From Alicyclobacillus pomorum DSM 14955 (GTDB taxonomy: Bacteria > Bacillota > Bacilli > Alicyclobacillales > Alicyclobacillaceae), in contig NZ_AXAR01000004.1 in assembly GCF_000472905.1 (NCBI RefSeq), forward strand, positions 1 to 64,000: DNA of 64,000 nucleotides, read 5' to 3'. Numbering within the stretch: the stretch's first letter is position 1; each line of letters opens with the position of its first letter. This document shows positions 1-64,000 of this stretch, piece by piece. The notes below the pieces were generated by a model. The model saw only the letters and a program-made list of their open reading frames with translations. It was not told where the DNA came from and made no database searches. The position numbers were made by a program, and so were the translations under genes.

Positions 1-100
1 AAACACTTGCGTGTTTTGAATCACTCTCTGCGCGTGTTTAGTTTTCAAGGAACCACTCTGTGTTGGAGCTTTGACCGGAGTCTCCGCCCCGAGACAGCCC
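1..100 (-). promoter_or_regulatory. 5' leader of an rRNA operon lying beyond the left edge
   Basis: Read on the minus strand, positions 50-41 give CCTTGAAAAC, the boxA-like motif typical of Bacillales rRNA leaders and 16S-23S spacers. A short inverted repeat follows at 16-1 (AAACAC/GTGTTT). Two promoter-like sequences precede it in the same direction, which favours a leader over a spacer. The 16S gene itself is not in the window. The region 1-477 holds no credible protein gene; short ORFs there have no Shine-Dalgarno sequence and resemble nothing known. Confidence 0.7.
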
Positions 101-104
101 AACT

Positions 105-134
105 ATGTTACCACATTCCACTCATTCAAGTAAA
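105..134 (-). promoter_or_regulatory. rRNA operon promoter, downstream copy
   Basis: On the minus strand, TTTACT (134-129) and TAACAT (110-105) are separated by 18 bases, a fair sigma-A match placed just before the rRNA leader motif. Together with the promoter at 307-335 it forms a tandem pair, the usual arrangement for rrn operons. Confidence 0.55.
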
Positions 135-306
135 GCGGAAACGTTTGGTTTTGCTGTCCGACCGCTTCACTCGTTGTCTAAGCGACATCGACCAATATAT
201 CACGAATCTCCCTTGGAGAACGATGGTCGCTGTCGACTTCAGAAACGCTGATGTGACGCGGTTTGTTGCTTCATTTTTCATCGTCGCCGCAGCGGCGACG
301 TCGAAT

Positions 307-335
307 AATATATCACGGCATATAAATGAGATCAA
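307..335 (-). promoter_or_regulatory. rRNA operon promoter, upstream copy
   Basis: On the minus strand, TTGATC (335-330) and TATATT (312-307) are separated by 17 bases, a good sigma-A promoter. The predicted start point falls at about position 300, at the edge of a perfect 9-bp inverted repeat at 282-300. Confidence 0.6.
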
Positions 336-420
336 GCGTCATTCGACATTTTATGCGTTACAGTTGTTTCCATAAAAACTTGAGAACCATCCTGACACGA
401 TTCCCATACGATAACTCAGG

Positions 421-465
421 CCCAATGGCACCACAACGGGATACAGTGTGGCAGGTGCCATTGGG
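421..465. repeat. 12-bp inverted repeat behind trmD
   Basis: The arms 421-432 (CCCAATGGCACC) and 454-465 are perfectly complementary around a 21-base spacer. The repeat lies 13 bases past the trmD stop and could end that transcript. There is no T-run on either strand, so an intrinsic terminator is not certain. Confidence 0.5.
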
Positions 466-477
466 CGCTCCCCGCGT

Positions 478-1290
478 TCAGTCGATTGGATCCGACACTC
501 GTTTCAGTTCGTGATATCGGTCGAACACGTCGATGTCTTTAAAGTCCCCGCGCTCCCACCGAGAGATGTACTCTTTGTCTTTCTCACTCATGGCGTATGT
601 ACGCAACAAGTCCGGCCTGCGAACCCACGTGCGATACAAAGCATGAACATGTCTCCACTCAGCGATGCGTTTGTGGTTCCCAGATAGCAATACGTCTGGA
701 ACGGCGAGTCCTTCGTATACCGCAGGTCTAGTGTACTGAGGGTACTCCAGTAACCCCGAAGTGTACGAATCATCCTCGGCGGATTCCTCATTGCCAAGCA
801 CTCCGGGCAACAGGCGAGCGACAGCATCAATCACCGCCATCGCCGGGATTTCTCCTCCCGTAAGGACAAAGTCTCCGATGGACACCTCGTCTGTCACCAA
901 TTCTTGCCGCACCCGCTCGTCAAACCCCTCATAATGTCCACACACCAGGACAAGCCTCGATTCCTGTGCGAAGTCCTGCGCCAGTTTCTGTGTAAAGGGC
1001 TTCCCCTGTGGCGTCATCAGAACCACACGCCCGGCCGGCCCGCTGGATTCTGATTGAATGTGTCTAATGGCTTCGAAGAGCGGTGCAGGCTTCAGAAGCA
1101 TGCCAGCGCCTCCACCGAACGGATAGTCGTCTACCGTTTTATGCTTGTCATTCGCGAAGTCACGAAAGTTCACAAGGCGGACGGACAGTTGACCATCCGC
1201 AATCGCTCGCTTTAAGATGCTTTCGTTCAGTATCCCTGTGAACATCTCCGGGAACAGGGTCAATACAATAATCTCCAGGCATGGCGCCAT
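478..1290 (-). CDS. trmD: tRNA (guanine-N1-)-methyltransferase TrmD
   Basis: TrmD methylates G37 of tRNAs from S-adenosylmethionine and so prevents +1 frameshifting in the cytoplasm. The 270-residue product has the usual length. It shows the SPOUT knot signatures GGGAGMLLKP (59-68), CGHYEGFDER (117-126) and SIGDFVLTGGE (137-147), and the conserved DSYTSGLLEYPQYTRP (174-189). The ATG start has AGGAG nine bases upstream, inside the tail of rimM, so the two genes are co-translated neighbours. In B. subtilis rplS follows trmD; here the next element is an inverted repeat and then rRNA promoters. Confidence 0.97.
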   Translation of the reverse strand: MAPCLEIIVLTLFPEMFTGILNESILKRAIADGQLSVRLVNFRDFANDKHKTVDDYPFGGGAGMLLKPAPLFEAIRHIQSESSGPAGRVVLMTPQGKPFTQKLAQDFAQESRLVLVCGHYEGFDERVRQELVTDEVSIGDFVLTGGEIPAMAVIDAVARLLPGVLGNEESAEDDSYTSGLLEYPQYTRPAVYEGLAVPDVLLSGNHKRIAEWRHVHALYRTWVRRPDLLRTYAMSEKDKEYISRWERGDFKDIDVFDRYHELKRVSDPID

Positions 1291-1296
1291 AAGGTT

Positions 1297-1836
1297 CTAC
1301 TCCTCGTCTTCCTCTAACATGCCAGGCAACAAGTGCACTATCATCCGGCCTGCGTCTAGGTCCACTTCCTGCACGACGTCTGCAATGGCTGGAATCAAGA
1401 CATCTTTTTCTTGCAGCGGGCCTCGTACGACGTACACATCATTTGCACCAGGGATCAGTACCTCGACGAGCTTGCCAACGTACCTCTGATCATCCGTGTA
1501 CACTTCGAGACCCACCAATTGATGAATATAATACGTCCCCTCCGGAAGAGGCATTAATTCGTCTTCAGGGACACACAATTGCATCCCGCGCCAGGATTCC
1601 ACTTGATTAATGTTTGAATACCCCTCAAACGAGACCAGCCACACATTTTTATGGGGTCGAGCGGATCGAACTTGAACTTGTAAAACAGGCTGCTCCCCTT
1701 CTCTCCGCAGCCACAGTTTCGACTTGGGGCCGAACCGCTGCTTCGGAAAGTCGGTCTTCGACAACACTTTGACTTCCCCGCGGATTCCATGTGTTCCGAC
1801 GACAATGCCCACTGTAAAATACTCGGTCGCCACCAT
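1297..1836 (-). CDS. rimM: 16S rRNA processing protein RimM
   Basis: RimM binds ribosomal protein S19 and helps maturation of the 3' domain of the 30S subunit. The 179-residue protein has the N-terminal RimM barrel with GTHGIRGEVKV at 14-24 and a C-terminal PRC-barrel half (YYIHQLVGLEVY and onward), ending in an acidic tail. The stop lies 6 bases before trmD. A hairpin in the gap above the gene (1862-1897) may separate it from ylqD. Confidence 0.96.
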   Translation of the reverse strand: MVATEYFTVGIVVGTHGIRGEVKVLSKTDFPKQRFGPKSKLWLRREGEQPVLQVQVRSARPHKNVWLVSFEGYSNINQVESWRGMQLCVPEDELMPLPEGTYYIHQLVGLEVYTDDQRYVGKLVEVLIPGANDVYVVRGPLQEKDVLIPAIADVVQEVDLDAGRMIVHLLPGMLEEDEE

Positions 1837-1861
1837 CTCACCTCACCTTTTCCAAGACAAA

Positions 1862-1897
1862 GGGGTCAACACATCGCACAATGGATGTAGTGACCCC
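1862..1897 (-). terminator. hairpin between ylqD and rimM, possible attenuator
   Basis: On the minus strand GGGGTCA pairs with TGACCCC, and inside it ACATC pairs with GATGT, giving a 7 + 5 bp stem followed by TTTGTCTT. The T-tract is imperfect, so partial termination or mRNA processing between the rpsP-khpA-ylqD part and the rimM-trmD part is a reasonable reading. Confidence 0.45.
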
Positions 1898-1932
1898 GTT
1901 TGGTTATCAAGGTTGTCGCATGAAAGCCAATA

Positions 1933-2352
1933 CTACACCGGCTCGCCACCGCGACGAATTTCATGGACGATACCGTCCTTGATGATGATTTCTGCACCAC
2001 GTAATATTTTCGACCAGTCGTCGCCGACGTGTACATCAACTGTCGTTTCAACGTTCATGTTCGGGACTTCGGTGCCGAGTTCCATTTGCTGAATTTGCTG
2101 GATCTGCTGGATGACCTGCTCACGTTGCTGAATGCGGTTGTTCTTCTCCTGCTCCAACCGCTCCCGGAGTTCTTGCGCCTGGGCACCACCTTGTGCCATC
2201 GCTTGTTCCAGCATAGCCGCTCCCTGCTGCTCAATTTGCTCAATTTCTGCAGTCAAACGGTCTACTTGTCGACGCTGCTCAGCCAAAATTTGTTGCTTGG
2301 TTGTTTCCGTCAAGATGAACTTCACAGCCACAGGTTGACGAATCGTTAGCAC
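1933..2352 (-). CDS. ylqD: YlqD family protein
   Basis: The 139-residue protein matches the YlqD family by operon position (khpA-ylqD-rimM-trmD) and architecture. It has a short N-terminal beta segment (LTIRQPVAVKFILTE), a long Gln/Glu-rich coiled coil (about 20-95), and a C-terminal beta part with VDVHVGDDWSKIL. The function of the family is not established; association with ribosome assembly is only suggested by context. The start is GTG at 2352, set by AAAGGAGG seven bases upstream; the reading frame continues 15 codons further without a ribosome site. Confidence 0.85.
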   Translation of the reverse strand: MLTIRQPVAVKFILTETTKQQILAEQRRQVDRLTAEIEQIEQQGAAMLEQAMAQGGAQAQELRERLEQEKNNRIQQREQVIQQIQQIQQMELGTEVPNMNVETTVDVHVGDDWSKILRGAEIIIKDGIVHEIRRGGEPV

Positions 2353-2420
2353 CGGAATTCCTCCTTTTGGCACGCGTCCACGGGACGCAGAGCACAAAAG
2401 CTGCCTTTGACAGAGAAGAT

Positions 2421-2651
2421 CTACGAGTCGATATCGACGACGACATGCTTCTTTTGGCGATATGCAGCTGCACTCACGACATTGCGGATGGACTTTGCAA
2501 TCCGCCCTTGCCGCCCAATCACTTTACCCGTATCAGAAGGCGCAACCGTCAGTCGGTACACTGTAGTATCTCCGCGCTGCTCTTCCTTGACAGTCACAGC
2601 TTCTGGATGCTCAACCAGGGACTTGGCCAAAAACTCCACCAGTTCCTTCAT
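2421..2651 (-). CDS. khpA: KH-domain RNA-binding protein KhpA
   Basis: KhpA is a small single-KH RNA-binding protein that, in other Firmicutes, pairs with KhpB (EloR/Jag) and affects cell elongation and RNA regulation. The 76 residues form one KH fold with the GxxG loop in VIGRQGRIAKSIR (44-56). The ATG start has GGGAGG upstream. It sits between rpsP and ylqD as in B. subtilis (ylqC). Confidence 0.93.
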   Translation of the reverse strand: MKELVEFLAKSLVEHPEAVTVKEEQRGDTTVYRLTVAPSDTGKVIGRQGRIAKSIRNVVSAAAYRQKKHVVVDIDS

Positions 2652-2692
2652 ACGCGTCCTCCCGCTTCCCCGTGCCTACCGTCGAAGCCTGA

Positions 2693-2965
2693 TTACTTTT
2701 GCAGTTTCGATTCGTGGAACTTCTTCAGAATTCCTGCCTGACGGAACAAATAGCGAACCGTATCGGATGGCTGTGCACCTGTTCCCAGCCAACGCAATGC
2801 CTTTTCTTCGTCGATGGAAATCTGCGCGGGATCCGTCAACGGATTGTACGTACCAATCTCCTCAATGAACCGACCATCGCGTGGAGAACGAGATTCAGCA
2901 ACAACCACGCGGTAGAACGGAGCTTTCTTTGCACCCATGCGCTTCAAACGAATTTTTACTGCCAT
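2693..2965 (-). CDS. rpsP: 30S ribosomal protein S16
   Basis: S16 is a 30S assembly protein. The 90-residue product begins [19 protein letters not shown], the canonical N-terminus, and contains [12 protein letters not shown] and the tryptophan segment [15 protein letters not shown]. An in-frame ATG five codons earlier is less likely because GGAGG sits directly before the chosen start. The gene lies 17 bases past ffh and starts the khpA-ylqD-rimM-trmD series. Confidence 0.97.
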
Positions 2966-2982
2966 GATTGGCACCTCCAAAG

Positions 2983-4422
2983 TTAGTGTTTTTTCTTTTT
3001 TCGATGCTGGCGCTTCTGTTGTGATCCAGCGCCGCCGAGAGAGGGCACGTTCATGCCACCCGGAAGATCTCCCAGGTTGCCCAGCGATTTGAGAGCGTTC
3101 AGTGCGTTTCGGCGACCCATTTTCTTGCCGCCACCTGCGAAGCGCTTCATCAGCTGTTGTACCTGTTCAAACTGATTGAGCACCTGGTTCACCTCTCGGA
3201 CAGTGAGACCACTGCCGAGCGCCACCCGCCGTCTCCGACTTGCGTTCATCAAACTGGGATTCGCACGCTCTTCTTTGGTCATAGAAGAAATGATGGCGTC
3301 GATGTGTAGAAATTTCTTTTCGTCCACCTGGATGTTTTCCAGTCCCTTGAGCTTGCCGATGCCGGGAAGCATCTTCAGGATTTGATCCAGAGGCCCGAGA
3401 TTTCTCACCTGACGCAGTTGCTCGCGAAAGTCGTCCAACGTGAACTGAGCGGTCCGGAGCTTCTGCTCCATTTCCTTCGCCTTTTCCAGGTCGAAGTTTT
3501 CTTGCGCCTTTTCAATCAGACTGAGCACATCGCCCATGCCGAGAATGCGCGAAGCCAAGCGGTCGGGATGAAACACCTCTAGTGGTTCAATCTTTTCCCC
3601 GAGGCTCACAAATTTAATCGGACACCCGGTCACCGCTCGAACCGTCAACGCCGCACCACCGCGAGTGTCCCCATCCATCTTGGTCAGAATGACACCGGTA
3701 ATGGACAGGCGTTGATGGAAGGTTTCAGCTACGTGTACCGCGTCCTGACCGGTCATGGCGTCCACGACCAACAAAATTTCGTCGGGTGGAACCTCAGCTT
3801 TGATGCGACTCAGTTCATCCATCAGTCGCTCATCGACATGCAGGCGCCCCGCCGTGTCAATAATCAGTACGTCTGCTCCTTGGCGGATGGCTTCCTCTCG
3901 ACCTTGCCGAGCAATCTCTACCGGATCCACTTCCGTGCCCAAATCAAAGACAGGAATATCGATTTGCCGCCCCAGCACTTGTAGCTGCTGAATGGCGGCA
4001 GGGCGGTACACGTCGGCCGCCACCAACAAGGGCCTGTGCTGGTGCTTTCGAAACGACAGCGCCAACTTTGCGGCAGCCGTCGTCTTACCAGCACCCTGAA
4101 GACCCGCGAGCATCACCACAGTCGGCGGTTTCGCCGCCATCCGGATGCGCTCTTCAGTGCCACCCATCAAGTCTGTCAGTTCCTCATAGACAATCTTGAC
4201 GACTTGTTGACCGGGCGTCAGACTTTTCTGGACCTCCTGGCCAACGGCTCGCTCCCTGACCTTGTCCACGAACTGCTTGACAACCTTGACGTTAACGTCT
4301 GCCGCTAGCAAAGCGAGGCGGACTTCCCGCATCGCAGTTTGAACGTCGTCTTCTGTCAGTTTACCTTTTGCCCTCAGCTTGCTTAACGCCTTCTGTAAAC
4401 TGCTGGACAGTCCTTCAAGCAC
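2983..4422 (-). CDS. ffh: signal recognition particle GTPase Ffh
   Basis: Ffh binds the 4.5S/scRNA and the signal peptides of nascent membrane and secreted proteins and delivers them to FtsY. The 479-residue protein has an N-domain helical bundle, the P-loop GLQGAGKTT (107-115), DTAGRLH (189-195) and a C-terminal M domain with methionine-rich helices and a basic glycine-rich tail ending in RKKKKH. The GTG start is supported by GGGGAG upstream and overlaps the last 8 bases of ylxM, which implies translational coupling. Confidence 0.97.
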
Positions 4423-4816
4423 GGTCGTCTCCCCTTTCACCAGCCCCATCCACGTTGGTCAGCCGTTCCAAGGCGGCTTCAAACTGACCGCGGGATGGTT
4501 CGGGCACCCAATCCCGAAGCGACTGCCACAGTGCCAGCACTTCACGTGCGTTGGCGGCGTACGCTGCCTGACTCTCCAGAAGTCCAAGTGCGCGCTCGTA
4601 ACTGTCCAACTGCTCCTCTGCACGCCGCAGATTGTCGTGAACAGCCTGGCGGCTGACGCCCAGGTTCTCGGCAATCTCCGCCAGCGACCAATCGTCGAAA
4701 TAGTACATCTCCACGAGTTCGCGCTGCCGCTGTGTCAGCAGTGTGCCGTACAAGTCATAGAGGTTGACTACTTTCGTGACCTTATCTATCATACGGGTCT
4801 CACGTGTCACTGTCAA
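4415..4816 (-). CDS. ylxM: YlxM, putative SRP-associated HTH protein
   Basis: YlxM/p13 proteins are encoded next to ffh and in streptococci bind SRP components. The 133-residue protein has a sigma-70 region 4-like helix-turn-helix (LAEIAENLGVSRQAVHDN, about 45-62). The start is TTG at 4816, with AAAGGAG six bases upstream inside the end of ftsY; the ATG eight codons later lacks such a site. The tail overlaps the ffh start. Confidence 0.9.
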   Translation of the reverse strand: MTVTRETRMIDKVTKVVNLYDLYGTLLTQRQRELVEMYYFDDWSLAEIAENLGVSRQAVHDNLRRAEEQLDSYERALGLLESQAAYAANAREVLALWQSLRDWVPEPSRGQFEAALERLTNVDGAGERGDDRA

Positions 4817-4827
4817 GCGCCACTCCT

Positions 4828-5748
4828 TTACACACCGTCAGGGCGACAGACAGCTTGTGCATACGACGACGCAGAGAAAGGTTCCAGGTCGTCCATGCCT
4901 TCGCCCAGGCCAACCCATTTCACGGGAATTCCGTGTTCGCGCACAATCGGCAACAGGACGCCTCCTTTCGCCGTGCCGTCGAGCTTCGTGACGACCAACC
5001 CCGTCACCTGCACGACTTCTTTGAACGCCTCCGCCTGGTGTACCGCGTTTTGACCCGTCGTTCCGTCAACAACGAGTAAAACTTCGTGGGGTGCATCAGG
5101 CATCTCGCGGGCCACGACCTTTCGGATCTTAGCCAATTCAGCCATGAGATTTGCCTTGTTGTGAAGCCTTCCCGCGGTGTCGCAAAGAATAATGTCAATC
5201 CCCCGAGACTTCGCGGCCACAATGGCGTCATACACGACCGCCGCTGGATCTGACCCTTGCGTGTGGCGCACCACGTCGCATCCCACGCGATTTCCCCATT
5301 CCACCAGCTGCTCGATAGCGGCCGCGCGGAATGTGTCGCCGGCAGCCATGATGACCTTCTTGCCTTCTTGCAGGTAACGGTGTGCCAGCTTGCCAATGGT
5401 CGTTGTCTTGCCGACGCCGTTGACACCAACGAACAAGTACAAGGTAGGTCCTTCCGAAGCGATGCGCATCGATGTGTCGCAGTCCGCCAGCGCCTCTTCC
5501 ATCGCTTGCTGCAGCAACGGCGGCAGCGCTTCAGCGTCTGTGACACGCTGTTCTTTCGCCAGTTTGCGGACTCGTTCTATCAGCCACAGTGAGGTGTCCA
5601 CCCCAATGTCGGCGGAAATCAGAATTTCTTCCATGTCCTCGTAGACCGATTCGTCCAGTTTCCGTCCCTGGAAAAGCCGCCCGAGCCGTCCGAACACGGC
5701 TTCCCTACTTTTCTCCAAACCCCTTCGGAATTTGTCCAACAACCCCAC
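4828..5748 (-). CDS. ftsY: SRP receptor FtsY
   Basis: FtsY is the membrane-associated GTPase receptor for the SRP. The 306-residue protein lacks the long acidic A domain of enterobacteria, as is normal in Firmicutes. It has the N domain, the P-loop GVNGVGKTT (108-116), DTFRAAA, DTAGR and TKLDGTAKGG motifs. The start is GTG at 5748, with an AAGGTGG ribosome site. It lies 51 bases below smc, as in B. subtilis. Confidence 0.97.
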   Translation of the reverse strand: MGLLDKFRRGLEKSREAVFGRLGRLFQGRKLDESVYEDMEEILISADIGVDTSLWLIERVRKLAKEQRVTDAEALPPLLQQAMEEALADCDTSMRIASEGPTLYLFVGVNGVGKTTTIGKLAHRYLQEGKKVIMAAGDTFRAAAIEQLVEWGNRVGCDVVRHTQGSDPAAVVYDAIVAAKSRGIDIILCDTAGRLHNKANLMAELAKIRKVVAREMPDAPHEVLLVVDGTTGQNAVHQAEAFKEVVQVTGLVVTKLDGTAKGGVLLPIVREHGIPVKWVGLGEGMDDLEPFSASSYAQAVCRPDGV

Positions 5749-5799
5749 TCAGCATCCACCACCTTCAATGAATCTAAGCGCCTTCGGCGTGCATGGACG

Positions 5800-8700
5800 T
5801 CACGCCGGCTCCGTCTCTACATCCACGTCGGCAAGGCGCACGCCAATCAACGTCGAAATCCCTGATTCCTGCATCGTCACGCCGTACAATGCGTCCGCCT
5901 CTTCCATCGTGCCACGTCTGTGCGTGATGACGATGAACTGCGTGTCCGTCGAAAATCGACGGAGTTGTTGTGCAAACCGGCTCACGTTGGCTTCATCCAA
6001 AGCAGCCTCTACTTCGTCCAGCACACAGAACGGAACGGGTCGCACTTTGAGGATGGCAAAGAGCAGGGCCATTGCAGTGAGTGCACGCTCGCCACCGGAC
6101 AACAAGTTCAGGTTCTGCAGTTTCTTTCCGGGGGGCTGTGCAATGACATCAATGCCCGTGCTCAGCAAGTCCTCCGGATTCGTGAGCGTCAAATCCGCGC
6201 GGCCGCCGCCAAACAGTTGACGGAACGAGACCTGAAATTCCGTGCGAATCTGTTCGAAAGTCTGCGCAAAGCGCTTCGACATTTCCTCGTCAATCTCCTC
6301 AATCACCGACTCGAGGTGATTGCGCGCTTCTTCCAGGTCTGTGCGTTCCCGCTCCAAAAATTGAATGCGTTCGGACAGGCGTTTCCACTCGTCAATGGCG
6401 CTCAACTGCACTTCACCGAGCGCGGCCATCTTCCGCCGCAAGCTGTCCGCCATCCGTTTGGATTCCTCTGCATTCTCCACGGGTGGATAATGCTCTTTGG
6501 CCCATTCGTACGTCATATGGTAATTGTCGCCCATCTTTCGCAAAGCGTGGTTCAGTTCCATGTCGATGCGCTCTGCGAGCACTTCCGCTCGATGCAACTG
6601 CTCGTCTGCGGAAGTGACAGCTTGTTGCTGCGCCCGATACGCCTTTTCGGCTTCCGCGACACTCGCTTCCATGTACTGTCGTTCCTGCCGAATCACAGCC
6701 AACCGAGCTTCTAGGTCGCGGACGACATTCGTGAGTTCCTGAAGCCGCTGCTCTGTATCCGCAATTTCCTGCAGACACGCCGACTGCGTGGTCGAGAACT
6801 CCCTGATCTCGTCGACCAGCTGACTTTCTCTGGTCGCGATTCGCCGACTCCGATCCGCAAGTTCACGCAACTGCCCCTGCAACACATCCGACTCCTGCGT
6901 GAGCGTCGCCACTTCCACGCGCAGCGCGGTCAGTGATTCCTGTGCGCTTTCCACCACTTTCTCACGTTCCTGCAACTCACGGCGTTTCTGAGCCAACGCC
7001 TGCTCAATCCGAGTCAATTCCGACTCCGTCTCCTGCAGCTGCCGCCGTGCCTGCTCAAGGCGCTCCTGCCACACCTGTTGCCCACTGTTCAGTTGCTCGA
7101 ATTCCCACATGACGTTCTGCAATCGGTCCGCTGCGTTCTGCTCATTCGCTGCCGCTTCGCGGCTTTGCGTCTCCAACGCGTTCAACGTCTTTTTCAGATT
7201 CTCGTTTTCCTCGAGAAGACGCTTTTGGCGCTCTTGTAAAGACGTCATTTCGGCGCGCAGCGCGGCCTGCTTTGCTTCCCAGTCCGCGACCGCCTGCTCT
7301 GCCTCACGAATTTGGCGTTCCACATCGTTCTTTTCTCGAGATCTTCCCAAAAGACCGGGGCCCTTGCGCACGTGGCTACCGCCGGACATCACACCACCCG
7401 GGCTGACGACGTCGCCTTCCAACGTGACAATGCGCACCCGATACTCCAATTTTCGCGCAATCTCGTTGGCATGGATGAGCTTTTGCGCAACCAGTACGTT
7501 GCCAAGCAAATGTCGTACCACTTCTGTGTACTCTGGGGCGCACCGCACCAAATCGCTAGCGACTCCAACATAGCCCTCTACGCCAGTGAGCTTGGCGAGT
7601 TCGCCCGCGGCGATGGACCGTCCGCGAATGACCGACAGCGGCATAAACGTCGCCCGCCCGGCCTGTCGCTTCTTCAACATCTCAATGGCAGCTCTTGCAT
7701 CTGCTTCTGTGCTGACTACTATATTTTGCACAGTACCGCCAAGCGCAGTTTCAATGGCCGTTTCGTACTGTTTGGGTACTTGTATCAGTGAGGCGAGCGG
7801 CCCGTGCACCCCCTGCAACCGTCCCTTAGCCGCGTTTTGCAGCACCGTTTTGACACCGAGGGCATACCCATCGTAGCCTTCTTCCAGTTCCCGCAAGAGA
7901 TCGAACTTGGACTGCAGGGAGGCCACCAGCGACTTGGCCTGGTGTATTTTTGTGACGATAGACGCTTCTTCCTGAGCGCGCTCGCGCAGCGAGTGAGACG
8001 TTCCATCCAGCTCCGCCGCATTCCGCTGCAGCGCTTCCATTACCTGATTTCCTTCTTCGTGAAGACGCTTCCGCAGCGCCTGGTGCTTTTGCAGCTCTTC
8101 TTCCCACCGCTGTCTATCCTCATCCAACCGTGCCTTTTTTCGGCCTTCCTGGGACATCGACTCCTCCGACATCTTCAGTTCGTTGCGCAAGGCAGCAGCT
8201 TTGTGATGATATTCGATGAGATCTGCGTTCAGTTGTTCAATCTCGCGCTCTAATCGTTGGCGTTCCGAAGGATCCACAGCGTGTGCCGCAGCTTCCAACT
8301 CAGCCGTCTTGATTTGAAGCTCCGCTTCCACGCGGCTCTTGCGCTCCATCAGCGCGCACACCTGCGCCTCCAAGGCCTGCTTGTCTTCCGACATCTGGGC
8401 GCGTTGTCGCTCCCGGTCGGCAACGCTTTGCTCTGCGTTCTTCGCCCGTTCCCTCGCCAGTTCCAAGTTGCCTTCCGCCCGCTGTCGGCCTTCCACAGCT
8501 TCTAAAAGCTGTTTCTGAACGGCCTCCACTTCCGTGCTCTTCGCATCAAATGCAGCTTTGACCTGCTGCAGTCGCAGGTCCGATTGCTTCAGCGCATCAC
8601 TGGCGAGTTGTCTCTGGCGCGCTGCTTGGTCGACGTTCGCAGTGACGTCCTTCCACCGCTCTTGTAGCAATTCAATATCGCGCACCAGCAACGAAATATC

Positions 8701-9375
8701 CAGGGCGGTCAATTCCTGCTCGTACTGCCTGTATTGTTCCGCGCGTTCTGCTTCTTTTTCGAGCGGCCCGGCCTGGCGCTCAAGTTCAGATAGGATGTCA
8801 TCCACGCGCACGATGTTCGCAGCCGTCTCCGCCAACTTCCGTTCCGCCTCGCGCCGCCGGAACTTGTACTTGACAATGCCGGCGGCGTCTTCGAAGGGAC
8901 CGCGTCGGTCTTCTGGACGAGTGGACAGCATTTCTTCAATGCGCCCTTGTCCAATAATGGAATAAGACTCACGGCCCATACCAGAGTCCATGAACAGCTC
9001 GAGAATGTCCTTCAAGCGGCAGGACTGCTTATTCAGTAAGTACTCGCTCTCTCCAGACCGATACACACGCCGGGTAATGACCACTTCGGCGAACTGCACC
9101 GGGAGGTGCCCGTCCGAGTTGTCCAACGTCAGTGATACCTCACAGAAATTGGTCGGACGACGGCTGTCACTCCCAGCAAAAATCACGTCCTCCATCTTGC
9201 TGCCACGTAAATTGCGCGCACTTTGCTCACCGAGGACCCAGCGAATGGCGTCCGCAATGTTGCTTTTGCCACTCCCGTTGGGCCCAACGACGGCAGTAAT
9301 GCCAGGTGAAAACTCGATGCTCGTCTTGTCCGCAAACGATTTAAACCCGACGACGTCAATCTTTTTCAGAAACAC
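5800..9375 (-). CDS. smc: chromosome partition protein SMC
   Basis: SMC forms a ring-shaped condensin with ScpA and ScpB that organises and segregates the chromosome. The 1191-residue protein has Walker A GPNGSGKS (31-38), two long coiled coils separated by a glycine-rich hinge (about 510-660), the ABC signature LSGGE (from 1092) and Walker B FCVLDEVE (1116-1123). The start is GTG with GGGGGC upstream and overlaps the end of rnc by 20 bases, indicating coupled translation. Confidence 0.98.
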
Positions 9376-10081
9376 CTGCTAAGCCCCCTGGCGCTTCTCC
9401 GAGTTTACCCAGTGCTTCGCGCGCGGCCTTTTGCTCGGCTTCCTTCTTGGACCGACCGACACCCTGTCCCATCATGTCCGAGCCAATCCACACCTCAACG
9501 ACAAACTCGCGCGCGTGGGCTGGGCCGCGTTCTTCGACAATCACGTACCGCAGCTCCTTTCCTCCGCCGTTCTGCTGAACCCACTCCTGGAGCGACGTCT
9601 TGTAGTCCAAGCTCGCAGCGTACTCCTGCAGATACGGAAAAAAGTGTACTGCCATAAAGGATTGAACCGCCTCGAGTCCTTGATCCAGGTACAACGCACC
9701 GATGAACGCCTCGAATACGTCGGCGAGAAGCGCGGGGCGATTTCGCCCACCAGACCGTTCTTCACCCCGTCCCAAACGGATGAACTGATCAAAATGCAGT
9801 CGACGAGCGAAGTGCACCAGACTGGGCTCACAAACAATGGATGCTCGCAACCGGGTCAGTTCCCCCTCAGGCAGGGTTGATTTCGTTCGGTACAAGTAAT
9901 CACTGACAACCAGTTCCAATACGGCGTCACCGAGAAATTCCAGGCGTTCATTGTCTTTCAATTGTGGTCTACGGTGTTCATTGCGGTAGGATGCATGCGT
10001 AAAAGCTTGCTTGAGCAATGCTTGAGATTCAAACTGAATTCCCAGCGCAGACAACAACTCATCCCATTTTGTCCCCGCCAT
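9356..10081 (-). CDS. rnc: ribonuclease III
   Basis: RNase III cleaves double-stranded RNA, including rRNA precursors. The 241-residue protein has the catalytic signature [13 protein letters not shown] (45-57) and a C-terminal double-stranded RNA-binding domain (from about residue 164). The start is set at ATG 10081 because AAGGGG lies about ten bases upstream; an in-frame TTG 14 codons earlier has no ribosome site. A terminator separates it from fabF above. Confidence 0.97.
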
Positions 10082-10162
10082 TTCGGCAAAACCCCTTGAT
10101 AATATCTGTCCTTGTATTGACAAGCGTGTACAGCAACGTATGTTTCAAGCGGAATCGCTAGA

Positions 10163-10191
10163 ACAAAACACCCCCGACCCGGGTCGGGGGT
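10163..10191 (-). terminator. terminator after fabF
   Basis: Positions 10170-10191 are a perfect 22-base palindrome (ACCCCCGACCC and its complement). On the minus strand it is followed by GTTTTGTTC. It is a good intrinsic terminator for the fapR-plsX-fab transcript, so rnc-smc is probably at least partly transcribed separately. Confidence 0.85.
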
Positions 10192-10202
10192 ACTGACCAC
10201 GA

Positions 10203-11447
10203 TTACGACATGGCTGAAAACCTCTTCAAAACGATGACTGCATTGTGCCCACCAAAGCCGAACGAGTTGGATATCGCAATCTCCACGTCCTGTTTGCGAG
10301 CCTGGTTCGGCACATAATCCAGGTCGCACTCTGGGTCCGGTGTCTCGTAGTTGATGGTCGGCGGCAAGATGCCTTCGCGCAGCGTCAGAACCGTCGCTAT
10401 CGCTTCCACAGCACCAGCGGCGCCCAGCATGTGCCCCGTCATCGACTTGATGGAACTGACAGCCAACTTGTACGCGTGATCTCCAAAAGTCTTCTTGATG
10501 GCGAGCGTCTCCAACTTGTCCCCCATATCCGTGGACGTCCCATGTGCGTTGATGTAACCCACATCTTCCGGCTGAATGCCAGCGTCACTCAGCGCGTCGC
10601 GCATCGCCTGGTACGCACCGCGCCCTTCCGGTTCCGGGGCTGTGATATGGTACGCGTCACCAGACATGCCGTAGCCGATGATCTCCGCGTAAATGTTGGC
10701 CCCTCGCGCCTCTGCATGCTCAAGGGATTCGAGGACGACCACCCCGGCGCCTTCAGCCATGACAAAGCCATCGCGATCCATGTCAAACGGCCGGCTCGCC
10801 CGCTGCGGATCATCGTTGCGGGTAGACAACGCCTTCGCGTTGCCGAATCCGGCCAAAGCCAAGTCGACAATCGCCGCCTCAGCGCCGCCAGCCAGCATCA
10901 CGTCCGCAGCGCCGCGTTGAATCATTTTGTACGCGTCGCCTATCGCATTGGTGCCCGTTGCACACGCGGAGATGGGCGAACTGTTCGGACCCCTCAAACC
11001 AAACATGATGGAAATTTGACCGGATGCCATGTTGGCAATCATGGTCGGTACGACAAACGGACTGACCCGCTTCGGGCCTCTGTCCAGCAACAACTTATAG
11101 TTGTCCAGTAACGTGTGGATACCGCCAATCCCGGACCCGATGTAGACACCGCAGCGTTCCGCGTTCTCATCTGTGATGTGAAGCGCTGCATCCTGCATAG
11201 CCTGTACGGAAGCCGCCACTGCAAACTGCGTGAAACGGTCGAATCGGCGTGCTTCCTTTTTATCCATGTACTGTTCCGGATTAAAATCCTTTACCTCTCC
11301 GGCAATCTGACAAGGATACTCCGAGACGTCCATGGATTCAATGCGCGATATACCAGACTGGCCAGCAATCAGGCGGTCCCAAAACGTGGAAACGTCATTG
11401 CCGATGGGTGACACAACACCCATTCCTGTAATAACCACTCGTTTCAC
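10203..11447 (-). CDS. fabF: beta-ketoacyl-ACP synthase II FabF
   Basis: FabF condenses malonyl-ACP with acyl-ACP in fatty-acid elongation. The 414-residue protein carries the Cys-His-His triad: C162 in SACATG, H302 in [11 protein letters not shown] and H339 in [12 protein letters not shown]. The start is GTG with GGGGGTGA upstream. It is the last gene of the fab operon. In B. subtilis fabF is elsewhere, so its place after acpP here follows the arrangement common in other Firmicutes. Confidence 0.97.
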
Positions 11448-11473
11448 GCCGTCACCCCCGCTACATAACAGAA

Positions 11474-11496
11474 AGCCCCGGCAACTGCGCGGGACT
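11474..11496 (-). terminator. weak hairpin between acpP and fabF
   Basis: On the minus strand AGTCCCG pairs with CGGGGCT (one G-U pair) around a 9-base loop and is followed by TTCTGTTATG. It may act as a partial terminator that keeps acpP mRNA more abundant than fabF mRNA. The stem is short and the T-run is poor. Confidence 0.35.
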
Positions 11497-11525
11497 CTGT
11501 TGCTTAGTGTGGAAGCTGGTACTGC

Positions 11526-11759
11526 TTACTGGTGTTGCTCGATATATGTAACCACATCTCCAACCGTACGAATCTTCTCGGCATCCTCGTCGGATATTTC
11601 GAGATCAAATTCGTCTTCCAGCTCCATAATCAACTCGACCACATCGAGGGAATCCGCTCCGAGGTCGTCTTTGAAGGTTGACTCCAACGTCACCTTCGAC
11701 TCTTCTACATCGAGCCGGTCTACGATAATGTTCTTTACACGATTGAACGTATCAGACAC
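11526..11759 (-). CDS. acpP: acyl carrier protein
   Basis: ACP carries growing acyl chains on a phosphopantetheine arm. The 77-residue acidic protein has the attachment serine S37 in [11 protein letters not shown]. The start is GTG with GGAGG seven bases upstream. It lies between fabG and fabF. About 140 bases without a gene separate it from fabG; no clear promoter was seen there. Confidence 0.97.
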
Positions 11760-11900
11760 GTTCCCACCTCCTCAATACACAGGCCAAGCCGCATCCGCAA
11801 CATCAGCCGGGTCGCTGGGCACAGACTTCAATCCCAGTCCACAGTGTCCCGCGGCAACAGGCGATGATGGCAAAACGGCAAGCCTCTGGACAAGAGTATA

Positions 11901-12638
11901 CTACATGACCATGCCGCCGTCGACATTCAAAACTTGGCCAGTGATGTAGGCCGCCTTATCCGATGCAAGAAAGTCGACAGCTTTTGCGACGTCTTCCGGC
12001 TTGCCGACGTGGCCCAGCGGAATCTGCTCTACCATTTTGGCCACTACATCGCTTTGCAATTCCGCCGTCATGTCTGTTTCGATAAATCCCGGCGCAACTG
12101 CGTTGACTGTAATGCCACGACCGGCCAATTCTCGTGCAGCCGTCTTCGTCAATCCAATCAGTCCGGCCTTCGCTGAGACGTAGTTGGCCTGGCCCGCATT
12201 GCCGACAATCCCCACCACCGATGCAATGTTGATGATTCGACCACGCCGCTGCTTCATCATCGGGCGCGCGGCGGATCGGATGAGGTGGAACGCCCCTTTG
12301 AGGTTGGTGTTCATCACAGCGTCCCAGTCTTCGTCCTTCATGCGCAAAATGAGCGTGTCTCGGGTGATGCCGGCGTTGTTCACGACCACGTCGAGGCGGC
12401 CAAACGCCGCTAGTGCCGATTCTACCAACCTGTCGGCATCTTCTGCCAGGCTGACGTCCGCTTGTTCAACAATGGCTCGGCCACCGGCCTGTTCGACGAG
12501 GCGCGCCGTCTCACGCGCGTCATCAACCCGCCCGACGTAGTTGACAACCACTTGGCCGCCGCCCTTACCGAGCTCGACTGCGATGGCCCGACCAATGCCG
12601 CGCGACGCACCCGTTATAATGGAAACTCGTCCTGTCAC
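11901..12638 (-). CDS. fabG: 3-oxoacyl-ACP reductase FabG
   Basis: FabG reduces 3-oxoacyl-ACP with NADPH. The 245-residue short-chain dehydrogenase has TGASRGIG (9-16), NNAG (87-90) and the catalytic S140, Y153, K157. The start is GTG with AAGGAGGG upstream. It lies 54 bases below fabD in the operon. Confidence 0.97.
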   Translation of the reverse strand: MTGRVSIITGASRGIGRAIAVELGKGGGQVVVNYVGRVDDARETARLVEQAGGRAIVEQADVSLAEDADRLVESALAAFGRLDVVVNNAGITRDTLILRMKDEDWDAVMNTNLKGAFHLIRSAARPMMKQRRGRIINIASVVGIVGNAGQANYVSAKAGLIGLTKTAARELAGRGITVNAVAPGFIETDMTAELQSDVVAKMVEQIPLGHVGKPEDVAKAVDFLASDKAAYITGQVLNVDGGMVM

Positions 12639-12692
12639 GGTCTTCCCTCCTTGCAGACTCTTCGTATGATGTGTTCAACTGATCCGTGAAGC

Positions 12693-13631
12693 TTATCCGT
12701 GAAGCGCCTGCAAGGTTTCTTGCAGCGAAGCATCATTTTCTACGTGCAAGGTTGGAATTCCTTTCGCAATCTTCCGAATCAGCCCGGACAGCACGGTACC
12801 TGGGCCAAATTCGACGAACGTTTCCACGCCAAGCCCCAGCATGGTACGCACATCATCTTCCCAGCGAACGGAAGAGTAGAGCTGCGCTTCCAGCGCGCGG
12901 CGAATTTCGTCTGTTTGCGTGCGCGCCACCCCGTCCACGTTGGCTACCACCGGAATCGCACTCTCGTGAAACGCGGTCTCCGCCAACGCACGGGCGAGCT
13001 TTTCCGCTGCGGGTTTCATCAAACTGCAGTGGAACGGACCACTCACCTCGAGCGGAATCGCACGCTTCGCTCCTCGCTCTTTCGCCAGGGCGCCCGCACG
13101 CTCCACAGCCGCGCGCGTGCCTGAGATCACAATCTGGCCAGGACAATTCAAATTGGCCAATTCCACGACTTCCGAGCCATCCGACGCGTCTTCACACACC
13201 TGTTCCAGCGAACGAGCGTCCATACCGAGCACGGCTGACATGGCGCCGACCCCCGCGGGAACGGCCTCGTCCATCCACTTACCGCGCCAGTGAACCAACC
13301 GAACGGCGTCCGCAAAGTCCAACACACCAGCAGCCACCAGCGCCGTGTATTCGCCCAAGCTGTGCCCGGCCACGCAGACGGGTGTGACGGACGACTGCTC
13401 CGCAAACACGCGATACGCGGCGATGCTCACAGTGAGCAGTGCGGGCTGCGTGTGGTACGTCAACTTCAAGTCCGACTCCGGCCCGTCCAAGATGATGTGA
13501 CTCAGTGAAAAACCGAGGGCAGCATCCGCCTCCTCAAACGTGCGGCGGGCCACTTCGTATTTGTCTATTAAGTCTTTGCCCATCCCCACGTACTGGGCGC
13601 CTTGCCCCGGAAATACAAAAGCCGTTTTCAA
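12693..13631 (-). CDS. fabD: malonyl-CoA:ACP transacylase FabD
   Basis: FabD moves malonyl groups from CoA to ACP. The 312-residue protein has the nucleophile S91 in GHSLGE and H201 in GPFHCSLM. The start is TTG at 13631, chosen because TAGGAGG lies directly upstream and the protein then begins with the canonical KTAFVFPGQGAQ; the frame runs 15 codons further without a ribosome site. Confidence 0.97.
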   Translation of the reverse strand: MKTAFVFPGQGAQYVGMGKDLIDKYEVARRTFEEADAALGFSLSHIILDGPESDLKLTYHTQPALLTVSIAAYRVFAEQSSVTPVCVAGHSLGEYTALVAAGVLDFADAVRLVHWRGKWMDEAVPAGVGAMSAVLGMDARSLEQVCEDASDGSEVVELANLNCPGQIVISGTRAAVERAGALAKERGAKRAIPLEVSGPFHCSLMKPAAEKLARALAETAFHESAIPVVANVDGVARTQTDEIRRALEAQLYSSVRWEDDVRTMLGLGVETFVEFGPGTVLSGLIRKIAKGIPTLHVENDASLQETLQALHG

Positions 13632-13677
13632 CGCAATTCCTCCTACCTGTGTACACCCGGTTTGTCGGACTTCCACT

Positions 13678-14667
13678 TTACAGACGGACGACAGTGGAGC
13701 CCCACGTCAGGCCGCCGCCAAAGCCGACCATAACCACCAGGTCTCCTGGCTTTGCACGCCCTTCACGCACCGCTTCATCCAGCGCAATCGGAATCGAAGA
13801 AGCCGATGTGTTTCCGTATTTGTGTACGGTCACCACCACTTTCTCCTCCTCGAGACCGAAGCGCTTGCGCGCGGCATCGATGATCCGGATGTTCGCCTGA
13901 TGCGGAACGAGCAGATCGATGTCTTCCCGGGTGAAGCCTGCTTCTTGCAGTACCTTTTCTGTAGAACTCGCCATGGCTTTCACGGCGAATTTGAACGTCT
14001 CCCGCCCTTCCATGTGAAGGAAGTGCAGTCTTTTTGCAACAGACTCCTCAGATGCAGGAATGCGGGATCCGCCCGCAGGTTGGTACAGATACTTCGCTCC
14101 ACTGCCGTCAGAACCCAGGTCAAACGAATAGAAGCCGCGGTCCCCTTCCACTGGACCCAGCACCACGGCTCCCGCACCGTCGCCAAACAGGACGCACGTA
14201 CTGCGGTCGGTGTAGTCTGTAATCCTAGACAACAGGTCTCCTGCCATCACCACCGCGTACTTAATTCGTCCCGACTCTATCAGTCCGATGGCGTTGGCGA
14301 GCGCGTACAAGAAGCCTGTGCAGGCCGCGGACAGATCAAACGCCCCCGCCTTTTTGGCTCCGATGCGGTCCTGGACAATGCACGCTGTGGCTGGGAACAT
14401 CATGTCCGGAGTCACGGTCGCGCAGATGATGAGGTCGACGTCTTCCGCCGCAACCCCTGCGCTTGCCAGCGCCCGTTCAGCGGCCACGGTCGCATAGTCC
14501 GACGTGGCTTCCCCTGGTTCTGCAATGCGCCGCTCGCGCATCCCTGTTCTGGTTACAATCCATTCGTCACTCGTGTCCACCATTTTTTCAAGATCAGCGT
14601 TGCTCAACACCCGTTTGGGCAGGGCCGATCCCGTTCCGAGGATGCCTGCGCGAATTCGATCTGCCAT
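13678..14667 (-). CDS. fabH: beta-ketoacyl-ACP synthase III FabH
   Basis: FabH starts fatty-acid synthesis by condensing an acyl-CoA primer with malonyl-ACP. The 329-residue protein has C116 (DLSAACTGF), H256 (PHQAN) and N286 (KYGNTS). The start is ATG at 14667 behind GGGAGG; a 61-codon upstream extension of the frame is antisense-like sequence over plsX. If the host is an Alicyclobacillus, this enzyme would accept the cyclic primers of omega-alicyclic fatty acids, but the sequence alone does not show that. Confidence 0.97.
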   Translation of the reverse strand: MADRIRAGILGTGSALPKRVLSNADLEKMVDTSDEWIVTRTGMRERRIAEPGEATSDYATVAAERALASAGVAAEDVDLIICATVTPDMMFPATACIVQDRIGAKKAGAFDLSAACTGFLYALANAIGLIESGRIKYAVVMAGDLLSRITDYTDRSTCVLFGDGAGAVVLGPVEGDRGFYSFDLGSDGSGAKYLYQPAGGSRIPASEESVAKRLHFLHMEGRETFKFAVKAMASSTEKVLQEAGFTREDIDLLVPHQANIRIIDAARKRFGLEEEKVVVTVHKYGNTSASSIPIALDEAVREGRAKPGDLVVMVGFGGGLTWGSTVVRL

Positions 14668-14683
14668 TTTATCGTTCCTCCCT

Positions 14684-15682
14684 TTACTGGCCGCGAACTT
14701 GGTCCATGTCCAAGGTACTGTCGATGTGGTGTAGGACGTCGTTTTCCACAAACCGCGCCGCTTGAGTACAGGTGACGTACCAAGCACGTGCGTTACTACT
14801 GCCATGCGCTTTAAAACATCCGCCGGCCACCCCAAGAAACGGTGCTCCACCGTACTCGGCGTAGTCGAATCGACGTCGAAACGACTTCAACGAAGGCGCG
14901 AGCCCAGCGGCCATCAACTTGGTCCACCAGTTTTGCAGGAACGCTTCCTTGAGTGCTCCGAAAACGCCCGCGCCGACACCTTCCACCAGCTTGAGCACGA
15001 CGTTGCCCACGAAGCCGTCACAAACGACCACATCGACAACGCCGTTCATCAATTCGCGCGCCTCGACGTTCCCCGTAAAGTTCAAATCGGCCGTTTTCAG
15101 CAACGAGTACGTTTCTTTGACGACGGCATTGCCTTTTCCTTCTTCCGAACCGACGTTTAACAAACCAATCCGCGGCTTGTCGATGCCGAGGACGTACTTG
15201 GAGTAGGCGTTGCCCATGGCCGCAAATTGAAGCAGGTGCTTGCTGTCTGCATCCATCGTCGCACCTGCGTCCAGCAGCATCACGCCTTTTCCGTCAAACG
15301 TAGGCAACACCGGAGCCAGAGCAGGTCGGTCAATCCCTTGTAGTCGCCCGACAACCAACAGTCCGCTCGCCACCAGCGCTCCGGTATTACCTGCGGAAAT
15401 CATGGCATCTGCCTTTCCATCTTTGACCATCTGCGCCGCCATCACCAGGGACGAATTCGGCTTGCGCCGCACAGCGCGTACCGGTTCATCGCCGGCCTCT
15501 ACCACCGATTCGGTGTGAATCACTTCTATATTGGATGGCAAGTGACCGACCTGGCGAATGCGTGACTCGTCTCCAATCAGCAATAGTTCCACGTCTGGAC
15601 GTTGTCTTGCGAACTCGATGGCACCACTGACGGGAGCCTCAGGTGCGTAGTCACCGCCCATGGCGTCAACGACGATTTTCAT
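14684..15682 (-). CDS. plsX: phosphate acyltransferase PlsX
   Basis: PlsX converts acyl-ACP to acyl-phosphate, the donor for PlsY in phospholipid synthesis. The 332-residue protein begins KIVVDAMGGDYAP, contains the SAGNTGALV motif and ends with a segment rich in conserved glycines (YGGAPFLGVAGGCFKAHGSS). The ATG start has GGAG seven bases upstream, within the end of fapR, with a 17-base overlap between the two genes. Confidence 0.97.
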   Translation of the reverse strand: MKIVVDAMGGDYAPEAPVSGAIEFARQRPDVELLLIGDESRIRQVGHLPSNIEVIHTESVVEAGDEPVRAVRRKPNSSLVMAAQMVKDGKADAMISAGNTGALVASGLLVVGRLQGIDRPALAPVLPTFDGKGVMLLDAGATMDADSKHLLQFAAMGNAYSKYVLGIDKPRIGLLNVGSEEGKGNAVVKETYSLLKTADLNFTGNVEARELMNGVVDVVVCDGFVGNVVLKLVEGVGAGVFGALKEAFLQNWWTKLMAAGLAPSLKSFRRRFDYAEYGGAPFLGVAGGCFKAHGSSNARAWYVTCTQAARFVENDVLHHIDSTLDMDQVRGQ

Positions 15683-16268
15683 CCTTCCACTCCTTCGACG
15701 AAAACTCATATACTCCCGACGGCTCGGTGACAACCCAAATCACGCCGTCGAGAACTTTCCCGGCTTCGGACGTGGTCTCCACCCGACACTTGGCGACAGG
15801 CCCTCTCACTGCCACCACATCCACGCGGGACCTCAGCGTCTCTCCAAGGTAAGCTACTCGATAAAAACGCAGTTCGGTTTTCGCCGTCACTGCCACATCG
15901 GCGTCCATCACGGCGGTCGCGAGGGAGTTCACTTGGGCAAACAAGTGATGTCCGCGAACAATTTTGGTTCTCGAAAATACGTGTGCAGCCGTCGCTTTGA
16001 ACTCCGACACGGCGTAGCGATTCAACTTCAATTCCACGATGTCACCGACCACTTCATTCTGCTCGAGGGCGCGAATGGCATCGTGGTGTTTCGTGGCAAC
16101 CTGTCGGATGCGCTCCCTTGCCTCCGGGATGTTCAGCGCTGTTCGGTCCAGGCGAATCGTCGCCACGCTGACGCCGAAACGCTCCGCTAACTGGTCGTCC
16201 GTGGCAAAGGGATTCTCCTGAACGTACAGTTTGAGAGCTTTCCTTCGTTCAAACTTATTCAGCGCCAT
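15666..16268 (-). CDS. fapR: transcription factor FapR, fatty-acid and phospholipid regulator
   Basis: FapR represses fatty-acid and phospholipid genes and is released by malonyl-CoA. The 200-residue protein has an N-terminal DeoR-like helix-turn-helix (TDDQLAERFGVSVATIRLDR, 23-42) and a C-terminal hotdog domain containing the ligand pocket. It leads the plsX-fab operon. The start ATG has GAGGG immediately adjacent, an unusually tight spacing, so translation may be weak or start elsewhere. A FapR-box-like site lies upstream. Confidence 0.95.
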   Translation of the reverse strand: MALNKFERRKALKLYVQENPFATDDQLAERFGVSVATIRLDRTALNIPEARERIRQVATKHHDAIRALEQNEVVGDIVELKLNRYAVSEFKATAAHVFSRTKIVRGHHLFAQVNSLATAVMDADVAVTAKTELRFYRVAYLGETLRSRVDVVAVRGPVAKCRVETTSEAGKVLDGVIWVVTEPSGVYEFSSKEWKDENRR

Positions 16269-16297
16269 CCCTCTTTTCGTGCAGTTATAACCAGATA

Positions 16298-16314
16298 ATA
16301 TGACCTGCTACTAA
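16298..16314 (-). promoter_or_regulatory. FapR-box-like site
   Basis: On the minus strand the sequence TTAGTAGCAGGTCATAT matches about 11 of 17 positions of the FapR operator as I recall it, with the left half nearly perfect. It covers the predicted transcription start of the fapR promoter, which would give autoregulation as in B. subtilis. Confidence 0.5.
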
Positions 16315-16344
16315 ATTGTATGTGAAAATCACGTCGGTCTGCAA
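16315..16344 (-). promoter_or_regulatory. promoter of the fapR-plsX-fab operon
   Basis: On the minus strand TTGCAG (16344-16339) and TACAAT (16320-16315) are separated by 18 bases. The FapR-box-like sequence begins directly after the -10 element. Confidence 0.55.
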
Positions 16345-16442
16345 GCAAAACTTGACCACGTCGCGCCCACCCTTGTCAGTCTAAACATTCACTCTATGTA
16401 CTTCATGCTCCCCGTGCGTGACCGTTCCGGTCTGGAGCCCAA

Positions 16443-16475
16443 GAAAAAAAAGCCGGTATCCACGACCGGCTTTTA
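16443..16475 (-). terminator. terminator after rpmF
   Basis: On the minus strand AAGCCGGT pairs with ACCGGCTT around a 7-base loop and is followed by a run of six T. It ends the yceD-rpmF transcript, which separates it from the fapR operon. Confidence 0.9.
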
Positions 16476-16481
16476 CGTTCC

Positions 16482-16658
16482 TTACTTCACATTCAATACC
16501 TGACGTCCCTTGTAAGAACCACAGTTCTTGCAAGCATGATGAGCCAACTTGTATTCGCCGCACTGCGGGCATTGAACCATGCCCGGCAACTCCAACTTGA
16601 AGTGCGTCCGACGCAAGCGTTTGCGGGTTTTAGACGTTCTATGTTGCGGTACTGCCAC
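16482..16658 (-). CDS. rpmF: 50S ribosomal protein L32, zinc-binding form
   Basis: The 58-residue L32 begins [19 protein letters not shown] and contains two Cys pairs (CPQC and CKNC) that would bind zinc. The GTG at 16658 is chosen over a GTG three codons earlier because AAAGGGGG ends eight bases before it. It follows the YceD-type gene, the conserved pair in most bacteria. Confidence 0.96.
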
Positions 16659-16694
16659 TGACGACACCCCCTTTACAGACTGCCGGTTAACATC

Positions 16695-17201
16695 TTACTG
16701 TGATTCGTCCGATGAAAGCAAGTCCTGTAACGCCGCGAGCCGCGGATCTACCCGCCGCGTGTTGCACGCACACTGTTGGCGGTTCCGATTGCAGCCGCAA
16801 ACCGGGCACAAGCCTTTGCAATCTTCGGCACAGACCGGACAATACTCTAACGCCAAAATGATGGTTTCTTCGATGTACGGATCCAGTACAATTTCGTCGT
16901 CAGCGACGAGATGAATGTCCTCGCTTTCCTTCGACTCCAGATTCGTAAACGACTCATCAAAGGGGACGTCGAGCGTTTCTGAAGCATCTTCCAGACAGCG
17001 AGAACATTGATACGTGACCGTGGCGCGGAGTGCCCCATGTACGCGACATTGGTGCTCAGACCCTGCCGCATGGACCGCTACCTCTACTGGACTGATGTCG
17101 CGAACCTGTTTGTTTTCCTCTGCCAAGCGAGGCAGGTACACCGAGTCGTGCACATCTAGACCCGTGCCGGCCTTTTGAACACTCCGGAAGCTAATATTCA
17201 T
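16695..17201 (-). CDS. YceD/DUF177 family protein
   Basis: YceD-family proteins are encoded next to rpmF in most bacteria and have been linked to 23S rRNA accumulation; the exact activity is not settled. The 168-residue protein has the internal motif YQCSRCLE and a cysteine-rich tail with CPVC, CKGLCPVCGCNRN and CAC, which suggests metal binding. The start MNISFRSV has AGGGTGG upstream. A near-consensus promoter lies 29 bases above. Confidence 0.92.
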   Translation of the reverse strand: MNISFRSVQKAGTGLDVHDSVYLPRLAEENKQVRDISPVEVAVHAAGSEHQCRVHGALRATVTYQCSRCLEDASETLDVPFDESFTNLESKESEDIHLVADDEIVLDPYIEETIILALEYCPVCAEDCKGLCPVCGCNRNRQQCACNTRRVDPRLAALQDLLSSDESQ

Positions 17202-17229
17202 GAATACCACCCTATCGGCAACAAAGTTG

Positions 17230-17259
17230 AGTATACCTTCTATCGTCCAATGGTGTCAA
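17230..17259 (-). promoter_or_regulatory. sigma-A promoter of yceD-rpmF
   Basis: On the minus strand TTGACA (17259-17254) and TATACT (17235-17230) are separated by 18 bases. This is one of the closest consensus matches in the window. Confidence 0.75.
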
Positions 17260-17289
17260 TGAAAATGACTTGGCATCTCGCGCGATGCC

Positions 17290-18078
17290 CTACACCGGTT
17301 CAGACTCGCATTGCTGAGCCGCAGCCAAGATGTCATCCATCACCGCGATGGCCGCTTTGTACCCAGCGGTGATGGCTTCCTGCGCTCGATTGAACTGGGA
17401 CGTTCCAATGTCTGACACGTCCGGTTCAATGCGCACGTCCGCCCCCTGGATCCGAGGTTCAACCAATTGATGTTGCATCAGATCAATGGATTGCATAATC
17501 ACGTCCATGATGGTTTCAGGCACGGTGGCTCTTTGCGCCGCCGCGACATCCACTGCAATCACGATATCTGCACCTAGACTGCGACAGGCTTGAACAGGAA
17601 CCCGTTCCAACACACCGCCGTCCACAAACACCCCCTGGTCGGTGACGTACGGAACGAAGACTCCCGGAATCGAGATGCTCGCGCGAACGGCATCCGCGAT
17701 GTTCCCGGACGTCAGTAGAACCGCCCGACGCTGTGTCAGTTCTGTGGTCACAACGCCAAACTTGACCGGTAATTCGTGAAACTGCAGCCGACGCGTCAAA
17801 AGCGCTACCATCTGGTGGATCTTTTCACCGGAAATGAGCCCGATTTTTGGCACCGTCAGATCTAGCCAATGGCGCCAACTGAGGGAACAGGCCAGTCGCT
17901 CCATGAAGCGCGGTTGCATCCCCGTCACGTAGAATGCCCCAATCAAACTTCCCATGCTCGACCCCGTAATCACCTTTGGGCGCACCCCGTATTCATCCAG
18001 AGCTTTCAGCACGCCAACGTGCGCAAATCCCTTTGCAGCTCCAGACCCCAGGGCCAAACCCAGTGTTTTCCCGGCCAT
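17290..18078 (-). CDS. patatin-like phospholipase (RssA/YlbK type)
   Basis: The 262-residue protein is a cytoplasmic patatin-fold serine hydrolase. It has the glycine-rich oxyanion loop GSGAAKGFAH (11-20), the nucleophile S41 in GSSMG, and the catalytic D153 in VFVDGG. It resembles B. subtilis YlbK, which sits near coaD and rsmD as here. The substrate is not known. The start is ATG 18078 behind CGAGGTGAT; the 27-codon extension upstream lacks a ribosome site. Confidence 0.9.
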   Translation of the reverse strand: MAGKTLGLALGSGAAKGFAHVGVLKALDEYGVRPKVITGSSMGSLIGAFYVTGMQPRFMERLACSLSWRHWLDLTVPKIGLISGEKIHQMVALLTRRLQFHELPVKFGVVTTELTQRRAVLLTSGNIADAVRASISIPGVFVPYVTDQGVFVDGGVLERVPVQACRSLGADIVIAVDVAAAQRATVPETIMDVIMQSIDLMQHQLVEPRIQGADVRIEPDVSDIGTSQFNRAQEAITAGYKAAIAVMDDILAAAQQCESEPV

Positions 18079-18192
18079 GCGTTCATCACCTCGTTCCAGT
18101 GATGCGACTTGCCACACGCCTGCTTCGTCGGATGCAGCACGTCCGCTGTCATGCTCCATTGGTCAAATGCGACGGTGCCGCGATACAGGTGG

Positions 18193-18678
18193 TTACTCAG
18201 GTTTTTGATACTTCTGCCGCAACGCCTTGGCAATCACCGTTGGCACGTATGGCTCGACATTCCCGCCGTACGATGCGACTTGTTTCACCAGAGACGAACT
18301 CACATACGACAGACCTGGATGGGTCGGCAGGAACACCGTAATTGCAGATGGCTCCAGACTTCGATTCATGTGCGCCAACTTCACCTCATTTTCATAGTCA
18401 GCTGGCTCACGCAGCCCTCGTACAATCACACGGGCACCCACTTTCCGAACGTAGTCCACCAACAACCCTTCAAAGTGGTCTACGGTTACATTCTGTATAT
18501 GATGAGTGGCTGCAGCAATCAAGGACAGCCGCTCATCTGTTGAAAAAAGCGGGCGTTTGTCAGGATTCACTAAAATCGCCACAACCACCTTGTCGAACAG
18601 TTTCGCCGCTGTTTCGACGACTTCCAAGTGGCCGTTGGTAAATGGATCAAAACTTCCAGGATACACTGCAAGTTTCAC
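18193..18678 (-). CDS. coaD: phosphopantetheine adenylyltransferase CoaD
   Basis: CoaD adenylates 4'-phosphopantetheine in CoA synthesis. The 161-residue protein has the nucleotidyltransferase motif GSFDPFTNGH (8-17) and YVSSSLVKQVA. The GTG start overlaps the rsmD stop by 4 bases (GTGA) and has GGGGGA upstream. The rsmD-coaD pair is the standard order in Firmicutes. Confidence 0.97.
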   Translation of the reverse strand: MKLAVYPGSFDPFTNGHLEVVETAAKLFDKVVVAILVNPDKRPLFSTDERLSLIAAATHHIQNVTVDHFEGLLVDYVRKVGARVIVRGLREPADYENEVKLAHMNRSLEPSAITVFLPTHPGLSYVSSSLVKQVASYGGNVEPYVPTVIAKALRQKYQKPE

Positions 18679-19250
18679 AAATCATCCCCCATGTCTACAC
18701 CGCCGTAGCTGCGGTACATCGTGACAGCAATGTCTCCGTATACTTTGCTCTTCGCCACTTCTAAATCCCCCACCTGACTCGGCAGGAGCACGTCCTTCGG
18801 GTGTTCACATACCACCCCAAACCGTGGATGTACAGAACACCGAGAAATCGAAGTCAGCACGGGAACCCACAGGTTCTTGCTGTACGGAGGATCCACAAAC
18901 ACCCAACCGACATCCAGGCCCGCGGCACAAATCTTGTTCCATGCGTCTTCCCAGTCGGCGCGGTACACCTTTGCACGATGCCCAGCTTTACAACGGGTGA
19001 GATTTTCCCTCAGCGCCGCCAGACTTGCTGGGTGAATGTCCGCAAAGATGGCTGACTCAGCACCGCGGCTCAACGCTTCGATGCCGAGTGCACCAGACCC
19101 GGCGAAGAGATCCACCGCGACCCCTCCAGTCCAGTTCCAGCCTAGCAAATTGAACATGGACTCCTTCACTCTGTCCGTGGTCGGCCTCGCCACCTGCCCC
19201 TTCGGCGCAACCAACGTCAACCCTTTCCACTCTCCAGAAATCACGCGCAT
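18675..19250 (-). CDS. rsmD: 16S rRNA (guanine966-N2)-methyltransferase RsmD
   Basis: RsmD methylates G966 of 16S rRNA. The 191-residue protein starts MRVISGEWKG, has the SAM-binding DLFAGSGALGIE (47-58) and the catalytic DPPY (120-123). The ATG start has GGAGTGAT upstream. It is the first gene of a minus-strand group running through coaD and the patatin gene. Confidence 0.96.
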   Translation of the reverse strand: MRVISGEWKGLTLVAPKGQVARPTTDRVKESMFNLLGWNWTGGVAVDLFAGSGALGIEALSRGAESAIFADIHPASLAALRENLTRCKAGHRAKVYRADWEDAWNKICAAGLDVGWVFVDPPYSKNLWVPVLTSISRCSVHPRFGVVCEHPKDVLLPSQVGDLEVAKSKVYGDIAVTMYRSYGGVDMGDDL

Positions 19251-19297
19251 CGCTCTGCATCACTCCATACCAAACACCCACACAAATGTTCCGCTTC

Positions 19298-19326
19298 ACT
19301 GTAACACAGTGCAAATCGTCCGACAA
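19298..19326 (-). promoter_or_regulatory. possible rsmD promoter
   Basis: On the minus strand TTGTCG (19326-19321) and TACAGT (19303-19298) are separated by 17 bases, about 50 bases above the rsmD start. The match is moderate. Confidence 0.4.
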
Positions 19327-19389
19327 AAATCTTCACCAACAAGTATAGTACGTGAAAAGTTGGCAAAACTATGGATAACAACGGCGAGA

Positions 19390-19520
19390 GCTGTTGTAGG
19401 CAACCGCGGGAGAAGCCTTACGTTCCCCATAAGCGCTTCCCTCCGGTTTCTCCTCTCCCAGAAATCGTTCGCGCGCAGCGCGAACGGCAGAACCCACGCG
19501 TACCCGGGCGTGGGTTTTCT
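19390..19520. other. stacked inverted repeats in the rsmD/amidase divergent gap
   Basis: The 428-base gap between rsmD and the amidase holds no protein gene that I can support. It contains three inverted repeats in a row. One pairs GGGAGAAGCC near 19410 with GGTTTCTCC near 19445 imperfectly. The second is perfect, CGTTCGCGC/GCGCGAACG at 19466-19486 with a 3-base loop. The third pairs GCAGA-ACCCACGC with GCGTGGGT-TTTCTGC at 19487-19522 with a small bulge. They could form a structured RNA or act as terminators for unseen transcripts; the strand is not clear. Confidence 0.4.
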
Positions 19521-19678
19521 GCGTCATGCGAAAACACCCGGATGCATGTTCTCCTAAAATGTCTGCCAGGTAGATCCGAACTCGCACCCAGCGTAGTATA
19601 ATCGGCTCAACGGCACTGGAAGACACGCCTTTTGTTTATTCGTAATACTTTGATAGATGCAGAAAGGAATCATGCAGC

Positions 19679-21076
19679 ATGAATCCACACCTTTGGACCC
19701 TGACAGAAACACAAAACGCCTTGAATCGAGGGCAGTTGTCCTACGTGGAACTGGCGACATGGTATTTGCAGCGGATTGAAAAATACAACCCCGGCCTTCA
19801 CGCGTACATTACAGTGGCCGAGGACGTCGTGGATAAAGCGCGTATGCTGGATGACAAACGGGCGCGCGAAGTGCCTGTAGGCCCCTTAGCCGGCGCTCTG
19901 GTGGCCGTGAAAGACCTGATTGATACAGCCGGTATCCGAACAACGTATGGCGGGAGACATTTTACCAACCACGTTCCCGACGTGTCCGCGACTGTCGTCC
20001 AGCGATTGGAGCAGGCGGGCGCCATCGTCGTCGGCAAAACGAACTTGCACGAGTACGCGTACGGCACAACGACGGAAAACCCGCATTACGGAAACGCTCG
20101 CAACCCCTGGAACAAAAACAAGATAGCCGGCGGATCCAGCGGAGGATCGTCGGTGGCTCTATCGGCTGGACTGTGCACCGCTGCACTCGGCACAGACACG
20201 GGCGGCAGCATTCGCATTCCAGCGGCGCTCTGTGGACACGTGGGATTGAAGCCCTCCTACGGTCTGGTGAGTAAGGCGGGCGTCTTTCCACTCGCCCCGT
20301 CATTGGATCATGTGGGGCCAATGACTAAATCGGTTGCGGACGCAGCGCTTCTGTTATCCGTCATGGCTGGCCCGGATGTGCGAGATCCTTCCACAGTCCG
20401 GCTTCCGGTACGGTCGTACAAAGGGGCACCTCTACAACGTCCCATTCGCCTCGGCATACCTGCGAATTTCTTTTTTGACCGGTGCCATCCGTCTGTGCTG
20501 CAGACGGTGCACGCCGCGTTACAGCAACTGCAATCGTCAGGTGTTGAATTGCGGGAAGTGGAGATTCCCATGATGAGCGATGCACCAGAGATGCAAAACG
20601 TGGTGATTGGCAGCGAAGCGCTGGCAGTTCATGAAGAACTGCTCGCAACCAGGAAGGATGAATACGGAGACGACGTCCGACGTCGGCTCGACGCCGCACG
20701 TTCCATTGGCGGCAGCCAATACGTCGCGGCTGCAGACTTTCGCTCCCGTTTCCGCAGTGCGTTGAAAACGGTGTTTGCCAATGTGGACGCGGTTGTGACA
20801 CCGACCACCGGCCTGCCCGCTACAGGCATCGGCCAGTGGAAGGCACATGTCAAGACGGTGGAGGTCAACGTGCGAGCCCATCTTACACGGTACACCAACC
20901 CTTGGAACCTGAGCGGCCTGCCTGCCCTCTCGCTCCCGTGCGGCACATCGCCGGACGGTTTACCTGTCGGCCTCCAACTGGTTGGGCCCATGTACGCAGA
21001 CGCCAAGTTGCTTCAAGTGGCGGCTTGGGTTGAAACCGTTCTCGGTAGTACGACGCTGGCCCCCGAATTCCGCTGA
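19679..21076 (+). CDS. amidase-signature family hydrolase
   Basis: The 465-residue protein belongs to the amidase signature family (GatA, AtzF, aryl amidases). It has the full Ser-cisSer-Lys triad: K78 (VAVKDL), S153 (GGSSGGSS) and S177 (GTDTGGSIRIP). No gatC or gatB is nearby, so it is unlikely to be the Glu-tRNA amidotransferase subunit. The substrate cannot be read from the sequence. It is the only plus-strand gene in this part and converges with gtrA, with a stem-loop spanning both stop codons. Confidence 0.88.
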   Translation: MNPHLWTLTETQNALNRGQLSYVELATWYLQRIEKYNPGLHAYITVAEDVVDKARMLDDKRAREVPVGPLAGALVAVKDLIDTAGIRTTYGGRHFTNHVPDVSATVVQRLEQAGAIVVGKTNLHEYAYGTTTENPHYGNARNPWNKNKIAGGSSGGSSVALSAGLCTAALGTDTGGSIRIPAALCGHVGLKPSYGLVSKAGVFPLAPSLDHVGPMTKSVADAALLLSVMAGPDVRDPSTVRLPVRSYKGAPLQRPIRLGIPANFFFDRCHPSVLQTVHAALQQLQSSGVELREVEIPMMSDAPEMQNVVIGSEALAVHEELLATRKDEYGDDVRRRLDAARSIGGSQYVAAADFRSRFRSALKTVFANVDAVVTPTTGLPATGIGQWKAHVKTVEVNVRAHLTRYTNPWNLSGLPALSLPCGTSPDGLPVGLQLVGPMYADAKLLQVAAWVETVLGSTTLAPEFR

Positions 21077-21099
21077 TGCAGGAGAGATAGCATCAGCGG
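21070..21099. terminator. stem-loop spanning convergent stop codons
   Basis: CCGCTGATGC (21070-21079) is perfectly complementary to 21090-21099. The left arm includes the amidase stop and the right arm includes the gtrA stop. There is no T-run, so it may serve as a bidirectional barrier or mRNA-stabilising hairpin rather than a classical terminator. Confidence 0.45.
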
Positions 21100-21563
21100 G
21101 GCCGTGCAGGTCTCAGTCGAAACACGAGGACCGACATGAACCAGTAACTTACACTCGAGGAAACCAGCATCGCAGCTGCTTTCGCCACGTTGCTCTCTAC
21201 CACCGGCGACGCAAAGTTCATGCTGTCGAGTTCCCGCGTGAACAGAATGACGACAGCGTCGTTTATGGCAATATTCACGAGCGCCTGCAACAAAAACAAG
21301 CATCGTTGGCGCAGACTGCCGTCCGTGGCATCCTTAAACGTCCATCGGCGATTCCACAGGTAACTGTTTGCAATGGCACAGGCAACCGCGATGGAATTGC
21401 AAAGGGTCAGTTCTAACGCGGTCTTCGGTGTGCTCAAGAAAAGTAGGACATTGAGCACAAAAAGGTCGACGACAGCATTCATGCCGCCGACCACCAGAAA
21501 CTTTACATACCGTTTCCATGAAGCGCGCGGCCATTCTTGAAGCCGAGTCAAATTAGACGGCAC
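21093..21563 (-). CDS. GtrA-like small membrane protein
   Basis: The 156-residue protein has four predicted membrane helices (about 20-44, 52-74, 86-109, 122-148) and the GtrA-family motif NSYLWNRRWTF (66-76). GtrA proteins are thought to move polyprenyl-linked sugars across the membrane. The GTG start is set by AAGGAGG eight bases upstream; the frame opens 12 codons earlier. It follows the glycosyltransferase in the sulfolipid operon, so a role in moving or supporting a glycolipid is possible but unproven. Confidence 0.85.
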   Translation of the reverse strand: MPSNLTRLQEWPRASWKRYVKFLVVGGMNAVVDLFVLNVLLFLSTPKTALELTLCNSIAVACAIANSYLWNRRWTFKDATDGSLRQRCLFLLQALVNIAINDAVVILFTRELDSMNFASPVVESNVAKAAAMLVSSSVSYWFMSVLVFRLRPARPR

Positions 21564-21599
21564 GCGGACGGCCTCCTTGCTGCAGTGTACGAAGGTCAA

Positions 21600-22757
21600 C
21601 TAGGAGCGGCTCTGCCGTACCACCTCGGAGGCCAAAGGGACCCGCCGTGACAAAAGTTGCTCATAGTGGTTCAGCAGTTGCTGCGTCGGGGCCGCCCAAT
21701 CCACACCGCGCACCAATTCGTCTGCACGGCGGCGCACCCGCTCCCGGACGGACGCGTCGTACAGAAGCAGTTGGATGGCGCGACACATGTCCTCCGTTTG
21801 TTCCGGATTGAAGATGACGCCTGCATCTCCATCCTCCAAAACTTCCCGCGTCGGCAAACTGTCCGCCGCCATCACGGGTAAATGTGAAGCCATGGCCTCA
21901 AACAACACCAAGCCGAGCGTCTCGGTGGTGGACGGAAACACGAAACCGTCGGCCGAAGCGTACGCTTCGGCCAGTTCGGCACCATGCAAATACCCTGTGA
22001 ACACCGTCTGTGTGCCTTGAAAGACACGCTCTAACTGCGCCCTGTGCGGACCGTCGCCCACGATGGCCAAGCATACGTCCGGAAACTGGTCCAAGCAAGG
22101 TCGGAGGCGTTCAATACCTTTTTCGGGCGCCAGCCTCCCGACGTACAGTAAGATCTTCTTGTTGGTACTGTCGCCGCCGCACAATCTGTGCCGCATTTCC
22201 TCCGAGCGCTTGGCATTGGCGTATCGTTCCACGTCAACGCCGCGCTCCCATAATCCCAGGTTGCGGAAGCGATGTACCTCCAACTCTTGCAGCATCGCCT
22301 TCGAGGTACAGAGATTGACGTCTGCAAAATTATGGAGCGTACGAAAATACCACCACAAGGCCGGCTCCAACCATGACATTCCGTAGTGGCGCGCGTACGT
22401 AGGTACATTTGTGTGATACGAAGCCACCAAGGGAAGGTGGAAGCGCTTCGCGTAGTAGATTCCGCCCAGTCCCAGGAATGCCGGATTCACCACGTGAATC
22501 AGGTCCGGATCGAACGCCTTGAGCGCCCGTCCAATCTTCCTCCGTGGAAACGCAAACTTCTTTTCCGGGTAGAGAAAAAAGGAAAACGAAGGCAATCCAA
22601 CGACCCTTGCGGACTCGTACGTTTCCGGACCGCCTTCCGGGGCGAACAACAACACCTCGTGTCCAGCAGCGTGTAAGTGTTTCAATGTCGCGCACAATCT
22701 CGTAACGATTCCGTCTGTCCCCGGAAGAAACGTTTCCGTAAACATTGCAATCCGCAT
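21600..22757 (-). CDS. sqdX: GT4 glycosyltransferase, probable sulfoquinovosyl diacylglycerol synthase (SqdX/SQD2 type)
   Basis: SqdX/SQD2 transfers sulfoquinovose from UDP-sulfoquinovose to diacylglycerol. The 385-residue protein has the GT4 layout: N-terminal MRIAMFTETFLPGTDGIVTRL, characteristic of the SqdX/MgtA group, the nucleotide-binding segment LLYVGRLAPEKGIERL and the E-x7-E motif in PSTTETLGLVLFEAM. The protein has no membrane helix and would act at the inner membrane face. It starts 10 bases below sqdB behind GGAGGTAGG. Other GT4 lipid glycosyltransferases look alike; the adjacent sqdB gives the assignment. Confidence 0.82.
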   Translation of the reverse strand: MRIAMFTETFLPGTDGIVTRLCATLKHLHAAGHEVLLFAPEGGPETYESARVVGLPSFSFFLYPEKKFAFPRRKIGRALKAFDPDLIHVVNPAFLGLGGIYYAKRFHLPLVASYHTNVPTYARHYGMSWLEPALWWYFRTLHNFADVNLCTSKAMLQELEVHRFRNLGLWERGVDVERYANAKRSEEMRHRLCGGDSTNKKILLYVGRLAPEKGIERLRPCLDQFPDVCLAIVGDGPHRAQLERVFQGTQTVFTGYLHGAELAEAYASADGFVFPSTTETLGLVLFEAMASHLPVMAADSLPTREVLEDGDAGVIFNPEQTEDMCRAIQLLLYDASVRERVRRRADELVRGVDWAAPTQQLLNHYEQLLSRRVPLASEVVRQSRS

Positions 22758-22766
22758 ACGCCAGGC

Positions 22767-23954
<1,188 letters not shown>

Positions 23955-23966
23955 TTACTCCCTCTC

Positions 23967-23995
23967 ACTGTACAAGTTTTGACGCTGCGGAGCAA
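23967..23995 (-). promoter_or_regulatory. promoter of the sqdB operon
   Basis: On the minus strand TTGCTC (23995-23990) and TACAGT (23972-23967) are separated by 17 bases. It lies between the terminator of the psd transcript and the sqdB start, so the sulfolipid genes form an independent transcription unit. Confidence 0.6.
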
Positions 23996-24010
23996 GTTGG
24001 GCGCATCACA

Positions 24011-24041
24011 CAAAAAAAGCAGGGTGAACAATCACCCTGCA
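24011..24041 (-). terminator. terminator after psd and the small ORF
   Basis: On the minus strand GCAGGGTGA pairs perfectly with TCACCCTGC around a 4-base loop and is followed by seven T. It ends the transcript carrying psd and the 36-codon ORF, which stops 3 bases before the stem. Confidence 0.93.
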
Positions 24042-24043
24042 GA

Positions 24044-24154
24044 TCACCATGGTCCGTGGAAATCGCCGTAACATTCTCCGGCGTAACACGTCCACTTCCA
24101 GTACCAGCGTAATCCCTTCCGACATACGTAAAGGGCGCTCCGAATGGGTTTCAT
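24044..24154 (-). CDS. unnamed 36-residue ORF between psd and its terminator
   Basis: An ATG at 24154 with GAGGTGG five bases upstream opens a 36-codon frame that ends with TGA just before a strong terminator. The peptide begins MKPIRSALYVCRKGLRW and has five Trp, four Tyr and three Cys with a basic net charge; the middle reads WYWKWTCYAGECYGDF. I know no family like it. The good ribosome site, the position in the psd transcript and the exact fit before the terminator favour a real small protein, possibly membrane- or metal-associated. It could be a chance ORF in a 3' untranslated region. Confidence 0.45.
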   Translation of the reverse strand: MKPIRSALYVCRKGLRWYWKWTCYAGECYGDFHGPW

Positions 24155-24195
24155 ACGAACCACCTCGAGACCAGTGTGCCCGAGGTGTCGGAACC

Positions 24196-25053
24196 TTATC
24201 CTTCACCGCATCCGTCGCCTGTGTCTTCCCGTACCTCCGCAATCTTTTGGCCCATGCGCACCACATCTCCCGTTCGCACATGAACGGATTCTACCATGCC
24301 CGGCTGGAACAGCAATATCACCGTGGATCCGAATTCAAATCGCCCGAGTTCCCGTCCTCTGTGCACTGGAACACACACCGTGCCGCTCATCATATTCAAC
24401 CTCCGTCGGCGAAACGGCGGTTCATATGAGGGCCCGTATGGTGTCCGGATGCTGCCGACGATGGTAGCCCCCACCTTCACCACGGCCACATTGCCAAGCG
24501 ACGTCTCCAATTTCGTGATAAGGCGCTCATTTCTCGTAAACAAGCCTCTGATATTGCGGACTCCGGACGCGTTGACAGGGTACAACGTACCAGGAATGTA
24601 CCGCCAGAACGTCACAGTCCCGGACAAAGGCGCATGAATCCGGTGATAATCGCGAGGACTCAAATAGATAGTTACGTAGTGCCCGCCGCGAAACTCGGCC
24701 GCCAAGTCCTCTCCACCCACCAAAGACTCGAGGGAATACTTGTCACCTTTCGCCTGTAGCAGCGTACCCCGATCCATCATTCCCATTTCGCTCACGGTTC
24801 CGTCTACCGGGGATACCGCTCCACTGGCGGACACCGGTCGAGCACCGGCACGCAAACCCCGCGCAAAAAAATCCACCAGGCACTGGTACTCGCCCGGCGC
24901 GCGTTCTGAATCTGTGCAATCTATCTGGTAGTGACGAATGTACCAAGGAATGAGGTGTCTGCTCCACGGCTGTCTTGCTGCACTTCCTACGATTGCCGTA
25001 AGAGCTCGCTTCGGCAATACCTTGAGTGTCACTTTACCCAACAAGGACTTCAT
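24196..25053 (-). CDS. psd: phosphatidylserine decarboxylase proenzyme
   Basis: Psd converts phosphatidylserine to phosphatidylethanolamine at the membrane. The 285-residue proenzyme has D84 (SPVDG), YHRIHAP (136-142) and the self-cleavage site FGST (241-244), where cleavage before S243 makes the pyruvoyl group. Most homologues have LGST at this place. No pssA gene is next to it. It lies 66 bases below recG and may be co-transcribed with it. Confidence 0.93.
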   Translation of the reverse strand: MKSLLGKVTLKVLPKRALTAIVGSAARQPWSRHLIPWYIRHYQIDCTDSERAPGEYQCLVDFFARGLRAGARPVSASGAVSPVDGTVSEMGMMDRGTLLQAKGDKYSLESLVGGEDLAAEFRGGHYVTIYLSPRDYHRIHAPLSGTVTFWRYIPGTLYPVNASGVRNIRGLFTRNERLITKLETSLGNVAVVKVGATIVGSIRTPYGPSYEPPFRRRRLNMMSGTVCVPVHRGRELGRFEFGSTVILLFQPGMVESVHVRTGDVVRMGQKIAEVREDTGDGCGEG

Positions 25054-25119
25054 TGCTACACTCCTACTCCTGCTACGGCAAATGCCTTTGACGGACCACC
25101 GGTTGAACGATGCCTAGCA

Positions 25120-27156
25120 CTAATCTTTGTAGTACGAATCATACGGAATCCGCTGCACGGCGGCTTTCAACGCTTGATACGCCGGCAACAGCCAAAAGTC
25201 CGGGTTCTGAATGAGGGCTACCGCTTCATCACGAGCCACTTCCATGATGCGAAAGTCCTTCACTAAATCACCGACAGTAAACTCCGGCAAGCCACTTTGC
25301 CGCACTCCTAAAAACTCTCCCGGACCGCGCAGTTCCAAGTCTTTTTCCGCGATGACGAAGCCATCCTGCGTAGCCACCATCGTCTGCATGCGTTGCACAG
25401 CATACTCCGACGTCGCATCTGACAACAGTATACAATAGCTGGCGTGTTCCCCACGGCCCACTCGACCGCGCAATTGGTGCAACTGAGCCAATCCGAACCG
25501 CTCTGCGTGGTAAATCATCATGACCGTCGCATTGGGAACGTGGATGCCCACTTCAATCACCGTCGTACTGACCAGGACCTGGATATCACCCGCCGCAAAC
25601 CCACGCATCACCTCATCTTTTTCTCGAGCACTCATTTTCCCGTGCAGTAGGCCTACTGTGTGCCCGGCGAATCGGTCCTTTAATCGGGCTTCCAATTCCG
25701 TAGCAGACAACACGTCGGTCACGCGCTCTGATTCCTCCACCAACGGCGCCACCACGTACACTTGTCGTCCAGCAGCGAGCTCGCGCCGCGCAAACCGAAT
25801 GGCCGTCTCTTCTTCGGACATCCGGAGCCAAGTGGTACGTATGGGCTTGCGCCCAGACGGCAATTCCCGGATGGCCGTCACGTCCAGATCTCCATAAATC
25901 GCCAAAGCCAAAGTGCGCGGTATCGGCGTGGCAGACAGGAACAGAACGTCCGGCGTTCGTCCCTTTTGCCGAAGAATCGAGCGCTGCGATACCCCAAAGC
26001 GATGCTGTTCGTCGGTCATGACCAGTCCAAGCGAAGAAAACACCACGTCTTCGGTCAGTAACGCATGTGTGCCAATCACGAGATGGACTTCACCGCTCTG
26101 GAGCTCCTTCAAAATCTCCGCACGCTCCTTCGCCGGCGTGCTTCCTGTCAGCAAACGAACAGTCATCCCAAGGGGGACCAATCGCCGCGTGGCTTCCGAA
26201 TAATGTTGTTCCGCAAGAATTTCCGTCGGCGCCATGAGCGCACTTTGCTCGCCGCAACGAAAGACGGCGTACGCGGCCCAAAACGCAACCCACGTCTTTC
26301 CGGAACCAACGTCGCCCTGGATCAAGCGCTGCATGGGTGTGTCTCGGGTGAGGTCGGCCGCGATGGCCCGACACGCTGCCTCCTGTCCTCTGGTCAGCGG
26401 ATGTGGCAACGAATCTCGATACATCGGAAAGGCGTCTTGTGGCAGCACTCGACCTACACCTTGGGTTTTCTGCTGCCGTTGGGCACGAAACCATTGCAAC
26501 TGCAATTGAAATAGGAAGAATTCCTCAAAGGCTAACCTTCGGTGCGCTTGTCGCAGATCTTCGTCGGTCTCCGGTTTGTGCATCTTATATACCGCTTCTT
26601 GATGAGACACAAGGCGGTACTTGCGGACGAGCTCCTGCGGAAGCACTTCCTCGAGTTGTCCTGCGTACGTCTGCAGCGCTTTGTCAATCACGGCCTGGAT
26701 CTGCGTAGACGAGAAGTCCTTGGTGCTTGAATAGACAGGCATGTACCCGCTATCCGGTTCGACACCGCCAAAATCTGTATGAGAAACGACCAGCGTGTGC
26801 TTCTTTGCATTGTAACGCCCTGTAACGACAACCACGCGTCCGTCTACCAGTTTGGGTTTGAGGTAGTGTTGGTTAAACCAAATCGCAGTGACCCGATGTC
26901 TGTAATCCACCCTAAGCCACGCTGAGCACACGGATTTACGGCCGTGCCAACGAATGCGGGCAGCTCCTTCAATCACACCGCGCACGGTGACCCGCTCCGT
27001 TGAGAACGACTCCAACGGGCGGGGTCTCCTATCCTCGTACTTTCGTGGGAAATAGTGTAGAAGGTCGTAGACATTATGAATGCCCAATGCGGCTAAGCAT
27101 TTTTGCTTGGCCTGCCCAACACCTGGAATATGAGTTACGGGGAGAGAACGGAGCAT
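25120..27156 (-). CDS. recG: ATP-dependent DNA helicase RecG
   Basis: RecG remodels stalled replication forks and Holliday junctions. The 678-residue protein has an N-terminal OB-fold wedge domain (about 50-150), Walker A GDVGSGKT (280-287), the box TDEQHRFG, and the helicase C-terminal motifs through QLRGRVGRG. The ATG has GGAG nine bases upstream inside the end of fakA, 6 bases away. B. subtilis has sdaAB and sdaAA between these genes; they are absent here. Confidence 0.97.
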   Translation of the reverse strand: MLRSLPVTHIPGVGQAKQKCLAALGIHNVYDLLHYFPRKYEDRRPRPLESFSTERVTVRGVIEGAARIRWHGRKSVCSAWLRVDYRHRVTAIWFNQHYLKPKLVDGRVVVVTGRYNAKKHTLVVSHTDFGGVEPDSGYMPVYSSTKDFSSTQIQAVIDKALQTYAGQLEEVLPQELVRKYRLVSHQEAVYKMHKPETDEDLRQAHRRLAFEEFFLFQLQLQWFRAQRQQKTQGVGRVLPQDAFPMYRDSLPHPLTRGQEAACRAIAADLTRDTPMQRLIQGDVGSGKTWVAFWAAYAVFRCGEQSALMAPTEILAEQHYSEATRRLVPLGMTVRLLTGSTPAKERAEILKELQSGEVHLVIGTHALLTEDVVFSSLGLVMTDEQHRFGVSQRSILRQKGRTPDVLFLSATPIPRTLALAIYGDLDVTAIRELPSGRKPIRTTWLRMSEEETAIRFARRELAAGRQVYVVAPLVEESERVTDVLSATELEARLKDRFAGHTVGLLHGKMSAREKDEVMRGFAAGDIQVLVSTTVIEVGIHVPNATVMMIYHAERFGLAQLHQLRGRVGRGEHASYCILLSDATSEYAVQRMQTMVATQDGFVIAEKDLELRGPGEFLGVRQSGLPEFTVGDLVKDFRIMEVARDEAVALIQNPDFWLLPAYQALKAAVQRIPYDSYYKD

Positions 27157-27162
27157 TGCTGA

Positions 27163-28818
27163 CTACTCCAATGACAAAATATAGTCGTATACCGGTTGAC
27201 CACCGTACTTTAATTCTACCTCCAAATCGAACTGGCGTTCAATTTGTGTCACCAGGCGATGCAACTCGTCTTCTGGCACGTCGTGTCCGTAAAACACCGT
27301 CAGCAGTTCAGCGTCTGCGCTGCCCATCTCACGGACGACGTCCATCACCGCTTCATCTCGGGAATCCCCAACGTACACCAGTTGTTGACGGTCAAAGCCG
27401 AGGTATTGGTTTGCTCGAATCTGCCTATCTTGAAAGACGCTGTCGCGTACAGCACGCACGACGAGGCCAGAATGTACGAGTTCAATGGCTTCGGTCATTC
27501 GCGCAACGTTCTGGTCTACCGAAGCATCTCCGTGGAAAGCCATCATCGCGGCAATCCCTTCTGGCACCGTGGTGGTCGGCACAACGTGAACCGTCGAACC
27601 CAATACTTCTTTCGCTTGCTGTGCGGCGAGCACAATATTCTTGTTATTGGGCAGAACAATCACATGGTCACTATGTGCAGACCGGATGGCAGACACAATC
27701 TCCTCTGTACTCGGATTCAAAGTCTGTCCGCCAGCCAAAACCACATCCACGCCGAGGCTGCTGAAAATCTCAGATAACCCATCCCCTGCAGCGACGGCCA
27801 CCGTCGCAAGCGGCTTTCGGCGCACCGGGGCGCTCTGAGCCACGTCTTCCACATGCTCCGACCTTGCTTCCGGCAAATGCGCGTGTTGCTCGGTCATGTT
27901 GTCAATCTTGATTTTCACCAGTGGCCCAAACGCCAGTGCGTCTTCCAGAACCCGTCCCGGGTGCAACGTGTGAACATGAACTTTCACCAGTTCATCGGTT
28001 CCGACCACCAACAGGGAATCTCCATATTGACTGAGCGTAGATTGCAACGACGCCTGAGCGTCTTCAGAATTTCCCGACTCAATCCGGATGAGAGCTTCCG
28101 TGCAGTACCCGAACTCTCCATGGTGGTCGATATGCGCGCCCGCAAAATCGAGCTTCAGCGCGGAGTCGACAGTCTCCATTCGCTCGATGGAATACGGTTC
28201 ACCTTTCAACCACTGGTAAAAACCTTCAAAAATAAATACAAGCCCTTGCCCACCAGAGTCCACCACACCCGCCTGTTTCAACACCGGGAGCTGTTCTGGC
28301 GTGTGTGCAAGTGCTCTCGCTGCTGCGGCGTGCACATGGTGCATCCATTCGGCAAAATCCGGGTGTTTCTTGGCTTCGCGGAGTCCCGCCGCGGCTGCTT
28401 CGCGCGCTACCGTCAGGATGGTCCCTTCCACCGGCTTCGCAACGGCGCGATACGCAATCTGTACCCCTTCGTGCAAAGCCTTAGCAAATACCAGCACGTC
28501 CATTTCCGTCAGGTTTTGCGTGACTTTGGCAAAGCCCCGAAACAATTGCGAAAGGATCACACCAGAATTTCCTCGGGCACCCATCAACAAGCCCGATGCA
28601 AACGCTTGCGTAATGTCACATAACTTTTTGTCAGACGAATTTTCTAATTGTGCCACTCCCGAGGCAAGTGACATCTCCATGTTTGTACCTGTATCCCCAT
28701 CCGGCACGGGAAAAACGTTAAGGGCATTGACCACGCCCACCATTTGTTGTAAGCGTGCGTGCCCAGAGCGAATGAGCTCCGCAAATCCAGTGCCGGTCAA
28801 ATGCTGTTGGGAAGTCAT
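27163..28818 (-). CDS. fakA: fatty acid kinase subunit FakA (DAK2 domain, YloV)
   Basis: FakA phosphorylates fatty acids carried by FakB proteins, feeding exogenous acyl chains into phospholipids. The 551-residue protein has the DAK2 ATP-binding domain with NVFPVPDGDTGTNMEMSL (34-51), a middle domain and a C-terminal EDD-like domain ending YDYILSLE. The ATG start has AGGAGGCC upstream. No fakB is in the window. It follows the Asp23-type gene by 10 bases. Confidence 0.95.
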   Translation of the reverse strand: MTSQQHLTGTGFAELIRSGHARLQQMVGVVNALNVFPVPDGDTGTNMEMSLASGVAQLENSSDKKLCDITQAFASGLLMGARGNSGVILSQLFRGFAKVTQNLTEMDVLVFAKALHEGVQIAYRAVAKPVEGTILTVAREAAAAGLREAKKHPDFAEWMHHVHAAAARALAHTPEQLPVLKQAGVVDSGGQGLVFIFEGFYQWLKGEPYSIERMETVDSALKLDFAGAHIDHHGEFGYCTEALIRIESGNSEDAQASLQSTLSQYGDSLLVVGTDELVKVHVHTLHPGRVLEDALAFGPLVKIKIDNMTEQHAHLPEARSEHVEDVAQSAPVRRKPLATVAVAAGDGLSEIFSSLGVDVVLAGGQTLNPSTEEIVSAIRSAHSDHVIVLPNNKNIVLAAQQAKEVLGSTVHVVPTTTVPEGIAAMMAFHGDASVDQNVARMTEAIELVHSGLVVRAVRDSVFQDRQIRANQYLGFDRQQLVYVGDSRDEAVMDVVREMGSADAELLTVFYGHDVPEDELHRLVTQIERQFDLEVELKYGGQPVYDYILSLE

Positions 28819-28828
28819 TGATGGCCTC

Positions 28829-29194
28829 CTAATGCTCTGTTGTCACGCGTACGCCCTGCACAAAAATATTCACTTTGTCTACGGCAATTCCGATGGATTC
28901 ATTGAGGACGTATCGGACTTTCTCACGGACATTTTGTGCTACTTCGTAAATGTTCGTGCCGTAACTGACAATGATATACAGATCTACGTACACCTCGTCA
29001 TCCCGAATCCGAACCTCAACGCCACGGCCTGGATTGTCCCGCCCAAGCAATTCACTCAAACTGTCCTTTACTTGTTTCCTGGACGCCATTCCGACCAAAC
29101 CGTAGCAGTCCATCGCCGCGATTCCGGCTGTTGTCGCGATGACGTCTTCTGAGACGGCGATGGTCCCCAAAGGCGTCTCAATCGTCTTTGGCAT
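28829..29194 (-). CDS. Asp23/Gls24 family protein (YloU type)
   Basis: The 121-residue protein belongs to the Asp23/Gls24 envelope-stress family; B. subtilis YloU sits in the same place before fakA. It shows the family pattern of a TPLGTIAVSEDVIATTAGIA segment and a repeated amphipathic helix (VAQNVREKVRYVLNESIG). In staphylococci Asp23 is linked to the membrane and cell-wall stress. The start MPKTIETP has GGGGGTG upstream; the frame runs 22 codons further without a ribosome site. Confidence 0.9.
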   Translation of the reverse strand: MPKTIETPLGTIAVSEDVIATTAGIAAMDCYGLVGMASRKQVKDSLSELLGRDNPGRGVEVRIRDDEVYVDLYIIVSYGTNIYEVAQNVREKVRYVLNESIGIAVDKVNIFVQGVRVTTEH

Positions 29195-29226
29195 GCGGGC
29201 ACCCCCTGCAACTGCTGCTCTGTGCA

Positions 29227-29255
29227 ATTGTACTATATCACGGTGTACCGATGAA
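29227..29255 (-). promoter_or_regulatory. possible promoter of the asp23-fakA-recG-psd unit
   Basis: On the minus strand TTCATC (29255-29250) and TACAAT (29232-29227) are separated by 17 bases, 33 bases above the asp23-like start. The -35 match is weak. Confidence 0.4.
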
Positions 29256-29262
29256 TGCACAG

Positions 29263-29292
29263 TTGCGTCTCGAGAAATTCTTGTGCTAAAAT
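29263..29292 (+). promoter_or_regulatory. rpmB promoter
   Basis: TTGCGT (29263-29268) and TAAAAT (29287-29292) are separated by 18 bases, 63 bases before the rpmB start codon. It is divergent to the asp23-like promoter. Confidence 0.5.
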
Positions 29293-29355
29293 ACCACAGC
29301 GAGTGTTTGTGTGTATAACTTATGCGCTTTGCGGCTCAAAGGGGGGTGCGGAGAA

Positions 29356-29547
29356 ATGGCAAAACGCTGTGAGATCTGTGGCAAACAACCGCAAACCGGT
29401 AACCTCGTGAGCCACGCGGAAAACAAGACAAGGCGCCGTTGGTTGCCGAACATCCAGTCCGTGAAGGTCAACCAAGGCGGTACGGTGAAACGCATCAAAG
29501 TATGCACGCGTTGTTTGAAAGCCGGTAAGGTAAAACGTGCTGTATAA
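29356..29547 (+). CDS. rpmB: 50S ribosomal protein L28, zinc-binding form
   Basis: The 63-residue L28 begins [16 protein letters not shown] and ends with [14 protein letters not shown], so it has two Cys pairs for zinc. The ATG at 29356 has AAGGGGGG upstream; the frame opens 15 codons earlier without a ribosome site. It is on the plus strand between the divergent asp23-like gene and spoVM, as in B. subtilis. Confidence 0.97.
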
Positions 29548-29594
29548 TGATTGTCCGCAATGGACCCTTCATAACGCGGCGATGCGCCGCCGGC

Positions 29595-29634
29595 CACAAA
29601 GAAAGCACCCGACGGGTGCTTTCTTTGTGTTTTG
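29595..29634. terminator. bidirectional terminator between rpmB and spoVM
   Basis: A perfect 16-bp stem (29595-29610 with 29614-29629) around the loop GAC is followed on the plus strand by TGTTTTG. It can serve rpmB on the plus strand and spoVM on the minus strand. Confidence 0.85.
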
Positions 29635-29675
29635 TATGCCTGCGCGCCCGCTCTTTGCCCCCACCGTCTGAGCGG

Positions 29676-29756
29676 TCAGTCTCTCGAAAACACACCAATA
29701 CAAGCCTTTACAATACCTCCCACAAATCGAGGAAGTTTGATGGTGTAAAATTTCAC
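29676..29756 (-). CDS. spoVM: stage V sporulation protein M (SpoVM)
   Basis: SpoVM is an amphipathic peptide that binds the convex forespore membrane and anchors SpoIVA, which founds the spore coat. The frame encodes 26 residues, the exact family length, from a GTG at 29756 with GGGAGG about ten bases upstream. It begins with KFYTIKLPRFVGGIVKA after the initiator and ends GVFSRD; about 18 of 26 positions match the B. subtilis peptide as I recall it, including P9 and the GGIV segment. It lies between rpe and rpmB as in B. subtilis, though thiN is missing. This proves a sporulating host. Confidence 0.95.
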   Translation of the reverse strand: MKFYTIKLPRFVGGIVKACIGVFSRD

Positions 29757-29892
29757 AGCCGCTTCGCCTCCCTGTTCTTCAACCATCGGTACGCACACGA
29801 TGATGCCTCTGGATATCGGTACATATATATTCCCGTAATCGGGATATGTGCACAGTGTGCTCCCAGTATGGCCGAGGGACATCCTTTGAAAT

Positions 29893-30561
29893 TCAGGGAG
29901 TTTGGCTTGCGTTTTCCCGCAAAGCCGCAATGGCGGCGCGGTAATCCGTTGCGCCGAACACCGAAGATCCAGCCACAAATATCTCGGCGCCCGCTCTGTG
30001 TGCTGGACCGATGGTCTTCGGTCCAATCCCGCCGTCCACTTCAATTGGCACGTCCGCCCGCCCGAGCTGGTCCAGCATTTGGCGAGCCCGTTCAATCTTT
30101 GAAAGCACGCTGTTCAGAAACGGTTGCCCGCCGAAACCAGGATTTACGGTCATCAGTAGCAACATATCGATGTCGCTAGCCATTTCTCGAACGACGTCCA
30201 GCCCTGTCCCTGGATTTACCGCCAGACCTGCTTTGACACCCCGGTGTCGGATGTGTTGTACGGCCCGATGAATGTGCGGCGTAGCCTCTGCGTGTACAGA
30301 GATCAGGTCCGCGCCGGCCTCAACAAACATGTCAATGTGACGTTCTGGCCTATCCACCATCAAGTGCACGTCCAACACGCAGGAGAAGCGCTTGCGCAAC
30401 GCCTCGACCACCCCTGGTCCCATGGTCAGATTTGGCACAAACGAGCCATCCATGACGTCGATGTGTATCCAATCCGCGCCGGCCTCCAGTACGGCCTGCA
30501 CTTCCTCCGCAAATCTCCCAAAGTCCGCAGCCAGAATCGAGGGTGCAATCCGAACGTTCAA
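29893..30561 (-). CDS. rpe: ribulose-phosphate 3-epimerase
   Basis: Rpe interconverts ribulose 5-phosphate and xylulose 5-phosphate. The 222-residue TIM-barrel protein has APSILAADF, HIDVMDGSFVPN, VNPGFGGQPF and EVDGGIG motifs. The start is TTG at 30561, set by GGAGGAG eight bases upstream and a 4-base overlap with the rsgA stop; the open frame extends 43 codons further without support. A gap of 136 bases separates it from spoVM, holding CATACT and CACATAT elements 14 bases apart that weakly recall a sigma-E promoter. Confidence 0.95.
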   Translation of the reverse strand: MNVRIAPSILAADFGRFAEEVQAVLEAGADWIHIDVMDGSFVPNLTMGPGVVEALRKRFSCVLDVHLMVDRPERHIDMFVEAGADLISVHAEATPHIHRAVQHIRHRGVKAGLAVNPGTGLDVVREMASDIDMLLLMTVNPGFGGQPFLNSVLSKIERARQMLDQLGRADVPIEVDGGIGPKTIGPAHRAGAEIFVAGSSVFGATDYRAAIAALRENASQTP

Positions 30562-31433
30562 TATTTCGTCTCCTCCTTGTGCCGAATCTCCTCGTACAGA
30601 GACCGATAGCTGGCATACCTGGCCGCTAATAGTGCCCCCTCCGCGACCGCCTTTCGAACGCCACAGTCCACTTCGTCTACATGCAGACATCCTCGATACG
30701 CGCAGCGAAGCGCAGGCTCATGGAAGTCAGGGAAGTAGTTCCGCAGCTGGTCAGAGGCTACGGTGATCTCCAGCTGGCTGAACCCTGGGGCGTCGGCGAC
30801 AAAGGTCTCCGGATTCAACTGGTACAGCTCCACATGCCGGGTCGTGTGACGGCCTCGTCCCAACTTTTCACTGACTTCCCCCATCTTGAGCCCAAGGCCA
30901 GGGGACAGTGCGTTGCCAAGGGACGACTTGCCCGCGCCCGAGGGACCGACGAAAACAGCGACGTGGCCGAAAATCACGTCCTGTACGGCCTCGACGCCGT
31001 GACCGGCGTGGACGGAAACCGCCAACGTTTTGTACCCCGCCTTCTGGTACGGCGTGACGGCTTGTTCCAACTCGTCTTTCGTTCCCAAATCACACTTGGT
31101 CACGACAATCACCGGTTCAATGTTTTCACTCGACACTGCGACCAAAGCTCGGTCCAACAGGTTGGTGTGAAACGTCGGGTTCCGCAAGGAAAATACCAAC
31201 AGTGCCATGTCGACGTTGGCAATCGGCGGACGAACGAGTTCTGTCTTCCGCGGCAAGACCTCCGTTACAATGCCCTCGGAACGTCCAATCGGCTCAAACT
31301 TGACCCGGTCGCCCACCAACACCGTGATACCACGTTTGCGAAATACGCCGCGTGCTCTGCAGCGGCGCACCCCCTCTTGATCCGCCACGTCGTAAAATCC
31401 TGAGAGTGCGCGCATAACGACCCCTTCTGGCAC
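30558..31433 (-). CDS. rsgA: ribosome small subunit-dependent GTPase RsgA
   Basis: RsgA (CpgA) checks late 30S maturation. The 291-residue protein has an OB domain, then a circularly permuted GTPase domain in which TKCD (G4) precedes GPSGAGKSSLGNAL (G1), and a C-terminal zinc region with CAYRGCLHVDEVDC. The GTG at 31433 has AAAGGAGG seven bases upstream. It is coupled to rpe and sits below the kinase gene prkC, which phosphorylates CpgA in B. subtilis. Confidence 0.95.
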   Translation of the reverse strand: MPEGVVMRALSGFYDVADQEGVRRCRARGVFRKRGITVLVGDRVKFEPIGRSEGIVTEVLPRKTELVRPPIANVDMALLVFSLRNPTFHTNLLDRALVAVSSENIEPVIVVTKCDLGTKDELEQAVTPYQKAGYKTLAVSVHAGHGVEAVQDVIFGHVAVFVGPSGAGKSSLGNALSPGLGLKMGEVSEKLGRGRHTTRHVELYQLNPETFVADAPGFSQLEITVASDQLRNYFPDFHEPALRCAYRGCLHVDEVDCGVRKAVAEGALLAARYASYRSLYEEIRHKEETKY

Positions 31434-31457
31434 ACACCGTCCTCCTTTCTTCATCAT

Positions 31458-33449
31458 TTACTGATACGGCACGGGCTGATCATTCGTCATCTGCCCGTCC
31501 TGGTAGACCATCACTTCGCCGGCTTTGTCCGGGGTGACGTACAGTGTCACTTTCCACGCCTTCGTCGACTTAATGGTTTCGTCCACCACTGGCACGCGCG
31601 TACCGGTGGCATCAGTCGTGAAGATTTGCACGTGAATCGGCACTTTGTCTTTGTCTTTCACGTTCACAGTGACGTATTTTGCCTTGGCGTTGGCGGGCGG
31701 GTTCGCTGAAGGACCGCCATTGCCCATTCCACTCGTATTGTTCAAGCCGTTGCCCGTATCTCCACCGGATCCCCCGGAATTACGGACGACGTACAGGCTG
31801 ATGACGGTACCGGCCGGTACTTTCGCGCCTGGCTTGGACGGTGTCGTATCCAGAACCGTCCCGTCGACGCCGTTCCCGGGCACGTAGGAGGTAGCCCCAA
31901 CCTGCAGTCCAGCATTGAGTAAGGCCTGCTTGGCATCTGCTTCGTCCATACCAATCACACTGGGAACCGTCACCATACTGCCTTGGCTGACCTGTACGGT
32001 GATTTTCGTGTTCAATGTAATGTTCTCGTTGGCAGCAGGGACCGTCGCCACGACGTTGCCCGCATCATACTGACTGCTCTGCACGTCCTGTTCGATGATG
32101 TTGTTCTTAGGAATACCCAAGTTAATGAGTTCCTGCTTCGCCTGATCAAACGGTACATTGATGAGATCCGGCATTTGCATCTGCTGTTGCCCATCGCTGA
32201 CGTAGAGCGTCACGTCGCGGCCCTCTTTGATGTGCGTAGGCCCTTCAGGGTCCTGGTCGTACACAACATCCTTGGGCTTCTGATTTGCCTCGTGCTGCTG
32301 CTTGATGTGGCTCTCCGGAACGCCCGCGGCCTCAAGGAGTTTGACCGCCTGTGCGACGTTCTTGTTGCGAACGTCTGGAATCGCGATATCTGGCACCTGA
32401 ATCAGGCGCATGACGATGTAATAGGCTGCAACTACACCGATGCACAAGACGCCCACGAAAACGCCTGACCAGGCTAAAACTGTCCACCACTTCCGCTTTT
32501 TCGGCTCGGGCTCCTTCTCGGCATTCGACCCGCTGATGGCGGATTGCAAACTTCCTCCGCCAATAATCGGCACTGCAATCGTCTGGTCCGACACTTCGTC
32601 TGGCGGCACAAATTTCGGGACGTTGGGGTGCAAGAGCGCATCCCGCAGGTCCGCTTTGAGTGCTTTCATGTCTGGGTATCGAGCGTCTGGCGATTTGACC
32701 AGACAACGCAAGACGATGTTCTCCACGCTTTGCGGAATCGACTTGTTGATTTCACGAGGTTCAACGAACTTGTCTCGCAAGTGTTTGAGCGCCACGCTCA
32801 CCGGCGAATCCCCAGAAAAAGGTAATCGACCAGTCAGCATTTCGTAAATGACGACACCGAGCGAGTAGATATCGCTCTTCACATCGGTGGGTGCCCCGCG
32901 GGCCTGCTCCGGCGAAAAATAGTGCACTGAGCCGAGCACCGAATGACTTTGGTGGTGCGTAATTGTGTTCCCGGTGGAAGCGCGCGCAATCCCAAAGTCC
33001 GTGACTTTCACGTGCCCTGACTTGGTGAGCAAGATGTTGTGCGGCTTGATGTCCCGGTGGATGATGTTGTGATCGTGCGCGTGTTCCAGCGCGTCACAAA
33101 TCTGCCGAGCGATGTCCAGCGTCTCTTTCACAGAGAGAGGCGCGCGCTCGCGGATGACTTCCTTGAGCGTGGGCCCATCCACGTATTCCATCACAATATA
33201 GTGCTCCATATTGGGCGTGATACCGACGTCGTACAGGTTGACAATGTTCGGATGCGACAGACTGGCCGCCGACTGCGCTTCGCGGCGGAAGCGTCTGACA
33301 AATTCTTCGTCACCCGCGTACTGCGGCCGCAGCATTTTGACCGCCACCTGGCGATTCAGCAGCGTGTCCACCGCGCGATAGACCACCGCCATTCCACCGC
33401 CGCCTATTTGCTCTTGCAACTCGTAGCGCTCGCCTAAGCGCTGACTCAT
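31458..33449 (-). CDS. prkC: PASTA-domain Ser/Thr protein kinase PrkC
   Basis: PrkC senses muropeptides or lipid II outside the cell and phosphorylates cytoplasmic targets; in Bacillus it affects spore germination. The 663-residue protein has a kinase domain (about 1-270) with K38, HRDIKPHN (131-138, D133) and DFG (151-153), a membrane helix (322-346) and three PASTA repeats (about 350-555). A Gly/Asn-rich linker and a C-terminal beta-rich domain (about 580-663) follow. It overlaps prpC by 4 bases, so kinase and phosphatase are coupled. Confidence 0.96.
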   Translation of the reverse strand: MSQRLGERYELQEQIGGGGMAVVYRAVDTLLNRQVAVKMLRPQYAGDEEFVRRFRREAQSAASLSHPNIVNLYDVGITPNMEHYIVMEYVDGPTLKEVIRERAPLSVKETLDIARQICDALEHAHDHNIIHRDIKPHNILLTKSGHVKVTDFGIARASTGNTITHHQSHSVLGSVHYFSPEQARGAPTDVKSDIYSLGVVIYEMLTGRLPFSGDSPVSVALKHLRDKFVEPREINKSIPQSVENIVLRCLVKSPDARYPDMKALKADLRDALLHPNVPKFVPPDEVSDQTIAVPIIGGGSLQSAISGSNAEKEPEPKKRKWWTVLAWSGVFVGVLCIGVVAAYYIVMRLIQVPDIAIPDVRNKNVAQAVKLLEAAGVPESHIKQQHEANQKPKDVVYDQDPEGPTHIKEGRDVTLYVSDGQQQMQMPDLINVPFDQAKQELINLGIPKNNIIEQDVQSSQYDAGNVVATVPAANENITLNTKITVQVSQGSMVTVPSVIGMDEADAKQALLNAGLQVGATSYVPGNGVDGTVLDTTPSKPGAKVPAGTVISLYVVRNSGGSGGDTGNGLNNTSGMGNGGPSANPPANAKAKYVTVNVKDKDKVPIHVQIFTTDATGTRVPVVDETIKSTKAWKVTLYVTPDKAGEVMVYQDGQMTNDQPVPYQ

Positions 33450-34210
33450 CGCTCATCGCCCCTCTCCCGGTGGACAACGAGCACCAACGTTATGTTGTCC
33501 GGGCCTCCGCGCTCCAGCGCAAGCCGAATCAATTGGTCCGCAACGGCTTCCACTTCCTCGTCACTCGTCGCCTGTCCCAGCGGTTCCAGCAGCGACGCCA
33601 ATTCTTGCTGCGTGACCAAATTGGACAGACCATCCGTGCACAACAGCAGCGTGTCCCCCGGTGACCATTGGATGATGTCGACATCCGGTTCGCTGTGTTC
33701 AGCGGTTCCGAGAGATCGCGTGACGATATTGCGTTGCGGGTGGCGCTGCGCTTCCTCCTCAGTGAGTTGCCCTCTCCGCACAAGTTCCGCAACCAAGGAA
33801 TGATCTCGCGTCACTTGACGCAGTTCCTGTCCGCGACATATGTATCCTCGGCTGTCGCCTACGTGCACGAAAATGACTTGCTCGTGGTTGTAGAGGGCGG
33901 CAACGAGCGTCGTGCCCATGCCGACGTACTCGTCGACAGACTTCGCCGCATCCCAGATTTTTCGATTTGCTTCATGGACAGCGTGCAGGAGCAAATCTGC
34001 GGGCGAGTCACTGAGACGTTCAATCTCAGCGCGCACAAACTGACTCACCGCGTCTGCAGCCATCCTGCTCGCGACTTCCCCCGCAGAAGCGCCGCCCATC
34101 CCATCTGCGACCACCAGCAGTTGCCACGGCGTGAGTTCCGTGTGCACGGAGTAACAATCTTGGTTCACTTGGCGTACCAAACCGATATGCGACCTCGCCG
34201 CATACAGCAT
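33446..34210 (-). CDS. prpC: PP2C-type protein phosphatase PrpC (Stp)
   Basis: PrpC reverses PrkC phosphorylation. The 254-residue protein has the PP2C motifs RQVNQDC, VVADGMGG, GDSRGYI, LLCTDGLSN and GGPDNIT, with the metal-binding aspartates present. The ATG at 34210 has GGAGGG about ten bases upstream; a TTG six codons earlier overlaps that site. The stop overlaps the prkC start. Confidence 0.96.
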   Translation of the reverse strand: MLYAARSHIGLVRQVNQDCYSVHTELTPWQLLVVADGMGGASAGEVASRMAADAVSQFVRAEIERLSDSPADLLLHAVHEANRKIWDAAKSVDEYVGMGTTLVAALYNHEQVIFVHVGDSRGYICRGQELRQVTRDHSLVAELVRRGQLTEEEAQRHPQRNIVTRSLGTAEHSEPDVDIIQWSPGDTLLLCTDGLSNLVTQQELASLLEPLGQATSDEEVEAVADQLIRLALERGGPDNITLVLVVHRERGDER

Positions 34211-34261
34211 TGATCCCCATCCCTCCAAAGGTCCGCATCCAGCTTGTGTGCCGGACTTGAT

Positions 34262-35302
34262 TTACAGCTTGCCTGCGTGCTCTGCCCGCAGCTGCCCGCA
34301 GGCGGCGGAAATATCGTGTCCCATTTCCCGTCGCACGGTGGCATTGACACCGAGACTGCGCAGTTCATTCACAAACGCCTGAATCTGATCCTTCGGTGTA
34401 CGGTGATAATTCCGTTCCGGTACGTAGTTCACGGGAATCAAATTCACGTGACTCGGCAGCCCTTTGAGCAGTCGAGCGAGCCGCCTCGCATCATCCAGGC
34501 TGTCGTTCTTTCCGCCAATCAGAGCGTATTCGAACGAAATCCGCTTGCCTGTCTTGTTGTGATAATAGTGACAAGCCTCCATCAATTTTGCAATGGGATA
34601 GGCTTTGTTGACCGGCATCATGGAAGACCGCAGCTCGTCGGTCGCGGCGTGCAAAGACACTGCAAGCGTGATGGGGCGACCTTCGTCGGCAAGCCGAATG
34701 ATGCCAGGCACCAGACCCACGGTTGAAATGGTGATGTGGCGCTGGCCGATATTCAGGCCGTTCGGATCGTTCACAATGTCAATGAACTTCATGGCCGCAT
34801 CAAAGTTGTTCATCGGTTCCCCAGAACCCATCAGTACAATGGAGGACACGCGTTCGTGGGACTCATCCAGCAGTCGCTGACTGTACAGCAGCTGCTCCAC
34901 CATCTCGCCAGCGGTCATCTGGCGAATCATGCCCCCCAGGGTGGATGCACAGAACGTGCAACCCATTTTGCATCCAACCTGCGTCGAAATGCAGACGCTA
35001 TTTCCGTATTCGTGGCGCATTAAGACCGTTTCGACCGTCACACCGTCCGGCCATCCTAACAGAAATTTGACCGTACCATCCACCTTGGACACTTGTCGCG
35101 TGACTTCGCGGGACGTGCCCAAGGTCGCCTCCTGTCCAAGGCGCTGGCGCAGTGCCTTGGACAAGTTGGTCATGTCCTCTACCGAAACCGCACGACGCTG
35201 ATATAGCCATTGGAAGATCTGTTTGGCGCGATACTTTGGCTCTCCTTGGTCAGCCATCCACTGTTGCATCTCTGTCAGTGTCATATCGTATAGATGGGGC
35301 AT
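34262..35302 (-). CDS. rlmN: 23S rRNA/tRNA (adenine-C2)-methyltransferase RlmN
   Basis: RlmN is a radical SAM enzyme that methylates A2503 of 23S rRNA and A37 of some tRNAs. The 346-residue protein has the cluster motif CKMGCTFC, GSGEPMNN, and a second catalytic cysteine near the C-terminus in SAACGQL. The start is the second ATG (35302), eight bases behind GAGGAG; an ATG two codons earlier is too close to that site. It lies between rsmB and prpC as in B. subtilis. Confidence 0.96.
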   Translation of the reverse strand: MPHLYDMTLTEMQQWMADQGEPKYRAKQIFQWLYQRRAVSVEDMTNLSKALRQRLGQEATLGTSREVTRQVSKVDGTVKFLLGWPDGVTVETVLMRHEYGNSVCISTQVGCKMGCTFCASTLGGMIRQMTAGEMVEQLLYSQRLLDESHERVSSIVLMGSGEPMNNFDAAMKFIDIVNDPNGLNIGQRHITISTVGLVPGIIRLADEGRPITLAVSLHAATDELRSSMMPVNKAYPIAKLMEACHYYHNKTGKRISFEYALIGGKNDSLDDARRLARLLKGLPSHVNLIPVNYVPERNYHRTPKDQIQAFVNELRSLGVNATVRREMGHDISAACGQLRAEHAGKL

Positions 35303-35454
35303 TGTCATAACTCCTCGTCCACTCGGCGTTTTGCCAAACTCATTTTACAGGTGTTCGGCGGCCAGGATCTCGATGGCGTTTTACAAAACGCTGAATTGTA
35401 TTCTACCGCCGCGTTGCCGCGCACCATGGCGGCTACGTGTCAATTTTTATAGTG

Positions 35455-36831
35455 TCAGGACAATTTCTTGCGCAAACGAGCCATGTAAAATCCGTCTGTC
35501 CCAAACAACTCTGGAGTAAGTAGTAACCCGCGGCCCGCCTCGGCCCGAACTGCCATGTCCTCTTCAACTACACCATTCCAATCCGCCCAAGTCAAACCAG
35601 TCGTCGGGTCCGCCAGGACGGATTCCACAAGTTCCTCGTTCTCTTCCGGCATCATGGTACACGTGCAGTACACCACAACGCCCCCCGGCTTCACGAGTCG
35701 AGCCGCACTTTGCAGCAATTCACGCTGCAGTTGTGTCAATGAGCGAACGTCGTCCTGCGTCCGTTTCCACCGAATGTCTGGGCGATGGCGCAACACCCCG
35801 AACCCGGAGCAAGGTGCATCCAACAGGACCGCGTCATACCTTTCCTCTGCACCAGGTCGGTCTGGCAACGACCTCGCGTCGGCCAGCGTCACTCTGATGC
35901 TCTGCAATCCCATCCTCTGGACAGCCGCCCGCAAGTGTTGCAGCTTGTGTGGATGGATGTCACACGCCTCCACCACACCTTCATCGCCTTGCAACTCAGC
36001 AATATGCGTGGTCTTTGTGCCGAGTCCCGCGCACATGTCCAGAATACGCTGGCCTGGCTGTGGATTCAGCAGCGGTGCGACGAGCATGGCGCCTTCATCC
36101 TGAATCGTCACCCGGCCATCCTGCAAGGCCGACCACTTGTGAATGTCCAGTCCACTGTAAAACCGAATCCCCGACGCTGCCAACCGCGACGGTTCAGCCA
36201 CATCTCCGTACTCGTGCCGCAGTTCCGCCAGCACGTCTTCCCGCGACGTTCGCAGCAAGTTGACGCGCGCCGAGAATCCTGACGGTTGGTTGCACGCTTC
36301 TGCCAAAGCGACCGCCCGTTCCCGGCCAAATGCGGACTCCCAGGACGCAATCAACCAGGTCGGATACGAGTGAAGAAGCCCAATTTTGTCCGCCCAGGTT
36401 GCACAGCGGTCGGCGAGCTGCGCAAGCCGTTCACGAGCCGGCCTTTTGTCCCTCGCGAAGTTCCGCAATACACCGTTCACAAACCCCGTCGCCTTTCTCG
36501 ACGACTGCTTGGTCAACTCCACCGCATCGTGAATCGCTGCATACGGCGGAACCTTGTCCAAGAACGCCAGTTGATACACAGTCATCCTCAATATGGTCAA
36601 AACGGCGGTGTCCAAGTCCTCGAGCGACCGTGATAACAACGGCTGTATAAGCGCGTCCAGGGACCGCTGACGCTGTACGGTACCGTACACGATTTCAGTA
36701 CAAAGCGCGCGATCCCGGGGAGATAATGTATGCTGTTGTAACACGTGCTGCAAAGCTAAGTTCGTGTACTTACGGCGCTCCGTCACGTCACGAAGTGCCG
36801 TAAACGCCGCCGTACGGGCAATTGCCGTCAT
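35455..36831 (-). CDS. rsmB: 16S rRNA (cytosine967-C5)-methyltransferase RsmB
   Basis: RsmB methylates C967 of 16S rRNA. The 458-residue protein has an N-terminal NusB-like domain (about 1-140) and a C-terminal SAM-dependent domain with DMCAGLGTKTTHIA, DAPCSGFGVLRHRPD and the catalytic cysteine region VVYCTCTMMPEENE. The ATG overlaps the fmt stop by 4 bases. A 152-base gap without a gene follows before rlmN. Confidence 0.96.
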   Translation of the reverse strand: MTAIARTAAFTALRDVTERRKYTNLALQHVLQQHTLSPRDRALCTEIVYGTVQRQRSLDALIQPLLSRSLEDLDTAVLTILRMTVYQLAFLDKVPPYAAIHDAVELTKQSSRKATGFVNGVLRNFARDKRPARERLAQLADRCATWADKIGLLHSYPTWLIASWESAFGRERAVALAEACNQPSGFSARVNLLRTSREDVLAELRHEYGDVAEPSRLAASGIRFYSGLDIHKWSALQDGRVTIQDEGAMLVAPLLNPQPGQRILDMCAGLGTKTTHIAELQGDEGVVEACDIHPHKLQHLRAAVQRMGLQSIRVTLADARSLPDRPGAEERYDAVLLDAPCSGFGVLRHRPDIRWKRTQDDVRSLTQLQRELLQSAARLVKPGGVVVYCTCTMMPEENEELVESVLADPTTGLTWADWNGVVEEDMAVRAEAGRGLLLTPELFGTDGFYMARLRKKLS

Positions 36832-37805
36832 GCCTTCACCTCAGATGCTTGAAACTGCACGGTCTCGGCTGCAATCCCGCGGAACCAGTCGTCCGCGGAC
36901 ATGGGTCTCTTCCCACTCGGCTGCACTTGCTTGAGCTTCAACCACCCGTCCCCGGTCCGTACGCAGATGCCAACGCCGGCAACATTCCGCACCTGCCCTG
37001 GCTCCGCAGGCGCACTGCCAATGACCTCACCTGGCACCCGTTCGGCCGCCCAGATTTTTACATCCAAGCCGTTCCACGTCGTCACCGCACCCGGCCACGG
37101 CGACAGACCTCGAATGTGGTTGTACACGGCATCCGTCGGACGGCGCCAGTCCACAAATTCGTCGCTCCGCAAAATCCGATCCGCATACGTCACGCCCTCT
37201 TCCGGCTGCGGCGTCGGGGTGATGGAGCCGTCGAGATATCCAGGAAGCACCTGCATCAACAGCCTTGCGCCGACTTCGGCTAATCTGTCGTGCAATGTGC
37301 CCACGTTGTCGTCTTCCGCAATTGCCACCTTTTCCACCCCAACGATGGGGCCGGCATCCAGCGCGCGAACCATCTCCATGATGGTCACACCCGTTTCCGC
37401 GTCGCCGGCGAGAATGGCACGGTGAATCGGCGCAGCCCCCCGCCACCGTGGAAGCAGCGAGGCGTGCACGTTCAGACACCCGCGCGTCGGTATGTCCAAC
37501 AGACGTTGCGGAAGCAGTTGACCATAGGCAGCCGTCACGATGACGTCTGGTTTCACCTCGCGCAACTGGTTGATCACGTCGTCCGCACCCACTTTTTGCG
37601 GTTGCCATACGGAAAGCCCGAGTTCCTGGGCCACGCGTTTCACAGGCGGTGGTGTCAATACCCGTTTGCGGCCCACAGGCTTATCCGGCTGGGTCACCAC
37701 GGCTGCGACCACGCAATCGCTGCGGGCAGCCAACGCGCGCAAGCTCGGAACCGCAAAATCTGGCGTTCCCATGAACACGACTCGGTACAAGCCGTCTCCC
37801 ATCAT
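36828..37805 (-). CDS. fmt: methionyl-tRNA formyltransferase
   Basis: Fmt formylates initiator Met-tRNA using 10-formyltetrahydrofolate. The 325-residue protein has the N-terminal FMGTPDFAVPSL, the HASLLPRWRGAAPIH catalytic region and a C-terminal OB-fold domain. The ATG overlaps the def stop; a second ATG follows directly, and AAAGGAG fits either. It is coupled with def and rsmB. Confidence 0.96.
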   Translation of the reverse strand: MMGDGLYRVVFMGTPDFAVPSLRALAARSDCVVAAVVTQPDKPVGRKRVLTPPPVKRVAQELGLSVWQPQKVGADDVINQLREVKPDVIVTAAYGQLLPQRLLDIPTRGCLNVHASLLPRWRGAAPIHRAILAGDAETGVTIMEMVRALDAGPIVGVEKVAIAEDDNVGTLHDRLAEVGARLLMQVLPGYLDGSITPTPQPEEGVTYADRILRSDEFVDWRRPTDAVYNHIRGLSPWPGAVTTWNGLDVKIWAAERVPGEVIGSAPAEPGQVRNVAGVGICVRTGDGWLKLKQVQPSGKRPMSADDWFRGIAAETVQFQASEVKA

Positions 37806-38272
37806 TGAGACTCCTTTTCGTAAACAATTTCGGACGGTTTCAGGTAGTCCGTGAAGAGAATCCCGTTGAGATGGTCCAGTTCATGCTGAATGCACCGCGC
37901 GAACAAACCGTCGGCATCTAGCTCCACCGTCTCGCCGTGGCGGTTCTGAAACCGAACGCGCACGTTCATAGCACGCGTCACACGGCCTCGGATGCCAGGC
38001 AAAGACAGGCAGCCCTCGTAATCTGTCTGGGTGCCGCTGGAGCTCAGGATTTCCGGATTGACGAGCTCAACCAAACCCTCTCCTACGTCAATCACGACAA
38101 TTCGCTTGGCGATGCCGATTTGGTTGGCCGCGAGGCCAATTCCCTCCGCATCGTACATCGTCTCGGCCATGTCGTCCAGCAATTTGTGAATGGCGGGCGT
38201 AATCTGCGGAACGGGTTTGGCGATTTGACGTAAAACCGGGTCATCCCCGGTGCGAATGATTCGAATGGACAA
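37802..38272 (-). CDS. def: peptide deformylase
   Basis: Def removes formyl groups from nascent proteins. The 156-residue metalloenzyme has GIGLAANQIG (44-53), EGCLSLPG (86-93, C88) and HELDH (130-134). Both TTG codons at 38278 and 38272 are possible starts; the second lies ten bases behind AAAGGAG and gives the usual N-terminus MSIRIIRTGDDPVLR. The longer open frame has no support. Confidence 0.95.
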   Translation of the reverse strand: MSIRIIRTGDDPVLRQIAKPVPQITPAIHKLLDDMAETMYDAEGIGLAANQIGIAKRIVVIDVGEGLVELVNPEILSSSGTQTDYEGCLSLPGIRGRVTRAMNVRVRFQNRHGETVELDADGLFARCIQHELDHLNGILFTDYLKPSEIVYEKESQ

Positions 38273-38322
38273 CGTCAACAGACTCCTTTCACATGCAGGG
38301 TCAGCGCGATATATGACAGCCT

Positions 38323-40752
38323 CTAGATGCGGCCTGCGTTGACATCGAGGGTACACGTTCCGGAGAACGCCCTCATTTTTTCCTGAACCAGGCTGAATGC
38401 GTCCACGACGGCGGAACGCACGGAAAACCACTGAGAATACTTTACCACAACTTGAAATCGGTAATAATCTTCAATACGCTCCACACCCGCAGGCACGGCG
38501 GGCAACACCGTGAGGTCTGCAGCGTCCTGTGCTCTGCGCAGTTCCCGTTCAAAACGTTTTGCCGCACCTTCTGCCAATCTGCGCTCCCGGTGAATGGCAG
38601 TAAACACAGCAAGTTCGCAGAACGGCGGATAACCAAAGGTCTCCCGCAACCTCCGCTCCGCATCGTAAAAGCCGGTGAAATCGTGGCGAGCAGCTGCTGT
38701 GATGGCGTAGTGCTCCGGCCGATACGTCTGAATGACAGTCCGGCCTGACACGCTCGCGCGTCCCGCTCTCCCCGCAACTTGCGTCAACAACTGAAACGTT
38801 CGCTCCGCTGCGCGGTAATCGGGTAGGGCCAACATGGTGTCTGCCGAGATGACGCCGACAAACGCCACCTGCGGAAAATCGAGACCTTTGGCGACCATTT
38901 GCGTGCCAATCAACACGTCCGCCTGTCCGTGCAAAAACTGCTCAATGATATTTTGGTGCGCTCCTTTCCTGCGCGTGGTGTCGACGTCCATGCGCAGAAC
39001 CCGCCAATCCGGGTAACGCTCCGCCAAAACCTCTTCCACCTGCTGGGTGCCCAGCCCGTGTGGGCGCAGAGCAGGCTCTCCGCATTCGGAACAAAGTTGG
39101 CCCAGACTTTCCGTGTAACCACAGTAATGACAGCGGAGCCACTCCCCGTGTCGCCCTTTATGGAGGGTAAGGGAAATGTCGCAGCTTGGACATTCCGGCA
39201 CGTGCCCGCAATTCCGGCACAGGACAAACGCCGCGTAGCCTCGCCGATTCAAAAACAAGATGGCTTGATTTCCGCCCTGCACCGCACTCTCCAAACCTTC
39301 CTGCAATGCCTGGCTAAATATGCTTCGGTTCCCAGACCTCAGCTCTTGCCGCATATCCACGATTTGTACGGGGGGTAACGGCCTGCCGTTGACCCGCTGT
39401 GGCAATGATAGAATCTGAGCGCGGCCGCCCTCAACCAAGTGCAGGGACTGCAACGATGGGGTGGCCGATCCAAGCACCAATGTTGCAGCGTTCTGCTCCG
39501 CACGCCACCAAGCTACGTCGCGCGCGTCGTAGCGCGGGGACTCCTCTTGCTTGTAGGAAGGTTCGTGCTCCTCATCCACGACCACCAGTTGGAGGTTTTT
39601 GACCGGGGCCAGCACGGCGGATCGGGCACCAATGACAATTTGCGCCTCGCCTCTCCGGATGCGCATCCACTCATCCCGTTTTTCACCTGTTGAAAGTCCG
39701 GAGTGAAGGACAGCAATGCGATCGCCGAACCGTCCAACGAATCGACTGACCATTTGCGGCGTGAGCGATATCTCCGGCACCAGCACTATCGCCCCGCCCC
39801 CGCGCTCTAGGCAGACTTCCATCGCTCTCATATACACTTCCGTCTTTCCGCTACCCGTCACACCGTGCATGACAAAAGCGCGAAACGCCGGCTCCGCGAG
39901 CGCGTCCACAATCTCTTTCAGCGCCCGCTCCTGCCAGACCGTCAAGGTCTCCGAACGCGTCTCATCCGTTGCCGCGATGCCAAGTGGCGTCCGGTACACT
40001 TCTCTGTCCACCATGTCTGCGAGCCCGCCCGCTACAAGCGACTGCACTGCAGGGTCCGAAGGTCTCAGACCGAGTTGCCGCAATTGAATTTCTTCGTTCT
40101 CCAAAAGGTAGGTCAAAATCCGAGCCTGCTTGTGTGCGCGCTTTTGTCGGGCTCTGAGCGCTTCCTCCAACACCGCTTTGTCTCCTCGGCTGACGAGCAC
40201 CGGCTCCGTCTTCGCGGATACCTGGTCCTTGTGCGCCAGCTTCTCCTGAACCCATCCGTCGTGGATGAGCCGTTCCAACACCAACACGGCCTCGGCACCG
40301 AACCGTGCGACCAGTTGGTGAAAAGACAGCGGTTCAGAGCGCAGCGCCTGCCACAGTCGTTGGCCCAGTGGGTCCAGTGGACCGGGTGATGCTGCAACCG
40401 GTTCGTAGACCCGTTTCTGCTGCAATCGGAACGCAGCAGGCAGTGTCGCCTGTATTGCCTCAAGCAGGGTGCAGCCGTACCGGTAACAGAGCCAGTGACA
40501 GAGTTCCATTAAATCTGCCGTGAGCAGAGGTTGCTCATCTAACAATTCCAGTACCGGTTTCAACCGACTGGCGTCTGCCACTTCCTTTTTGGCAACCACG
40601 TACGCCTGACAGAACTGCTTGCCAAACGAAACGTATACGCGATGCCCAACCTGTATTCTATCGGCCCATACATCCGGCACTTTGTAGTCAAACACACGTG
40701 CGACCGCACGTGCCCGTACGTCTACCACGACTTCGACTGCCAACTCAGGCAT
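38323..40752 (-). CDS. priA: primosomal protein N' (replication restart helicase PriA)
   Basis: PriA reloads the replisome at stalled forks. The 809-residue protein has an N-terminal 3'-DNA-end binding domain (about 1-110), a winged helix, Walker A GVTGSGKT (297-304), DEEHEPSYKQ, and the zinc cysteines in CRNCGHVPECPSCD and CHYCGY..CSECGE. The start overlaps coaBC by 8 bases. Confidence 0.97.
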   Translation of the reverse strand: MPELAVEVVVDVRARAVARVFDYKVPDVWADRIQVGHRVYVSFGKQFCQAYVVAKKEVADASRLKPVLELLDEQPLLTADLMELCHWLCYRYGCTLLEAIQATLPAAFRLQQKRVYEPVAASPGPLDPLGQRLWQALRSEPLSFHQLVARFGAEAVLVLERLIHDGWVQEKLAHKDQVSAKTEPVLVSRGDKAVLEEALRARQKRAHKQARILTYLLENEEIQLRQLGLRPSDPAVQSLVAGGLADMVDREVYRTPLGIAATDETRSETLTVWQERALKEIVDALAEPAFRAFVMHGVTGSGKTEVYMRAMEVCLERGGGAIVLVPEISLTPQMVSRFVGRFGDRIAVLHSGLSTGEKRDEWMRIRRGEAQIVIGARSAVLAPVKNLQLVVVDEEHEPSYKQEESPRYDARDVAWWRAEQNAATLVLGSATPSLQSLHLVEGGRAQILSLPQRVNGRPLPPVQIVDMRQELRSGNRSIFSQALQEGLESAVQGGNQAILFLNRRGYAAFVLCRNCGHVPECPSCDISLTLHKGRHGEWLRCHYCGYTESLGQLCSECGEPALRPHGLGTQQVEEVLAERYPDWRVLRMDVDTTRRKGAHQNIIEQFLHGQADVLIGTQMVAKGLDFPQVAFVGVISADTMLALPDYRAAERTFQLLTQVAGRAGRASVSGRTVIQTYRPEHYAITAAARHDFTGFYDAERRLRETFGYPPFCELAVFTAIHRERRLAEGAAKRFERELRRAQDAADLTVLPAVPAGVERIEDYYRFQVVVKYSQWFSVRSAVVDAFSLVQEKMRAFSGTCTLDVNAGRI

Positions 40753-41974
40753 GTGGCTCCATCTCCGGATGACTGTTGCGTTTTGAACGCAGTGCCTCTA
40801 CAACGAGGTCCAACAGCTCGTCCGCAACCGCTGACTTGCTCATCAGGGGCAGCGCGACGTCCGGTCCGTCCTTGCGGAGAATCGTCACGTGATTGGTATC
40901 TACACCAAAGCCCGCCCCATCCTCGGTCACGTCGTTGACAACCACCATGTCCAGGTTTTTCCGTTCGAGTTTCCTTCTTCCGTAATCGACGGCGTTCTTC
41001 GTTTCTGCTGCGAATCCCACGAACACTTGACCATCATGTTTCGATTGAGCCACGGTGGCGAGCACGTCAGGTGTGGGCTCCAATTCGAGGACAGGCACTC
41101 CGTCACTCTTTTTCCATTTATGGGACAACCGCTGCACCGGACGAAAGTCCGCCGGAGCGGCTGCGCTGATGAACACATCGCAGGAAGGTGCGTGTGCTTG
41201 CACAGCGTGCAGCAGATCTTCAGTAGAGCGAATCCGCACCATCTCCACGCCATGGACCGGCGGCAAGTGTGTGGGCCCGGATACCAAGATCACGTCCGCC
41301 CCGCGCTGCACCGCGGCCTGTGCAATGGCGTAGCCCATCTTGCCGGTAGACGAATTGCTGAGGTATCGAACCGGGTCGAGGTCCTCGACCGTCGGACCTG
41401 CGGTCACCAAAACCCGCGTACCGTTCAAATCGGTTTTCCGGTGCAACACCGCCTCCACCACCGCGACAATGTCCTCCGGTTCAGGCAGACGGCCTTTGCC
41501 AATCCAACCACATGCCAGCAGGCCTGTCCCAGGTTCCAGGACGATGGCGCCGCGCTGTCGCAACCGTTGGAGGTTCTCCGTCACCGCAGGATGCTGATAC
41601 ATATTGACGTTCATCGCCGGAGCAATCACGAGTGGACAGGTCACCGCCAGCGCTGTGGTGGTCAACACGTCGTCGGCTATTCCGTTCGCCAACTTCCCAA
41701 TCACATTCGCTGTGGCCGGTGCTATCACGAATACATCCGCCGCGTCCGCCTTGGCAATGTGGGCAATCTCCGCAGGGTTGGGTTCCTCAAAGGTGTCCGT
41801 GAGCACTGGGTTCCGGCTGAGCGCCTGGAACGTCAGCGGCTGCACAAACTTTGTGGCGTTCTCCGTCATCAACACCTGAACGTCATAGCCCTTTTTTACA
41901 AGTGAACTGCAAACGGAGGCAGACTTAAACGCCGCAATGCCTCCAGCCACCCCCAACAGAATGGTCTTCCCCAC
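40745..41974 (-). CDS. coaBC: bifunctional phosphopantothenoylcysteine decarboxylase/synthetase CoaBC
   Basis: CoaBC joins cysteine to phosphopantothenate and decarboxylates the product in CoA synthesis. The 409-residue protein has the flavin-binding CoaC half starting GKTILLGVAGGIAAFK with PAMNVNMY, and the CoaB half from about residue 190 (VLVTAGPTVEDLDPVR, SSTGKMGYAIA). The GTG at 41974 is preferred because it gives the canonical N-terminus and has a GGGTGA site; the frame runs 17 codons further. Confidence 0.95.
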   Translation of the reverse strand: MGKTILLGVAGGIAAFKSASVCSSLVKKGYDVQVLMTENATKFVQPLTFQALSRNPVLTDTFEEPNPAEIAHIAKADAADVFVIAPATANVIGKLANGIADDVLTTTALAVTCPLVIAPAMNVNMYQHPAVTENLQRLRQRGAIVLEPGTGLLACGWIGKGRLPEPEDIVAVVEAVLHRKTDLNGTRVLVTAGPTVEDLDPVRYLSNSSTGKMGYAIAQAAVQRGADVILVSGPTHLPPVHGVEMVRIRSTEDLLHAVQAHAPSCDVFISAAAPADFRPVQRLSHKWKKSDGVPVLELEPTPDVLATVAQSKHDGQVFVGFAAETKNAVDYGRRKLERKNLDMVVVNDVTEDGAGFGVDTNHVTILRKDGPDVALPLMSKSAVADELLDLVVEALRSKRNSHPEMEPHA

Positions 41975-42132
41975 GTCGACGTCACCCTCTCCTTGCCTGC
42001 GACGGTCCCGCCGCAGCGCTTTCACTACTTACGTTGAGCGATTGGCAACACGCCCATTTGTTTTCCTCATGCCGCAAACACGATATATGGTGTTGAACAT
42101 ATTGGAGTCGCTATGTTCTAAACCGCTGACGT

Positions 42133-42160
42133 GAAAAAAGAACAACCACCAAGGTTGTTC
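42133..42160 (-). terminator. terminator after rpoZ
   Basis: On the minus strand GAACAACC pairs with GGTTGTTC around a 5-base loop and is followed by six T. It closes the yicC-remA-gmk-rpoZ unit. Confidence 0.88.
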
Positions 42161-42189
42161 TGCTACCGATTCAAGCCCAATTTAGTGCG

Positions 42190-42396
42190 TCACTTGATGC
42201 CATCCCGTGTACGGTAGTACTTGACCTGACCGTTGGCAATTTCCCAGAGCGCACGACTGACATTTTTCGTCGTTGAAGAGCCCGGATTTGCGAGCTCCCT
42301 CTCCTGCAATTTTCGAGCTCGCTTCGACGTGGCTACGACGAGGCTGTACTTACTGTCCACCAACTCCATCAGTTTATCAATAGACGGGTACAACAT
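42190..42396 (-). CDS. rpoZ: RNA polymerase omega subunit
   Basis: Omega helps assemble and stabilise the RNA polymerase core. The 68-residue protein begins MLYPSIDKLMELVDSKYSLV and contains SKRARKLQE, the family core. The ATG at 42396 has AAAGGAG about eleven bases upstream. The frame extends 69 codons upstream over gmk without support. It follows gmk as usual. Confidence 0.95.
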   Translation of the reverse strand: MLYPSIDKLMELVDSKYSLVVATSKRARKLQERELANPGSSTTKNVSRALWEIANGQVKYYRTRDGIK

Positions 42397-42508
42397 AATC
42401 GCGTCTGCTCCTTTCCGAAATCGCTTCAATCCAGAAGCGTCCATCCGGTCGTTGTCACAGCGCGCTCTGCGAGAGCGATGTGACAACGCTTCGTGTCCTA
42501 CTCCATTC

Positions 42509-43114
42509 TTACCATTCAGAGAGCAAATACAAATTCCGAGACACGCTGCAGTGCTCCGCCGTGATGATGGACTCGATGCGTTGACATGCGGCGTCCACCA
42601 CATCGTTGACGACGACGTAGTTGTACTCTTTCATCATTTGCAGTTCGTGCCGCGCCGCTCCAAAGCGCATGCGGAAGGATTCGTCAGTCTCTGTCCCCCG
42701 GCCTAAGATGCGTGCTTCCAACTCGGTGGCAGACGGCGGGATCAGAAAAATGAACACGCCTTCCGGGTACGTCTGTTTGACCTGCATCGCCCCCTGGATG
42801 TCAATCTCCAGAAGTACATCATAACCCTCCGCGAGTTTACTCTCCACAAAACTTCGCGGCGTTCCATAATAATTATCAAACACCTGGGCCCATTCCAGCA
42901 ACTCGTCATTGCGAATCATTTCTTCGAACTGTTCCCTGGTGTGAAAAAAATAATTGATGCCATGCTGTTCTCCAGGACGAGGCGAACGCGTCGTCACGGA
43001 CACCGAGAGGCACATGTCTGGTATGCGTTCCATCAACGCCTTGCACACGGTACCTTTTCCGGCTCCGGATGGCCCACTCAACACAAATAAGATCCCTGAA
43101 TGATTGTTCGGCAT
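42509..43114 (-). CDS. gmk: guanylate kinase
   Basis: Gmk phosphorylates GMP to GDP. The 201-residue protein has the P-loop [10 protein letters not shown] near the N-terminus and the GMP-binding segment [17 protein letters not shown]. Two ATG codons are possible: 43123 overlaps the remA stop, while 43114 lies eight bases behind GAGGA and is preferred. Confidence 0.96.
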
Positions 43115-43119
43115 GTGTA

Positions 43120-43386
43120 TCATTCCTCGTCGTCAAGGATTTGGTCTTTCGCGGTTAGGCGATGTGCCACGGTCTCCGGTTGCACGGCTGAGAGAATCAC
43201 ATGATCACTGTCCGTAATAATCACCGCTCGCGTCCGGCGCCCATACGTGGCGTCAATCAACATACCCCGGTCGCGCGCTTCCTGAATGATACGCTTGATA
43301 GGTGCAGATTCGGGGCTGACAATCGAAATGATACGGTTGGCCGAGACGATGTTTCCAAAACCGATGTTAATCAGCTTAATACTCAC
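43120..43386 (-). CDS. remA: extracellular matrix regulator RemA
   Basis: RemA (DUF370) is an octameric DNA-binding protein that in B. subtilis activates biofilm matrix and osmoprotection genes. The 88-residue protein begins [18 protein letters not shown] and contains the basic segment [15 protein letters not shown] used for DNA binding. The start is GTG with GGGGAG upstream. It lies between yicC and gmk, the conserved location. Confidence 0.94.
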
Positions 43387-43452
43387 CGCGAAGCTCCCCT
43401 TTTTACGAACGGCGACATGCGCCGCCCACAGCGTGATTGAATGCTCGGCTGG

Positions 43453-44334
43453 CTACTCAATGTTCTGTACCTGCTCCCGCAGTTGTTCGACAATCGTCTT
43501 GGCGTTCACGACCGCCTTCGACATACGGATATCGGACGACTTGCTCCCGATGGTGTTCACTTCGCGGTGCATCTCCTGAACAATAAAGTCAAGTCGCCTG
43601 CCGACTGGACTGCCTTCGCCCAGTGACGATTGAAACTCGTCGATGTGGCTTCGCAAACGAACCAGCTCTTCGTCGACCGAACTCCGCTCAGCCAAAAGGC
43701 TGACCTCCATCAACAACCGCTGTTCGTCGACTTGTGGTAGCCATTCAGCCAGGCGCTGCTGCAACTTGTCGCGTAACTGCTGGTTCACCTCTCCAGACAC
43801 ATCGGACATCCCGCCGACAACTCTGCTCAACTCCGACAGTTTTGCCAGCAGGTCTTGTTTCAACCGCGCGCCCTCACGCTCGCGCATGGCCACGAGCGCA
43901 TCACACGCCTGTTTCACCGCTGCCATGACCACTCGGCGCAACGGTTCTATCTCATTCACCGCGGATTGCACTTGCAAGACATTCGGATACGTCAGCCACG
44001 TCGTCCAGGAGACAGAGGCTGGCGCAACCTGCCCGCTCCTCGCTGCCGCTTCGCGCTCCACACGACACAACGCGTCGAAGAGTCCCCAGTCTACTTGGAC
44101 GTTGTACGGTCGAGCCGCAACTTCCTCGACGGACACAAAGACATCGGATCTCCCACGCGCTAGACGTGTCGACAGATACGCCCGTATCTCTTCTTCCACG
44201 AACAGCAAATCGCGCGGTGCGCGTATGTTAAACTCCGCAAACCGGTGGTTCACGCTGCGGATTTCGACCTTTGCGCGGTACGATTCCTGCTCTACCACAG
44301 CCTGCCCGAATCCAGTCATGCTGCACAACGCCAT
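43453..44334 (-). CDS. yicC: YicC/YloC family endoribonuclease
   Basis: YicC-family proteins are single-strand endoribonucleases acting on small RNAs. The 293-residue protein starts ALCSMTGFGQA, has the SVNHRFAEF segment and ends with the conserved C-terminal part RRLDFIVQEMHREVNTIGSKSSD. The ATG has AGGGGGC upstream. It starts the yicC-remA-gmk-rpoZ operon. Confidence 0.94.
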   Translation of the reverse strand: MALCSMTGFGQAVVEQESYRAKVEIRSVNHRFAEFNIRAPRDLLFVEEEIRAYLSTRLARGRSDVFVSVEEVAARPYNVQVDWGLFDALCRVEREAAARSGQVAPASVSWTTWLTYPNVLQVQSAVNEIEPLRRVVMAAVKQACDALVAMREREGARLKQDLLAKLSELSRVVGGMSDVSGEVNQQLRDKLQQRLAEWLPQVDEQRLLMEVSLLAERSSVDEELVRLRSHIDEFQSSLGEGSPVGRRLDFIVQEMHREVNTIGSKSSDIRMSKAVVNAKTIVEQLREQVQNIE

Positions 44335-44359
44335 TGACGTGCCCCCTAAACGTGATACT

Positions 44360-44389
44360 ATTCTACTCTACATGAGGCCAAGGATACAA
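44360..44389 (-). promoter_or_regulatory. promoter of the yicC-remA-gmk-rpoZ operon
   Basis: On the minus strand TTGTAT (44389-44384) and TAGAAT (44365-44360) are separated by 18 bases, 25 bases before the yicC start codon. Confidence 0.6.
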
Positions 44390-44449
44390 GTTATCTCCTC
44401 CTTGCTCGCCCTAGGTTCGATTTTCAGGGGATTCCTCGCATTAAGAGGC

Positions 44450-44500
44450 AGAAAAGGGGCTGTCTGCTGTGGAACCGCGGTTCCACAGCAGACAGCCCCT
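44450..44500 (-). terminator. terminator of the Ca2+-ATPase gene, 46-base perfect palindrome
   Basis: Positions 44455-44500 form a perfect palindrome of 46 bases, that is a 23-bp stem with no unpaired centre, starting AGGGGCTGTCTGCTGT. On the minus strand it is followed by TTTTCTGCC. It lies 24 bases past the ATPase stop. Confidence 0.8.
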
Positions 44501-44523
44501 AAACACCAAGGCGCACGTGAGAA

Positions 44524-47229
44524 TTAGTGTGTCGCCATTTTCGCTTTCAAAGCCTTTCGTCCGGCACGTCGCAACGAGAGGGCAAATGTTGGCACCGCGG
44601 CCGCCACGACGACAATCAACCATTCCCGCAGCCCCAGTCGCACGGTCTGAAACACGGTGGCCATGGCTGGCACGTATATCGTGAGCAGGAACAACGCCAA
44701 GGAGGACGCCACCGCCAAGAGTAGCCACACGTTTTCAAACATATTGCGCTTCAAGATGCCCCCTTCGACGCTGCGGCAATCGAACACAAGAATGAACTGC
44801 GACATGGTCAGCGTGCTGTAGGCCATCGTCTGTGCACTCGCGACGTCGCCCGTCGTCCTCCATGACCAGTAGAACACGGCCAGTGTCACTAGACCAATCA
44901 GCAGTCCGCGGCTGAGAATTTTGGTACTGAGACCGTGTGCGAAGATGCCTTCCCTGACGTCACGCGGCGGCCGATCCATGATGTCTTTCTCCGCGGGGTC
45001 CACCCCGAGCGCGATGGCTGGCAACCCGTCCGTCACCAGATTCACCCAAAGAATCTGTATCGGCAACAAGGGGAGGGGCAAACCGGCTAGCATGGCAGCA
45101 AACATCGTGACAATCTCGCCGACGTTGCTCGCCAGCAGGTAGCGGATGAACTTCTTGATGTTGTCGTAGATGCCGCGCCCTTCTTCCACGGCAGCCACAA
45201 TCGTGGTGAAGTTGTCATCCGACAGCACCAACGCTGACGCTTCCTTGGCGACGTCCGTCCCAGACATCCCCATGGCGATACCGATGTCCGCCTGTTTGAT
45301 GGCCGGCGCGTCGTTGACGCCGTCACCTGTCATGGCTACAATCTCCCCGTTTGCCTGCAGCGCTTTGACAATTCGTAACTTGTGTTCAGGCGACACCCGG
45401 GCAAAAACGTACGTGTCTTCCACATTGTGGCGCAACGCGTCGTCGTCCATTGCATCCAACTCCATGCCAGAGAGGACCAATCCACCTGGAGGGAGAATGT
45501 TCAGCTGACGAGCTATCGCAGTGGCCGTCTCCTGGTGGTCGCCCGTAATCATCACGGTGCGTATGCCAGCCGTGTGGCATCGGCGTATGGCATCGTACAC
45601 TTCCTCACGCGGTGGGTCCATCATGCCGCACATCCCGACAAATACGAGGTTCAACTCCGGATCCTTTTCTGCTTTGGCCGCTTCGACGCTTCGGAACTTC
45701 CGATAGGCAAAACCTAGGTTACGCAGGGCGTTTCCCGCCATCTGTTGGTTGGCTGCGAGCGCCTGTTTGCGAAGTCCCGAAGACATCTGTTCTTCACGCT
45801 CGCCGGAAAGAATTTTTGTGCATCGGTCGAGGAGTACATCCGGAGCGCCCTTCGTCAACAGGTAAACGTCTTCACCCCGTTTGACAAGTACAGACATCAG
45901 CTTCCTGTCCGAATCGAACGGCAGCTCGTCGACGCGTGTATACGTTCCGTCTGGGTCGTCAAATCCTGCTTTTTTGGCCATGACCAACAGCGCGCCTTCG
46001 GTAGGATCCCCTTCGCACTGCCACTGTTCGCCGTCCTCGGTCACCTGCAACTTCATCACCGCGTTGTTACACGCGGCCGCAATCTCCACCAGCCACTTGA
46101 GGGCGGGTCTGCGCAGCGCCTGAATGGACCTATCTTCGTAGAGGAATTCACCCGCAGGATGATACCCAGAACCTGTCACTCGGAACCATTCGCCGGTGGC
46201 CCACACGCGTTGCACGGTCATGCGGTTCTGCGTCAGTGTCCCCGTCTTGTCCGAACAGACGACTGTCGCGCACCCCAACGTCTCGACAGACGGAAGCTTG
46301 CGCACAATGGCGTTGCGCTTGATCATGCGCTGGACACCAAGGGCCAAAGCAATGGTGACAATGGCTGGCAGTCCTTCTGGAATGGCGGCAACCGCAAGGC
46401 TGACGCCCGCAAGGAACATCTCGTACAACTTGTGGCCGTGCATGACACCCGTCATGACCACAAGGACGGTAATGCCCAAGGCAACCCAAACTAACACCTT
46501 GCCCAATTGATCCAGGCGACGCTGCAACGGCGTCAGCGATTCCTCCGACTGCTGCATGAGTCCAGCAATCTTCCCCATTTCCGTACTCATTCCAGTTTCA
46601 GTGACGAGTACTTCACCCTTGCCGCGCGTCACCAACGTCCCCATATACACCATGTTCACCCGGTCTCCGACGGGCGACGCGGGATCCACCACGGTGTTTG
46701 CTTGTTTGGTCACCGGCACCGATTCACCCGTGAGCGACGACTCTTCTACATCCAATCCCGCAGAAGTCAAAATCCGTCCATCGGCCGGCACCCGGTCACC
46801 GCCTTCCAGTAAGACGATGTCGCCCGGGACGAGCTCTTTGGCCGGAACGGTCACCACGTTCCCGTCGCGGCGTATGCGTGCCATGGGAGCAGTCAATTCC
46901 TTCAGCGTAGCAAGTGAACGCTCGGCCTTGACTTCCTGAATGAAGCCGAGGATACCGTTCAGCACAATGATGGCAATAATCGTAATTGCGTCGGTGTACT
47001 CGCCCAGTATGCCGGAGATCAGCGTCGCTGCGAGCAAGACAATGATCATAAAGTCGCGGAACTGGTTAAAGAAGATGGTCAGCAGCGACATCTTCTCGCC
47101 CTCGACCAGTTGGTTTGCCCCATACTTCTGTCGCCGTTCCTCAACGTGGCTTTCGGTCAGCCCGGCCGGCTGGGATTCGAGCAAACCGAGGCAGTCCTTC
47201 GCCGTCAGCGAATGCCAGTTATTCCCCAC
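44524..47229 (-). CDS. calcium-translocating P-type ATPase (SERCA-like, P2A)
   Basis: The 901-residue membrane pump exports Ca2+ using ATP. It has the actuator motif TGES (167-170), PEGL in helix M4 (284-287), the phosphorylation site DKTGTLT (327-333), TGDGVNDAPA, and the Ca2+-site residues in SNVGEIV (M5) and NLVTDGLPA (M6), all as in SERCA. It corresponds to B. subtilis YloB, in the same place. The start is GTG at 47229, with AAGGGG eight bases upstream; the much longer open frame above it is antisense to rqcH. Confidence 0.94.
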   Translation of the reverse strand: MGNNWHSLTAKDCLGLLESQPAGLTESHVEERRQKYGANQLVEGEKMSLLTIFFNQFRDFMIIVLLAATLISGILGEYTDAITIIAIIVLNGILGFIQEVKAERSLATLKELTAPMARIRRDGNVVTVPAKELVPGDIVLLEGGDRVPADGRILTSAGLDVEESSLTGESVPVTKQANTVVDPASPVGDRVNMVYMGTLVTRGKGEVLVTETGMSTEMGKIAGLMQQSEESLTPLQRRLDQLGKVLVWVALGITVLVVMTGVMHGHKLYEMFLAGVSLAVAAIPEGLPAIVTIALALGVQRMIKRNAIVRKLPSVETLGCATVVCSDKTGTLTQNRMTVQRVWATGEWFRVTGSGYHPAGEFLYEDRSIQALRRPALKWLVEIAAACNNAVMKLQVTEDGEQWQCEGDPTEGALLVMAKKAGFDDPDGTYTRVDELPFDSDRKLMSVLVKRGEDVYLLTKGAPDVLLDRCTKILSGEREEQMSSGLRKQALAANQQMAGNALRNLGFAYRKFRSVEAAKAEKDPELNLVFVGMCGMMDPPREEVYDAIRRCHTAGIRTVMITGDHQETATAIARQLNILPPGGLVLSGMELDAMDDDALRHNVEDTYVFARVSPEHKLRIVKALQANGEIVAMTGDGVNDAPAIKQADIGIAMGMSGTDVAKEASALVLSDDNFTTIVAAVEEGRGIYDNIKKFIRYLLASNVGEIVTMFAAMLAGLPLPLLPIQILWVNLVTDGLPAIALGVDPAEKDIMDRPPRDVREGIFAHGLSTKILSRGLLIGLVTLAVFYWSWRTTGDVASAQTMAYSTLTMSQFILVFDCRSVEGGILKRNMFENVWLLLAVASSLALFLLTIYVPAMATVFQTVRLGLREWLIVVVAAAVPTFALSLRRAGRKALKAKMATH

Positions 47230-47427
47230 TGGAGCCACCCCTTCGTGAATCGTGTCTCGTAATCTGTATGCTTGTACCGGAGGAAAGATGTCCAACTCGG
47301 TCTTGCGCGGCGCGAGAAGCGGCGACCCGAGGCCAAACATCTGGTAAAGTAGGAAACAGATCAACGGAAGTGGCTCCCTTCGAGCCCCTATCCACGACAA
47401 AACCCCGATTGGAAAGAGTGACATTCG

Positions 47428-49203
47428 ATGGACGCGTTGACCCTTCGCGCCTTGTGCATGGACTTGAATCGCCGCCTCAAACTGGCGCGCGTTGATAAAA
47501 TTCACCAACCGAGTGAGCGAGACCTGATTTTCACACTGCGGACGCGGGAAGCCACCCACCGCCTTCTGTTGTCCGCGCACAAAACGTTTGCCCGCGCGCA
47601 TTTGTTCACTGGCGAACGGCCGAAGAATCCAGAAGAACCGCCGATGTTCTGCATGTTGTTGCGCAAGCGACTGGAGTCCGGGCGACTGCTGGAGGTGAGA
47701 CAGCAGGGGTGGGACAGAGTCCTGGAATTCGTATTTGAATCTCTGAACGAGATTGGCGACACGGTGCAACACGTGCTCATTCTTGAAGTCATGGGCAAGC
47801 ACAGCAACCTGATTCTGACAACGGCGAACGATGCAGGCCAACCCGAGCGGATTGTGGACAGTATTGTGCATGTCACGCGCGAGATGTCCCGTGTACGTCA
47901 GGTGTTGCCAGGCCTCCCCTACCAACCTGCGCCGCCTCAGAACAAAAAGTCGTACCTAGAGGTGACGGTGGAAGACGTCGCTGCACTCGAGCTATCCGAG
48001 AAGTCCGGCAAACGAAAGAACCTCGCCCTGTGCGGCTTGGTCGCTGGCATCGGACCGACGGCCGCCCGGGAAATTCTGTACCGAGCCGGCAGTGCGGAAG
48101 AAGGTGTGCCAGTACGCGCAGATGCGGTGGTTCGTGAACTGCGAAGCCTGGTAGACGGGGTGCTACACGGAACGGAACATCCGAGTATTGGACTCGATGA
48201 ATTGGGTATCCCAGCCGAGGCAGCGCCTTACGCACTGCATAGCTATCCCTCTTTTCGGGCCGTTGAGTCGCTGAGCGATGCGCTACAGTTGGTCTACGCC
48301 GAAGCTGTAGGTAGAGTCCACACGTCGAATCTGTCGCGCGACCTGGAAAACGCCGTGCTGGCTCACCTGGACCGACTGCGCGGCAAGCGTCAAAAAATGC
48401 AAGAACAACATGCGGAAAGTCAGGACTTTGAACAGTACCGCATACAGGGGGAACTGTTGACGGCCTATGCACACCTGGTCCAAAAAGGTGCCACGGAAGT
48501 GACGCTGCCAAACTTCTACGACGATGAGAAACCGCTGACCATTCCCTTGGACCCCGCCCTGTCGGCGACCCACAACGCCCAGCGCTACTTCCGCTTGGCG
48601 AGCAAGAAGAAGCGCGCCCTGCCGCTCCTCGAGAAAGAGCTCGAGCAGATTGAGCAGGATATGCAATATTTGGAGAACATCCTCGTGTACCTGCAGGACG
48701 CCAACGCCGAGCAGTTGCAGGCACTGCGTGACGAACTAGAAAAAGAAGGCTTTCTCCAGCCGAAAGCCACGAGGAAGCGGCGCAGCCATCCGCAAAAGCG
48801 AGCGAGCGGCGGAGCAGGAACGCCTGACGTCTACGTGAGTTCCGATGGGTACACCATCCGCGTCGGGCGCAACAACGCCCAGAACGACAGATTGACATTG
48901 AAGTCCAGTCAACCGTTTGACATTTGGTTGCACGTCAAGGACATGCCCGGAAGCCACGTGGTGATTACGGCAAATCGGGCGACAGAGGTGCCGGAGCGCA
49001 CGTTGGAAGAAGCGGCATTGCTCGCTGCCTACTTTAGCAAAGGCAGGAACTCAGCGAACGTGCCTGTGGACTTTACACAGATCAGACATGTGTGGAAACC
49101 GAACGGAGCGCGGCCTGGTCACGTGCTGTACGATCATCAGAAAACGCTGTACGTCACGCCGGAGCGCGGTCACGTGGAAGAGATTTTACGCCGGAAGCAG
49201 TGA
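47428..49203 (+). CDS. rqcH: ribosome quality control protein RqcH (NFACT, FbpA-like)
   Basis: RqcH binds stalled 50S-peptidyl-tRNA and adds C-terminal alanine tails that mark the protein for degradation. The 591-residue protein has the NFACT-N domain (MDALTLRALCMDLN, KIHQPSERDLIF), a central helical and coiled-coil part (about 300-440), and the NFACT-R domain with RVGRNNAQNDRLTL, FDIWLHVKDMPGSHVVI. It is also annotated as a fibronectin-binding protein in some genomes. The 198-base gap with the divergent ATPase gene shows no clear promoter. Confidence 0.95.
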   Translation: MDALTLRALCMDLNRRLKLARVDKIHQPSERDLIFTLRTREATHRLLLSAHKTFARAHLFTGERPKNPEEPPMFCMLLRKRLESGRLLEVRQQGWDRVLEFVFESLNEIGDTVQHVLILEVMGKHSNLILTTANDAGQPERIVDSIVHVTREMSRVRQVLPGLPYQPAPPQNKKSYLEVTVEDVAALELSEKSGKRKNLALCGLVAGIGPTAAREILYRAGSAEEGVPVRADAVVRELRSLVDGVLHGTEHPSIGLDELGIPAEAAPYALHSYPSFRAVESLSDALQLVYAEAVGRVHTSNLSRDLENAVLAHLDRLRGKRQKMQEQHAESQDFEQYRIQGELLTAYAHLVQKGATEVTLPNFYDDEKPLTIPLDPALSATHNAQRYFRLASKKKRALPLLEKELEQIEQDMQYLENILVYLQDANAEQLQALRDELEKEGFLQPKATRKRRSHPQKRASGGAGTPDVYVSSDGYTIRVGRNNAQNDRLTLKSSQPFDIWLHVKDMPGSHVVITANRATEVPERTLEEAALLAAYFSKGRNSANVPVDFTQIRHVWKPNGARPGHVLYDHQKTLYVTPERGHVEEILRRKQ

Positions 49204-49216
49204 TGTGCGATGGCTT

Positions 49217-49255
49217 GGAGCGGACAAGAGAGCACGTGCTCCCTCGTCCCGCTCC
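49217..49255. terminator. hairpin between convergent rqcH and the DUF2254-like gene
   Basis: GGAGCGG (49217-49223) pairs with CCGCTCC (49249-49255), and the inner part GAGAGCAC/GTGCTCCCTC is also largely self-complementary. It fills the 78-base gap between convergent genes and may terminate both, although T-runs are lacking. Confidence 0.45.
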
Positions 49256-49281
49256 CACGAACCTACACGCTGGACTAGACC

Positions 49282-50742
49282 CTACGTCTCCTTCACTCGC
49301 TGCACCACAGCGTCCCACGGCCAGCCGTCGAACAGTGCCACCGCGTAGTGGTCGGCCATCGCGTGCGCCCGCGTTAAATCCACGTCGTGTAGGGACACCT
49401 GCCAGATGTAACACAGGGTGTCTTTGGCCGCCTGCTTGTCCTCATGCAGCGCGATGAGCAGCGCCAGTTCTCGCCCTTGCTCACGCACCCCTGGGTCCAT
49501 CATGTGTTCGTCCCACCAACGAGCCCAACGCGCCACGTCGCGACGCATCGCTGCGACAACAAACGCCTTCCACAGTTGAAAATAAAGAACCATGCCTTTC
49601 GTTCGCTCCTGTGCATCCTTCATCATACCCAGCGTCTCACAGAACTTGCTGGACATGAGAAATCCGTCCGTCAAACTCGACGTGGAAGACGGATGTTCCA
49701 CAAACGTATTCTCGCCAATGGTACGAATCACGTTCCACGTGCGAACCGAGAACGTTTCCCCTCTATCCCCCTGCTTTGCTGCACAGTGAGCCAGGGCGTA
49801 GAGTCGGTCTGCCACCTTGTCCGCATAAAACACCTGTCCGTCGGCGAGGAAGTCGCTGAACGTCAAATGCCGATACGCGCGGATGACCAACTCTGCTGCT
49901 TGCCAAGCACCCTGACGGACGTAATTCTCACCTTGCACCTGTAAACCGTCGAGGACGCCATAAATCAACCCGGTCTCCTTCTCCTTCACGGCGACGCCGA
50001 TGATTTCCACCCATTGGTCTACGAGATTCTGGTGGATGCTGAGGAGCGGATCGTCCAGCCCAGCCGGTAAGGGCAAGTCTGCTGCAATGACGAGCATGGC
50101 TTCCATGCAGCGCATGCCGGTGACAGAGTCACTGAACGACGCGGCGCGTTTCGCAATGTCGCAGATCTGTTCCACGTTTTCCAGGGCAGCCTGAAATTTA
50201 CCGCGCTCATACGCCTTCCGGTAGTCTCGGAGGACGAGCAGGATAATCTTCTCCGGCTTCAGCAGCTGCACCACCGCGTACATGTAGATGAGCAGGCTGA
50301 CAAAGCAGATGACGACGAGGACGAGGTCCGCGCTCATTTCCCGGGCTAGCGAGGAGGGCAGCGGATCTCGCTCCGGATCCTTGATGTCGGCCATCAAAAT
50401 GAAGCTGTGCATGATGGTCACAAGGTAGAAGAGAAACAGAGACACGTTGTAGGGTAGCCGCATGTAAAAATCCAGCACGCGGTGTGTGTAGTTGCTTGCG
50501 GTCAACTGAATGGCCACCAAGATGATGGAGATACACAGCGCCAGGATGGTGGATAGCGACGAAATAATGGTGTTTAGGTAATTTCTAGCAGTGTCGGTGT
50601 CGCCGGAGAACATGTCTGGCGGATGCAGAAACACCAAAACCAACACCAGCAGCGAGATCAACAAGTGAAACACAAAGGACGACGCGGCCATGCGCAAATG
50701 GCTCCAGAGCGCAATTCTCCTAGATATGGAAGTTTTCTGCAC
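49282..50742 (-). CDS. DUF2254-like membrane protein of unknown function
   Basis: The 486-residue protein has four predicted membrane helices in its first third (about 19-39, 56-80, 99-118, 137-159) and a long soluble helical C-terminal part. The segment YLNTIISSLSTILALCISIILVAIQLTASNYTHRVL resembles the start of DUF2254 membrane proteins, although I write only its hallmark pieces TIISSLSTILAL and QLTASNYTHRVL as diagnostic. The GTG at 50742 has GGGGT seven bases upstream. The family has no known function. B. subtilis has no such gene here. Confidence 0.7.
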   Translation of the reverse strand: MQKTSISRRIALWSHLRMAASSFVFHLLISLLVLVLVFLHPPDMFSGDTDTARNYLNTIISSLSTILALCISIILVAIQLTASNYTHRVLDFYMRLPYNVSLFLFYLVTIMHSFILMADIKDPERDPLPSSLAREMSADLVLVVICFVSLLIYMYAVVQLLKPEKIILLVLRDYRKAYERGKFQAALENVEQICDIAKRAASFSDSVTGMRCMEAMLVIAADLPLPAGLDDPLLSIHQNLVDQWVEIIGVAVKEKETGLIYGVLDGLQVQGENYVRQGAWQAAELVIRAYRHLTFSDFLADGQVFYADKVADRLYALAHCAAKQGDRGETFSVRTWNVIRTIGENTFVEHPSSTSSLTDGFLMSSKFCETLGMMKDAQERTKGMVLYFQLWKAFVVAAMRRDVARWARWWDEHMMDPGVREQGRELALLIALHEDKQAAKDTLCYIWQVSLHDVDLTRAHAMADHYAVALFDGWPWDAVVQRVKET

Positions 50743-50773
50743 GGCCCGCACCCCGCATTCTGTGGAATTACAC

Positions 50774-50802
50774 TTTCCATCCTGCCCCGACTGATTTATT
50801 AT
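50774..50802 (+). promoter_or_regulatory. promoter of the glutamate dehydrogenase gene
   Basis: TTTCCA (50774-50779) and TATTAT (50797-50802) are separated by 17 bases. Downstream in the leader, ATGGGCC (50823-50829) pairs with GGCCCAT (50836-50842), a 7-bp hairpin just before the ribosome site. Confidence 0.5.
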
Positions 50803-50865
50803 GAAACGGAGACTCAAACATAATGGGCCGAGAAGGGCCCATGTCGTTGAGAGGAGCGTCACAAC

Positions 50866-52152
50866 ATGGCAAAAGTCAGCAAAAGACTGGCTGCAGGGGC
50901 AAGCATGCCGGCACCAGGAGACAACGTGCTGACAAATACGCAACAAGTTGTCAAATCGGCCTTGGACAGACTCGGGTACAGTGAGGCCGTGTATGAACTG
51001 TTGAAAGAACCAATTCGCGTGCTGACGGTGCGCATCCCGGTTCACATGGACGACGGTCACGTCGAAGTGTTCACCGGTTTTCGCGCGCAGCACAACGATG
51101 CCGTTGGCCCGACCAAAGGCGGCATTCGCTTTCATCCCAACGTATCTCTTGACGAAGTCAAGGCGCTTTCCATCTGGATGAGCATCAAATGCGGCATTTT
51201 CAACCTCCCTTACGGCGGTGCAAAAGGCGGTATTATTTGCGATCCGCGCGGAATGTCTATCGGCGAACAAGAACGGCTCGCCCGCGGCTACGTTCGAGCC
51301 ATCAGCCAAATCGTCGGTCCAACGAAGGACATTCCAGCACCAGACGTGTATACCAACCCCCAAATCATGGCGTGGATGTACGACGAGTACAGTCGCATTC
51401 GCGAGTATGATTCACCCGGATTTATTACAGGAAAGCCGCTCGTCCTCGGCGGATCGCAAGGACGTGAACGGGCGACCGCCCTGGGCGTGTGCGTGGCGAT
51501 GCGCGAAGCGGCCGCGACGCAAAATCGGTCGGTGCAGGATTTGCGCGTGATTGTCCAGGGATTTGGCAACGTGGGCAGCAACGTGGCCATGATTCTGCAC
51601 GAAATGGGTGCAAAAGTGGTCGGCATCAGCGACGCTGGCGGCGGCATATACGACGAGAACGGCTTAAATATTCCCGAGTTGTTTGAGAAGCGGGATTCCT
51701 TCGGGATGGTGACTCCCGCGTTTAGCCACGTGTTGCCGCAGGATGAATTCCTGTTGAAACCGTGCGACGTCCTCATTCCAGCGGCCCTGGAGAATCAGAT
51801 CACGAGCAAAAATGCGAATGACATCCAGGCGTCCATCATCGTGGAAGCGGCGAACGGGCCCACCACGCCGAGGGCAGACGAAATTCTCGCCGAACGCAAC
51901 ATTCTCGTTGTACCGGACGTGTTGGCCAACGCCGGTGGCGTGACGGTCTCCTACTTCGAATGGGTTCAGAACAGCCAAGGCTTGTATTGGACGGAAGAGG
52001 AAGTCAATCGCCGTTTGGAATCCTTGATGGTAGGCTCGGTGCACAACGTCTTAAAGACGGCCGAACGCTATAAAGTATCCACGCGGCTTGCCGCATACAT
52101 GATGGGTGTCAAGCCGTTTGCCGAGGCCATGCGCTGGCGCGGTTGGGTCTAG
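50866..52152 (+). CDS. glutamate dehydrogenase (Glu/Leu/Phe/Val family)
   Basis: The 428-residue enzyme would interconvert glutamate and 2-oxoglutarate plus ammonia. It has the substrate-binding K84 ([11 protein letters not shown]), the catalytic K120 (GGAKGGI), D160 (PAPD) and the nucleotide-binding GFGNVG (232-237). The length and motifs fit the NAD-type GudB/RocG hexameric enzymes. AGAGGAG lies nine bases before the ATG. Its neighbours give no pathway link. Confidence 0.93.
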
Positions 52153-52164
52153 AAACGCTTGCGA

Positions 52165-52204
52165 TTGCGCACAATCTCCTGCCGTCCGCAGGGGCTGTGC
52201 GCAA
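52165..52204 (+). terminator. stem-loop after glutamate dehydrogenase
   Basis: TTGCGCACA (52165-52173) is complementary to TGTGCGCAA (52196-52204), and within it CCTGC pairs with GCAGG. It begins 13 bases past the gene end. The following CCTGTTTAC is a weak T-tract. Confidence 0.5.
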
Positions 52205-52235
52205 CCTGTTTACAGAAGAATGGGTACCTGCACAC

Positions 52236-52269
52236 ATAGATTTCAGATGATTCCATGAATCTATACAAT
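52236..52269 (+). promoter_or_regulatory. possible promoter and operator-like repeat of the Rieske gene
   Basis: An imperfect inverted repeat (ATAGATTTCA at 52236-52245 against TGAATCTAT at 52256-52264) overlaps a possible promoter with TTTCAG at 52241-52246 and TACAAT at 52264-52269, 17 bases apart. The -35 match is poor. A second TATAAA at about 52302 could also serve. Confidence 0.35.
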
Positions 52270-52385
52270 TATGCTATGACTGGATGTTTCAACATGGTAG
52301 TATAAAGGTAGTGTGTACTTATCTGAATTTATCGACGTTTGCATCGCGACTGTAGATGGTAGACGCTTTGTAAGGAGGCATAGGG

Positions 52386-52994
52386 ATGGACCGGAAAGAC
52401 GATGCAGGGCAGCCACACGTTTCGTTCGATGACGACAAAGGCCTGACCCGCCGCCAGTTCCTCAGCTACGTATTAGGTGGAACCGGTGCGTTCATGGGAA
52501 CCTTAATGCTAGCGCCCATGGTGGTAAGTGCTTTCGATCCCCTACATCGCAGCGCCAGCGGCTCCTACAGCAAAACGGGCTGGAAAGTGTCCGATTTCGA
52601 TGACAAACTTCCGAAACACGTCAAGTTCAAGGAGCACATTGACGACGCCTGGAATTCTCAGGACAAAGACAACGACGTCTTCGTCATCAAGTACCAGAAC
52701 AAGTTGATGATTATGTCCCACACGTGTACGCACCTGGGTTGTCACGTGAACGGATCCGAGGATGGCGGAAAATCAGTCGCTGCCAAGTACAACAACGGCC
52801 AGAGCTGGTTCACGTGCCCTTGCCACGGCAGCATGTACGACATCTACGGCGTACCGACACCGAGTTCACCCGCGCCAGATCCGCTCGCGGTATACGACTA
52901 CAAGGTGGATCCAGACGGGACCGTTTACGTCGGCCAGTCTGTCCCACGCAAAAAGGACACCTGGAACCAGATTCCTGGACCGACCATTGCATAG
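52386..52994 (+). CDS. qcrA: Rieske [2Fe-2S] protein, QcrA-like
   Basis: The 202-residue protein carries a twin-arginine type leader (TRRQFLSYVL, 21-30) and one hydrophobic helix (about 25-48), then an exported Rieske domain. The iron ligands are C114 and H116 in CTHLGCH and C144 and H147 in CPCHGS, with C119 and C146 placed for the family disulfide. It fits the Rieske subunit of a menaquinol:cytochrome c reductase. No cytochrome b or c gene is adjacent, so it stands alone. AAGGAGG lies seven bases before the ATG. Confidence 0.88.
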   Translation: MDRKDDAGQPHVSFDDDKGLTRRQFLSYVLGGTGAFMGTLMLAPMVVSAFDPLHRSASGSYSKTGWKVSDFDDKLPKHVKFKEHIDDAWNSQDKDNDVFVIKYQNKLMIMSHTCTHLGCHVNGSEDGGKSVAAKYNNGQSWFTCPCHGSMYDIYGVPTPSSPAPDPLAVYDYKVDPDGTVYVGQSVPRKKDTWNQIPGPTIA

Positions 52995-53013
52995 CGTCGC
53001 TACCAAATCAACA

Positions 53014-53045
53014 AAGGGCGTGTCCACGCGGTGGAACACGCCCTT
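53014..53045. terminator. bidirectional terminator between the Rieske gene and pyrE
   Basis: AAGGGCGTGT pairs with ACACGCCCTT, and CCAC with GTGG inside, giving a long stem between convergent genes. On the plus strand it is followed by GCTTGTAT, on the minus strand by TGTTGATTTGG. Confidence 0.7.
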
Positions 53046-53118
53046 GCTTGTATATACATGCCGCTCACACGGTGTTGAAACTACGCAACATGGGTGCCGC
53101 CGCACCAAGCCAAGTTCG

Positions 53119-53802
53119 TCACTCCGACTTTTGCGATTGTCCCGATTGTCCGTACTGATCCGGAGCGCTCCTCCACAAGAGCAGCCGCTCGACATCGGAC
53201 GATGTGACGTACCCTTGCTCGACGGCCACGTCAATGAGCGTTTCGTAGTCCAGTAAGCGGTACGCCGGAATCCCGGAGGCAGCAACCCGCTGTGCAGCGT
53301 GTTCGAAGTCGTATGAAAAGATTGAGCAGACCGCCAGCACGCGAGCGCCCGCATCCTGCAGAGCCTCCACCGCGTCATACGCAGATTTTCCAGTGGACAG
53401 CGTGTCTTCCACGAGAATACAGGACGCACCTGCAAACACGCGGCCTTCCACTCGTTGCTGCCGCCCGTGGTCTTTTGCGCTGCTTCTCACGTACGCCGTG
53501 GGCAGACCCAACCGATCCGCGACCATCGCAGCGTGCGCAATCCCACCCGTTGCAGCTCCAGCAATGATGTCCACGCCTGGATAGTATGCTTCGATAATGG
53601 ATGTGAATCCTTGGACGACGTGTTCTCGTACGAGGGGATAACCCAAAATCAGGCGGTTGTCGCAGTATATCGGCGACTTCCATCCCGAGGACCAAGTAAA
53701 GGGCTCGTCGGGACGAAGTTCCACAGCCCGGATCTGCAACAACCCAAGCGCCAAACTGCGACTCACGTCCGAGGGACTCCGCAAAAATACCAATTCACTC
53801 AT
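53119..53802 (-). CDS. pyrE: orotate phosphoribosyltransferase
   Basis: PyrE joins orotate to PRPP, giving orotidine monophosphate. The 227-residue protein has the PRPP-binding motif ILVEDTLSTGKSAYDA and the loop SSAKDHGRQQR. The ATG has GAGGAGT upstream and overlaps pyrF by 8 bases. It is the last gene of the pyrimidine operon. Its tail (GQSGQSQKSE) is a low-complexity extension. Confidence 0.95.
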   Translation of the reverse strand: MSELVFLRSPSDVSRSLALGLLQIRAVELRPDEPFTWSSGWKSPIYCDNRLILGYPLVREHVVQGFTSIIEAYYPGVDIIAGAATGGIAHAAMVADRLGLPTAYVRSSAKDHGRQQRVEGRVFAGASCILVEDTLSTGKSAYDAVEALQDAGARVLAVCSIFSYDFEHAAQRVAASGIPAYRLLDYETLIDVAVEQGYVTSSDVERLLLWRSAPDQYGQSGQSQKSE

Positions 53803-54577
53803 GCGACGTATGACTCCTCTCTGTGTCCACTCTGTGCATCTGCGCTCGCTCCATTTCGTCCCAGATGGACTTCAGCGCGGCAAGCGGAGAGGCCGCCTGG
53901 GTGACGGCTCGCCCGATGACCAGGTGCGTCGCGCCGGATGCAATCGCTTGCCCCGGCGTCCGCGTGCGCACTTGGTCATGTACGTCGGCGCCCGCTGGCC
54001 GAGTACCTGGCACGACCGTAACAAACGGCGCGGGCACGTGTGTATAAATCGCTTCGATATCAAGGGCAGATGCAACCACCCCGTCTAGCCCGCACTGGTA
54101 GGCCAACTGGGCAAGCTGGGGTACCAGCGCCGACGACGGCGGCAGCTGCATCTGATGCAGCGCATCGTCCCCGAGGCTGGTCAACACGGTCACTGCAATC
54201 AGCTGCGGGCGGTGTGCACTTCCTTCCAAGGCATTCCGGGCGGCTTCCAGCATTTTTGCACCACCCAAGGCGTGTACGTTCACCATGTCGATGCCGCTGT
54301 CACGCAACACCCGCAAGGCACCCGCCACGGTATTGGGAATGTCGTGCAACTTGACGTCCAAAAAGACGCGCTTTCCGCTCCGCACGAGCCACTCCACCAC
54401 GTCCATGCCCGCGGCGTGAAACAACTCCAGGCCGACCTTGTAGCCGTCCACGGCTTTCCCGAACAGCTCCACCAACGATTTGGCACGCTCGAGTGAAGGG
54501 ACGTCCAGCGCAATGTACGAATGGCTGCGCGCAAAGTCGTACGCATGACTCGCGAGCATATCTAACACATTCGTCAC
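53795..54577 (-). CDS. pyrF: orotidine 5'-phosphate decarboxylase
   Basis: PyrF makes UMP from orotidine monophosphate. The 260-residue TIM-barrel enzyme has IALDVPS and the catalytic [11 protein letters not shown]. The start is GTG at 54577, overlapping the carB stop (GTGA), with GGTGG six bases upstream. In B. subtilis pyrK and pyrD lie between carB and pyrF; both are missing here. Confidence 0.95.
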
Positions 54578-57500
54578 GGCTGGCCACCGCCTTGGCTGGT
54601 GCTCGCAAGCGGTACAGTTGCAAATCGAATGGTTGACAGTACCTCAAGGAGTGAAGCCGCCGTGTCCAGCGATGTGAGACAAGGCACGCCGTGCTCCACC
54701 GCAGTGCGGCGGATGCGGAATCCGTCACGTTCTGGCTTCCTGCCTTTGGTCAACGTGTTAATGACCAACTGAATCTGTCCATCGCGAATATCGTCGACGA
54801 GGTTGGGGGTTCCTTGCGCGAGTTTGTTGACCACGCGCACCTCGAGCCCGCGTTGACGCAGGTACTTGGCGGTGCCTTCCGTCGCCGCCAGACGAAACCC
54901 GAGGTTCGCAAACCCTTCCAAAATCGGGAATGATTCTTCCTTGTCCTTGTCAGCAATGGTGGCCAATATCGTGCCGTAGAGCGGTATCGTCGTCCCGGCG
55001 GCCAACAGACCTTTGTAGAGCGCCTTGGCGTACGTCGTTTCCGACCCCATCACCTCGCCCGTCGACTTCATTTCTGGCCCGAGCGTGATGTCGACGCGGC
55101 GAAGTTTTGCAAACGAGAACACCGGCACTTTCACAGACACGCGCTGCTGTTCTGGAACGAGGCCCGTGCTCCAACCTGCCGCCGCCAAGGACTGCCCAAG
55201 CACCGCTTGCATGGCGAGTTGAACCATCGGGACGTCGGTCACTTTGGACAAGAACGGTACTGTCCGCGATGACCGCGGATTGACTTCGAGAACGTACGCC
55301 TTGTCACCTTGTACGACAAACTGGATGTTGACCAGCCCCTTGACATGCAGCCCCCGCGCGATGCGGATGGTGTAGTCGACGATGCGGTCCTTGACCGCCT
55401 GGCCGATGGACTGCGGTGGGTAGACGGCGATGGAGTCACCGGAGTGCACGCCTGCGCGCTCAATGTGCTCCATAATGCCGGGAATGACCACCGTTTCTCC
55501 GTCACTGATAGCGTCCACTTCCACTTCCACGCCTTGTAAGTAACGGTCGACCAACACCGGATGGCTGTCCGAGACTTCCACCGCTTCATCCATGTAGCCG
55601 CGCAGTTCTTCGTCGGAATAGATGATTTGCATTGCGCGGCCGCCCAGCACGTAGGATGGGCGAACCAGGACGGGATACCCGAGCTTGTGCGCCGCATCCA
55701 GAGCCCCTTCGAGCGACGTGACGGAATAGCCTTCTGGGCGTGGAATATCGAGCCCTGCGAGAAGGGCATCGAACTTTTCGCGGTCTTCCGCTTTGTCGAT
55801 GTCCTCCATGGATGTGCCGTAGATGGGCACGCCCGCTTTGGCCAGCGGCTCCGCCAGGTTGATGGCGGTTTGCCCCCCAAACTGCACAATCACTCCGTCT
55901 GGGCGCTCCCGCTCCACCACGTGCATCACGTCTTCGATGTGCAAGGGTTCAAAATACAGCCGGTCAGAAGTGTTGAAGTCGGTAGACACTGTCTCGGGAT
56001 TATTGTTGATGATAACGGCTTCGTACCCGGCTTTGCGAATGGCCCACACAGCGTGTACCGAACAATAGTCGAACTCGATGCCCTGACCAATTCGAATAGG
56101 ACCAGATCCCAGCACCAGGAGCTTTTTCCTATCCGACGTTTCGACTTCATCTTCCTCCTCGTACGTGCTGTAGTAGTACGGCGTAGCCGCTGCGAACTCC
56201 CCGGCACAGGTGTCGACCATTTTGTACACCGGACGCAGGTTGAGATCCCGCCGAATGGCCGTCACGTCGGCCGCGTGCACACCGAGGAACCGAGCAATCG
56301 CCGTGTCTGGATAGCCCATCTCCTTCAAGGCGCGCAACCATTCAGGGTGCTCGTGGAACAGGTCCAACGGGTTGGATACAGTCGCTGCTTGTGCTTTCAG
56401 GTCCAATTCCACCTGGACGAGGTTCCCAAGTTTGTAGAGGAACCAACGGTCTATCTTCGTGAAATCGTGAATCTCATCGACCGAGTAGCCACGGCGAAAT
56501 GCCTCAGCAATCACCCACAAGCGCTCGTCGTCCGGTTCTTTCAAACGCCGCTCCAACTCTTCGTTTGACCAGGCTGGCGCTTCCTTCGTCCACAACGAAT
56601 CGCGTTTGACTTCCAGGGAGCGGATGGCTTTCATCAACGCTTCTTCAAAGGAGCGGCCGATGGCCATGACTTCCCCAGTCGCCTTCATCTGCGTACCCAA
56701 CTTGCGATTGGCACTCTGGAACTTATCAAATGGCCAACGCGGAATCTTGGCGACGATGTAGTCCAGCGCGGGCTCGAAGCTGGCAAATGTCTCACCTGTC
56801 ACAGGATTGCGAATTTCGTCCAGACGGTAGCCGACTGCGATTTTGGCGGCGACGCGAGCAATGGGGTATCCGGTTGCTTTCGACGCGAGCGCGCTGGAGC
56901 GGCTGACGCGCGGGTTGACTTCAATCACGTAGTACCGCTGACTGTGTGGATCCAGCGCGAACTGTACGTTGCATCCGCCCTCAATCTGAAGCGCGCGGAT
57001 GATTTTCAGACTCGCGGACCGTAGCATCTGGTAATCCGCGTCGGACAACGTCTGACTCGGGGCAACGACGATGCTGTCGCCGGTGTGGACCCCGACCGGA
57101 TCCACGTTTTCCATATTACAGACGACAATGCAGTTGTCTGCGCCGTCGCGAATGACTTCATACTCAATCTCCTTGTACCCGGCGATGCTTTGCTCCACGA
57201 GGATTTGGTGAATCGGGGACAGCGTCAGGCCGAGTTCCACAATTTCGTCGAACTCGTCCCACGTGGTCGCAATCCCGCCACCCGTTCCACCGAGTGTGTA
57301 TGCGGGTCTGACGATGATAGGAAAGCCAATTTTGCGCGCGAACGCCCGAGCCTCTTCCGCGTTCGTCACAATGGCGCTTTCCGGGACGGGTTGTTCCAGT
57401 CGACGCATCAAGGCCCGAAATTTTTCTCTGTCTTCTGCCTCCTGGATGGACGTGAGCTGCGTACCGAGCAGTTCCACCGATTCTTGTTCCAGGATGCCCA

Positions 57501-57813
57501 TCTCCGCGAGTTGCACGGCCAAGTTCAATCCAGTCTGACCGCCGAGCGTCGGCAGCAGTCCGTCGGGACGTTCCCGGCGGATAATCTGTGCAACAAACTC
57601 AGGCGTCAGGGGTTCAATGTAGACCTTGTCCGCCATGTCAGGGTCCGTCATAATGGTCGCCGGATTGGAGTTCACGAGGACGACCTCGTATCCTTCTTCG
57701 CGCAACGCCTCGCAGGCCTGCGTCCCGGCGTAGTCAAACTCGGCGGCTTGGCCAATGGTAATGGGGCCGCTGCCAATCACCATAATTTTCCGAAGATCCG
57801 TACGCTTAGGCAC
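54574..57813 (-). CDS. carB: carbamoyl-phosphate synthase large subunit
   Basis: CarB makes carbamoyl phosphate from bicarbonate, ammonia and 2 ATP. The 1079-residue protein has the duplicated ATP-grasp halves ([19 protein letters not shown], then [18 protein letters not shown]), [20 protein letters not shown], and a C-terminal allosteric MGS-like domain. The start is GTG, overlapping the carA end by 8 bases. Confidence 0.97.
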
Positions 57814-58921
57814 GCGCTGTCCATCTCCCTTCCCGAACGTCGTCCATCAATTGCATGAATTCGTCGAACAGGCCATCCGAGTCGTCCGGGCCCGGCCTGG
57901 CTTCTGGGTGGTACTGCACACAGAAGGCGGGGTACTTGCGGTGCGTGAGTCCCTCCACAGTGCCATCGTTCTGGTTGACGTGCGTGAGCACGAGGTCCGT
58001 CCCCGCAAGAGAGTCGGGGTTAACAACATACCCGTGGTTCTGCGACGTGATGGAAATTTTGCCGGTCCGCAGATCTTTCACTGGATGGTTTGCCCCTCGG
58101 TGTCCAAACCGCATCTTCTCGGTCTTCGCACCACACGCTAGCGCCATGAGCTGATGCCCTAAGCAAATCCCAAACATCGGAACCCGCCCGAGCAGGCCGC
58201 GCACCGTTTCAATCGCGTAGTCTGCGTCTTCTGGATTGCCAGGTCCGTTACTGAGCATGACGCCATGCGGCTGCCACGCAAGAATTTCCTCAGCCGTGGT
58301 TCTCGCCGGCACCACAATCACGTCGCATTGTCGCGCCAACAGCGAGCGAACAACGCCTGCCTTCATGCCGAAATCCATGGCGACCACGCGCCGACCGCTG
58401 CCAGGACAACGGTACACAGATCCCGTGGTCACGTGGTCAATCTGATCTCTTGGAAACGGATTGCGAAGTCGTTCGCGGAGCTCCTCCACCGGTGTATCCA
58501 GCGTCGTCAACACAGCCTTCATGGTGCCGTGACTCCGGATGGCCTTCGTGAGCTTCCGCGTATCAATGCCCGCGATACCGATGATGTGGTTGCGCTGGAG
58601 GTAGTTCTCGAGCGTCCCTGCACTCTTGAAGTGACTCGGGACTTCCGCGAACTCGCGCACCACAAATCCGCGAACGTGCGGCTTGCGGGATTCCACGTCG
58701 TCCACGTTGACGCCGTAGTTGCCAATCAGAGGATACGTCATGGTCACAATCTGTCCGTAGTACGAAGGGTCAGTCAGGATTTCCTGATATCCTGTCATTC
58801 CTGTGTTGAATACCACTTCACCGAAAGACTCACCGGTCGCTCCGAAACTTACGCCGGAGAAGACGAGCCCATTTTCAAGAACAAGTCGAGCCGTTGGCCG
58901 GCTTGGTTTAGATAGTCCCAT
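57806..58921 (-). CDS. carA: carbamoyl-phosphate synthase small subunit (glutaminase)
   Basis: CarA hydrolyses glutamine to supply ammonia to CarB. The 371-residue protein has an N-terminal CPSase domain and a class I glutamine amidotransferase domain with C253 (GICLGHQ), H338 and E340 (QYHPE). The ATG has AGGAGG about eight bases upstream and overlaps the end of pyrC by 14 bases. Confidence 0.97.
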
Positions 58922-60209
58922 ACTGGCTTGCCTCCTGTTTGTTATAGACAATCTTCCCACCACATACAGTCAACGTCGGAAAACCGACAGCACGCCATCC
59001 GGCGAAGGGCGTGTTGCGCCCTTTGGACAGAAACGTATCGGGTGAAATCACCCGCTCGTTATCGAGATCTACCGCGACCACATCCGCCTTGCCGCCAACG
59101 CGGATGACGCCACCTGGCAAGCCAAACTTGTGCGCTGGAATGGTAGACATTCTTTTGACGAGGTCGACCAGTGACAGTTTTCCAGGCATGACCAGGTAGG
59201 TGTACAGCAGTGGAAACACCGTTTCGATACCAACCATGCCGAACGGAGACTCTAAAATCGAGCGCTGCTTTTCTTGTACAGTGTGCGGCGCGTGGTCGGT
59301 CGCCACCATATCCAACGTTCCGTCCAGAAATCCTTCGAGGCAAGCCAATCTGTCCCGTTCACTGCGCAGCGGCGGATTCACTTTGTACACGGCGTCGTCC
59401 GACGTGATGACGTCTTCGGTCAATAGTAGATGGTGCGGTGTGACTTCAGCAGTCACGTGAATCCCCCGTGATTTCGCCCAGCGAATCAGGGCGACTGCAG
59501 ACTCCACGCTGACGTGACAAACATGCAGGTGAGCGCCAGTCTGTTCCGCCAGGAGAATGTCGCGCGCAATCATAGCTGACTCCGCCTCGCCTGGGATATC
59601 AGGCAACGAGAGTCTGCGCGCCGCGCCTTTGTGCAACACGCCGCGACCCGCGATGGTCTCATCCTCGGCGTGGATGCACAGGGGCAACCCAACGGCCGCT
59701 GCCTCTATCATCGCTTGCCGCATGAGACCCCCGTGCTGAACACCTTTTCCATCGTCCGACAAGGCCACGGCGCCCGCTTCTTTCAACCCCGCAAAATCGG
59801 TCAGCCGCTCACCGCTTTGACCTTCTGTAATACAAGCAATCGGCAGGACCTGCGCTGCGCCCGCCGCCATGGCCTGACGCCTGACGTACCGAACCAGTTC
59901 AGGCGTGTGCAGCGGTGGGTTGGTATTGGGCATGCAGGCGATTTGAGTAAATCCCCCGGCCGCTGCCGCCTTCGCTCCGGTCGCGATGGTCTCCTTATCT
60001 TCGAACCCAGGTTCGCGCAAATGTACGTGCATATCGATAAAGCCAGGTAACAACACTTCGCCGGACAATTCGACCGTCGCATCCGCTTCCGGCAGTTCAC
60101 GGCCGATGGCGAGAATGGTGCCTTCTGTTTGATGGATGAGTACGTCTGCTGGCGCGAGACTGCCATCGGTCAAGTCCAACAATCGTCCGCCTGTGATTTT
60201 CAGCCTCAC
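58908..60209 (-). CDS. pyrC: dihydroorotase
   Basis: PyrC closes carbamoyl-aspartate to dihydroorotate. The 433-residue class I enzyme has the zinc-binding HVHLREPG (61-68), the later histidines in IHAEDE and HVCHVSV, and the catalytic region ATDHAPHT. The GTG start has GAGGAGG upstream. It follows pyrB by 4 bases. Confidence 0.97.
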   Translation of the reverse strand: MRLKITGGRLLDLTDGSLAPADVLIHQTEGTILAIGRELPEADATVELSGEVLLPGFIDMHVHLREPGFEDKETIATGAKAAAAGGFTQIACMPNTNPPLHTPELVRYVRRQAMAAGAAQVLPIACITEGQSGERLTDFAGLKEAGAVALSDDGKGVQHGGLMRQAMIEAAAVGLPLCIHAEDETIAGRGVLHKGAARRLSLPDIPGEAESAMIARDILLAEQTGAHLHVCHVSVESAVALIRWAKSRGIHVTAEVTPHHLLLTEDVITSDDAVYKVNPPLRSERDRLACLEGFLDGTLDMVATDHAPHTVQEKQRSILESPFGMVGIETVFPLLYTYLVMPGKLSLVDLVKRMSTIPAHKFGLPGGVIRVGGKADVVAVDLDNERVISPDTFLSKGRNTPFAGWRAVGFPTLTVCGGKIVYNKQEASQYGTI

Positions 60210-60213
60210 GCGG

Positions 60214-61176
60214 TTACCTCCTCACCATGTCTTCGAGAATGGCCATGCGCATGTACAACCCGTTTTCCACCTGCCGGAAGTAGGCTGCGCGCGGGTCGTC
60301 ATCAACTTCTGGGTGAATTTCGTCGACGCGTGGAAGGGGGTGCAGAATCCGCGCGCTCGGCTTCATCACCGAGAGAGAAGCAGAGGTCAAGTGGAACTTT
60401 TCGGTTCCCAGCGCTTCGTCGATGCAAGACAAGCGCTCGGTTTGAATCCGGGTCTGGTAGACGATGTCCGCACGGGACAGCGCGCTCGTCAGATCTTGCG
60501 TCGTCTGTATGGAAAGTCCACGGCTGCGAAGCGCCTGCATCATCTCCTCAGGGAGTCCCAGTGACGCAGGGTGAAGCAGTGTGACAGAGACATTTCGGTA
60601 CTTGGTCAACAATTGCAGCAGGGAGTGGACGGTTCGCCCGTAGCGCAAATCTCCCATGATGCAAATCTCAAGGCCGTCCACTTGGCCCAATTCCCGCCAT
60701 ATGGTGTAGACGTCGAGCAACGCCTGGGTCGGATGTTCGCCTGACCCCGCTCCCGCGTTGATGATAGGTACCGGGCTCTGTGGTGCAGCCATCGCCATCG
60801 CGTCGTTCTCGTGATGCCGAATGACTATCGCATCTGCGTAACAGCCGAGGACGCGAAACACGTCTTCCAATCGCTCACCCTTCTTGGCCGATGAATGCTC
60901 CAGCGCGTTTTCAGCGCTGATAACACGACCGCCGAGCCGCAGTACAGCGGACTCGAACGACAATCGGGTGCGTGTGCTGGGTTCATAAAATATCGCTGCG
61001 ACGACTGAGCCTGCAAGAATGGTTTGGCGATCCTTGGCCGACATCACCCGAAGTTCCTCCGCACGAGCCATCCAGCGCGTGACATCGTGACGCGTCACGT
61101 CGCGGGTGGACAGCAAGTGCCGTACGGACGACGTGCCCGTCTCCAAATGGCGTTTGACTACCGTGGAAATTGTCAT
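60214..61176 (-). CDS. pyrB: aspartate carbamoyltransferase catalytic subunit
   Basis: PyrB makes carbamoyl-aspartate. The 320-residue protein has the carbamoyl-phosphate motif FYEPSTRTRLSFE (63-75), HPTQALLDVYT and LHPLPRVDEI. The ATG overlaps the pyrR stop by 4 bases and has AAGGAGT upstream. No pyrI regulatory subunit is present, as in Bacillus. Confidence 0.96.
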   Translation of the reverse strand: MTISTVVKRHLETGTSSVRHLLSTRDVTRHDVTRWMARAEELRVMSAKDRQTILAGSVVAAIFYEPSTRTRLSFESAVLRLGGRVISAENALEHSSAKKGERLEDVFRVLGCYADAIVIRHHENDAMAMAAPQSPVPIINAGAGSGEHPTQALLDVYTIWRELGQVDGLEICIMGDLRYGRTVHSLLQLLTKYRNVSVTLLHPASLGLPEEMMQALRSRGLSIQTTQDLTSALSRADIVYQTRIQTERLSCIDEALGTEKFHLTSASLSVMKPSARILHPLPRVDEIHPEVDDDPRAAYFRQVENGLYMRMAILEDMVRR

Positions 61177-61727
61177 CGCAGGTCCGACTCCTTGTCGCTG
61201 TCTTTGGCCACAATCCAAACGCCATCATCCCCATCCACTTCCGCGAAATGTACTGAAATGGCCTCCTCCCTAGACGTCGGAACATTCTTGCCCACAAAGT
61301 CCGCGCGAATCGGCAGCTCCCGGTGCCCACGGTCAACCAATGCCGCCAGTTGCACCATTTTTGCGCGCCCCGTAGCCATGATGCCGTCGAGGGCCGCGCG
61401 CACTGTCCGCCCGGTGTACAAGACGTCGTCCACCAGCACGACAATCTTGTCTTGAATTTGCACTCCGTCCAACGGAGGACGCGCTCCGTTTTGCACGGCG
61501 ACATCGTCACGGTACGGCCGCGGGTTCATGTGATGCACCTCAGGTCGGATGCCCTCAATGTTCAACAATTTATCTGCGATGCGGTCCGCCAGCACGGCAC
61601 CGCGCGTTTCAATGCCGAGCAGCATCACCCCGTTCAACCCTTTGTTGCGCTCCAGAATTTCGTGGGCCATGCGGGTCATCGACCGCTGCATGCCAGCTGC
61701 ATCCATGATTTGTGCCTTGGTTTGCAT
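61173..61727 (-). CDS. pyrR: pyrimidine operon attenuator / uracil phosphoribosyltransferase PyrR
   Basis: PyrR binds the leader RNA when UMP is abundant and causes termination; it also has uracil phosphoribosyltransferase activity. The 184-residue protein has the PRPP motif VVLVDDVLYTGRT (96-108) and GIETRGAVLA. The ATG at 61727 gives the usual N-terminus QTKAQIMDA; the frame extends 48 codons into the leader without support. It heads the pyr operon, behind the attenuator. Confidence 0.96.
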   Translation of the reverse strand: MQTKAQIMDAAGMQRSMTRMAHEILERNKGLNGVMLLGIETRGAVLADRIADKLLNIEGIRPEVHHMNPRPYRDDVAVQNGARPPLDGVQIQDKIVVLVDDVLYTGRTVRAALDGIMATGRAKMVQLAALVDRGHRELPIRADFVGKNVPTSREEAISVHFAEVDGDDGVWIVAKDSDKESDLR

Positions 61728-61774
61728 CTCTCTTCCCGCCTTTGTCAAATTCTGCCCGTTTTGCCGCCGCGACA

Positions 61775-61809
61775 CAAAAAAGGTGGCTCCCGGATTGGAA
61801 GCCACCTTG
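61775..61809 (-). terminator. attenuator terminator of the pyr operon
   Basis: On the minus strand AAGGTGGC pairs with GCCACCTT around a 13-base loop and is followed by six T. It lies between the PyrR-binding hairpin and the pyrR start, as in known PyrR attenuators. Confidence 0.9.
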
Positions 61810-61867
61810 GCATATGTGCGCAAGTGACCCTGCGTGTTCACGCAAGGATACGTTTGGCGACTCCTTT

Positions 61868-61885
61868 CCAACCTCTCGGGATTGG
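61868..61885 (-). promoter_or_regulatory. PyrR-binding hairpin (anti-antiterminator)
   Basis: On the minus strand the sequence CCAATCCCGAGAGGTTGG forms a short stem with the loop UCCCGAGAGG, a close match to the conserved PyrR recognition sequence (ARUCCNGNGAGGYU). With the terminator at 61775-61809 it forms the regulatory leader. It is the only such element seen in the operon. Confidence 0.92.
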
Positions 61886-61912
61886 TTTAAAGGCAGTGTT
61901 CATGTTTGTTTT

Positions 61913-61941
61913 ACTGTACTTCAAACGAAACGGTTCGTCAA
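61913..61941 (-). promoter_or_regulatory. promoter of the pyr operon
   Basis: On the minus strand TTGACG (61941-61936) and TACAGT (61918-61913) are separated by 17 bases. The start point would be near 61906, about 20 bases before the PyrR-binding hairpin. Confidence 0.75.
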
Positions 61942-62007
61942 GCACGAATCCGAACAAGCAGTCTGTGGCTGTTGTGGCTGAACCGGCTCCAGCCACAGTC
62001 CCCACGA

Positions 62008-62940
62008 TTACAACAGCTCGGCCCGCAACCCCTGCAGCAAGCGCTCCATATCCTCCGGGAGGTCTGAATGAAACATCAGCGTCTGTCCGGTCCGAGGATG
62101 CGTGAAGCCGAGTTCCATCGCGTGCAGAGCCTGTCCATCAATGGCGAGCGTATGGCGACGGCCATAGAGCGGATCGCCAGCAAGCGGATGCTCGATGTAG
62201 GCCATGTGAACGCGAATTTGATGCGTCCGACCGGTCTCCAGCTTCAACTCCACATAGGTGTACTCGCGAAACCGCTCCAATACTTTAAAGTGCGTTACGG
62301 CTCGCTTTCCGCCATCGCGAACCGTCATTCGCTGCCGATTTCGAGGGTCGCGTCCGATGGGCGCGTCAATCATCCCTTCGTCGTGCGTGAGGACGCCGTG
62401 CACGATGGCCCGGTACACGCGATGTACCGTGTGCTCCTTCAACTGTGCAGCCAGCTTGTGGTAGGCGAGGTCCGATTTTGCCAACATCAACAGTCCGGAG
62501 GTGTCTTTATCGATGCGATGCACGACACCGGGCCGTAAACTTCCTCCCAGCGTCGACAGAGACACGCCACGGAACAGCAGACCGTTCACCAGTGTGCCGC
62601 GCGGGTGCCCGGCCGCAGGATGCACCACCACGCCTCTCGGCTTGTCCACCACCACCACGTCGTCGTCGTTATGTACAATGGCAAACGGAACGTCGTCAGG
62701 GACCAGTTCTACCGGCTCTGGCTCAGGAATCCGAACCTCGTATCGCTCTCCATCAGCGACGGCATCGCTGGCTTTCAAGCGCGGCCTCGGGCCTGTGATA
62801 TGTCCTTCTGCCAACCATTGCTGAACCTGGCTGCGCGACACGTCGTACTCACGCTCCTGCAAAGCGTCCGTCAGCCAACGGTCCAGCCGCTCCCCGGCGT
62901 CTACGCCCTCTACCACCAACTCTTCAGAGATCAAGCTCAT
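62008..62940 (-). CDS. rluD: 23S rRNA pseudouridine synthase, RluD family
   Basis: The 310-residue protein has an N-terminal S4 RNA-binding domain (RLDRWLTDAL, about 18-65) and the RluA/RluD catalytic motif HRIDKDTSGLLML, with D144 as nucleophile. B. subtilis YlyB is the orthologue by position. The exact target uridines cannot be fixed from the sequence. The ATG overlaps the lspA stop by 4 bases, with GGAGG ten bases upstream. A GC-rich repeat (GTGGCTG/CAGCCAC) follows its stop and may end its transcript. Confidence 0.93.
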   Translation of the reverse strand: MSLISEELVVEGVDAGERLDRWLTDALQEREYDVSRSQVQQWLAEGHITGPRPRLKASDAVADGERYEVRIPEPEPVELVPDDVPFAIVHNDDDVVVVDKPRGVVVHPAAGHPRGTLVNGLLFRGVSLSTLGGSLRPGVVHRIDKDTSGLLMLAKSDLAYHKLAAQLKEHTVHRVYRAIVHGVLTHDEGMIDAPIGRDPRNRQRMTVRDGGKRAVTHFKVLERFREYTYVELKLETGRTHQIRVHMAYIEHPLAGDPLYGRRHTLAIDGQALHAMELGFTHPRTGQTLMFHSDLPEDMERLLQGLRAELL

Positions 62941-63404
62941 TTCGTAACGTCCTCCGTGTTTTGTTTGACCGATTTGTCTGCGCGGAAACTCCGCCAAAGC
63001 AGCAGCACGACGCCTACGTCAATGCAGGTGTCCGCCAAATTGAACACAGGGAAGTTGATGGCTTCGATATACACGTAGTCTACCACGGTTCCCGCGAAGA
63101 CGCGGTCGCAGAGGTTTCCAAGCGCACCCCCGAGGACCAACGCGAGGCCGACGGTGACCCAGAACTTGGGGCGGTACTTTCTTTCAATCCACACCACCGC
63201 CGCAATGACCGCCAAGGCCACGAGCACGAGCAACCAATGTGCCTGCTGAAGAATGCCCCACGCTGCCCCTGGATTTCGGATGTACTGGATCTCCAGAACA
63301 GAGGGCCAAATCGGGATGGACTCACCTTGTACCATGTGGGTCTGTACGAGCCACTTAATCCCTTGATCTGCGGCAAACACAAGAAGTGCCAGTATGTAGA
63401 GCAT
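62937..63404 (-). CDS. lspA: lipoprotein signal peptidase (signal peptidase II)
   Basis: LspA removes signal peptides from prolipoproteins in the membrane. The 155-residue protein has four membrane helices and the catalytic aspartates D100 (GNLCDR) and D125 (FNLADTCID). The ATG at 63404 has AAAGGTGA five bases upstream; a GTG three codons earlier lies within that site. The order with the DksA-type gene above and rluD below is that of B. subtilis. Confidence 0.96.
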   Translation of the reverse strand: MLYILALLVFAADQGIKWLVQTHMVQGESIPIWPSVLEIQYIRNPGAAWGILQQAHWLLVLVALAVIAAVVWIERKYRPKFWVTVGLALVLGGALGNLCDRVFAGTVVDYVYIEAINFPVFNLADTCIDVGVVLLLWRSFRADKSVKQNTEDVTK

Positions 63405-63503
63405 GAAACTCACCTTTCATCACCCAGGTCAAGCCCAAGTGTCTGCACACAGTCTACCACAATTGCCTGGGCCCCAAAACTGGCGCAAGGCTAGCCAAGA
63501 CAC

Positions 63504-63543
63504 AATGGCTTGGATACTCGATAAGCCGGGTATCCAAGCCATT
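63504..63543. repeat. 13-bp inverted repeat behind the DksA-type gene
   Basis: AATGGCTTGGATA (63504-63516) is perfectly complementary to 63531-63543, starting just past the stop of the zinc-finger gene. It may terminate that gene on the minus strand, although no T-run follows. Confidence 0.55.
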
Positions 63544-63546
63544 CTG

Positions 63547-64000
63547 TTAGGGAAGTTGGGACTTATACTCGTCGTTCGTGATTTTCTCCACGTCGTCGAC
63601 AATGCCTTCGTTGTCGTTCAGGTAATCGTCTTGTGCGAGGTAGTCGTACTCTTCGTCGTAACCTGGGCGCTGGTTGAACCGCCACACCGCTTGTAACGAA
63701 TCTTCCCCGTCAAACGCCACGTTGTCGGTTTCATCTAAGTCAGTTCTGCCGAATCCGGGCGTGAGAAATTCCTCCTCAATCGGACGCGACCGGTCAGGGT
63801 GTTCCCGCTCGTCCTTGCGCTTGCAATCGATGCAAAGCGTGGCGAGCGGATACGCCTCCAACCGATCCGGATCAATGCGCTCCCCACACTCCGCACATAC
63901 CCCGTACGTGCCACCGTCTATCGCGTCCAGTGCTCTGTCCACTTCCTGCAGGCGGAGCTTATCGAGGTCCCGCAACGCAACGTCTTTGCCGCGTTCGAAC
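63547..64000 (-). CDS. DksA/TraR-type zinc-finger protein (YlyA/YteA-like), 5' part outside the window
   Basis: The frame is open to the right edge, so the N-terminus is missing. The visible 150 residues begin FERGKDVALRDLDKLRL, contain a C4 zinc finger (CAECG...LCIDCK) typical of DksA/TraR proteins, and end with a very acidic tail (DEEYDYLAQDDYLNDNEG). In B. subtilis YlyA, in the same position before lspA, binds RNA polymerase; YteA is similar in sequence. The TTG at 63975 is internal and should not be taken as the start. Confidence 0.88.
   Translation of the reverse strand, partial: FERGKDVALRDLDKLRLQEVDRALDAIDGGTYGVCAECGERIDPDRLEAYPLATLCIDCKRKDEREHPDRSRPIEEEFLTPGFGRTDLDETDNVAFDGEDSLQAVWRFNQRPGYDEEYDYLAQDDYLNDNEGIVDDVEKITNDEYKSQLP

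Follow-up and report, generated by a model that had tools for sequence, protein, structure and literature searches.

In the 64,000-nucleotide stretch of Alicyclobacillus pomorum DSM 14955 analysed here (the window), a very short open reading frame lies between psd, the gene for phosphatidylserine decarboxylase, and a terminator. Such a frame raises two questions: is it a gene at all, and if so, does it belong to phospholipid synthesis, as had been proposed, or to another process? The initial annotation located it correctly at 24044-24154, stop codon included, to which we add that it is read from the minus strand: from the ATG at 24154 to the TGA at 24046-24044 it has 36 codons and encodes the peptide MKPIRSALYVCRKGLRWYWKWTCYAGECYGDFHGPW. 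The ribosome-binding site GAGGTGG claimed upstream is indeed present (24160..24166, minus strand), 5 nt before the ATG, and the stop precedes by three bases, again as described, a strong intrinsic terminator (24019..24040, minus strand) made of a 9-bp stem (24040-24019) and seven T, with a folding energy of -17.7 kcal/mol and a z of -6.0. The length of 36 residues, the three Cys and the four Tyr had also been counted correctly, but we find four Trp and not five. The distance from the psd stop to the start codon is 41 nt. A GTG start further upstream, giving 39 codons, is disfavoured, as some members of the family have a stop close upstream. With 163 ORFs of at least 30 aa overlapping positions 18000-30000, however, a lone 36-aa ORF is at chance level, and its anatomy alone is no proof of a gene; what raises the frame above chance is its conservation.

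Searching with the single sequence, tblastn matched the ORF at E <= 0.05 in 21 of the 41 genomes of its own family, and a profile of 20 members matched it in 24 of these 41 genomes and in none of 18 from the order's other family. The carriers include Alicyclobacillus macrosporangiidus, A. mengziensis, A. shizuokensis, A. herbarius and Alicyclobacillus sp. ALC3 (11 loci). In a sample of the class, where at most 19 candidates per genome were scored and the search was less sensitive than the profile search of the family and order, 15 of 398 genomes were matched, 14 of them within the family; the only match outside it (G291, E 4.9e-4) was rejected, the matching stretch being antisense to a 282-aa ORF. 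It had been stated beforehand that the gene should be given up if close relatives kept neither frame nor start nor ribosome site behind psd, and the opposite was found. The start region, the stop and the terminal Trp are retained in relatives, residue conservation spans the entire frame up to the last Trp, and a GAGGTG, GGGGTG or GGGGGG-like site precedes the start in the 24 carriers. Invariant in the 20-row alignment are M1 (alternative starts being typed as M), G14, Y18, W19 and the final W. The comparison of synonymous and non-synonymous substitutions, likewise proposed as a check, yielded in-frame pN/pS values of 0-0.23 in 14 of 14 within-genus pairs, which share genomes and hence are not independent (0.19 between the window and a congener), whereas both shifted frames give values of 0.71-5.83, apart from two that are undefined. 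Third positions hold 48% of the pairwise differences among the 16 members of 36 codons. Based on the profile matches behind psd in 24 genomes of the family together with these ratios, the small ORF is a real protein gene under purifying selection.

No family had been recognised for the peptide, and our searches agree with this: none of the 20 members matched an NCBIfam family, and the sole Pfam match among the 20, that of one member to Insulin (E 0.063), was taken as chance. In the titles and abstract openings of the literature, no paper naming or describing such a protein was found. The gene is undescribed and new as a family, although its kind, that of small lineage-specific sporulation proteins, is already known.

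The link to sporulation comes from the region upstream of the gene. Here, on the minus strand at 24172..24201, lies a forespore-type promoter-like site composed of GGATA (24201-24197), a spacing of 15 nt and GGGCACACTG (24181-24172), the latter ending 17 nt before the ATG; the -35 box overlaps the psd stop codon. The bipartite motif is kept upstream of the small ORF and, in members with a close upstream stop, is not coding in the frame of the ORF. We scored it with two models. SASP genes are classical sigma-G targets, and a two-box model trained on SASP upstream regions of the same family (29 of the 30 fetched), which avoids circularity, has the consensus (G/T)CATA-N14/15-NNN-CA(T/C)ACTA, with one poorly fitting region among the 29 (L063). 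It reaches at least 10 bits in 17 of 24 small-gene upstream regions compared with 0.875% of 4800 dinucleotide shuffles, and at least 12 bits in 13 of 24 compared with 0.2% of shuffles; among the upstream regions of window ORFs of at least 200 aa, which served as control, 1 of 63 reached 10 bits. That single region belongs to an ORF starting at about 16268 on the minus strand, whose SASP-type promoter-like site TCACA...GGTCATATTA scores 12.5 bits. The second model was trained on 30 upstream regions of spoIIR, a classical sigma-F gene, and gave GTTTA-N15-GG.CAGACTG; its scores are at least 8 bits in 17 of 24 small-gene regions, a level attained by 2.5% of 2400 mononucleotide shuffles and by none of the 63 window regions. 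The site in the window itself scores 12.5 bits with the SASP-trained and 14.9 bits with the spoIIR-trained model.

Sigma-F and sigma-G promoters differ in their -10, and the consensus closely resembles the Bacillus subtilis one according to the authors (PMC3789822). The -10 of the small gene begins with GG in 20 of 24 carriers and ends with A in only 6. Where the spoIIR model scores highest, the -10 is nearer to spoIIR than to SASP in 20 of 24, a count that includes G017, whose best site is not the conserved one, and in the window GGGCACACTG is identical to the -10 of spoIIR in two members of the family (L120 and L127). The pattern GNWTA-N15-GGNCANACTG, which was written after the first two of its sites had been seen, has three matches in the 3.4-Mb genome, namely at the small gene, before spoIIR and inside a 333-aa ORF that appears oxidoreductase-like by eye; the reversed control has none. 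The small gene and spoIIR thus have in common a promoter plan with a spacing of 15 and the -10 GGNCANACTG, but their products are unrelated. Apart from this comparison, GTTTA-N15-GGNCAGACTG is common to most of the 30 spoIIR loci (L119-L148) and can be used as a sigma-F yardstick for genomes of this family. As far as sequence goes, the small gene carries a putative forespore-type promoter of its own, with boxes and spacing as expected.

It should also be noted that several results speak against this promoter reading. The SASP model stays below 10 bits in 7 of 24 upstream regions (G020, G021, G022, G023, G026, G035 and G036), the promoter boxes of three g4 genomes are poor, and the -35 boxes are GNATA-like at the small gene as opposed to mostly GTTTA at spoIIR. 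In 23 of 24 carriers, the end of the -10 is only 17-21 nt away from the start codon, which would put the transcript's first base close to the ribosome site itself, whereas the leader of spoIIR is longer: in 11 of the 14 loci checked, 28-32 nt separate its -10 from the first in-frame start. Sites of at least 10 bits are present behind psd also in two of the 17 genomes without the small gene, G002 with 12.5 bits in the spoIIR model and G028 with 18.3 bits in the SASP model. As for gpr, used as a further control, 9 of 30 regions scored at least 9 and no shared site was found. The strong SASP-type site of G028 (locus L094) reads GCATA-N16-AACCACACTA; standing behind psd without the small gene, it is perhaps a relic of small-gene loss.

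What kind of protein would such a gene make? AlphaFold2, run on 12 sequences, predicts one helix at residues 3-28 followed by a loose tail (mean pLDDT 75.8, pTM 0.39). The net charge of the members is +2 to +5, and the hydrophobic moment of residues 3-28 exceeds that of 95% of shuffles in 22 of 24, the exceptions being the window member (8.6%) and G036 (7.7%), which miss the 5% level. The initial annotation had proposed a small membrane- or metal-binding protein. The predicted helix and its amphipathic character in 22 of 24 members make the first part of this proposal, a membrane association, possible, although the window member itself falls short; the second part is unsupported, since two of the 24 members (G038 and G039) have no Cys and 16 have only one, while one has two and five have at least three. 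Zinc-finger protein chains, found among solved structures with a best E of 0.031, were taken as a chance match. On the best reading, the product would be a cationic helix that is probably peripheral to the forespore membrane.

The same promoter evidence would also fit a soluble forespore protein, whose partner would be RNA polymerase, a sigma factor or DNA, or which would be enclosed in the spore core, instead of lying on the membrane. A single helix with a net charge of +2 to +5 is compatible with this, and forespore regulators of small size are known, among them Fin and CsfB. Against it, the helix is amphipathic and rich in Trp/Tyr in 22 of 24 members, most members do not have the Cys pair for a zinc site, and there is no match to a SASP profile, so that we regard a soluble protein as possible, if unlikely. 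The alpha/beta-type SASPs (PF00269) resemble the case in being encoded by a small gene with a forespore-type promoter; they differ from it in that the small-gene product has no SASP/PF00269 profile match and is a W/Y-rich helix, and in that its -10 is spoIIR-flavoured in 20 of 24.

A further alternative starts from the position of the gene. The psd gene (24196..25053, minus strand; PF02666 with E 2.8e-62, TIGR00163 over its cut-off) is present in a single copy, has one match in each of the 41 family genomes, and is directly followed by the small gene in 24 of 24 carriers. A small membrane protein co-made from the psd transcript and acting on Psd or on phospholipid synthesis in growing cells would account for this position, and no terminator is seen between the two genes in the window. 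On the other hand, a forespore-type promoter-like site belongs to the small gene itself, this gene is missing from 17 of the genomes, all of which have psd, and simple vertical inheritance also predicts a constant position; we therefore think it improbable that the protein acts in this manner. For the same reasons, two earlier claims stand only in part. That the gene lies in the psd transcript may be true insofar as read-through from psd is possible, the 41 nt behind psd holding no terminator, but the conserved promoter-like site suggests a start of its own. The link to phospholipid synthesis keeps the location directly behind psd in its favour and has become doubtful as far as it runs via the psd transcript, considering this promoter-like site and the fact that psd stands directly before the sulfoquinovose-synthase-like gene in 15 of 17 non-carriers.

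The small gene is absent from all 15 genomes of genus g2 as well as from G027 and G028. On the psd tree (41 rows), three changes have to be assumed to explain this pattern of presence, such as two losses together with either a gain or a loss in g2. SASP and gpr matches are found in all 41 family genomes and spoIIR in 39; as relatives keep these genes yet do without the small one, its function is accessory. In 24 of the 41 genomes (for example at L047, L049 and L052), with a shorter stretch searched in G033 and G038, psd is immediately preceded on its own strand by a SASP gene; in the genome of the window, no SASP gene is found within 1320 nt upstream of psd. We do not read the SASP gene and psd as one operon, because many of the gaps between them carry hairpin-and-T sequences (by eye).

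The downstream neighbour, which is not part of the small gene, is a UDP-sulfoquinovose-synthase-like gene (22767..23942, minus strand). Its NF041015 score of 484.7 bits is below the curated cut-off of 575, and the sulfolipid operon mentioned in the initial annotation is thereby narrowed to a close relative of UDP-sulfoquinovose synthase. A motif of this gene is met 295-606 nt after the psd stop in the 24 carriers and 58-205 nt after it in 15 of 17 non-carriers; behind psd in G008 and G009, it was not found. Between the terminator and this gene lies a conserved AAAACTTGTACAGTG box (23966..23980, minus strand), probably the promoter or operator of the sulfoquinovose-synthase-like gene, and AACxTGTACA occurs behind psd in 19 of 24 carriers as well as in 16 of 17 non-carriers, which makes 35 of 41 genomes. 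The order of ORF, terminator and sulfoquinovose-synthase-like gene on one strand, together with the run WYWKW in the small ORF, could suggest a leader peptide, with translation of the Trp/Cys-rich ORF controlling the terminator as an attenuator. This is very improbable in view of the conservation along the whole ORF to its last Trp, of a conserved box that the downstream gene has whether the ORF is present or not, and of a crude scan that detects a terminator-like hairpin in no more than 15 of the 24 carriers. That the ORF arose by chance within conserved intergenic DNA, a view for which the many ORFs of the region would leave room, is effectively refuted by the low pN/pS in frame against the high values in the shifted frames and by the retained start region, stop and terminal Trp.

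The reading we prefer, with a probability of roughly 55%, is that of a small-protein gene of Alicyclobacillaceae with its own sigma-F-type forespore promoter, possibly read by sigma-G too, whose product is an accessory helix at the forespore membrane. By its upstream sequence the gene is most likely a forespore gene, and its product is probably an undescribed small protein of spore formation, outside lipid metabolism. During sporulation, sigma-F RNA polymerase would transcribe the gene in the forespore, giving a transcript with a very short leader of about 10 nt that would begin near the ribosome site. The 36-residue product would form one helix (residues 3-28) that has a Lys/Arg side and an opposite side of V/L/C/Y/W/M, and this helix would lie against the forespore membrane, on its inner, anionic face. 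As a guess, the peptide might there shape or stabilise the membrane or modulate a membrane protein.

Among known sporulation proteins, the 26-residue SpoVM offers a likeness by character: it is tiny, cationic, helical and linked to sporulation, as the small-gene product appears to be, and the hydrophobic moments of the two are similar (0.37 vs 0.34-0.54). A true spoVM copy is present in the window at 29676-29756 on the minus strand, with a GTG start and NF033436 over its cut-off. The two differ in that there is no sequence match between them (0 NCBIfam families for 20 members), and in that SpoVM is made in the mother cell and is widespread, whereas the small gene has a forespore-type promoter-like site and is found in one family only. 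By analogy, the small-gene product may work somewhat like SpoVM without being a member by sequence. CmpA, a small accessory sporulation protein of Bacillus, is similar in size; it is a mother-cell protein, no family model matched the small-gene product, and it is likened here by description only.

A bolder and rather unlikely extension of the preferred reading would be a family of amphipathic forespore peptides whose place beside psd is kept owing to an action on the membrane, or on Psd itself, in the forespore, as a counterpart of SpoVM. If true, a SpoVM-like forespore peptide would adjust the shape of the membrane or its lipid composition in the spores of thermoacidophiles. Through this finding, a group of bacteria whose heat-resistant spores spoil acidic juices gains an undescribed small protein whose gene has a forespore-type promoter-like site, and an ORF that was first read as part of lipid metabolism is probably a developmental gene. 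Being tiny, syntenic and naturally missing in close relatives, it makes its role in the sporulation of this family directly testable.
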